From: Thioalkalivibrio halophilus
Lineage (GTDB): Bacteria; Pseudomonadota; Gammaproteobacteria; Ectothiorhodospirales; Ectothiorhodospiraceae
Direction: 5' to 3'
NCBI RefSeq assembly: GCF_001995255.1
Contig: NZ_MUZR01000055.1
Location: 1 to 37,015 of the forward strand
Length of the DNA: 37,015 nt
A model generated the notes under the pieces. The model saw nothing but the letters and a program-made list of their open reading frames with translations, searched no databases and was not told where the DNA came from. The position numbers and the translations under genes are program-made. Of this stretch, positions 1 through 37,015 are shown one piece after another; within the stretch, counting starts at the first letter, position 1; every line of letters starts with the position of its first letter.

Positions 1-423
1 ACATGTATACAAACAGCCGGTACCCGACACCCCCTGGATAGCCGCTGCGTTGTGCCCCCGCAGTTGAACCCCCGCGATCTTGGCCGACGAGCGCCCTGGC
101 CGGATCCAGTTGAACGAGCCGATCGGGGTTTTGGTGGAGACCGTGACACCCGATTTCGACAGGTTGAACTTGGCCGCATCCGAGCCATAGCGTCCGCGCA
201 GGATGAAGCGACCGTTCTGGAAGGCGACCTGAGTGTTTTTCGCCAGGCGCGTGGACACCCGTACGCCGTGGTTGGTGTTGCCGGTCAGGTTGATGCCGGC
301 GGCCCGCGTCTGCGCGCGCAGCGACAGCCCGCCGGTACGACTTGCCCGCAGATAGCGCCCGGTGTGCTCGATGCGCTTCTGGCGCCCGTCGCGGTCCTTT
401 TCGCCAACCTTCAGCAATGCCAT
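1..423 (-). CDS. Conserved-looking protein of unknown function, partial (C-terminus beyond left edge)
   Basis: An open frame of 141 codons starts at the ATG at 423 (reads MALLKVGEKDRDGR) and runs off the left edge with no stop. I do not recognise a named family. The sequence alternates basic, Gly- and Ser-rich beta-like stretches; around residues 93-102 it has a segment reading FNLSKSGVTVSTKT, which recalls the short beta-hairpin repeats of DUF4236-type proteins, but this is only a resemblance. No signal peptide and no membrane segment are visible. The ribosome site is weak. It is transcribed away from the AAA+ ATPase gene and lies directly downstream of a possible gene remnant on the same strand. 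I am fairly sure that the frame is coding because it stays open and has a plausible amino-acid composition; function is unknown. Confidence 0.6.
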   Translation of the reverse strand, partial: MALLKVGEKDRDGRQKRIEHTGRYLRASRTGGLSLRAQTRAAGINLTGNTNHGVRVSTRLAKNTQVAFQNGRFILRGRYGSDAAKFNLSKSGVTVSTKTPIGSFNWIRPGRSSAKIAGVQLRGHNAAAIQGVSGTGCLYTC

Positions 424-824
424 GGGCCGAGCGTACCACCCGCGCTTGGCATGAGCCGCCCAACGTTGCACCCTCTGATCGCGCGTTACTTCCGGGCGCC
501 TTTCGCCCTTTCGTTGGTGTCGGGTTCATCCAGGAGGTCGAATCCGGCGGCGGCCTCGTTGTCCATGCGGCGCTGCATGTTCTCCCGACGCATCTGCAGT
601 TCCTGCTCGTTGGGCTGTTCGTCTCGTTCCGTTTCTTCTTGGGCCAAAGGTTCCCCCAGATCCTGACGCTTGTTGATGGCGCTTTGTGCTGGCGCAACGT
701 AACCGCCGCTGCGGGCCCGAATTGGTCGTCTGTTTGTAGCGAGCTACCAAGGCGATTCCCGCGCGCGTCAGAAATCGTCGTCTGTTGGGTTGATGATTGC
801 ATTGCATCCCGACAGGAGACCGAC
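424..824. other. 400-bp interval between two divergent genes, with one possible gene remnant
   Basis: This stretch separates the unknown left-edge gene (minus) from the AAA+ ATPase (plus). The only coding-like content I see is the minus-strand frame at 486-743, listed separately. A short inverted repeat GTAGC-GA-GCTAC lies at 736-747. No convincing sigma-70 promoter was found by eye, although the ATPase gene must be transcribed from here. Confidence 0.5.
486..743 (-). pseudogene. Possible C-terminal gene remnant or very small protein
   Basis: A minus-strand frame is open from the codon after a TAG at 744-746 to a TAA at 486-488. It reads as a hydrophilic, Gln/Glu/Arg-rich tail containing QMRRENMQRRMDNEAAAGF and ending GARK. 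There is no ATG before 593; a TTG at 647 with a GGGGGA upstream could start a 53-residue protein, and the ATG at 593 would give only 35 residues. The composition looks like the charged C-terminus of a longer protein whose 5' part was lost, perhaps when the neighbouring AAA+ gene arrived. It could equally be chance. It sits 63 bp upstream of the left-edge gene in the same direction. Confidence 0.25.
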
Positions 825-2936
825 GTGGGCGGAGTAACTCGGATCGACCGGAGGCACAACGACGATATGGCGGAGATGGAACTGCTCATTCGACTGTGGT
901 GTCTGCGCATCCTGGATGACCTGAAGACCCATGCAAATGTGTCGTGGTCTGACCTCCCTCCATCTGTGCGGACCGCGTGTGGGCTGGAAGGCGAAGGGCC
1001 TTCGGATGCGTTGGGCACAGAGGAAGAGTCGACAATCGAGAGCCGCATTCGGGAGCTTCTGGACCACGGTGTATCCGACGATTTTCCCGAACCCATGCGG
1101 ACCAACCTGGCGAGGCTGAGCAGACGAGTCGGCCTTGAGGCGGTTGAAGAACGGGTGTTGGGCGCGATTGCGCTGATCCATCTCAGTAGTGATCTGTACG
1201 AAGCGCTCGACGTGTATCTCGATCGGCGTTCGGGCCGCAGCTTTTACATTCTGGGGCGTTTGCTCGACGTTCCGACCCGGGATGTCCGGGAGGCATTGGA
1301 TGAGAGGGGCCGCATCTGGGAAACCGGCTTGGTGTCCTCCGTTGGCCCCGGGCTCGGACGGGCAAACGAGTTGCAGCTCGAGCTTCGCGGCCGGATGGCC
1401 GAAGAGTTGTCGAAAGAGGTGTCGGAGGTCGAGGACCTGCTGCGTTGGTTCTACACACCCGCACCGGCGCCGGAAATCGCGGTGAGCGACATCCCCCACC
1501 TGGAAAAGGAAATGCACCGGTTGGTCCGGATCATCCGGGAGAGCCAGCAGCAGGGCGGCAAGGCGGTCAACATCCTTCTCTATGGAGGGCCTGGAACAGG
1601 CAAGACCGAGTTTGTGCGGCTCCTGGCTCAAGAGCTCGGCGCGTCATTGGTGGAAGTGGCGCATTGCGAACCGAATGGCGAACCGATTGCTCCCCTGCAG
1701 CGGCTTCGCCGCTGGTCCCTGGCTCAGAACCTCTACGGAAAGCAAGGCAACGTGTTGCTGCTGTTCGATGACATGGACGATGTTTTCTCAGCGTCCGCCG
1801 ACCAGGGGCTCCCGGCCTGGTCGCGTGGGGGTGTCAGAGTCGGCAAGGCATGGATCAACTCGCGATTGGAAGCCGGTGTGGTACCCAGTATTTGGGTCGC
1901 CAATTCGACCAACCAGATGGATGCCGCATATCTGCGCCGCTTCACCTACGTCCGGGAGTTTCGATCCCCGGGCCCCACGACGCGGCGCGAAATGGTGCGG
2001 CGTTGTTTCGAAGGGGTCCCGGTATCGGCGGGATTCGAAGACTCCCTTGCACACCATCGCGCCGTCACTCCAGCGATCATGCGTCAGGTGGCGACTCTGG
2101 GCGGCATGGTGGACTCGGGTTCGGATGTGGCGATGACGGAGTCATTCCTCCGAGAGCAGATCGACCAACACCTCGGTGTGCAGGGATTTTCGGCCTTGCC
2201 TAAGGCGTCAGAGGAAACGCTCCCGTGGAAGCGCGAGGCCCTCGAGTCCAGCACTGACTTGGAGGAGTTGTTCGCGGGTCTTCAGCGCAGTGGCCGCGGG
2301 CGTCTCCTGCTTTATGGCCCACCGGGAACCGGAAAGACCGAGCTCGTCCGCGCATTGGCGCAGGAACTTGATGCCCCGTTGATCCTGAAGCGCGCATCCG
2401 ACCTGCTGGCCCAGTTTCTCGGACAGACCGAGGCCAACATCGCCGAGATGTTCGAGCAGGCGAGGGAATCGAACGCAGTGTTGTTCCTCGACGAGGCCGA
2501 CAGCTTTCTCACCGATCGGGACGGTGCTCGACATCGTTGGGAAGTCACCCAGACCAACGAACTCCTGACGCGCATGGAAGAGTTCCAGGGCATTTTCGTA
2601 TGCGCAACGAACGCGTTCGATCGACTCGATGCGGCCGTAATGCGGCGCTTCGACGCCAAAATCGAACTGCAATATCCGAATGCCGACCGGCGCTGGAGTC
2701 TGTTTTTGAACCTCTTGGCAGGGCTTGCCCTTGGCATGCCAGACTCCGCCGAGGCGCGTTGCTTGCGACAAAGGCTCGGGCGACTGGAGAACCTGGCCCC
2801 CGGCGATTTTGCGGTGCTGTTCCGGCGTGCCTGCAACCTCGGTCATCGTTTCGAACCGGAATCGCTCGTCGAGGCGCTGGAACGCGAGAGCGCTTCGAAA
2901 GACGGTGTCGCGGGAAGGAAATCAGGTTTTCTCTGA
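825..2936 (+). CDS. Tandem AAA+ ATPase (two ATPase modules), function unknown
   Basis: Predicted 703-residue cytosolic protein. I chose the GTG at 825 because an AGGAG lies at 814-818 with 6-bp spacing; ATGs at 867 and 876 are alternatives, and the longer open frame upstream has no coding character. Residues 1 to about 230 form an alpha-helical N-terminal region of no recognised family. AAA module 1 has Walker A GGPGTGKT at 254-261 and Walker B LLLFDD near 311-316, where the usual catalytic Glu is Asp. AAA module 2 has Walker A GPPGTGKT at 498-505, a canonical LFLDEAD Walker B near 553-559, and an arginine-finger-like MRRF at 606-609. Module 2 resembles the spastin/CDC48 class of AAA domains. 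The family suggests an oligomeric unfoldase or remodeler, but no substrate or partner is encoded beside it. It lies in an accessory region beside an IS element and a tRNA gene, so horizontal transfer and a role in an island function (for example defence) are possible but unproven. Confidence 0.85.
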   Translation: MGGVTRIDRRHNDDMAEMELLIRLWCLRILDDLKTHANVSWSDLPPSVRTACGLEGEGPSDALGTEEESTIESRIRELLDHGVSDDFPEPMRTNLARLSRRVGLEAVEERVLGAIALIHLSSDLYEALDVYLDRRSGRSFYILGRLLDVPTRDVREALDERGRIWETGLVSSVGPGLGRANELQLELRGRMAEELSKEVSEVEDLLRWFYTPAPAPEIAVSDIPHLEKEMHRLVRIIRESQQQGGKAVNILLYGGPGTGKTEFVRLLAQELGASLVEVAHCEPNGEPIAPLQRLRRWSLAQNLYGKQGNVLLLFDDMDDVFSASADQGLPAWSRGGVRVGKAWINSRLEAGVVPSIWVANSTNQMDAAYLRRFTYVREFRSPGPTTRREMVRRCFEGVPVSAGFEDSLAHHRAVTPAIMRQVATLGGMVDSGSDVAMTESFLREQIDQHLGVQGFSALPKASEETLPWKREALESSTDLEELFAGLQRSGRGRLLLYGPPGTGKTELVRALAQELDAPLILKRASDLLAQFLGQTEANIAEMFEQARESNAVLFLDEADSFLTDRDGARHRWEVTQTNELLTRMEEFQGIFVCATNAFDRLDAAVMRRFDAKIELQYPNADRRWSLFLNLLAGLALGMPDSAEARCLRQRLGRLENLAPGDFAVLFRRACNLGHRFEPESLVEALERESASKDGVAGRKSGFL

Positions 2937-3020
2937 GTTGGTACGTAGCGAATAACGCAGTTTGTACCGCCACGTCCCGCAGTGGGCCGTCAGCTATCTT
3001 CTACTGTCCCGGAAGCTAAT

Positions 3021-4117
3021 TGTCAGGTCTCGCCTGGTCATATACCCATTTTCGAAACGAATCGGGGGCGTTCATGCTGCCAGGCCTTGAGGGTTTCCAC
3101 CGGGGTCCGATGGCCCAGCGCCTTCTGGCCGATGTGATGGTTGTACAGCCGCTGGTAGTGCCGCAGCGCCTCGTCCAGGTGCTGGCCGGAGTCGAAGTGG
3201 CGGGTCCGCAGCAGATCGGCGATGCGCCCGTTGAAGCGTTCGACCATGCCGTTGGTCTGGGGCCGCTTGGGCCGGATCAGGCGATGCTCGATCCCGTGTT
3301 CGACGCACAGCCGGTCGAAGGGGTGATGCCCCGTCGGCTCCCGCTCCCCGGTCGCCGCAAAGCGGTCGGTGAACTCCTTGCCGTTGTCGGTGACGAGGTG
3401 GGTGATATGGAACGGCGCTTTCTCGAGAAGCTTCTTCAGGAAGCCGCGCGCGGCCTCGGCGCTCTTGGTGCGCCGCACCTCCAGATAGACCCAACGGCTG
3501 GCCCGGTCGATGGCCACGAACAGGTAGCCCCGCGAGGCCTGATCCGCCATCTGCGGCAGGTACTTCACGTCCACATGCACAAAGCCCGGCACGTAGTCCT
3601 TGAACGGCTTGTGCGCCGGTTCCTCGGGTTCCCCGTCGCGTTCCCGCTGCAGGGCCCGCAGGTCGCCCACGCCGTGCCGGCGCAGGCAGCGCGCCAGCGC
3701 CGCCCGGCTGAGATCCGGGTTCAGGAACTCACGCGCCACGATCAGCAGGTCATCCAGCGACAGCAGGGCCACTTCCCGGACCTGGACCACGATCGCCTCC
3801 TGCTCCGGCGTCAGGGTCGTGTGCAGCCGCTTGGGGCAATGCGACCGATCTTCCACCTCCCGGCGGTAGCGCCACTTGCGCACGGTCATGCGGGTAATGC
3901 CGTAGCGCCGGGCCAGCTCGGGGTCGCTCACGCCCGGCGGCGCCTCCTGCAGCTCTCGCCGGATCTGAGGCGTGGTGCGCGCGTTCGAATGGATCGTCCT
4001 CGCCATGCTATCCGTCCTGCGTGGAGCCGTCGCACACGATACTCAGCCACTCTCGTGCACGAAACAGGGGTGCCTTCTCGTGCGGTATAGAATCATCCGT
4101 TACCCAACAAGTAGACA
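3021..4117. mobile_element. IS481-family insertion sequence, about 1.1 kb
   Basis: A single intact transposase gene fills the element. I place the ends at 5'-TGTCAGG (3021) and the inverted TGTCTAC reading inward from 4117, since IS481-type elements begin with TGT and these positions flank the transposase at suitable distances (17 bp beyond the stop, 111 bp before the start). Beyond the shared TGTC the two ends are only weakly similar and I see no convincing direct target duplication (flanks CTAAT on the left, GGTAG on the right). Either the boundaries are off by a few bases or the flanks have rearranged since insertion. Confidence 0.6.
3038..4006 (-). CDS. IS481-family DDE transposase
   Basis: Complete 322-residue transposase that catalyses cut-and-paste or copy-type movement of the surrounding element. 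An N-terminal helix-turn-helix at about residues 24-48 (SDPELARRYGITRMTVRKW) should bind the element ends. The rve-type integrase core follows, with the catalytic acids visible as D146 (in HVDVKYL), D207 (in VTDNGKEF) and E256 (in GMVERFNGR). The C-terminal segment is typical of IS481/IS3-like enzymes. There is no frameshift or internal stop, so it may be active. The start ATG at 4006 has AGGACGGA upstream. It is the only gene in the element. The family call is strong; the assignment to a particular IS name would need a database comparison. Confidence 0.9.
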   Translation of the reverse strand: MARTIHSNARTTPQIRRELQEAPPGVSDPELARRYGITRMTVRKWRYRREVEDRSHCPKRLHTTLTPEQEAIVVQVREVALLSLDDLLIVAREFLNPDLSRAALARCLRRHGVGDLRALQRERDGEPEEPAHKPFKDYVPGFVHVDVKYLPQMADQASRGYLFVAIDRASRWVYLEVRRTKSAEAARGFLKKLLEKAPFHITHLVTDNGKEFTDRFAATGEREPTGHHPFDRLCVEHGIEHRLIRPKRPQTNGMVERFNGRIADLLRTRHFDSGQHLDEALRHYQRLYNHHIGQKALGHRTPVETLKAWQHERPRFVSKMGI

Positions 4118-4153
4118 GGTAGGTGTAGCTCATATAGCCTCCAAAGCGACTTT

Positions 4154-4253
4154 CTGGGTGAAGTTTGTCCTCGCAGGGTGGGTTTATGCCCTTCTGAATG
4201 ACAATTTAGAACCCAGAATGACGACTGTCAAGGCAGAATGTCATTCAGAATGA
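4154..4253 (+). repeat. Five-unit array of a 9-bp motif phased at exactly 20 bp
   Basis: The motif C-W-G-R-R-T-G recurs at 4154 (CTGGGTGAA), 4174 (CAGGGTGGG), 4194 (CTGAATGAC), 4214 (CAGAATGAC) and 4234 (CAGAATGTC), each start 20 bp after the previous one, so all sites face the same side of the helix about two turns apart. A further CAGAATGA begins at 4246. The array fills the space between the right end of the IS481 element and the ribosome site of the small Xre-type gene. Phased arrays like this occur at the ends of Tn7-, Mu- and IS21-type transposons (transposase binding sites) and as multi-site operators or iterons. Which of these applies here is not shown by the sequence. Confidence 0.6.
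4192..4250. repeat. Perfect 12-bp inverted repeat upstream of the Xre-type gene
   Basis: TTCTGAATGACA at 4192-4203 is exactly complementary to TGTCATTCAGAA at 4239-4250, with 35 bp between. It overlaps the phased array. It could be a regulator binding pair or part of a transposon terminus. The second arm ends 19 bp before the ATG of the downstream gene, a position suited to autoregulation. Confidence 0.6.
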
Positions 4254-4269
4254 AAAAAGGTCGCCCACG

Positions 4270-4491
4270 ATGATCCGATGTCACCTGTCGACCCTTATGG
4301 GAAAGCGGAAAATGAAGATCATGGATGTCGCCCGCGCCACCGGGCTACATCGCAATACGGTTTCCCTCCTCTACAAGGAGGAAGCCGTTCGCATCGAGAT
4401 CGACGCCATGGACAAGCTTTGCGAGCTGTTCAACTGCTCGGTGGGCGAACTCTTCGAATACACCCCGGAAGGGGATGGCGAAACACAGTGA
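4270..4491 (+). CDS. Small Xre/Cro-type helix-turn-helix regulator
   Basis: Predicted 73-residue DNA-binding protein. The whole length is one Cro/C1-type HTH domain: helices around IMDVARATGLHRNTVSLLY (residues 17-35) followed by the conserved MDKLCELFNCSVGELFEY segment (residues 47-64) typical of the small YozG-like regulators. An AAAGG at 4256-4260 lies 9 bp before the ATG; in-frame ATGs at 4297 and 4312 would trim a non-conserved N-terminus. It lies directly downstream of the phased repeat array and inverted repeat, which may be its own operator. The context (IS element, tRNA gene) suits a regulator carried by a mobile element. Regulatory target unknown. Confidence 0.75.
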   Translation: MIRCHLSTLMGKRKMKIMDVARATGLHRNTVSLLYKEEAVRIEIDAMDKLCELFNCSVGELFEYTPEGDGETQ

Positions 4492-4662
4492 CCACGTTCC
4501 CGGCACCGAAGCGCGGAACAGGTCCTGACGGAAGGGGAGTTATCTCGGCGGTGGCCACGCACGATGGCGCGGCTGCACGAAACGGTGGGAGACCTTCAGC
4601 AAAGCCCTGGGCACCGAATGGACACGGCGTGGGCACGAGGTGGGCACGGTGCCCAAACGAGA

Positions 4663-4686
4663 AAGGGGTTGCCGAGGCAACCCCTT
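4663..4686 (-). terminator. Rho-independent terminator of tRNA-Met
   Basis: A perfect 10-bp stem (AAGGGGTTGC / GCAACCCCTT) with a four-base loop lies 8 bp beyond the tRNA 3' end. On the minus strand it is followed by TTTCTCGTTT, a U-rich tail. This is a standard intrinsic terminator for the tRNA transcript. Confidence 0.8.
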
Positions 4687-4693
4687 GAATTGG

Positions 4694-4770
4694 TGGTGGC
4701 TACGCCCTGATTCGAACAGGGGACCCCATCATTATGAGTGATGTGCTCTAACCAGCTGAGCTACGTAGCC
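4694..4770 (-). tRNA. tRNA-Met (CAT), elongator type
   Basis: The 77-nt gene folds as a full cloverleaf. The acceptor stem is GGCTACG/CGTAGCC, the anticodon arm is CATCA-CTCATAA-TGATG with anticodon CAT, the T arm contains GTTCGAATC, and CCA is encoded. The fully paired first base pair (G1-C72) and close match to the enterobacterial elongator gene mark it as elongator rather than initiator tRNA. It is preceded by a good promoter and followed by a terminator, so it is a single-gene unit. Its 3' end borders the accessory DNA to the left. Confidence 0.95.
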
Positions 4771-4783
4771 ACGCGGGATGCGA

Positions 4784-4812
4784 ATTCTCCGGAGGCCGGC
4801 ACACAAAGTCAA
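4784..4812 (-). promoter_or_regulatory. Sigma-70 promoter of tRNA-Met
   Basis: On the minus strand TTGACT (complement of 4807-4812) and GAGAAT (complement of 4784-4789) are separated by 17 bp and place the transcription start about 5-8 bp before the tRNA. The region just before the tRNA is GC-rich, like the discriminator of stringently controlled stable-RNA promoters. Confidence 0.55.
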
Positions 4813-4835
4813 GCCAGCGCGACGCCTGGTGGGGT

Positions 4836-5141
4836 TCAGATCTGCAGGCGCTCGACCACACGGCCGTTCTTGAGGTGTTCTTCCAGGATTTCGTCGATGT
4901 CGCGTTCGTCCTGGTAGGTGTACCAGACGCCTTCCGGGTAGACGACCGCAACCGGGCCTTCGTTGCAGCGATCCAGACAGCCGGCGGTATTCACCCGCAC
5001 CTGCCCCTTGCCGTGGATCCCCATCGCCTTGGCCCGATCCTTGGCATAGCCGCGCATCTCGGTCGCCCCGTGATCCTCGCAGCAGTTGCCGTCTTCCCGG
5101 CAATTGGTACAGAAGAAGATATGCCGCTGGTAGTAGCCCAT
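4836..5141 (-). CDS. Thioredoxin-like [2Fe-2S] ferredoxin
   Basis: Predicted 101-residue electron carrier of the thioredoxin-fold [2Fe-2S] ferredoxin family (related to the NuoE subunit fold and the Aquifex-type ferredoxin). Candidate cluster ligands are C11 and C20 or C21 in FFCTNCREDGNCC, and C55 and C59 in GCLDRC. The segment CNEGPVAVVYPEGVWY is typical of the family. I chose the ATG at 5141, which has GGGAG six bases upstream, over a TTG six codons earlier. It lies directly upstream of tRNA-Met. Its redox partner is not evident from the sequence; the divergent Fe-S oxidoreductase gene next door is a candidate by proximity only. Confidence 0.88.
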   Translation of the reverse strand: MGYYQRHIFFCTNCREDGNCCEDHGATEMRGYAKDRAKAMGIHGKGQVRVNTAGCLDRCNEGPVAVVYPEGVWYTYQDERDIDEILEEHLKNGRVVERLQI

Positions 5142-5189
5142 GCGATGCTCCCGGATCAAATCCGCTTCATCATACTGTGTCCTGCCGGT

Positions 5190-5339
5190 TCAGCGAAAAC
5201 GCCAGACCAGGCTGACCTCACTGATGGTGTCGGTTTCCCATCCCTCCGCATCCCGGGCCTGAGCCTGCGAGACTGGTATGCTGACAAGCATGACGGAAGA
5301 CAACAGTACGGCGGCAGAACGCGGTACACGCGACAACAT
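5190..5339 (-). CDS. Possible 49-residue exported protein, antisense to the start of the GlcF-like gene
   Basis: The frame starts at an ATG with GGAGGG 4 bp upstream and encodes a textbook signal peptide: basic MLSRVPR, hydrophobic SAAVLLSSVMLVSIPV, then SQAQA with an AxA cleavage site, leaving a mature tail of about 21 residues ending SLVWRFR. It ends 48 bp before the ferredoxin gene, in the same direction. It overlaps the first 62 bases of the predicted GlcF-like gene on the other strand, and that gene's N-terminus there is low-complexity and non-conserved in appearance. Either this is a genuine small gene and the GlcF-like protein begins later (ATG at 5338), or the signal peptide is a coincidence. 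I see no family for the tail. Confidence 0.4.
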   Translation of the reverse strand: MLSRVPRSAAVLLSSVMLVSIPVSQAQARDAEGWETDTISEVSLVWRFR

Positions 5340-6630
5340 GGGACCCTCCGGGTCAGCAAACGGGCCCGGGACCCTGGCAAAGCCGCTGGGGAGCTCCGAC
5401 CTACCCCCGAAGTACACGGGGCTTTCGGCGGTGGATCAGTGCGTGCACTGCGGTCTGTGCCTGCCCCACTGCCCCACCTACGAACTGCACCGGCAGGAAG
5501 GCGACTCCCCGCGAGGTCGCCTGACCCTGATGCAGGGCCTGGCCCGCGGCGAGCTCGATCCGCAGTCACCCCGCCTGCGCAGCCATCTGGAAGGCTGTCT
5601 CGGCTGCCGCTCCTGCGAGGCCGTGTGCCCGGCCGGAGTCCCCTTCGGTGCCCTGATGGATCGCACCCGCGAAATCCTCCTTCAGGAATCGGACGAGCCG
5701 GAGGGCGCCCCGCTGCCCATGCCGCGCATGCTGCACGACCGCCTGCTGGGATCGCCCCGGCTGCGGCGACTCGCCGGCCTCGGGGCCCGGGCCGCCGCAC
5801 GCCTGCCGCGCGCCGGGCTCCCGGGACTGGACGCCACCGTGCGCCGGGCCCTGGAACATGCGCGCCCCAGCCTCGCCCCGCCTCCCCGGCTGCGCGCCGA
5901 CGGCCCGCCCGACGCGGTCGACGTGCTGCTGTTCACCGGCTGCATGGACGCCTTCTTCACCGGGCCCGACCTGGAAGCGGCCCTGACCGTCCTGCATGCG
6001 CTGGGTCTGAAGGTGGGCATCCCCTCCTCCCCGACCTGCTGCGGCGCCCTGGACCGACACGCCGGACGCCCCGCGGCGGCCACGGAACTGGAGCGGCACA
6101 ATCGGGAAGCCTTCGGTGCGGCCGAGGATGGCCCGCCGGTGATCGTCCTCGACAGCGGCTGCGAGGCGACCCTGCGCGAGGCCGCCGACAGCTTCCCCGG
6201 CGCCCGCGCGACCAGCCTCACGCGTTTCGTCGCCCGACACCTGGAGGAACACGGGCCGCCCCGTGACGGCTGGCGCGAGGACCCGGTGCGCGTCGCCCTG
6301 CATCGCCCCTGCACCCAGCGGAACGTCACCCGCGAGGGCGAGATCCTGCCGACGCTGCTGCGCGGCCTGCCCGGCGTGACCCTCACCGGGACCCCGTCCC
6401 TCCCCAACTGCTGTGGCGCGGGTGGCACCGCGATGCTCGCCTGGCCGGAACAGGCCGATGCCCTGGGGCAGCAAACCCTGCAGGCCCTGGGCACGGAGGC
6501 TCCTGACTGCATCGTCTCCGGCAACGTGGGCTGCCGGGTGCATCTGCGCGCGCTGCAGCCGCAATCGCCTGAAGACCCGCCGCTGCTCTCCCCGGCCCGT
6601 TTCCTTGCGGGGCGCCTCGCGGTAACCTGA
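5278..6630 (+). CDS. GlcF-like Fe-S subunit (glycolate/lactate oxidase type)
   Basis: Predicted 450-residue iron-sulfur protein of the GlcF/GlpC/LutA group, which passes electrons from a flavin dehydrogenase toward quinone. Two [4Fe-4S] motifs are clear: C55-x2-C58-x2-C61-x3-C65-P and C107-x2-C110-x2-C113-x3-C117-P. Two cysteine-rich CCG domains follow, with CCG at 254-256 (SPTCCGALDRH) and 378-380 (PNCCGAGGTAM). The length suits GlcF. The start is uncertain: ATGs at 5278, 5290 and 5338 all lack a good ribosome site, and the first 60 codons overlap a possible antisense small gene. No FAD-binding GlcD/GlcE gene is adjacent, so the substrate cannot be told from context. coq7 follows 27 bp downstream and may be cotranscribed. 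Confidence 0.85.
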   Translation: MLTSMTEDNSTAAERGTRDNMGPSGSANGPGTLAKPLGSSDLPPKYTGLSAVDQCVHCGLCLPHCPTYELHRQEGDSPRGRLTLMQGLARGELDPQSPRLRSHLEGCLGCRSCEAVCPAGVPFGALMDRTREILLQESDEPEGAPLPMPRMLHDRLLGSPRLRRLAGLGARAAARLPRAGLPGLDATVRRALEHARPSLAPPPRLRADGPPDAVDVLLFTGCMDAFFTGPDLEAALTVLHALGLKVGIPSSPTCCGALDRHAGRPAAATELERHNREAFGAAEDGPPVIVLDSGCEATLREAADSFPGARATSLTRFVARHLEEHGPPRDGWREDPVRVALHRPCTQRNVTREGEILPTLLRGLPGVTLTGTPSLPNCCGAGGTAMLAWPEQADALGQQTLQALGTEAPDCIVSGNVGCRVHLRALQPQSPEDPPLLSPARFLAGRLAVT

Positions 6631-6657
6631 GACAAAGCCCATACCCGAGCGCCCGCC

Positions 6658-7299
6658 ATGCGCCGACTCTCCCCGCTGGATCATCTGATCACCCAGGCCG
6701 ACGCCCTCGTCAAGGTCGTCTCCGGGCATGCCCGCTCCACCGGCCGCCCGTCGCCCGGTGGCGACGAACCCGGTCCGATGCTGGACGACCATGACCGTCA
6801 GGAAACCGGGCGCCTGATGCGGGTCAACCATGCCGGCGAGGTGGCCGCCCAGGGGCTCTATCAGGGGCAGATGCTCACCGCCCGTACCCCGGCGATCCGC
6901 GCGCAGCTGGATCAGGCGGCGCGCGAGGAAGGCGACCACCTGCACTGGTGCGCGCGGCGGGTCCACGAAATGGGCATGCACACCAGCCTGCTGACGCCCT
7001 TCTGGTACGTGAGTTCGCTGGGCGTGGGTGCGCTGGCCGGACTGTCCGGGGACCGCTACAGCCTGGGGTTTGTCGACGAGACCGAGCGCCAGGTGGAGCA
7101 GCACCTGGACCGGCACCTGGACCGCCTGCCGCCGTCCGACACGGTGTCGGCACGCATCCTCGAGCAGATGAAGCAGGAAGAGGTGGAACACGGGGCAAAG
7201 GCCATGGCGATGGGGGGCCGGACCCTGCCGTGGCCGGTGCGCAGCGTGCTGATGCCACTGACCTCGAAGATCATGACGCACACCGCCTACCGGATCTGA
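6658..7299 (+). CDS. coq7: Demethoxyubiquinone hydroxylase (Coq7 type)
   Basis: Predicted 213-residue di-iron monooxygenase that hydroxylates demethoxyubiquinone, the penultimate step of aerobic ubiquinone synthesis. It is expected to be a peripheral membrane protein. Ferritin-like four-helix bundle ligands are visible: E61 in NHAGEVAAQGLYQG, E91 and H94 in EEGDHLHW, E143 in ETERQVEQH, and E175/H178 in QEEVEHG. The hydrophobic segment around residues 115-130 matches the membrane-binding part of the family. Coq7 replaces UbiF in many gammaproteobacteria, for example Pseudomonas, and implies oxygen-dependent ubiquinone synthesis. It converges with speD; a small CCCGG/CCGGG hairpin lies between them at 7301-7315. 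Confidence 0.95.
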   Translation: MRRLSPLDHLITQADALVKVVSGHARSTGRPSPGGDEPGPMLDDHDRQETGRLMRVNHAGEVAAQGLYQGQMLTARTPAIRAQLDQAAREEGDHLHWCARRVHEMGMHTSLLTPFWYVSSLGVGALAGLSGDRYSLGFVDETERQVEQHLDRHLDRLPPSDTVSARILEQMKQEEVEHGAKAMAMGGRTLPWPVRSVLMPLTSKIMTHTAYRI

Positions 7300-7335
7300 G
7301 CCCGGTTTCCCCGGGCCGGGCACCCCCGCGGCGCG

Positions 7336-8145
7336 TCAGCTTCCGCGGCTCATGTTCTTGCCGTAGAAGATCTCCATCATCTCGTGCTTGAGCAGCTTGG
7401 CGATGCGCTTGGCTTCCTTCGCCGAGTAGTCGTCCTTGCCCAGGCCGAACAGGTAATTGTCCAGATCGAAGTCCTTCAGCACCATCTTGGTGTGGAACAG
7501 GTACTCCTGGTACACGTTCACGTCCACCATCTGGTACTTGTCCTTGGTGTCGCGCGACAGGAAGTCCTGGATGGAGTTGATCTTGTGATCGATGAAGTGC
7601 TTCTTGCCGCGCACGTCCCGGGTGAACCCCCGCACCCGGTAGTCCATGATCACGATGTCCGACTCGAAGCTGTGGATCAGGTAGTTCAGCGCGCGCAGCG
7701 GTGAAATGCGCCCGCAGGTGGACACGTCGATATCCGCGCGGAAGGTCGCGATCCCGCCCTCCGGATGGGCCTCCGGATAGGTATGCACGGTGATGTGGCT
7801 CTTGTCGAGGTGACCGACCACGGTCTCCGGCAGCGGTCCCGGACCCTCGGTGTAACCGATCTGCTCGGTGGCCACCGGCTCCTCGGAGATCAGCATGGTC
7901 ACCGACGCGCCCTGCGGGTCGTAGTCCTGGCGCGAGATGTCGAGGATGTTGGCACCGATCAGGTGCGCCACGTCCGTCAGGATCTGCGTCAGACGCTGGG
8001 CGTTGTAGGCCTCGTCGATGTAGGCGATGTACTCGTCGCGATGACGATCGCCCGACGCATAGCAGATGTCATAGATATTGAAGCTCAGGCTCTTGGTCAG
8101 GTTGTTGAAGCCGTGGAGCTTGATCTGCTTCTTGTGACGCGACAT
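7336..8145 (-). CDS. speD: S-adenosylmethionine decarboxylase proenzyme
   Basis: Predicted 269-residue proenzyme of the enterobacterial type, which decarboxylates SAM to the aminopropyl donor for spermidine synthesis. The self-cleavage site is visible in [13 protein letters not shown]: cleavage before S116 would create the pyruvoyl cofactor and give beta and alpha chains. Length and sequence match the bacterial SpeD class 1A. The ATG at 8145 is preceded by GAGGG. No speE (spermidine synthase) is adjacent. The gene lies 85 bp downstream of the OsmC-like gene in the same direction. It draws on the SAM pool supplied by metK elsewhere in this window. Confidence 0.97.
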
Positions 8146-8230
8146 GGCGTACCCTCTTGCCCGGGCCGTAAGGAGCGGCGAATTGTAGAGACATCACGCG
8201 GCGAGTCAACGGCTTGCACCCGCCAGCGGC

Positions 8231-8659
8231 TCAGCGCGGAGCCGGCCCTTCCACGATCTCGAAATCATGGGTCACGCGGGCCGACGCCCCCAGCATCATC
8301 GACGCCGAACAGTATTTCTCGGCGGAGAGCTGTACCGCCCGTGCGACGTGCTTTTCCGACAGATCGTTCCCGTACACCCGGAAATGCACATGGATGTCGG
8401 TGAAGACCTTCGGCACCTCGTCGGCGCGGGTGCCGTCGATGTCCACCTGACAGTCGAGCACATCCTGCCGCGACTTCTTCAGCATCGCCACCACGTCGAA
8501 ACTGGTGCAGCCGCCCAGCCCCAGCAGCAGCATCTCCATCGGACGCGCCCCCAGGTTGCGTCCGCCGGCGTCCGGCGCGCCGTCCATCACCACCGCGTGG
8601 CCGCTGTCCGTCTCGCCGACGAAAGCCACGCCGTCCAGCCATTTCACTCGTACTTGCAT
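8231..8659 (-). CDS. OsmC-family protein (YhfA-like)
   Basis: Predicted 142-residue cytosolic protein of the OsmC/Ohr superfamily, related to thiol peroxidases of organic hydroperoxides; the YhfA subgroup has no proven substrate. The two conserved cysteines appear as C52 in LLGLGGCTSFD and C116 in AEKYCSAS. I chose the ATG at 8657-8659 (reads MQVRVKWLDG) because GGACGGGA lies just upstream; the frame remains open far upstream but that part is antisense to crp. It is divergent from crp across about 120 bp, an arrangement also found in Escherichia coli (yhfA-crp), which supports orthology. Confidence 0.9.
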   Translation of the reverse strand: MQVRVKWLDGVAFVGETDSGHAVVMDGAPDAGGRNLGARPMEMLLLGLGGCTSFDVVAMLKKSRQDVLDCQVDIDGTRADEVPKVFTDIHVHFRVYGNDLSEKHVARAVQLSAEKYCSASMMLGASARVTHDFEIVEGPAPR

Positions 8660-8782
8660 GTCCCGTCCTGCCCGATGTTTTTGTGAACCCGTCGAAGCAG
8701 AATCGTCACCGAACCACCCGCCGGGTGCATTACACTCTCGTGGACTACACTTTAACGTGTTCTCCCGATCGAACCGGTAATC

Positions 8783-9427
8783 ATGAGCAAGCCTTCCCCA
8801 GCCCAAACAGCCATGCCCAACCATTCTCCGGCGATGGAACGCCTGCTGGAACACTGCCAGCGCCGCCACTATCCGCGCCGGACCACCGTGATCCAGGCGG
8901 GCACGGTACCGGACACGCTGTACTACGTACTCGGCGGCTCGGTCTCTGTCCTGGGCGAGAACAACGGCCACGAACTGGTGCTGGCCTATCTCAACCGGGG
9001 CGAATTCTTCGGCGAGCTCGGGCTGTTCGAGGATGATCCGCGCAGCGCCACGGTCGTCACCCGCGAGGACACCGACACCGCGGAGATCCCCTACACCCGC
9101 TTCCGCGAGCTGGCGATGCGCGACCCCGAGATCCTGATGCTGCTGACCCGACAGATCGCGGCCCGGCTGCGCCAGACCTCGCGCAAGGTCATGGACCTCG
9201 CCTTCGTCGATGTCACCGGCCGCATCGCGCACACCCTGCTCGACCTCGCTCAGCAGCCCGACGCGATGACCCACCCCGACGGCATGCAGCTGCGCATCAC
9301 CCGCCAGGAACTGGCGCGCATCGTTGGCTGCTCGCGCGAGATGGCCGGCCGCGTGCTCAAGGAACTGGAAGAACGCGGCCTGATCAGCGCGCACGGCAAG
9401 ACCATCGTGGTCTACGGCACGCGCTGA
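8783..9427 (+). CDS. crp: cAMP receptor protein (Crp/Vfr)
   Basis: Predicted 214-residue global transcription regulator that binds cAMP and activates or represses promoters. The N-terminal cyclic-nucleotide domain has the cAMP pocket residues G77-E78 and R87-S88 (FFGELGLFEDDPRSATV), and T132-S133 in the dimer helix. The C-terminal winged helix contains ITRQELARIVGCSREMAGR (172-190), and the last 14 residues (ISAHGKTIVVYGTR) are identical to the enteric protein. Thus it is expected to respond to cAMP and bind TGTGA-N6-TCACA sites. A TTGTGA half-site lies in the intergenic region near 8680 but without a matching second half. It has an N-terminal extension of about 10 residues relative to the E. 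coli protein. Confidence 0.95.
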   Translation: MSKPSPAQTAMPNHSPAMERLLEHCQRRHYPRRTTVIQAGTVPDTLYYVLGGSVSVLGENNGHELVLAYLNRGEFFGELGLFEDDPRSATVVTREDTDTAEIPYTRFRELAMRDPEILMLLTRQIAARLRQTSRKVMDLAFVDVTGRIAHTLLDLAQQPDAMTHPDGMQLRITRQELARIVGCSREMAGRVLKELEERGLISAHGKTIVVYGTR

Positions 9428-9442
9428 TCCCGCGGCCCCGGC

Positions 9443-10252
9443 TCAGCCCTCGCCGCGGAACAGCCGCCCGAGGGCCGCGCCCGGATCCTCCTCGCGCATG
9501 AAGGCCTCGCCCACGAGGAACGCATTCACGCCCGCATCGCGCATCCGCTGCACGTCCTCGACGCTGTGGATACCGCTCTCGGTCACCAGCAGCACGTCCT
9601 CCGGCAGCCGGTCGAGCAGCTCCAGGGTGGTCTCCAGACGCGTCTCGAAACTGCGCAGGTCGCGGTTGTTGATGCCGATCAGGTCCGCGCCCAGGCGCAC
9701 CGCGCGCTCCAGCTCCTCGGCGTCGTGCACCTCCACCAGCGGATCCATGCCCAGCTCGCGGGTGAGAAAGATCAGTTCGCCCAGGTTGGTGTCATCCAGC
9801 ACCGCCGCAATCAGCAGCACCGCATCGGCCCCCAGCACCCGCGCCTCGTAGACCTGATACAGGTCGATCACGAAGTCCTTGCGCAGAATCGGCAGGTCGC
9901 AGGCCACGTGCGCCGCACGCAGGTCTCCGTCGCGGCCCTTGAAGAAGCTCACGTCCGTCAGCACCGACAGGCAGGTGGCCCCGTGCTCGGCATACGAGCG
10001 GGCAAACGCATCCGGGTTGAAGTTCGGGCTGATCTGCCCCTTGCTGGGGCTGGCCTTCTTGATCTCGGCGATCACCGCGGCGCGCCCGGCGTCGATGTCC
10101 GCCTGCAGCGCGGCGCGAAAACCGCGCGGCTCCTCCGCCGACGTCAGCCAGCCACGCAGTTCGCGCAAGGGCTGCACATCGGAGCGCTCGATCAGTTCCT
10201 CACGCTTGCGTTCGAGGATCCGCTCGAGGATATCGGGGGTATCGTCACTCAT
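9443..10252 (-). CDS. trpC: Indole-3-glycerol phosphate synthase
   Basis: Predicted 269-residue single-domain TIM barrel that converts carboxyphenylaminodeoxyribulose phosphate to indole-3-glycerol phosphate in tryptophan synthesis. The signature [13 protein letters not shown] (about residues 60-72) with the catalytic Lys, [15 protein letters not shown], and the phosphate-binding ESGIH and FLVGEAFMR loops are all present. It is not fused to TrpF. The start ATG at 10252 lies 3 bp after the trpD stop; its ribosome site (AGGAG) is built into the last codons of trpD, so the two are translationally coupled. It is the last gene of the cluster and converges with crp across 15 bp. Confidence 0.97.
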
Positions 10253-10255
10253 GTT

Positions 10256-11287
10256 TCAACTCTCCTTTTGTGCCAGCCGCGTGGAGACGGCCTGCAGCTG
10301 TTCCAGTCGTTCGCGGGCGGCGCCGCTGTCGATCACCTCGGCGGCCCGGCGTACGCCCGCCTCCAGGCTGGGCGCTCCGCCGCCCACGAAGATCGCCGCG
10401 CCGGCATTGAGCAGGACGATGTCGCGCGCGGGTCCCGGCGTACCCGCCAGCACGTCGCGCAGCATGGCCGCCGAGGCCGCCACGTCGGCGACCCGCACGG
10501 TGTCCAGGGCGGCCGTGGTCAGGCCGACATCCTCCGGCCGCAGGGTATATTCCGTAATCTCGCCGTCGCGCAGTTCCGCCACCCGGGTCGGCGCGCCGAT
10601 GCTGATCTCGTCCAGCCCGTCCTCGGCGTTCACCACCATCACGTGTTCGGAACCCAGGCCCTTCAGGGCCTCCGCCAGCGGTCGCAGCCAGTCCGCGGAG
10701 AACACCCCCAGCACCTGGTTGGGCGCACCGGCCGGATTGGTCAGCGGCCCCAGCACGTTGAACAGCGTGCGCACGCCGAGCTCCCGGCGCGGCCCGATCG
10801 CATGGCGCATCGCCCCGTGATGAGCCGGGGCGAACAGGAAGCCGACCCCGACCTCCCGGATGCAGGTGGCCACCGCGTCGGGGCCCAGCTCCAGGTTTAC
10901 GCCCAGGGTTTCCAGCACATCGGCGGAGCCCGAACGCGAGGACACCGACCGGTTGCCGTGCTTGGCCACCCGCACCCCGGCGGCCGCGGCCACCAGTGCC
11001 GAGGCGGTGGAGATGTTGAAGGTCCCGGAGGCATCGCCACCGGTCCCGCAGGTATCCACCAGGCCGGCGCGCGGGACGTCCACCCGCGTCGCCAGTTCCC
11101 GCATCACCCCGGCGGCGGCGCGGATCTCGTCGATGGTCTCGCCCTTCATCCGCAGGGCGACCAGCAGGCCGCCGATCTGGGCATCGGTGGCCTCGCCGCC
11201 CATCACCGCGCGCATCACGGCGGTCATCTCGTCGGCGTCCAGGTCCTGGCGTTCAACCAGCTTCGCAATGGCTTGGGGCAGGGTCAC
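10256..11287 (-). CDS. trpD: Anthranilate phosphoribosyltransferase
   Basis: Predicted 343-residue enzyme that transfers phosphoribosyl from PRPP to anthranilate. The glycine-rich PRPP loop [15 protein letters not shown] (about residues 79-93), the [15 protein letters not shown] segment (about 109-123) and the anthranilate-site residues of the class are visible. The start is a GTG at 11287 with GGAGAA seven bases upstream. It lies upstream of trpC with 3-bp spacing and downstream of an MFS transporter gene that separates it from trpG. Not fused to TrpG. Confidence 0.97.
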
Positions 11288-11352
11288 GTTCGTTCTCCGG
11301 CTGCTGGGCGGTCAGGGATCAACGGGGGCACAGTTTAGGGAAACGCGCGGCT

Positions 11353-12576
11353 TTACGCAGGTCGAACGGCCGCCGGGGCGCGCGGCACGTCGCGCGGACC
11401 GCCGCCCAGCCACCAGATCAGCGCCCCGACCGACCACACCACCAGAGCTCCCGCCACCAGGTGGCGCGGATCATCATCCAGATGGTCGACCAGGAACAGC
11501 GTCAGCAATGCACTGATGCCCAGCTGCACGAAAGCCTGCATGGCCGAGGCCATGCCGCGTGCCCCGGGGTAGCAGTCCAGCGCCAGCAGGGTCAGCGACG
11601 GCATGGCCGTGGCCAGGGCGAAACTGTACAGCGCGAACGGCCCGGTGATCGACACCACCGGCCCGTCCAGCCAGGCACCGCCGCCGATCAGCACCAGGGC
11701 CGTTCCGCTCAGACCCAGCCCGATGCTCACGGCCGCCTGCGGCGTCAGGCGCGCGGCCGTGCGCCCGGCCACGAACGCCCCCAGCAGCAGCCCGGCCACC
11801 AGCGGCAGGAACAGCCACCAGAAATCGCGTTCGTCCCCGCCCAGATGCTCGTAGATCAGCGTGGGCGAGGCCGCGATGAAGATGAACATCGCCCCGAACA
11901 TCGCCGCGTGCACCCCCACCGGCCGCAGGAATCGCGGGTTGCGCAGGGTCCGGAGATAGCCCTGCACGATCGCCGGCGGCCGGCTGCGCACCCGCCCGAC
12001 CGGCGGCAGCGTCTCCGGCAGGAACGCCCGCGCCGCCAGCAGCAGTACGCCGCCGTACAGCGCGAGGAAGGCGAACACCGAGCGCCAGCCAAAGGCGGCC
12101 TGCAGCCAGCCCCCGATGATGGGTGCGGCGGCCGGCCCGATGGAGAACACCATGGTCACCAGGGCAAAGACCCGGCGCGCATCGGTGGGGTCGAAACGGT
12201 CGCGCACCAGCGCCCGTCCGACCACCACCCCGGTGGCCGCCGCCAGGCCCTGCAGGATGCGCAGGGTCACCACCTGCCAGTAGGCGGTGGCCACCACCAG
12301 CAGCGCGGAGATCAGCAGATAGGCGAACAGCGCCCACAGCACCACCGGACGGCGCCCGAAGGCGTCCGACAGCGGACCGGTGACCAGCGTGGACAGGGCA
12401 AACGCCACCAGGTAGGCGGACAGAGTGGCCTGCATGGCCGCGGAGTCCACCGCCAGGGATTCCGCCATCGCCGGAAACGACGGCAGATAGGTATCCAGTG
12501 AGAACGGCGCCAGCATCACCAGCGGCGCCACCAGCAGCGCATAGCGCAGCCGGAGTCGGCGATCGGCGCGGTTCAC
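11353..12576 (-). CDS. MFS transporter, Bcr/CflA drug-resistance subfamily, inside the trp operon
   Basis: Predicted 407-residue inner-membrane proton antiporter with about 12 hydrophobic segments. The N-terminal [16 protein letters not shown] and the [18 protein letters not shown] loop (motif A of the major facilitator superfamily) are typical of the Bcr/CflA (DHA1) group, whose members export drugs such as bicyclomycin, sulfonamides or amino-acid derivatives. Its ATG overlaps the trpG stop codon by four bases (ATGA), so it is translationally coupled to trpG; trpD follows 65 bp later. Its place between trpG and trpD suggests a link to anthranilate or tryptophan (for example efflux of excess pathway compounds), but this is inference; the family alone does not fix the substrate. 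Confidence 0.9.
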
Positions 12577-13166
12577 GCCGGCTGTGGCAGGCGGCGCAGG
12601 AAGTTGCCCAGCAGCTCGTGGCCCTGACGGGTGAGGATGGACTCCGGGTGGAACTGCACGCCTTCCACGTCCAGTTCACGGTGACGCAGTCCCATGATCT
12701 CGTCACGCGTGCCGTCGGCGTGTTCCGTCCACGCGGTGACCTCGAGGCAGTCCGGCACCGAGCCGGCATCCACCACCAGCGAGTGATAGCGGGTAGCCTC
12801 CAGCGGGTTCTCCAGCCCCGCGAACACGCCCTGACCGGTGTGATGCACCGGCGAGGTCTTGCCGTGCATGATCTCGCGCGCGCGCACCACGGATCCGCCG
12901 AAGGCCTGCCCGATGGCCTGGTGCCCGAGGCAGACCCCGAGGATCGGGATCTCGCCGGCGAAGCGCTCGATCACCGCCAGCGATACCCCGGCCTCGTTGG
13001 GCGTGCAGGGGCCCGGCGAGATGACGATCCCAGCGGGGTCCAGCGTGGCGATGTCCTCCGGGGTGATGCGGTCGTTGCGATGCACGGCCACCTCCGCCCC
13101 CAGCTCGCCCAGATACTGCACGAGGTTGTAGGTGAAGGAGTCATAGTTGTCGAGCATCAGGATCAT
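12573..13166 (-). CDS. trpG: Anthranilate synthase glutaminase subunit (TrpG/PabA)
   Basis: Predicted 197-residue class I glutamine amidotransferase that supplies ammonia to TrpE (and possibly PabB). The catalytic triad is visible as C79 in [12 protein letters not shown]173 and E175 in [21 protein letters not shown] at the N-terminus is typical of the family. The ATG at 13166 has GGGAG upstream. It is 111 bp downstream of trpE. As no separate pabA is in view, it could serve folate synthesis as well, as in many bacteria. Confidence 0.96.
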
Positions 13167-13277
13167 GTCGGGCTCCCGGATAGCCTGGACGGCGAGTTGC
13201 GGACAAGCGTAGCGCGGCGCGAGGAACGAAGCCCGGAAACCCGGGGAACAGGGGGTCCACCCGCGCCGGCGGCGAAA

Positions 13278-14765
13278 TCAGCGGCGGTGGCGGCGCGGTC
13301 CCAGCCCGCCCAGCGCGGTTTCCGCCGCGCGCACCACGGCACGGCCCTTGTTCAGGGTTTCCTGCCACTCGTTCTCGGGCACCGAGTCGTGCACCACCCC
13401 GGCCCCCGCCTGGATGTGCAGCTCGCCTTCGTGCAGCACCGCCGTGCGGATGGCGATCGCGGTGTCCATGTTGCCGGACCAGGAGAGATACCCCACCGCA
13501 CCGGAGTACGGCCCGCGCTTGACCGGCTCCAGCTCGTCGATGATCTCCAGCGCGCGGATCTTGGGCGCGCCGCTGACCGTGCCGGCGGGGAAGGTCGCCC
13601 GCAGCACGTCCATCGCCGACAGCCCGGGCGCCAGCTCACCCTCCACGTTCGAGACAATGTGCATCACGTGCGAGTAGCGCTCCACCGCCATGGTCTCGGT
13701 GACCCGGACCGAGCCCACACGGCTGACCCGGCCGGCGTCGTTGCGCCCCAGGTCGATCAGCATCAGATGTTCCGCGCGCTCCTTGGGATCGGCCAGCAGT
13801 TCGGCCTCCAGCGCGCGGTCCTCGTCCGGATCGCGCCCGCGCGGCCGGGTCCCGGCGATCGGGCGCACGGTCACGCGTTCGTCCTCCAGGCGCACCAGGA
13901 TCTCCGGCGACGCGCCGACCACGTGGTGATCGCCCAGGTCCAGGTAATACATGTAGGGCGACGGGTTCAGTTCGCGCAGGGCGCGGTAGAGATCCAGCGG
14001 CGGCGCGGAAAACGGCACGCTCATGCGCTGCGCCAGCACCACCTGCATCACGTCGCCGTCGAGGATGTACTGCTGCGCCTTCTCCACCGCGGCCTGGAAG
14101 CCCTCGGCCGACCACCCGGGAACGTATTCCGGCACCGCGTGCGGATGCGGCGGATCGTCCGGCGGAACCAGCGGTTCGCCCAGACGGGTCTCGAGTTCAT
14201 CCAGGCGCTCGGACGCCACCGCCTGCCCGTCCGGCCGGGACGCATCGGCGTGCACGACCAGATACGCGCGACTGGACAGGTTGTCGTAGACCACGACTTC
14301 CTCGGAGACCAGCAGCAGGATGTCCGGCAGGCCCAGTTCGTCGGGCTTGTCCGGGCCGTCCAGGCGCGGCTCGATCAGGCGGACGGTCTCGAAACCGAAG
14401 TAGCCGACCAGCCCGCCGGTGAAGCGCGGCAGGCCCGGCAGATCAGCGACACGGAAACGCGCCTGATAGGCCTCGATCCAGGCCAGCGGGTCGGCCACGG
14501 TCTCGCGTTCGACCACCTCGCCGTCGGTCTCCACCGTGATCTCGTGGCCGTGCACCCGCACCAGGGTGCGGGCCGGCAGGCCCACGAACGAATAGCGCCC
14601 CCAGCGCTCGCCGCCCTGCACCGATTCGAACAGATACGAATACGGCCGGTTGGCCAGCTTGAGGAAGATCGACAGCGGGGTCTCGAGGTCGGCCAGGACC
14701 TCGCGCACCAGCGGGATGCGGTTGTGGCCTTCGCGGGCCAGCTCGTCGAACTGTTCGGGCGTCAT
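13278..14765 (-). CDS. trpE: Anthranilate synthase component I
   Basis: Predicted 495-residue chorismate-utilising enzyme that makes anthranilate with TrpG. I chose the ATG at 14765 ([19 protein letters not shown]), with AGGAA nine bases upstream; an ATG three codons earlier abuts that site. The N-terminal [19 protein letters not shown] segment corresponds to the tryptophan-binding region used for feedback inhibition. The C-terminal chorismate domain has [36 protein letters not shown] and [10 protein letters not shown]. No leader peptide or attenuator was found upstream; the gene follows gph, as in pseudomonads. Confidence 0.97.
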
Positions 14766-14863
14766 GGCGGACATTTCCTGGCAACGGGTCGGATGAAGGA
14801 CGGCGGTTCAGAGGCCGTCGCGCCATCGTCCGGTTGCGGGGAAGCAGGCGTCCATGACCGGCC

Positions 14864-15547
14864 TCATGCCGCCCGTGCCGGCAGTCGCGCAGGGAGCTCG
14901 TCCAGACGGTCCAGCACCGCGTCCGGATTCTGGTCGCGGATGTCGTCCCCGTGATTGTAGCCGTAGGTCATGCAGACGATCTGGAAACCCGCCGCGCGCG
15001 CCGCCTTCACGTCGCTCTTCGAATCCCCGACCATCAGGGAATCCTCCGGCTTCACGCCCAGCTCGCGTGCGGCATGCCACAGGGGCTCCGGGTCCGGTTT
15101 TTTCTTCTCCAGGTCGTCGCCGGCGACCACGATCTCGAAGTCGTCGAGGATGCCCTTCTCCGCCAGCAACGGGCGGGTGAAGCAGCCCGCCTTGTTGGTC
15201 ACACAGCCCAGGCGGTAGCCCTCGGCCTGCAGACGGTCCAGGCCCTCGCGCACGCCGGGATACAGCGGGCTGCGCCCGGCGGTGTTCTCCTGGTAGATCC
15301 GCATGAACACCGGCAGGGCCCGCTGGTACAGCTCGGGGTCGGGCTCGCCGTCGAGATCGTTGACCAGCGCACGCTGCACCAGCCGCTCGACGCCGTTGCC
15401 CACCCAGTTGCGCACCGCGGCCTCACCGCGCTCGGGCAGGCCGAGCTCGCGCATCATCGCGTCCACGCTCCAGGCCAGATCGGGCACGCTGTCGATCAGC
15501 GTGCCGTCCAGGTCGATCAGGATCATGGCGGGACGTTTCAGGCTCAC
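14864..15547 (-). CDS. gph: Phosphoglycolate phosphatase
   Basis: Predicted 227-residue HAD-superfamily phosphatase that dephosphorylates 2-phosphoglycolate, which arises from RuBisCO oxygenation or DNA repair. The nucleophile motif is ILIDLDGTLIDSV with D12 and D14; VTNK (motif II), the Lys of KKKPDPEP (motif III) and MVGDSKSDVKAA (motif IV) follow. I chose the GTG at 15547, whose GAGGG ribosome site overlaps the rpe stop codon 7 bp upstream; an upstream GTG and the ATG at 15526 are alternatives. The rpe-gph pair is conserved in gammaproteobacteria, and the activity would suit a Calvin-cycle organism. Confidence 0.93.
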   Translation of the reverse strand: MSLKRPAMILIDLDGTLIDSVPDLAWSVDAMMRELGLPERGEAAVRNWVGNGVERLVQRALVNDLDGEPDPELYQRALPVFMRIYQENTAGRSPLYPGVREGLDRLQAEGYRLGCVTNKAGCFTRPLLAEKGILDDFEIVVAGDDLEKKKPDPEPLWHAARELGVKPEDSLMVGDSKSDVKAARAAGFQIVCMTYGYNHGDDIRDQNPDAVLDRLDELPARLPARAA

Positions 15548-15554
15548 GGGACCC

Positions 15555-16244
15555 TCAGGCGCCGGCCAGTTCGTCACGCATCTTCTTGAGGATGCTGTCG
15601 TAGCGGTTCGGATCGGAATCCTCGCCCGCGCCGAAGATCGCCGAGCCGGCGACGAAGGTGTCCGCGCCGGCCGCCTTCACCTCGCGGATGTTGTCGGCCT
15701 TCACGCCGCCGTCGATCTCCAGGCGGATGTCACGGCCGGAGGCGTCGATGCGCTGGCGCGCCTCGCGCAGCTTGTCCAGCGTGCCGGGGATGAACTTCTG
15801 CCCGCCGAAACCGGGGTTCACCGACATCAGCAGGATCATGTCGACCTTGTCCATCACGTAATCCAGATGCGACAGCGGGGTCGCCGGATTGAACACCAGC
15901 CCGGCCTTGCAGCCCTCGCTCTTGATCAGCTGCAGGGTGCGGTCGATGTGGTCGGAGGCCTCCGGATGGAAGGTGATGTAGCTGGCACCGGCCTGGGCGA
16001 AATCCGGGATGATGCGATCCACCGGCTTGACCATCAGGTGCACGTCGATCGGCGCCTGGATGCCGTGCTTGCGCAGGGCTTCGCAGACCAGCGGGCCGAT
16101 GGTCAGGTTGGGGACATAATGGTTGTCCATCACGTCGAAGTGGACGATGTCGGCGCCCGAGTTGAGGACGTTCTCGACTTCCTCGCCCAGCCGGGCGAAA
16201 TCGGCGGACAGGATGGACGGAGCAATCAGGTCGGGTTGTGCCAT
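15555..16244 (-). CDS. rpe: Ribulose-phosphate 3-epimerase
   Basis: Predicted 229-residue TIM-barrel metalloenzyme that interconverts ribulose 5-phosphate and xylulose 5-phosphate in the pentose phosphate and Calvin cycles. The family hallmarks [49 protein letters not shown] and EIDGGV are present and contain the metal-binding His and Asp. I placed the start at the ATG at 16244 ([10 protein letters not shown]), preceded by GAGG; an ATG 14 codons earlier lacks support. It is the first gene of the rpe-gph-trpEG cluster. Confidence 0.97.
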
Positions 16245-16337
16245 GCGGTGCCTCGTGAAAGTTGCATCGGGAAGGAAACCGGACACGGGCCGGTTCTTCT
16301 GAACCGCAAAACTTTACCCGAAGGCGCGGCCCCGGGC

Positions 16338-16367
16338 AAAAAAACCGGGACCGCGCCGCGGGGCCGG
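16338..16367 (-). terminator. Rho-independent terminator downstream of the cytochrome c gene
   Basis: On the minus strand CCGG-CC-CCGC / GCGG-TC-CCGG forms an 8-bp stem with one 2x2 internal loop and is followed by seven T residues. It lies 32 bp beyond the cytochrome stop codon and would separate it from rpe. Confidence 0.55.
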
Positions 16368-16398
16368 CGGGAACCGCCCCGGGAAGGTAACGCGTGCC

Positions 16399-16722
16399 TT
16401 ACTCGGCGAACTCGGTGTCGATAAAGGCCGCCACGTTGGCGATGTCCTCGTCGCTCAGCGACTGCGCGTGGGGGCGCATCAGTGCGGTATTGTCTCCCAC
16501 TTGTTCGCCGGCGCGGTAGCGTTCGAGCTTGTCCGTCACGTAGGCGGCGTCCCGGCCCTTCAGGGCCGGGAAGATCGCCTGACCACGTCCGTCGGCCTGG
16601 TGGCAGCTGGCACACACGGCCTGATACATGGACTGCCCGGCCTTGATGTCGGCCGCCTGCGCCGGGAAGGTAAAGGCGAGGGCCAGACCGGCCCCGGTCA
16701 TCAGCGCGAATACATTCTTCAT
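16399..16722 (-). CDS. Small periplasmic class I cytochrome c
   Basis: Predicted 107-residue precursor with a Sec signal peptide (MKNVFALMTGAGLALAFTFP, cleavage after AQAA near residue 24), followed by a single mono-haem cytochrome c domain. The haem motif is CASCH (C37-H41) and M82 in ALMRPHA is the likely sixth ligand. The short domain with SLSDEDIANVAAFI at its end is typical of cytochrome c553/c4-half-type carriers. I chose the ATG at 16722 because AGGAGA lies upstream. It could shuttle electrons to an oxidase or from sulfur oxidation; the neighbours do not tell. It has its own terminator. Confidence 0.9.
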   Translation of the reverse strand: MKNVFALMTGAGLALAFTFPAQAADIKAGQSMYQAVCASCHQADGRGQAIFPALKGRDAAYVTDKLERYRAGEQVGDNTALMRPHAQSLSDEDIANVAAFIDTEFAE

Positions 16723-16847
16723 TGTTGTTGTCTCCTGCTGGATCCTTCGGGTTTTGTGCACAGGGTCTCAGCCGCTGCGTGGAAGGAACATTAGCAGGCA
16801 CTTCCTGAACGGTTCATTAAGGAAACACTGATTCGGTCGGGGGCAGG

Positions 16848-17513
16848 TCAGCGTCCGTGGAGATAGCGCTCGTCCGACCAGGTGGCCAGCCAGCCCGGGC
16901 GCAGGACCACCAGGGCCGTGACCACGATGCCGTTGACCACCGACTCGGGCAGGATCAGCAGGGGGAGATAGCGCACGTAGTCGCGATAGACCTCGTGCCA
17001 GGCCAGTTCGGTGAACAGGCCGTACACTGCCGCGGTACCCAGCACCGCGACCACCGCCGACAGCGCCCCTCCGAGGAAGGCCACCCCGTAGAGATAGATG
17101 AACATGTGCGGCGGCAGGCGGGTTTCGGTCAGGCGCAGCAGCCCCCAGGTCACCGCCACCGGCAGAATGCCGGCCAGCAGCACGGTCAGGGGCACGGTCG
17201 ACATCGGCAGCACGCCGAACAGTCCGAGCACGCCCACCACCAGAAACGCCAGCAGGATCGCCAGCTGCCAGCCGAACACCAGGGTCACCGCGGTCATGCC
17301 CATCAGGTGGAGGGCCAGACCGTCCACGGTCTGCGCGCGCAGGGTCCAGATGACCAGCAGCGCGATGAATGCTCCGACGAACAGCTGCGCACGTCCGGGA
17401 AAGAAAAAGGCCTCCCAGGGCATGCGACGCAGCATCACGACCAGCCCCGCCCCGGTCAGGAGGGCCACCAGCACCTGGAGCGCGACGGGCAGATCGGCCG
17501 CACCCTCGGCCAC
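16848..17513 (-). CDS. CbiM-like integral membrane protein
   Basis: Predicted 221-residue membrane protein with six to seven hydrophobic segments. The segments LALHLMGMTAVTLVFGWQLA and PHMFIYLYGVAFLGGALS resemble the CbiM/NikM substrate-binding component of cobalt or nickel ECF transporters. Intact CbiM needs an N-terminal metal-binding Met-His start, which is not visible here, and no ECF ATPase or T component is encoded nearby. It may be a stand-alone relative of unknown substrate. The start is a GTG at 17513, directly after the stop of the methyltransferase gene (3-bp gap), so it is the last gene of the purE-purK-methyltransferase operon. Confidence 0.7.
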   Translation of the reverse strand: MAEGAADLPVALQVLVALLTGAGLVVMLRRMPWEAFFFPGRAQLFVGAFIALLVIWTLRAQTVDGLALHLMGMTAVTLVFGWQLAILLAFLVVGVLGLFGVLPMSTVPLTVLLAGILPVAVTWGLLRLTETRLPPHMFIYLYGVAFLGGALSAVVAVLGTAAVYGLFTELAWHEVYRDYVRYLPLLILPESVVNGIVVTALVVLRPGWLATWSDERYLHGR

Positions 17514-17516
17514 GGG

Positions 17517-18137
17517 TCAGTCCTCCTCGCGGCGCGCCAGGGCGACGGTGTAGTCGCGCCCCTGCTTGAGCTTGTCGTAATTGCCGAACACCTCGCGAAA
17601 CCCCTTCTCGATGAAGCGTCGCAGCCCGGTAATGGTCACGACATACAACCGCCCTCCGGGGTTCATCTGCTCGTGCGCATCCAGCAGCCAGGTATAGAGC
17701 AGCTCGCGCCCGACCTTGGCCGGGAGATTGGAGGCGACGACATCGAAGCGACGGTCGCGGATATGCGAGAAGCCGTTGCTCAGCACGCATTCGACGTTGG
17801 CCAGCCCGTTACGCTCGGCATTCGCGCGGGCGTATTCCACCGCCATGAAGTTGGTGTCCACCAGGGTGCAGGCCCCGGGCTCGGCCTTGTGCGCCATCAC
17901 CAGGCCGATCGGGCCGTAGCCGCAGCCGAGATCGAGGCAGCGATCACCGGAGGCGATCTCGGCGTGCCGCAGCAACAGCCGGGTCCCGTCGTCGATCCGC
18001 CGCGGCGAGAACAGGCCCCAGGTGGTCCGCAGGCGGAGCGGCACGCCTTCCAGGGTCTCCTCGATCTCGAGGTCCTGTTTCAGTTCGGCCTGACGCGCGC
18101 GCCGCGCGGCGGCATCGGGAAAATGGTTCCGGCTCAT
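17517..18137 (-). CDS. SAM-dependent methyltransferase, RsmC/RlmG-like (MTS domain)
   Basis: Predicted 206-residue class I methyltransferase. Motif I is CLDLGCGYGPIGLVMA (about residues 67-82), the acidic ribose-binding residue is in TLVDTNFMAVEYA, and motif IV is SNLPA (136-140). The fold and the TTWGLFSPRRIDDGTRLLL lead-in match the MTS family that includes the 16S/23S rRNA guanine-N2 methyltransferases, but those enzymes have NPPFH at motif IV; here it is N-L-P-A. Substrate therefore uncertain. Its ATG overlaps the purK stop (ATGA), so translation is coupled. The open frame extends much further upstream but that part is antisense-free overlap with purK. Confidence 0.82.
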   Translation of the reverse strand: MSRNHFPDAAARRARQAELKQDLEIEETLEGVPLRLRTTWGLFSPRRIDDGTRLLLRHAEIASGDRCLDLGCGYGPIGLVMAHKAEPGACTLVDTNFMAVEYARANAERNGLANVECVLSNGFSHIRDRRFDVVASNLPAKVGRELLYTWLLDAHEQMNPGGRLYVVTITGLRRFIEKGFREVFGNYDKLKQGRDYTVALARREED

Positions 18138-19297
18138 TGCGATGGTTCTCCGGCGAGGCCCCGCCACAGGGATTCGGCGACGTCGGCCACTGCGTCGGCG
18201 TCGTCCTCGTCCGGCAGGCCGACCACGTTTACATGCCCCATCTTGCGCCCCGGACGGGCCTCGGCCTTGCCGTACAGATGCAGCCGGGCCCGCGCCTCGC
18301 CGAGCACGCCGGTCCAGTCCGGCGCGGTGGCCGCCGGCCACAGGTCGCCCAGCAGGTTGACCATGGCCACCGGGGCCGTCGCCCGGGCCGGGGCCAGCGC
18401 CAGGCCACAGACCGCGCGCAGCTGCTGCTCGAACTGTGACACGCTGCAGGCATCCAGGGTGTAATGGCCGGAATTGTGGGGCCGCGGGGCGATCTCGTTG
18501 ACCAGCAGCTCGCCGCCGGCGGTCACGAAGAACTCCACCGCCAGCACCCCGCAATAATCCAGATGCGACGCCACGCGTCGCGCCAGGTCTTCCGCCTGCT
18601 TCGCCAGATCGGCAGGCAGCCGTGCGGGGACGCGGGTCAGATGCAGGATGCCTCCGCGATGCGTATTCTCCGCGACAGGGAACACTTCGGTGGTTCCGTC
18701 CGGCGACCGCGCCACGATGACCGAAACCTCGCGCGCCAGATCCACCTGTTCCTCCAGCACGCAGTCCACCCCGCCCAGCTCGGCATAGGCCGCGGCCAGC
18801 GCATCCGCGCGGTCGAGGCGGACCTGACCCTTGCCGTCGTAGCCCAGACGGGTGGTCTTGAGCACCGCGGGAAAGCGCGGCGCCGCATTATCGGCGATCG
18901 CCACCTGCGGATCCGCGCCGGCAGGCACCGGCTGCCATGGCGCAACCGCGATGCCCGCCTCGCCCAGAAAGCGCTTCTCCTCCAGGCGATCCTGGGCAAT
19001 CGTCAGCGCCCGCACCCCCGGCCGCAGGCAGCCACGCGCCGCGACCCGTTCCAGCGATTCGGCGGGAATGTTCTCGAACTCGGCGGTGACCACCGCGCAG
19101 GCATCGGCCAGCTGATCCAGCGCTGCGTGATCGTCGAATGCGGCGACGCGGTGCCAATCCGCGACCGCTCCGGCCGGGCTGCGCGGGTCCGGATCCATCA
19201 CCATCACGGCATAGCCCGAACGGCGCGCGGCCAGCACGAAATAACGGCCCAGCTGGCCGCCGCCCAGCAGACCGAGGGTGGCGGGCGGAGCAATCAT
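18134..19297 (-). CDS. purK: N5-carboxyaminoimidazole ribonucleotide synthase
   Basis: Predicted 387-residue ATP-grasp enzyme that makes N5-CAIR from AIR, ATP and bicarbonate in purine synthesis. The N-terminal TLGLLGGGQLGRYFVLAA dinucleotide-like loop, the ATP-grasp segments VLKTTRLGYDGKGQV and CVLEEQVDLAREVSV, and the LVNEIAPRPHNSGHYT signature are present. The ATG at 19297 is 7 bp after the purE stop. Order purE-purK is the common bacterial one. Confidence 0.96.
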   Translation of the reverse strand: MIAPPATLGLLGGGQLGRYFVLAARRSGYAVMVMDPDPRSPAGAVADWHRVAAFDDHAALDQLADACAVVTAEFENIPAESLERVAARGCLRPGVRALTIAQDRLEEKRFLGEAGIAVAPWQPVPAGADPQVAIADNAAPRFPAVLKTTRLGYDGKGQVRLDRADALAAAYAELGGVDCVLEEQVDLAREVSVIVARSPDGTTEVFPVAENTHRGGILHLTRVPARLPADLAKQAEDLARRVASHLDYCGVLAVEFFVTAGGELLVNEIAPRPHNSGHYTLDACSVSQFEQQLRAVCGLALAPARATAPVAMVNLLGDLWPAATAPDWTGVLGEARARLHLYGKAEARPGRKMGHVNVVGLPDEDDADAVADVAESLWRGLAGEPSQ

Positions 19298-19304
19298 GAC
19301 CGGT

Positions 19305-19820
19305 TCACGCCGGGTCCGGCGGCAGGGTCTGGCCGAGGACGGCGTCGCGCTGTTCGGCGCGGAAGGCATCCAGCCGGGCCGCGAGATCGGGGTCGCCGGT
19401 GGCCAGCATCGCGGCCGCGAACAGCGCGGCATTGGCGGCCCCCGATTCGCCGATGGCGAAGGTGGCCACCGGGATCCCGCGCGGCATCTGCACGATGGAC
19501 AGCAGCGAGTCCTCGCCCTGCAGGTGACGCGAGGCCACGGGCACGCCGAGCACCGGCACCGGCGTCTTCGCGGCCAGCATGCCCGGCAGATGCGCGGCGC
19601 CGCCGGCCCCGGCGATGATCGCGGACAGCCCCCGCTCACGCGCCTGTTCGGCGTACTCGAACAGCAGGTCCGGCGTGCGATGCGCGGACACCACGCGGGT
19701 CTCGTGGGGGATTTCCAGACGCGCCAGCAACTCGGCCGCGCGCTCCATGGTGCCCCAGTCCGAGGTGCTCCCCATGACCACCCCTACGCGGGGCGGCGTT
19801 GTCGTTCCCGTGATATTCAT
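19305..19820 (-). CDS. purE: N5-CAIR mutase
   Basis: Predicted 171-residue class I PurE that converts N5-CAIR to CAIR. The conserved [11 protein letters not shown] loop (residues 12-22), the active-site His47 in VSAHRTPD, and the [13 protein letters not shown] and PVPVLGVPV segments are all typical. The ribosome site is weak (CTCGG). It is first in a purE-purK-methyltransferase-CbiM-like operon and divergent from purC across about 100 bp, so the purine genes share a control region. Confidence 0.96.
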
Positions 19821-19919
19821 CCGAGCAACGATAGCCGCCCGGCCCGGCGCGGACAAGACTTGACGCCCACGCGCCGACCGGAGGATTCCCCGGACGGGCC
19901 GAACCGCTACAATGGCGGG

Positions 19920-20828
19920 ATGAACGATACCCTGCTCGAAAGTGACATCCCCGACCTGGAATGCGTCCACCGCGGCAAGGTGCGCGACCTGTACCGGGTG
20001 GACGACGACCACTGGCTGATGGTGACCACCGACCGGCTGTCGGCATTCGACGTGATCCTGCCTACGCCGGTGCCGGACAAGGGACGGGTGTTGACCGCGA
20101 TCACCGTGTACTGGATGCGGCGCATCGAGCGCGAGCTGGGCATCCCCAATCAGCTGACCGATATACCGCTGGCCGAGGTGGTGCCGGACCCCGGGGTGCG
20201 CGCGCCGCTCGAGGGGCGCAGCCTGGTGGTGCGGCGACTGGAGGCCCTGCCGGTGGAAGCGGTGGTGCGCGGCTACCTGATCGGCTCCGGCTGGAAGGAC
20301 TATCAGGCGACGGGTGCGGTCTGCGGTCTCCCGCTGCCACCGGGCCTGGAGCTGGCCGGGGCACTGCCGGAGCCATTGTTCACGCCCAGCACCAAGGCGG
20401 CGGTCGGGGATCATGACGAGAACGTCGACTTCGACCATGTCGCCGCTGCCATTGGCGAGGAGCGCGCGCGCGAGGTGCGTGACGCCAGCATCGCGATCTA
20501 CAACCTGGCGCGCGAGCACGCCGCCGCGCGCGGAATCATCATCGCCGACACCAAATTCGAATTCGGGCTCGACCGCGAAGGCCGCCTGCATCTGATCGAC
20601 GAGGTCCTGACACCCGACTCCTCGCGCTTCTGGCCGGCGGACGAATATACGCCGGGCCGCAGCCCCGCGTCGTTCGACAAGCAGTACGTGCGCGACTATC
20701 TCGAAACCCTGGACTGGGACAAGACGGCCCCGGGGCCGGCGCTGCCCGCGGAGATCGCCGAGCAGACGGCGGCGCGCTATCGCGAGGCGCTGGAACGCCT
20801 GACCGGGTCGCCGCTCGACCGGCCATGA
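19920..20828 (+). CDS. purC: SAICAR synthase
   Basis: Predicted 302-residue enzyme that joins aspartate to CAIR, giving [25 protein letters not shown] at the N-terminus, [35 protein letters not shown] and [14 protein letters not shown] are family signatures. The length matches the longer PurC class (about 300 residues) as in yeast and some proteobacteria, rather than the 237-residue enteric form. A TACAAT lies only 6 bp before the ATG; if it is a -10 box, the transcript would be leaderless. It is divergent from purE and overlaps bioD by four bases. Confidence 0.96.
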
Positions 20829-21541
20829 ATCCCGCGGGCCTGTTCGTCAGCGCCACCGACACCGGCGTGGGCAAGACCTTCGTTGGCTGCGCGCTGCTGC
20901 GGGCCTGGTGCGCGGCGGGGCTGAGGCCCGTCCCGTGCAAGCCGGCGGAATCCGGCTGCGAGACAGGGCCGGACGGCCTGTATCCCGCCGACGGCGTGGC
21001 CCTGACCGCCGCCGCGGGGCTGCCCCCGGCGGCAGTGGCACGGGTGACCCCCTGGCGATTCCCCGATGCCCTCGCCCCGGACCAGGCGGCGCGCAACGCC
21101 GGCCACCCGCTGTACCTCGCGGAACTGGTCGACGCCTGCGAGGCACAACGAAAAGGAGCGCAAGGGCCGCTGCTGGTGGAAGGCGCCGGCGGCTTCTATT
21201 CGCCGCTGGCCGAAGAAGCGCTGAACGCCGACCTGGCCGTGGCGCTCGGCCTGCCGGTGCTGCTGGTGGCGGAAGACCGCCTCGGGACGCTGAACACCTG
21301 CCTGCTGACGCTGGAGGCCCTGGAGCGGCGCGGACTCGCACTGGCGGGGATCGTGCTCAACCGGCGGCGGCCCGACACCGATCCACAACTGGACAACGCA
21401 TCCGCCCTGCAACGGCGCACGCACGCGCCGGTGATCGAACTGGCCGAGGGGATTACCTCGGACCGCGCCGGTCAGAGGGTCTCGACCTCCATCGCATCGG
21501 GCCTGATTCCGCCTTCGGCCGGATCGGCCTCCGGCCGCTGA
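20825..21541 (+). CDS. bioD: Dethiobiotin synthetase
   Basis: Predicted 238-residue P-loop enzyme that closes the ureido ring of dethiobiotin from diaminopelargonic acid, CO2 and ATP. The phosphate loop is [13 protein letters not shown] (about residues 9-21), the catalytic CKPAESG follows, and [11 protein letters not shown] is the family motif. Its ATG overlaps the purC stop (ATGA). Other biotin genes are absent here, so it is unlinked from bioABFC. Its last 70 bases overlap the 3' end of the convergent SYLF-domain gene. Confidence 0.94.
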
Positions 21542-22260
21542 TCCTCACCGCCCCGCGCCGGGGCCTCGTCGGCTTCGTCGCGGCGGAGCTCGAGCAGGGC
21601 ATCCCGCAAGGCCTGGGTGCCGGGGTGATCCACGCGACGGCTCTCGAGGATGTGCACCGGACGCAGATCCTCGCGGTAGTAGGCCTCGTTGAAGTCTTCG
21701 CGGACGGTCAGGCGCGAGCCTTCGAAACTCATGCCCAGATACGCCCCGCGCGCCCGCGCGTAAGAAATGAAATCCGCATTGACGGAAGCGCTGCGCCCGG
21801 CGCCCACCGGGCCCGCGGCGACTTCGGCATCACCTCCCAGGCGCATGGACGAGGCGAACAGCGAATCGCGGGCATCGGGCCGCCGTGCGACCATCACCAC
21901 CTCGGCGGCGTCCCCGCCGATCTGCACGCCGAAGCTGACGGATCCCAGAGAATAGAAACCCACTGGACTGTAGTCGCCCTCGTCTTCGTCCCAGGCCAGG
22001 GCCACGCCCAGCCCGCCGGATCCGCCAATGAAGAACCCCCCACGGATCACGCGCGGGAAGATCACCACCGCATGCGCTTCCCGCAGGTCGGCACGCAGTG
22101 CGGGGTAGTCGGGGTGCCCGGCCATGCGGGTGAGGGTGTCCTTGGCGCGGTCGACGATGTCCTGCGGATCGACGTCCCGCGCGAACGGATTGGCGCTGGC
22201 CGGCGGCGCCAGGGAAAGGATCAGGGCAAGGGCGAGGAGCAGGACTGCGAAATGACGCAT
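21472..22260 (-). CDS. SYLF-domain (YSC84/DUF500) exported protein
   Basis: Predicted 262-residue precursor with a Sec signal peptide (MRHFAVLLLALALILSLAP, cleavage near ASA at 21-23, no lipobox Cys). The mature part carries the SYLF lipid-binding domain: AHAVVIFPRVIRGGFFIG, SPVGFYSLGSVSFGVQIGG, and NADFISYARARGAYLGMSFE. The C-terminal 40 residues are charged and disordered-looking. Family members bind phosphoinositides or other lipids in eukaryotes; the bacterial role is unknown. I chose the ATG at 22260, with GGAGG five bases upstream. It lies just downstream of the terminator of the central-carbon operon, so it needs its own promoter in a short gap. Confidence 0.85.
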   Translation of the reverse strand: MRHFAVLLLALALILSLAPPASANPFARDVDPQDIVDRAKDTLTRMAGHPDYPALRADLREAHAVVIFPRVIRGGFFIGGSGGLGVALAWDEDEGDYSPVGFYSLGSVSFGVQIGGDAAEVVMVARRPDARDSLFASSMRLGGDAEVAAGPVGAGRSASVNADFISYARARGAYLGMSFEGSRLTVREDFNEAYYREDLRPVHILESRRVDHPGTQALRDALLELRRDEADEAPARGGEDQRPEADPAEGGIRPDAMEVETL

Positions 22261-22312
22261 CGGGACCTCCGGGGAGGGGCCGTTGTTCGGAACAGGGTGG
22301 CAATGATCGCAC

Positions 22313-22340
22313 AAAAAAAGGGGGCCGAAGCCCCCTTTTT
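22313..22340 (-). terminator. Rho-independent terminator of the tkt-gap-pgk-pyk-fba operon
   Basis: On the minus strand GGGGGC-TTCG-GCCCCC forms a six-pair stem with the very stable UUCG loop, followed by seven T residues. The A-rich other side also gives T5 for plus-strand transcripts, so it may work in both directions. It lies 27 bp beyond the fba stop. Confidence 0.9.
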
Positions 22341-22366
22341 CGTGCATCCGTGCGCGGATCGCGAGA

Positions 22367-23431
22367 TCAGTTGATCTTCGGATCCAGATCGCCGTTGTTG
22401 TAGCGGGCGACCATGTCGTCCAGCGACATCGGCTTGATCTTGGACGCCATCCCGGCGCAGCCGAAGGCTTCGAAGCGCTGCTTGCAGACGTCCTTCATGC
22501 CGGCGGTCGAGGCCTTCAGGAACTTGCGCGGGTCGAATTCCTTCGGGTTCTCGGCCAGGAACTTGCGCACCGCGCCGGTGGAGGCCATGCGCAGGTCGGT
22601 GTCGATGTTGACCTTGCGCACGCCGTGCTTGATGCCTTCCTGGATCTCCTTGACCGGGACACCATAGGTCTCGCCCATGTCACCGCCGTACTGGTTGATG
22701 ATCTTCAGCCATTCTTCCGGTACCGAGGAGGAGCCGTGCATCACCAGGTGGGTGTCCGGGATGCGGGCGTGGATCTCCTTGACCCGCTCGATGGCCAGGA
22801 TGTCACCGGTCGGCGGACGGGTGAACTTGTAGGCGCCGTGCGAGGTGCCGATGGCGATGGCCAGGGCGTCGCACTTGGTCTTCTTGACGAAGTCCGCGGC
22901 CTCGTCCGGGTCGGTCAGCAGCTGGTCGTGGGACAGCGTGCCTTCGGCGCCGGAACCGTCTTCCTCCCCGGCCTGGCCGGTTTCCAGGGAGCCCAGGCAG
23001 CCCAGCTCGCCTTCCACGGACACACCGCCGGAATGGGCCATCTCGGCGACCTTGGCGGTCACGTCGACGTTGTAGTCGTAGGTCGACGGGGTCTTCATGT
23101 CGGGCATCAGGGAGCCGTCCATCATCACCGAGGTGAAGCCCGACTGGATGGAACGCAGGCACACCGCCGGCTCGGAGCCGTGGTCCTGGTGCAGCGCGAT
23201 CGGGATGTCCGGATACTGCTCGGCGGCCGCTTCGATCATGCGGCGCAGGAAGGGCTCCCCGGCGTACTTCCGCGCACCGGCGGACGCCTGAATGATCACG
23301 GGGGAGTCCACTTCCTTCGCGGCCTCCATGATCGAATGGATCTGTTCCATGTTGTTGGCGTTGTAGGCCGGCATGCCGTAGCCATGCTCGGCGGCATGGT
23401 CCAGCAGCTGGCGAAGCGAGATCAGTGCCAT
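22367..23431 (-). CDS. fba: Fructose-bisphosphate aldolase, class II, Calvin-cycle subtype
   Basis: Predicted 354-residue zinc enzyme that condenses dihydroxyacetone phosphate with glyceraldehyde 3-phosphate or erythrose 4-phosphate. Zinc and catalytic residues are visible in IALHQDHG (H81, D83, H84), the VEGELGCLG motif, GTSHGAYKF and [10 protein letters not shown]. Length and the insert [15 protein letters not shown] are typical of the CbbA (Calvin-cycle) group rather than the enteric FbaA. A perfect AAGGAGG ribosome site lies 5 bp before the ATG. It is the last gene of the operon and is followed by a strong terminator. Confidence 0.96.
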
Positions 23432-23493
23432 GGTTCCTCCTTACGGGATTCGCACTTCAGGTTGGGAACTGGACGTCCGGGTGACGGTCGCCG

Positions 23494-24924
23494 TCAGGCG
23501 ACTTCGCCGGCCCGGACGATTTTCATTGCGTTGGTGCCGCCATGGGCACCCTGCAGGTCGCCCTTGGTGATTATGACCAGCTGGCCATCCTGCACGACCC
23601 CCTCGGCCTTGAGCAAGTTGACCGCTTCGCGGTTCAGGCTCTCATGGCTCTCCGGCAGCGAGTCGACATACACCGGGTAAACACCGCGGTACAGGCTCAT
23701 GCGCCGGCTGGTGTCCATGCGCCGGGTCAGCGCGTAGATCGGGATCCCGGAACTGATCCGCGACATCCACAGCGCGGTGGCGCCGGACTCCGTGAGGGCC
23801 GCGATTGCCTGCACGTCCAGGTGGTTGGCGGTATACATGGTGGCCATCGCGATCGCCTCGTCCACCCGACCGAAGGTCGAGTCCATTCGGTGGTCGGACT
23901 GCCGCGCGGCACGCTGGCGCTCGGCGGCTTCGCAGATCCGGTCCATGCTGGAGACCACCCGTCCGGGATAGCGTCCGGTGGCGGTCTCGCCCGACAGCAT
24001 CACCGCGTCGGTCCCGTCCAGCACCGCGTTGGCCACGTCGAAGACCTCCGCCCGCGTGGGGATCGGATTCTGGATCATGGTCTCCATCATCTGGGTCGCG
24101 GTGATGACCAGACGGTTGAGGGCGCGCGCCCGCGAGATCAGGGTCTTCTGCACCCCGGGCAATTCGGCATCGCCGATCTCCACGCCGAGATCCCCGCGCG
24201 CGATCATGATCACCTCGGTCGCCGAGATGATCTCGTCGATCACGTCCAGGGCCTCGGAACGCTCGATCTTGGCGCAGATCCCGGCCTCCCAGCCGGCCTC
24301 CTTCAACAGGCCGCGGGCAAGGTGGATGTCCTGCGCCGAGCGCGGAAAGGACACGGCCAGGTAGTCCACCTCCAGCTCGGCCGCCAGGCGGATGTCCTCG
24401 CGGTCCTTGTCGGTGATCGCCGGGGCGGACAGGCCTCCCCCCTGGCGATTGATGCCCTTGTTGTTGGACAGCTCGCCGCCGACCACGACCTCGGTTTCGA
24501 CCCGGCTGGCCGCGACCGCGGTCACCTTGAGCACGATGCGACCGTCATCCAGCAGCAGGATGTCATCCGGGCGCACGTCCTTCGGCAGGTCGGTGTAGGT
24601 CAGGCCGACCTGGGTGTCGTCACCGTCGTCGCGGCCCAGACCCGCGTCCAGCGCGAACGGTGCGCCTTCTTCCAGGTGCACCTTGCCAGTGGCGAAGCGC
24701 TCGATGCGGATCTTGGGCCCCTGAAGATCGCCCAGGACACCGACCACGCGATGGGCGCGCTCGGCGGCCGCGCGCAGTCGCTGCACGCGGGCACGGTGGT
24801 CATCCGGATCCCCGTGCGAGAAGTTGACGCGCACGACATCGACGCCGGCCTGGATGATGGCATCCATGGCTTCGTCGCTGTCGGTCGCGGGGCCAAGGGT
24901 GGCTACGATCTTGGTGCGTCTCAC
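23494..24924 (-). CDS. pyk: Pyruvate kinase
   Basis: Predicted 476-residue enzyme that makes pyruvate and ATP from phosphoenolpyruvate. I chose the GTG at 24924 (VRRTKIVATLGPAT), which has GGAGAG six bases upstream and matches the usual start of the family; a TTG 12 codons earlier is less likely. The catalytic region has ICAKIERSEALD, MIARGDLGVEIG and TATQMMETMI. The C-terminal regulatory domain is complete. It lies 42 bp downstream of pgk; a TGACGG-TCG-CCGTCA hairpin overlaps its stop codon. Confidence 0.96.
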   Translation of the reverse strand: MRRTKIVATLGPATDSDEAMDAIIQAGVDVVRVNFSHGDPDDHRARVQRLRAAAERAHRVVGVLGDLQGPKIRIERFATGKVHLEEGAPFALDAGLGRDDGDDTQVGLTYTDLPKDVRPDDILLLDDGRIVLKVTAVAASRVETEVVVGGELSNNKGINRQGGGLSAPAITDKDREDIRLAAELEVDYLAVSFPRSAQDIHLARGLLKEAGWEAGICAKIERSEALDVIDEIISATEVIMIARGDLGVEIGDAELPGVQKTLISRARALNRLVITATQMMETMIQNPIPTRAEVFDVANAVLDGTDAVMLSGETATGRYPGRVVSSMDRICEAAERQRAARQSDHRMDSTFGRVDEAIAMATMYTANHLDVQAIAALTESGATALWMSRISSGIPIYALTRRMDTSRRMSLYRGVYPVYVDSLPESHESLNREAVNLLKAEGVVQDGQLVIITKGDLQGAHGGTNAMKIVRAGEVA

Positions 24925-24966
24925 GCGGGGCTCTCCGATGTTGGATGACGTAGCATTCAAGGCCGT

Positions 24967-26145
24967 TCAGCCCTTCGCCCGCTCCTCGAGCATCGCCACG
25001 GCCGGCAGCGTCTTGCCTTCCAGGAACTCGAGGAAGGCACCGCCGCCGGTGGAGATGTAGCTGATGCGCTCGGAGAGATCGTATTTGTCGATTGCCGCCA
25101 GTGTGTCGCCGCCGCCGGCAATGGAGAACGCATCGCTTTCCGCGATCGCCTCGCCCAGGGCCCGGGTGCCCGCGGCGAACTGATCGAACTCGAACACGCC
25201 CACCGGGCCGTTCCACACGATGGTGCCGGCATTACGCAGGGCTTGTGCGTAGGTGGAGGCGGTGTCCGGACCCACATCGAAGATCATGTCGTCGGCGCCG
25301 ATCGCGTCCACCGCTTTGGTCTCCGCCGGCGTGCTGTCGGAAAACTCCTTGCCCACGGTGACGTCGGTCGGCACCGGGATCTCGCCGCCCTTGGCGCGCG
25401 CGGCTTCCATCAGCCGCTTCGATTCGTCGACCAGATCGGCCTCGTACAGCGAGTTGCCGACATCATGGCCCTGCGCCGCAATGAAGGTGTTGGCGATGCC
25501 GCCACCCACGATCAGCTGGTCCACGACCTTGGACAGCGACTCCAGCACGGTCAGCTTGGTCGAGACCTTGGACCCGCCGACGATTGCGACCAGCGGGCGC
25601 TTCGGGTTGTCCAGCGCCTTGCTCAGGGCTTCCAGTTCGCGGGCCAGCAGCGGACCGGCGCAGGCCTGCGGCGCGAACTTGCCGGCCCCGTGGGTGGAGG
25701 CCTGGGCGCGGTGAGCGGTACCGAAGGCGTCCATCACGTAGACGTCGCACAGCGCGGCGTACTTCTTCGCCAGCGCCTCGTCATCCTTCTTCTCGCCCTT
25801 GTTGAAACGGACGTTTTCCAGCATCACCACCTCGCCGGGCTGGATCTCCACCCCGTCGAGATAATCCCGCACCAGACGCACTTCGCGGCCGAGAAGCTGC
25901 CCCATGTGCTCGGCGACCGGGGCCAGGGAATCCTCCTCGGAGAATTCGCCCTCGGTGGGCCGGCCCAGGTGCGACATCAGCATCACGCCGGCGCCGCCTT
26001 CCAGGGCCTTCTGCACGGTCTCGAGACTCGCGCGGATACGCGCATCGGACGTGACCTTGCCGTCCTTGACGGGGACGTTCAGGTCCTGGCGCACGAGCAC
26101 GCGGCGACCCTGCAGATCGAGATCGGTCATCTTGGTGACGGACAT
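24967..26145 (-). CDS. pgk: Phosphoglycerate kinase
   Basis: Predicted 392-residue two-domain kinase that interconverts 1,3-bisphosphoglycerate and 3-phosphoglycerate. [16 protein letters not shown] at the N-terminus, [25 protein letters not shown] and [12 protein letters not shown] are family signatures covering substrate and nucleotide binding. The ATG at 26145 has GAGGT upstream; the frame is open far upstream but there it is antisense-free overlap with gap in another frame. It sits between gap and pyk. Confidence 0.97.
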
Positions 26146-26178
26146 GGAATACCTCGCGGAAAAGGTTGGAACGAATAA

Positions 26179-26223
26179 AGTCTTCGGTGCAGCCCCCCTG
26201 GCGGGGAGGCTGCGCCCAAGACT
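26179..26223 (-). terminator. Terminator-like hairpin between gap and pgk
   Basis: On the minus strand AGTCTT-GGGC-GCAGCC pairs with GGCTGC-ACC-GAAGACT around a GC-rich core (one bulged base near the loop), about 45 nt in all, followed by TTATTCG. It could cause partial termination, giving more gap than pgk message, or serve as an RNA processing or stability element. Its location inside an otherwise continuous operon argues for differential expression. Confidence 0.5.
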
Positions 26224-26276
26224 CTGGCGGGATGCCGCCGGGAGCGGCACGCGCCCCGGCGGACTCCCCGCAGGTC

Positions 26277-27290
<1,014 letters not shown>

Positions 27291-27317
27291 TCAGCTCTTA
27301 TTGAAAATCGTCGGGGC

Positions 27318-29318
27318 TCAGCCGTTCAGCACGTCGCGGGCGATCTGCGCGACATTCTCCGGCTTGAAGCCGAAGTAATCGAACAGCGCACCGCCCGGGG
27401 CGGATTCGCCGAAGCAGTCCATGCCGAACACCGCGCCGTCCATGCCGGTGAACTTGTACCAGCCCGCGGTGGCGCCGGCCTCCACGGCCACGCGCTTGCG
27501 CACGGCGGACGGCAGCACGGATTCGCGGTAGGCCGGATCCTGCTGTTCGAACAGTTCCACGCAGGGCATGGACACGACGCGCGCCTTCTTGCCCTCGCCG
27601 GCCAGCGTCTCGGCCGCCTGCACGGCCAGCTCGACCTCGGAACCGGTCGCGATGAAGATCAGATCCGGGGTGCCGTCGCAGTCCTTCAGCACGTAGCCAC
27701 CGCGCGCGATGTTGGCGAGCTGTTCGCCGTCGCGCTCCATGTGCGGCAGGCCCTGGCGCGACAGGATGAACGCGGACGGGCCGTCGGTGCGCTCGATGCC
27801 GGCCTTCCAGGCGACAGCCGTCTCGACCGCGTCACAGGGGCGCCACACGTTCAGGTTGGGGATCAGGCGCAGGCTCGGGGTCTGCTCGATCGGCTGGTGG
27901 GTCGGGCCGTCCTCGCCAAGGCCGATGGAATCATGCGTCAGCACGTACATCACGCGCTGCTTCATCAGCGCGGACATGCGGATGCCGTTACGCGCATAGT
28001 CCGAGAAGATCAGGAAGGTCCCGCCGTACGGGATGAACCCGCCGTGCAGCGCGATCCCGTTCATGATCGCGGCCATGCCGAACTCGCGCACGCCGTAGTA
28101 CACGTAGTTGCCCGCGGCGTCTTCCTTGCTGACGCCCTTCGAGCCGCTGTACATGGTCAGGTTGGAGCCGGCCAGGTCGGCGGAGCCGCCCAGCAGTTCC
28201 GGCAGGGCCGGGGCGTAGCCACCGATGGTGGCCTGCGACGCCTTGCGCGAGGCGACCTTCTCGGCCTTCTCTACGGTCTGCTTGATGAAGGCATTGGCCT
28301 TCTCGCTCCAGTCGGCGGGCAGATCACCGGCCATGCGACGCTCGAACTCGGCCGCCAGCTCCGGATGCGCCTGCTTGTAGGCGGCGAAACGCTCGTTCCA
28401 TTCGGCTTCGGCCCTGGCCCCCTTGTCCTTCGCGTTCCAGCCGGCGTAGATGTCGTCCGGGATCTCGAACGGGCCGTGTTCCCAGCCCAGTTCCTTGCGG
28501 GTCAGCGCGACTTCGTCGTCGCCCAGCGCGGCGCCATGGCACTCTTCCTTGCCGGACTTGTTCGGGGAACCGAAGCCGATCACGGTGCGGCAGCAGACCA
28601 GGGTCGGCTTGCCGGTTTCCTTGCGGGCCTGCTCGATCGCGGCCTTGACCGCATCGGCGTCATGGCCGTCCACGTCGCGCACCACGTGCCAGCCATAGGC
28701 CTCGAAACGGGACGGGGTGTCGTCGGTGAACCAGCCTTCGACCTCGCCGTCGATGGAGATGCCGTTGTCATCCCAGAACGCGACCAGCTTGCCCAGGCCC
28801 AGGGTGCCGGCCAGCGCGCAGGCCTCGTGCGAGACGCCTTCCATCAGGCAGCCGTCACCGAGGAACACATAGGTGTTGTGGTCGACAATCTCGTGCCCGG
28901 GCTGGTTGAAATGCGCGGCCATCATCTTCTCGGCCAGCGCCATACCCACGGCATTGGAGACACCCTGGCCCAGCGGGCCGGTGGTGGTCTCGACCCCGGC
29001 GGTGTAGCCGTACTCCGGATGGCCGGGGGTCTGCGAATGCAGCTGACGGAACTGCTTGAGCTCGTCCATCGGCAGGTCGTAGCCGGTCAGATGCAGCAGC
29101 GAGTACACCAGCATCGAGCCGTGCCCGTTGGACATCACGAAACGGTCGCGGTCGGCCCAGTCCGGGTTCGCCGGGTTGTGCTGCATGTAGTCGTTCCACA
29201 GCACCTCGGCGATGTCCGCCATCCCCATCGGGGCCCCCGGGTGACCGGAATTGGCCTTCTGGACCGCGTCCATGGAAAGGGCGCGGATGGCATTGGCAAG
29301 CTCTCTACGGGTGGGCAT
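27318..29318 (-). CDS. tkt: Transketolase
   Basis: Predicted 666-residue thiamine-diphosphate enzyme that moves two-carbon units between sugar phosphates. H26 in [18 protein letters not shown], the ThDP motif [18 protein letters not shown] with [10 protein letters not shown], and the pyrimidine-domain segment [17 protein letters not shown] are conserved. I chose the ATG at 29318, with AGGAGA upstream, over one 40 codons earlier. It is the first gene of the tkt-gap-pgk-pyk-fba operon and divergent from metK. Confidence 0.97.
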
Positions 29319-29648
29319 GCGGGTCTCCTGCTCAAGTGATGAAAGATTCTGGCCGGGGCGGGAACCGGTCTGACGGCTCCGGCGCTGCAGCATCAAGGCG
29401 CGCCGGGCGGACCGGACATGGGACGGACGAGGCCGCACAACCCCAGCAACGGCGGAGCATTTTGGCCACTTTCAAGCAGCGGGGCAAGTCGCGCCCTCGC
29501 GCGCTTCGGCGGCCGTCACACGGCATTGGGCGGGAGGCCTTCACGAAGGCTTCACCCGGGGGGGGGCTTAGAAATTCCCGGCGAGTCGCGTTACACTAGC
29601 GGTCGTTTTGCGCAAAACTAAATCGAAACGACAGAAAAGGAACGCTTA
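29319..29648. other. 330-bp divergent control region between tkt and metK
   Basis: No gene is supported here. It should contain the promoters of tkt (minus) and metK (plus). It holds a run of nine G residues at 29558-29566, a GCCTTC-AC-GAAGGC hairpin at 29537-29550, and a plausible metK promoter at 29568-29597. No clear tkt promoter or regulator site could be read by eye. Confidence 0.6.
29568..29597 (+). promoter_or_regulatory. Possible sigma-70 promoter of metK
   Basis: TTAGAA (29568-29573) and TACACT (29592-29597) are separated by 18 bp. Transcription would begin near 29604, leaving a leader of about 45 nt. The match to consensus is moderate. Confidence 0.4.
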
Positions 29649-30818
29649 ATGTCCAACTACATCTTCACCTCGGAATCGGTCTCTGCGGGTCACCCCGACA
29701 AGATGGCCGACCTGGTCTCCGACACCATCGTCGACGCCATCATCGAGCAGGATCCGCACGCCCGCATCGCGTGTGAAACCGCCACCAAGACCGGCATGGT
29801 GATGCTGCTGGGCGAGATCACCACCGGCGCGCAGATCGATTACGAGCGCCTGGTGCGCGAGACCGTCTGCGAGATCGGCTACGACGATTCCCACAAGGGC
29901 TTCGACGGCAACACCTGCGCCGTGCTGAACGTGCTGGGCGAGCAGTCCCAGGACATCGCCATGGGCGTGGACCGCGACGTCTCCGACCGCGCCACCCAGG
30001 GCGCCGGTGACCAGGGCCTGATGTTCGGCTACGCCGCGCGCGAAACCGATACCCTGATGCCCGCCCCGATCTTCTACGCCCACAAGATGGTGCGCATCCA
30101 GTCCGAGCTGATGAAGAGCGGCAAACTGCCGTGGCTGCGCCCGGACGCCAAGAGCCAGGTCTCCCTGCGCTATGAAGACGGCAAGCCGGCCGGCCTGGAC
30201 GCGGTCGTGCTGTCCACTCAGCACAGCCCGGAGATCTCCCAGAAGGACCTGCAGGAAGCCATCTATGAAGAGATCTTCAAGAAGGTCCTGCCGGCCGAGT
30301 GGCTCAGCCAGGTCTCCGATGACCAGATCCACATCAACCCGACCGGCAAGTTCGAAATCGGCGGCCCGGTGGGCGACGCCGGTCTGACCGGTCGCAAGAT
30401 CATCGTCGACACCTACGGCGGCATGGCCCGCCACGGTGGCGGTGCGTTCTCCGGCAAGGACCCGTCCAAGGTGGACCGCTCCGCTGCTTACGCCGGCCGC
30501 TACGTGGCCAAGAACGTCGTCGCCGCCGGCCTGGCCGACAAGTGCGAGATCCAGGTCTCCTACGCCATCGGCGTGGCCGACCCGACCTCGATCACCATCG
30601 ACACCTTCGGCACCGGCAAGATCGACGACCGTCGCATCGAGACGCTGGTCCGTGACATCTTCGACCTGCGTCCGTGGGGCCTGGTCCAGATGATGGATCT
30701 GCTGCGTCCGATCTACAAGGCGACCGCCGCCTACGGGCACTTCGGCCGCGAAGACGTCGACCTCCCCTGGGAGCGCACCGACAAGGCCGAGGAACTCAAG
30801 AAGGCCGCCGGACTCTAA
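29649..30818 (+). CDS. metK: S-adenosylmethionine synthetase
   Basis: Predicted 389-residue enzyme that forms SAM from methionine and ATP. The signatures [12 protein letters not shown] (about residues 13-24), [12 protein letters not shown], and [19 protein letters not shown] (the phosphate-binding loop) are all present, and length matches the family. AAGGA lies 8 bp before the ATG. It heads the SAM cycle genes metK-ahcY-metF and is divergent from tkt. Confidence 0.98.
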
Positions 30819-30845
30819 GAGAGTCCATATTACGTAAGCGAAACA

Positions 30846-30922
30846 CCCATCCGGCTGAGGAGCGCTGCAGCGGTTCCACCGTCAGGCTCAGCCGGATGTT
30901 CCCTGAAGTACACGGCGCTCAT
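30846..30922 (+). promoter_or_regulatory. SAH (S-adenosylhomocysteine) riboswitch
   Basis: The leader of ahcY contains the SAH riboswitch core. A perfect 12-bp P1 stem pairs 30848-30859 (CATCCGGCTGAG) with 30887-30898 (CTCAGCCGGATG). The conserved GAGGAGCGCTGC follows the 5' strand of P1, and GCGCTC at 30915-30920 can pair with GAGCGC at 30860-30865 to form the pseudoknot. The aptamer ends about 10 nt before the ahcY ribosome site (GGAGAAG), so SAH binding is expected to increase ahcY expression, as known for this class. Confidence 0.9.
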
Positions 30923-30946
30923 CCAGACCAACGGAGAAGTAACACC

Positions 30947-32359
30947 ATGAATGCTGTGATGGATGCCAAGAAAACCGGCGATTACGTCGTCAAGGACATC
31001 AACCAGGCCGAGTTCGGCCGCAAGGAAATCGCGATCGCCGAGACCGAAATGCCCGGTCTGATGCAGACTCGCGAAGAGTACGCGGCCTCCCAGCCGCTGA
31101 AGGGCGCCAAGATCGCCGGCTCCCTGCACATGACCATCCAGACCGCCGTGCTGATCCAGACCCTGGAAGCGCTGGGTGCCGAGGTCCGCTGGGCCTCCTG
31201 CAACATCTACTCCACGCAGGACCACGCTGCCGCGGCCATCGCCGACAACGGCACGCCGGTCTTCGCCGTGAAGGGTGAGACCCTGGAAGAGTACTGGGAC
31301 TACTGCCACCGCATCTTCGAATTCGACGGCGGTGCCAACATGATCCTGGACGACGGTGGCGACGCGACCCTGCTGCTGCACATCGGCGCCAAGGCCGAGA
31401 AAGACCCCTCCGTGCTGGAAAACCCCGAGCACGAAGAGGAAGTGGCCCTGTTCGCCAAGATCAAGGAACGCCTGGCCGAGCAGCCCACCTGGTACTCGGA
31501 CATGCTGTCCAGGATCCACGGCGTGACCGAAGAGACCACCACCGGCGTGCACCGTCTGTACCAGATGGCGAAGACCGGCGAGCTGGCCTTCCCCGCCATC
31601 AACGTCAACGACTCGGTCACCAAGTCCAAGTTCGACAACCTGTACGGCTGCCGCGAGTCCACCGTGGACTCCATCAAGCGCGCCACCGACGTGATGATCG
31701 CGGGCAAGATCTCCGTGGTCGCCGGCTACGGTGACGTCGGCAAGGGTGCCGCCCAGTCGCTGCGTGGTCTCGGCTCCACCGTGTGGGTCACCGAAATCGA
31801 CCCGATCTGCGCCCTGCAGGCCGCGATGGAAGGCTTCCGCGTCGTGACCATGGACGAAGCCGCCGACAAGGCCGACATCTTCATCACCGCCACGGGCAAC
31901 AAGGACGTGATCACCGAAGATCACATGACCCGGATGAAGGATCAGGCCATCGTCTGCAACATCGGCCACTTCGACTCCGAGATCGACGTCGCCTCGATGC
32001 GCAAGTACGAGTGGGACAACATCAAGCCGCAGGTTGACCACATCATCCTTCCGAACGGCAACCGCATCCTGATGCTGGCCGAAGGCCGTCTGGTGAACCT
32101 GGGCTGCGGCACGGGCCACCCGTCCTTCGTGATGTCCAACTCGTTCACCAACCAGACGCTGGCGCAGATCGAGCTCTGGAACAAGGGCTCGGAGTACGAC
32201 AAGCAGGTCTACATCCTGCCGAAGCATCTGGACGAGAAGGTCGCGAACCTGCACCTGAAGAAGCTGGGCGCGAACCTGACGCGCCTGACCGACGACCAGG
32301 CCAAGTACCTGGGCATGTCGGTGGATGGTCCGTTCAAGCCGGAACACTACCGCTACTGA
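30947..32359 (+). CDS. ahcY: S-adenosylhomocysteine hydrolase
   Basis: Predicted 470-residue NAD-dependent enzyme that splits SAH into adenosine and homocysteine, removing the inhibitory product of methyltransferases. [51 protein letters not shown], the NAD loop [15 protein letters not shown] and the C-terminal FKPEHYRY are family hallmarks. GGAGAAG lies 8 bp before the ATG at 30947, downstream of an SAH riboswitch, so the enzyme is controlled by its substrate. A terminator follows. Confidence 0.98.
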
Positions 32360-32401
32360 TCGGCCAGCCTCACATTAGTCAACTGACTGTGTGACAGCCC
32401 G

Positions 32402-32437
32402 GGCGGGCCGCATACTCGTGCGGTCCGCCTTCTTTTT
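32402..32437 (+). terminator. Rho-independent terminator after ahcY
   Basis: GGCGGGCCGCA (32402-32412) and TGCGGTCCGCC (32419-32429) form an 11-pair stem with one G-T pair, and a six-base loop, followed by TTCTTTTT. It ends only 17 bp before the metF start, so metF is reached by read-through or an attenuation-type mechanism. Confidence 0.85.
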
Positions 32438-32453
32438 GTCTGGAGGACAAGCA

Positions 32454-33308
32454 ATGAGCAATCAGGAACGCGTCTTCAGCGTTGAATTCTTCCCGCCCAA
32501 GGACGAGGCCGGCGCCGAACGTCTGGCCAAGGCCCGCAAACGTCTGGGCGCCCTCAAGCCCGAGTTCTACTCGGTGACCTTCGGCGCCGGCGGTTCGACC
32601 CGCGACCGCACTCTCGAGACGGTCAAGGACATCATCAACAACGACGGCATCCCGGCGGCCCCGCACGTCTCCTGCATTTCGTCCACCAAGGACGAACTGC
32701 GCGACCTGCTGAACGCCTATCGGGACATTGGTGTGGACCGCATCGTGGCCCTGCGTGGCGACCTGCCGTCCGGTACCAGGCATTCCGGTGGCGATTTCCG
32801 CTACGCATCGGAGCTGGTGGAGTTCGTGCGTGCCGAATTCGGTAACCAGTTCAAGATCGAGGTGGCGGCCTATCCGGAGTTCCATCCGCAGGCCCCCAGC
32901 GCCGAGAAGGATCTGGACAACTTCAAGACCAAGGTGGATGCCGGCGCCGACACCGCCATCACCCAGTATTTCTACAACGTGGACGCCTATGTCGCGTTCA
33001 TGGAACGGGTGCAAGCGATGGGGATCACCATCCCGATCATTCCGGGAATCATGCCGATCACCAACTACACCCAGATCGTGCGCTTCTCCGAGATGTGCGG
33101 TGCCGAGATCCCGCGCTACATCCGCAAGCGGATGGAGGCGTATGGCGACGACAAGGACTCGATCCGCAAGTTCGGCATCGAGCAGGCCACCCGCCTGACC
33201 GACGATCTGCTGGAAAAGGGCGCCCCCGGCATCCACTTCTATTCGATGAACCAGGCCGGCCCGACCGAACAGATCTGGAAGGACCTGGACCTCGACAGCC
33301 GTCGCTGA
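32454..33308 (+). CDS. metF: 5,10-methylenetetrahydrofolate reductase
   Basis: Predicted 284-residue FAD-dependent TIM barrel that makes 5-methyltetrahydrofolate, the methyl donor for methionine synthase. FSVEFFPPKDEAGAERL at the N-terminus (catalytic Glu), SVTFGAGGSTRDRT, IVALRGDLP, AAYPEFHP and ADTAITQYFYN are conserved. GGAGGA precedes the ATG at 32454. With metK and ahcY it closes the SAM cycle; methionine synthase itself is not in the window. The preceding terminator suggests separate control. Confidence 0.97.
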   Translation: MSNQERVFSVEFFPPKDEAGAERLAKARKRLGALKPEFYSVTFGAGGSTRDRTLETVKDIINNDGIPAAPHVSCISSTKDELRDLLNAYRDIGVDRIVALRGDLPSGTRHSGGDFRYASELVEFVRAEFGNQFKIEVAAYPEFHPQAPSAEKDLDNFKTKVDAGADTAITQYFYNVDAYVAFMERVQAMGITIPIIPGIMPITNYTQIVRFSEMCGAEIPRYIRKRMEAYGDDKDSIRKFGIEQATRLTDDLLEKGAPGIHFYSMNQAGPTEQIWKDLDLDSRR

Positions 33309-33310
33309 CC

Positions 33311-34081
33311 ATGCGCTGCCCCCGTCTGCTGATCGAGAACGCCGATCTGGCGGCGGGGCTGCGTTTGCCGGCCCCGGAGGATCGACTGCATTACGCCACC
33401 CGGGTTCTCCGGCTGAAGGACGGCGCCGCGTGCCGTCTGTTTGACGGCCGCGGCAATGAATTCGACGCCCGCCTGGAGACCGCCGGTCGCCGGGCGGGCG
33501 TTTTTCATCTGGGGGAACGCGCCACCGAACCGACCACCCCGCGCTTCCCGATCACCCTTCTCCAGGGCATCGCGCGTGGCGATCACATGGATCTTGCGCT
33601 GCAGAAGGCCGTGGAACTGGGCGTTTCGCGTATCCGGCCGGTTCTGTGCGAGCGCAGCCGCTCGGCTGGTGGTCACAAGGGCCTGGACCGCCGCCAGAGT
33701 CACTGGCAGGGCGTCATTGCGGCGGCTGCGGAGCAGTGCGGACGGAACGAACTGCCGGTGCTGGAGTCCGTCGGCCAGCCGGACGCAGTGCTGCGACGGG
33801 ACGGTCCCGGTTCCACCGCCAGCCTCGCATTGCTCGCGGATGAAACCGGCGCGCCACTGTCGCGGATCGTGGAATCCCGCCAGTCCGTGGCGACGGAGAA
33901 CGCCAGCGTCTTCGTGGGCCCGGAAGGCGGCCTGACCGATGCCGAGCGCACCCTCGCTCGCGACCACGGGTTCCACCCTGTACGCACCGGCCCGCGAACG
34001 CTGCGCACCGAGACGGCCGCCATCGCGATTCTGACGCTGGTGCAATGGCGCTTCGGTGACCTGGAGCCACCCGGCGAGTAG
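33311..34081 (+). CDS. rsmE: 16S rRNA m3U1498 methyltransferase
   Basis: Predicted 256-residue SPOUT-class methyltransferase that uses SAM to methylate U1498 of 16S rRNA. The N-terminal PUA-like part contains HYATRVLRLKDGAACRLFDG; the trefoil-knot domain has LQGIARGDHMDLALQKAVELGV, FVGPEGGLTDAE and LRTETAAIAIL. The ATG is 2 bp after the metF stop, so it is in the metF unit. It converges with chpC with a 2-bp gap. Confidence 0.95.
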   Translation: MRCPRLLIENADLAAGLRLPAPEDRLHYATRVLRLKDGAACRLFDGRGNEFDARLETAGRRAGVFHLGERATEPTTPRFPITLLQGIARGDHMDLALQKAVELGVSRIRPVLCERSRSAGGHKGLDRRQSHWQGVIAAAAEQCGRNELPVLESVGQPDAVLRRDGPGSTASLALLADETGAPLSRIVESRQSVATENASVFVGPEGGLTDAERTLARDHGFHPVRTGPRTLRTETAAIAILTLVQWRFGDLEPPGE

Positions 34082-34083
34082 CC

Positions 34084-34617
34084 TCAGTCTGCCGGAGCCG
34101 GGCGTGTTTCCGAAGTCCCGGACGAGCGGGCGGTCATGCCCGTACCGGGAAGCTCCCGGAGCCGGGCCTCGACGGTATCCAGGCGCAGCAGGTGCGTGGT
34201 CACGCCCGATGCCTTGACCCGCCACGACCAGGGTGTGGTCTCCACCCCTTCCAGAGCGAAGATGTTCTGCGGCGTGACACGCACCGGGTGCGGTGTCCCC
34301 CTGACCTCCAGCGCGTAGTACGGGAGCGACTCCGGCTCGTCCGCGCCCTGCAGGACGAGAAGACGGGTGAACCGGCGATGATCCTCGCCGGTGTCGCGCG
34401 CCGGATCCAGCAGATGATTCACGTTGATCACCGGAATCTGCAGTTCGTTCCAGATCAGGGGGGCCGCAAGCCATGGCCGTTCGGCCGAAAGCTCGTCTTC
34501 CTCCAGGCTCGAACCCGGCCGGGTGGTGACCTCCAGCAGGGCGCTGCGCGGCAGCAGGATGGAGCCCGCCTCCAGCTGCACGATCACTGCTTCAACGCGA
34601 CCTTCGCTCTCGCTCAT
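34084..34617 (-). CDS. chpC: CheW-domain adaptor, ChpC-like
   Basis: Predicted 177-residue cytosolic coupling protein with a single CheW-type beta-barrel domain: VIVQLEAGSILLPRSALLEV (about residues 11-30), IPVINVNHLL in the middle and LPYYALEVRGTPHPVRV. Position directly after chpA (25 bp, GGAGGAG ribosome site) and sequence character match ChpC of the Pseudomonas Pil-Chp system, where it may link an additional receptor to ChpA and twitching motility. Name given from context and moderate similarity. Confidence 0.75.
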   Translation of the reverse strand: MSESEGRVEAVIVQLEAGSILLPRSALLEVTTRPGSSLEEDELSAERPWLAAPLIWNELQIPVINVNHLLDPARDTGEDHRRFTRLLVLQGADEPESLPYYALEVRGTPHPVRVTPQNIFALEGVETTPWSWRVKASGVTTHLLRLDTVEARLRELPGTGMTARSSGTSETRPAPAD

Positions 34618-34642
34618 CGTTCTCCTCCGCGCCCGGCAGGCC

Positions 34643-37015
34643 TCATGCCGGAGTGCCCTCCAGCTGATGCTCGATCTCGCTGAGCAGGTCGTTCTCGAGG
34701 TACGGCTTGCCGAGATAACCGTTCACACCCAGCCGCATGGCTCGCTCGCGGTGCTTGGAACCGCTGCGCGAGGTGATCATGATGATGGGCACCGCGTGAA
34801 ATTCCGGATGCTCCCGCACGTGGGCAGCGAATTCGAACCCGTCCATACGCGGCATCTCCACGTCCAGCAGGATCAGATGCGGCCGGCGCTCGTCCAGGAG
34901 CGTCACCGCATCGAGGCCGTCGCGCGCGGTCACTACCTCGTAGCCCCTGCGGGTCAACAAACGCGCGGTCACCTTGCGAATGGTGATCGAGTCGTCGACC
35001 ACCATGATGCGCGTCGCGGCGCTTTCGGGCTCGACGGCCTCGGCCTCGGCGGCGGTCGCCACGGTTGCGAACCGCATAAGCATGCTCAGATCCAGGATCA
35101 GCATCACCGAGCCGTCACCCTGCAGCGTGGCCCCGGCCACACCGGGGATCCGGCTCAGCACCGGACCGACCGACTTGACCACCACCTCCTGGCTGCCCGC
35201 CAGGCCATCCACGCGCAGCGCGACCTTCTGCTCGTCCGCACGTACCAGCAGCAGCGGGAAAGGCTCCTCCGGCAATGGGTGAACCCCGGCCTGGGTCTCG
35301 ATGCAAAGGATCTCGCCCAGTGAATGCAGGGCGTATTCCTGGCCCACATAGCTGTAGGTCGGTGCCGCGCCGGAGTCGTCGATCTCCTCGCGCCGCGCGC
35401 GTACCACGCCCTCGACCGAGGCCATCGGAACCGCAAAGGTCTCCTCCCCAACCTGCACCAATAACGACTGGCTGATCGCCAGCGTGAACGGGAGCCGCAA
35501 AGTAAACCGCGATCCGGAACCCGGGATGGAATCGATGTCCAGCGTTCCGCCGAGCTGCTTGACCTCCGCGTTGACCACATCCATGCCCACACCGCGCCCG
35601 GCCACATGGTTCACCGAGGCGGCGGTCGAGAATCCGGACTGCAGGATCAGCTGCAGGGCCTGATTGTCACTCAGTTCCGCCTCCGGCGTGATGACTCCGC
35701 GGTCGATGGCCTTGGCCCGCACGACCTCGGCATCGATGCCGCCACCATCATCGGCAACCTCCATCCGGATCTCGCTGCCGGCCTGCTCCAGGCTTACCGT
35801 GATGTGGCCTTCCCGCGGCTTTCCACGTTCTTCCCGTTCGTCGGGCGTTTCGATGCCGTGCGCCACCGCATTGCGCAGCAAGTGTTCCAGCGGGGCCACC
35901 AGGCGCTCCAGCAGGGCACGGTCGAGCTCGGAATCCTGGCCGACGAAATCCACCCGGACCTCGCGCTGCATGTCGTCGGCCGCCGCGCGCACCACGCGCC
36001 GCAGGCGTGGCGCCATGCGCGCGAACCGGACCATGCGCTGCCGCATCAACTGGTCCTGCAGCTCGGTACCCACGCGTTTTTCCTGCACCAGCACGCCGCC
36101 GGCGGTCCGGAGCTCGTCGTCCACCTCCTGCTTCAGGCTGTCGAGGTCGCTCACACTCTCCGCCAGCGCGCGCGAAAGTTGCTGAATCCCGGAGTAGCGA
36201 TCCATCTCCAGCGGATCGAAATCCACCTGCTCCTCGCCGGTTTCCTGCTCCACCCGGAACAGCACCTGCGCTTCGGTTTCGATCTCGAGCTTGCGCAGCT
36301 GTTCGCGCACCCGCGTGATGGTCCGGTCCAGTTCCTCGATCTGATTCTCGACCCGTCCGACCGTTTGCTCGAAACGCCGATGGAACGTCGCCAGTTCGCC
36401 GGCATTGTTCACCAGGCTGTCGAGGACCTCCGCGTCCATCCGCACCTGGTCCTGCAGCTTGCGGCTACCCGTTTCGGCATCTGCGGCCCGGGTTGCGGCC
36501 TCCCCGCCCGCCGGCGCCTCGCTCGGCTCGGCTTCGGCGGTCTCCTCCCCGGTCTCCTCCGCGCCGTCACCTTCGGCTTCTTCTTCCAGCGTCCAGTGCC
36601 TCAGGACCGCCAGTTCCCGGCTTTCGTTTTCATCCGTCTGCCACGGTCCGACGCCGCGCTCGACCAGGCCCTGCACCTCCACCAGGGCCTTCTCCGCCGC
36701 GTCGAAGAACGACGGACGAGGGTCCTGGCCCGCTTCGGTCTCTATCCCCAGGGTGGTTTCCAGAGCGTGGGCAATCGCGCCCACCACCGTGAAGCCCGCC
36801 ATCCGGGCGCTTCCCTTGAGGGTGTGCACCTCGCGCTGGAAGGCTTCCTGGTCCGGTCCGGGCCGGCCGCCGGCCTCGCGCCAGGCCGCCAGGGTATGGA
36901 ACGCCTGCTCGAGAATGTCATGGGCCTCCTCGATGAAGACCTCGCCGAACTCCGGATCAATCTCGTCTTCCGCCGGGTGGGAGGCCGCATCGACGGGCTC
37001 TGGCTCTGGCTCTGG
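34643..37015 (-). CDS. chpA: Hybrid chemotaxis histidine kinase (ChpA/PilL type), 3' part
   Basis: The 5' end lies beyond the right edge; 790 codons are present. From the edge: an acidic linker, an HPt domain with phospho-His 64 in EVHTLKGSARMAGF, a long acidic/Ala-rich linker, the dimerisation helices (QVRMDAEVLDSLVNNAGELA, about residues 205-225), the CheA ATPase with N box NAVAHGIETP near residue 380, the G1 box VADDGGGID and G2 box GRGVGMDVV, a CheW-like domain, and a C-terminal receiver (IMVVDDSIT, acceptor Asp in LILLDVEMPRMDG near residue 718, and KPY). This order matches ChpA/PilL, the kinase that controls type IV pili and cAMP in pseudomonads; upstream HPt domains are expected off-window. 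No chpB methylesterase lies between it and chpC. Confidence 0.93.
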   Translation of the reverse strand, partial: PEPEPEPVDAASHPAEDEIDPEFGEVFIEEAHDILEQAFHTLAAWREAGGRPGPDQEAFQREVHTLKGSARMAGFTVVGAIAHALETTLGIETEAGQDPRPSFFDAAEKALVEVQGLVERGVGPWQTDENESRELAVLRHWTLEEEAEGDGAEETGEETAEAEPSEAPAGGEAATRAADAETGSRKLQDQVRMDAEVLDSLVNNAGELATFHRRFEQTVGRVENQIEELDRTITRVREQLRKLEIETEAQVLFRVEQETGEEQVDFDPLEMDRYSGIQQLSRALAESVSDLDSLKQEVDDELRTAGGVLVQEKRVGTELQDQLMRQRMVRFARMAPRLRRVVRAAADDMQREVRVDFVGQDSELDRALLERLVAPLEHLLRNAVAHGIETPDEREERGKPREGHITVSLEQAGSEIRMEVADDGGGIDAEVVRAKAIDRGVITPEAELSDNQALQLILQSGFSTAASVNHVAGRGVGMDVVNAEVKQLGGTLDIDSIPGSGSRFTLRLPFTLAISQSLLVQVGEETFAVPMASVEGVVRARREEIDDSGAAPTYSYVGQEYALHSLGEILCIETQAGVHPLPEEPFPLLLVRADEQKVALRVDGLAGSQEVVVKSVGPVLSRIPGVAGATLQGDGSVMLILDLSMLMRFATVATAAEAEAVEPESAATRIMVVDDSITIRKVTARLLTRRGYEVVTARDGLDAVTLLDERRPHLILLDVEMPRMDGFEFAAHVREHPEFHAVPIIMITSRSGSKHRERAMRLGVNGYLGKPYLENDLLSEIEHQLEGTPA

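Follow-up and report, generated by a model that had tools for sequence, protein, structure and literature searches.

The repeated sites at positions 4154-4253 of a Thioalkalivibrio halophilus contig very probably belong to an operator region, lying between the gene of a small HTH_26 repressor (xre) and the divergent excisionase-integrase (xis-int) operon of an island, here placed by a tRNA-Met gene. Judged from sequence, Xre most likely binds this region and represses both its own gene and xis-int. The window, a 37,015-nucleotide stretch that is one entire contig of a 97-contig genome, holds a decayed remnant, not an intact member, of such an Xre-xis-int island control region.

An earlier note on this DNA had described five copies of CNGRRTG (4154, 4174, 4194, 4214 and 4234) in exact 20-bp steps, together with a 12-bp inverted repeat. 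Both are present in the sequence, the inverted repeat at 4192-4203 and 4239-4250. A sixth copy of the motif lies at 4246 and is overlapped by a minus-strand copy at 4242, giving CATTCAGAATG. The stretch 4090-4500 is single-copy in its own genome. The intergenic regions of related loci have in common the dyad TGYCATYYTRRATGRCA, mostly two per region and most often 52 bp apart. Two such dyads precede xre in the window, with centres at 4195 and 4247. O2 (TGCCCTTCTGAATGACA, 4187-4203) includes the 4194 site and lies over the start of the predicted xis-int promoter, and O3 (TGTCATTCAGAATGAAA, 4239-4255) follows 52 bp away, immediately upstream of xre. A forward-strand half-site, CAGAATG (4214-4220), stands at +20 from O2 and is found in 7/8 relatives, and the weak distal site O1 (4147-4163, the 4154 site) has an offset of -40 and a local matrix score of 1.6.

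Conservation across eight relative loci is uneven. Both half-sites at 4194 are kept in 8/8, and the 4246 dyad keeps one half in 7/8 and the other in 6/8. The -40 half-site (4154) is found in four of the eight; at -20 (4174) none has a half-site in the orientation first described and five have the opposite one; the +40 site (4234) is kept in a single locus. In the window, the half-site pattern that we applied is not matched by the left half of O2, nor by the sites at 4154 and 4174 (GGGTG). Across these loci the predicted operator keeps the geometry -40, 0, +20 and +52, in which the 52-bp step is the firm one. The strict five-site 20-bp phasing, which had been read as a co-operative array, is not kept in the eight homologous loci compared, and for this reason we drop five-site co-operativity in favour of the 52-bp dyad pair.

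We compared the best dyad pairs at distances of 15-79 bp in 14 regions, including the window. The best pair stood at exactly 52 bp in eight of them (window, L004, L021, L023, L025, L032, L034 and L045), a 52-bp pair was tied for best in L003 and L024, and the best pair was at 53 bp in L054; it was elsewhere or weak in L020, L039 and L058, with other spacings in L020 and L039. Pair scores at any distance of 17-79 bp reached p≤0.005 in 11/14 xis-linked loci versus 4/42 unlinked loci (200 composition shuffles per locus), values that are not strict probabilities because the shuffles keep base composition only and the loci are related. Of 57 loci taken, L040 was too short, leaving 56 (14 + 42), and the 42 unlinked loci include L134 and L022, whose upstream stretches were mis-cut. 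The four unlinked loci with a significant pair are the window, L020 (where an IS1595 transposase interrupts xis), L024 and L039; no xis was seen at L024 or L039 despite their dyads.

The dyad consensus had been read by eye from the same loci, so the best-pair and shuffle tests are partly circular. A scan with a matrix built without the window (18 sites from nine other loci) is the fair test, since the consensus came from the compared loci. Its top two sites in the 37-kb window were centred at 4247 (26.7 bits) and 4195 (20.4 bits), and the next-best site outside the array scored 10.2 bits. Among five xis-linked loci outside the matrix, L138 has a pair at 51 bp, L133 has O2 only, and dyads were not found in L058, L135 and L144. 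The two-dyad 52-bp pattern with ≤3 mismatches matched 1/369 class genomes (the window itself, on both strands because the pattern is palindromic), and the reversed control pattern matched none of the 369. The pattern is specific but insensitive, as it missed genome G051, where alignment shows the operator (L004). We did not recognise this operator in the literature, judged by titles and abstract openings with mainly open-access coverage.

In a subset of relatives, xre stands head to head with an excisionase-like gene of ~80 aa and a tyrosine integrase gene of ~400 aa. This divergent xis-like gene and integrase lie upstream of xre in L003, L004, L021, L023, L025, L032, L034, L045, L054 and L058; L007, L009, L010, L011, L016 and L019 have the same xis-int order with a more distant xre. 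The small protein is conserved (69% mean column identity over 10 sequences). It had no Pfam or NCBIfam match, its PHROG excisionase hits were not significant (E 0.08 and 0.19), a PDB profile search gave one match at E 0.081, and its structure model was poor (pLDDT 57). We named the gene xis from its position, and its product is a putative excisionase. The two integrases scanned (L023 and L102) carry PF12167 and PF00589.

An HD-domain protein with a TraI_2 match comes after int in several loci. Restriction-type genes occur near int in both islands that were checked: L095 has type IIG and type IV genes, and L102 has type I genes and a PD-Lambda-2_B-like protein; these genes may lie inside the islands. 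One L023 gene had no match among the defence models. Near the G051 island, translations of L103 16674-18631 contain MRPWRNAKEF and its reverse-strand reading several times over, and this stretch looks like a CRISPR array.

A sigma-70-like xis-int promoter is predicted on the reverse strand (4203-4231): TTGACA (4231-4226), a 17-bp spacer and TAAATT (4208-4203), with 10/12 consensus bases. Its -10 element falls at +13 to +8 from the O2 centre. The same -10 offset is best in six of nine loci and second best in one, and lies outside the two best in L032 and L045. O2 overlaps this predicted promoter in the window and would cover the -10 edge and the start of xis-int transcription; the xre promoter would lie at O3.

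On the far side of xre, a tRNA-Met(CAT) gene was found by ARAGORN on the reverse strand (4694-4770, 3' end at 4694), and we regard it as a possible attachment gene. Between xre and this gene are four forward-strand TGGRCAC repeats in exact 11-bp steps (4608, 4619, 4630 and 4641), followed by an inverted GTGCCCA at 4649 (4608-4655 in all). Lambda is the model for reading such repeats as integrase arm sites, and by analogy these are probably arm-type sites. The window's count of TGGRCAC-type words was reached by 5/300 shuffles. Among seven other regions, L004, L095, L096 and L104 hold at least four copies (both strands) of TGGTCCC/GGTCCC- or GGTCACA-type words (2-9/300 shuffles), L020 has AT-rich words only, and L003 and L097 have no word three times.

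A convergent tRNA gene lies just past xre in L003, L004, L005, L006, L057 (the same place as L006, judged by contig) and L020 among 41 loci scanned. Within the ten close xis-linked loci, two have a convergent tRNA (L003 and L004), L054 has one pointing the opposite way, and no tRNA is present in the available stretch of the other seven. The same tRNA-Met is adjoined by xre relatives of 32-36% identity, accompanied by xis and int, in G012 and G021, and by a truncated close xre relative in G026. Judged by eye, G004, G011 and G018 have remnants at this tRNA-Met, whereas in several other genomes a conserved gene takes up this position.

We found no second copy of the tRNA-Met 3' end in the window (14-28 nt tried), and no clear far att end or long second tRNA copy in six relative islands (15-57 kb searched each). 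In G002, an xre with a broken frame lies beside tRNA-Arg, and a 22-nt partial copy of the tRNA-Arg 3' end (L104 8361-8382) sits ~160 bp past the tRNA, between it and xre; this copy looks like an att repeat. Contig C62 carries a 79% relative of the gene that adjoins tRNA-Met in other genomes, a candidate native left neighbour. The 10,234 bases examined there contain no tRNA-Met fragment of at least 15 nt, and the island's other end was not obtained.

The xre gene itself (4270-4491, forward strand) is an intact open frame encoding a 73-aa regulator of the HTH_26 family (PF13443, E 9.9e-21; 74.2 bits against a cut-off of 22). A protein search returned 41 loci among the genome contigs, and the protein also matched in 14/58 relatives (own genome included). 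With the L102 relative as the query, 13/369 class genomes (own included) matched at 1e-15. The viral scan gave 2 distant loci, and matches came from 24 phage records, all below 60% identity, and 256 plasmids.

In the recognition helix, residue 29 is Asn in 13/15 loci with dyads (p≤0.005) versus 4/37 without them (Fisher p 3e-7, uncorrected for kinship among these related loci). Left out of this comparison were L134 and L022 (mis-cut) and L057 and L060 (truncated genes). Asn29 occurs without dyads in L137 (frame broken), L042, L141 (shuffle p 0.01) and L056, and dyads occur without Asn29 in L024 and L039. This co-variation points to Xre as the protein that would read the dyads. It is improbable that the repeats are instead bound by the excisionase or integrase, as recombination sites near one att end. 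Excisionases bind repeated sites and these repeats do lie inside an integrative element, but L058, L135 and L144 have related xis and int genes, a different Xre helix (Gly at residue 29) and no dyads, which favours Xre over Xis or Int as the dyad reader. Moreover, O2 lies over the predicted xis promoter, and the separate 11-bp array by the tRNA suits an integrase better.

We also observed GCGCA boxes in the 60 bp upstream of xre in relatives whose helix reads NRS, which may be a different candidate operator. Seventeen relatives (L026-L059) were chosen by eye for their different upstream sequence; a box lies ≤60 bp from xre in 15 of them, and all have Ser at residue 29. GCGCA is also found in two dyad loci, L004 and L039.

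By itself, the 20-bp phasing does not exceed what chance would give in the window. The CNGRRTG motif had been fitted to the five sites themselves, and they are its only five-copy run in the 37-kb window (spacings 7-44 tried). When stacks of five 7-bp sites were scored at spacings of 8-40, the best one at spacing 20 reached 29/35, and spacings 11, 12, 15, 27, 30 and 33 equally reached this score; the spacing-11 stack is the TGGRCAC array. With stacks of the same quality at six other spacings, the phasing alone proves little. These stacks, and the lack of conservation of two of the five sites, speak for a pattern produced by chance. However, relatives retain both dyads and the +20 half-site, and the window-free matrix recovered the dyads, so we consider the chance reading very improbable. 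Conservation speaks against chance for 4194, 4214 and 4246; chance may stand for 4174 and 4234.

The adjoining insertion sequence that had been noted is indeed present. It is an IS481-family element on the reverse strand (3021-4109, ends TGTCAGG...CCCAACA, placed by eye from other copies in the genus) with a transposase ORF at 3038-4006 (NF033577, E 1.9e-72). However, the array is not its end: IS481 matches in 30 genus genomes, the window itself excepted, end at window position 4118 or earlier, before the array. No target-site duplication was seen by eye at the window element. Among six other copies with both ends visible, a 6-bp duplication was read by eye in four (L110, L114, L115 and L116) and in neither L113 nor L118, and its absence here is weak evidence because two of these six copies also lack one.

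Adjoining the element, on the reverse strand, GGAGG is followed by an xis remnant, MSYTYLST (4110-4133), that is cut by the IS; the xis of L010 and L011 begins MSYTYLTTEGLAERI. The distance from the xis start to xre is 137 bp in the window and 122-180 bp in relatives. The 37-kb window gave no match to xis or to an integrase; eight xis codons remain there in place of the intact xis and integrase that diverge from xre in relatives. Insertion of the IS with a deletion would be the simplest history. In an Alteromonadaceae relative (L020 5488-5880, reverse strand), an xis-like start enters an IS1595-family transposase after ~14 codons; here too, xis seems to have been lost to an IS.

The suggestion that the array is the surviving piece of a lost mobile element holds in spirit; the element would be of the tyrosine-integrase type, as xis and int lie beside the array in relatives. 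The end of a Tn7/Mu/IS21-type transposon, with transposase bound along one face of the DNA, is an extremely improbable source. Such-looking arrays occur at the ends of these transposons, and the repeated sites here adjoin an IS element, but that element is an IS481 that stops at 4109, the IS matches of relatives do not enter the array, the homologous sites sit between xis-int and xre, and just part of the five sites is kept; we set this candidate aside on position. The repeats are almost certainly not replication-origin iterons: although they are direct repeats about two helical turns apart and the gene of a KfrA_N protein (plasmid replication region) lies four genes off in one relative (L023), there are two strong sites only, and their position between the regulator gene and xis in relatives led us to set iterons aside.

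The remaining proposal of the earlier note, an operator of the Xre regulator, gains support from sites that recur before related xre genes, track linkage to xis-int and co-vary with the recognition helix. In the switch that we propose, Xre, probably as one dimer per dyad, would occupy O2, where the xis-int promoter has its -10 edge and start, and O3, which immediately precedes xre. Excision would then stay off and synthesis of Xre would be limited. The weaker half-sites at -40, -20 and +20 may raise occupancy. The 52 bp from O2 to O3 correspond to about five helical turns, so bound dimers would lie on one face and could touch. The IS481 insertion, probably with a deletion, would have taken xis beyond its first eight codons and the whole integrase gene, leaving behind the operator, the repressor gene and the arm sites as a remnant.

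To the left of IS481, an 864-aa AAA+ ATPase (342-2936, forward strand) resembles IetA (best model E 3.1e-45) and is possible island cargo. This IetA-like, anti-phage-type ATPase has a patchy distribution (8/58 genomes, own included). An overlapping upstream ORF (52-666) had no family match in three libraries.

Lambda-like divergent repressor/operator switches are typical of temperate phages and integrative elements. The likeness to them lies in the head-to-head arrangement of a small HTH repressor gene and the genes that it would control, and in several helically phased operator dyads, weak and strong, over both promoters. Unlike in those switches, the controlled operon here would be xis-int itself, with two dyads mostly 52 bp apart, and the repressor, at 73 aa, has no room for the usual oligomerisation or RecA-sensing domain. 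In the passage of PMC8138268 that treats them, PF12167 integrases are placed in the IntBPP-1 subgroup and the members named are phages. The L023 and L102 integrases resemble that group by their PF12167 arm-binding domain, whereas the HD/TraI_2 protein after int in several loci and the restriction-type genes near int in L095 and L102 set the present islands apart from what that passage describes. The control of ICE excision by recombination directionality factors such as RdfS (PMC11963761) similarly links excision to a tyrosine integrase and a small protein that binds DNA; the control that we propose here would instead be exerted by an HTH_26 repressor of the xis-int promoter. The locus seems to be a new case of a well-known type of switch and not an unknown transposon's end.

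An orphan repressor and operator might persist because they still work, with Xre silencing the xis-int operons of related incoming islands and guarding the tRNA-Met site. We regard this as unlikely. If true, the locked island would be a resident immunity device, and islands would repeatedly be domesticated by losing xis to one IS or another (IS481 here, IS1595 in L020). Read as an Xre operator, the odd set of repeats becomes a switch open to testing, in which the operator sites, a promoter, a candidate regulator and a candidate residue for specificity are named. Such islands can also be flagged by the dyad pair, including decayed copies without an integrase that integrase-based searches would miss.
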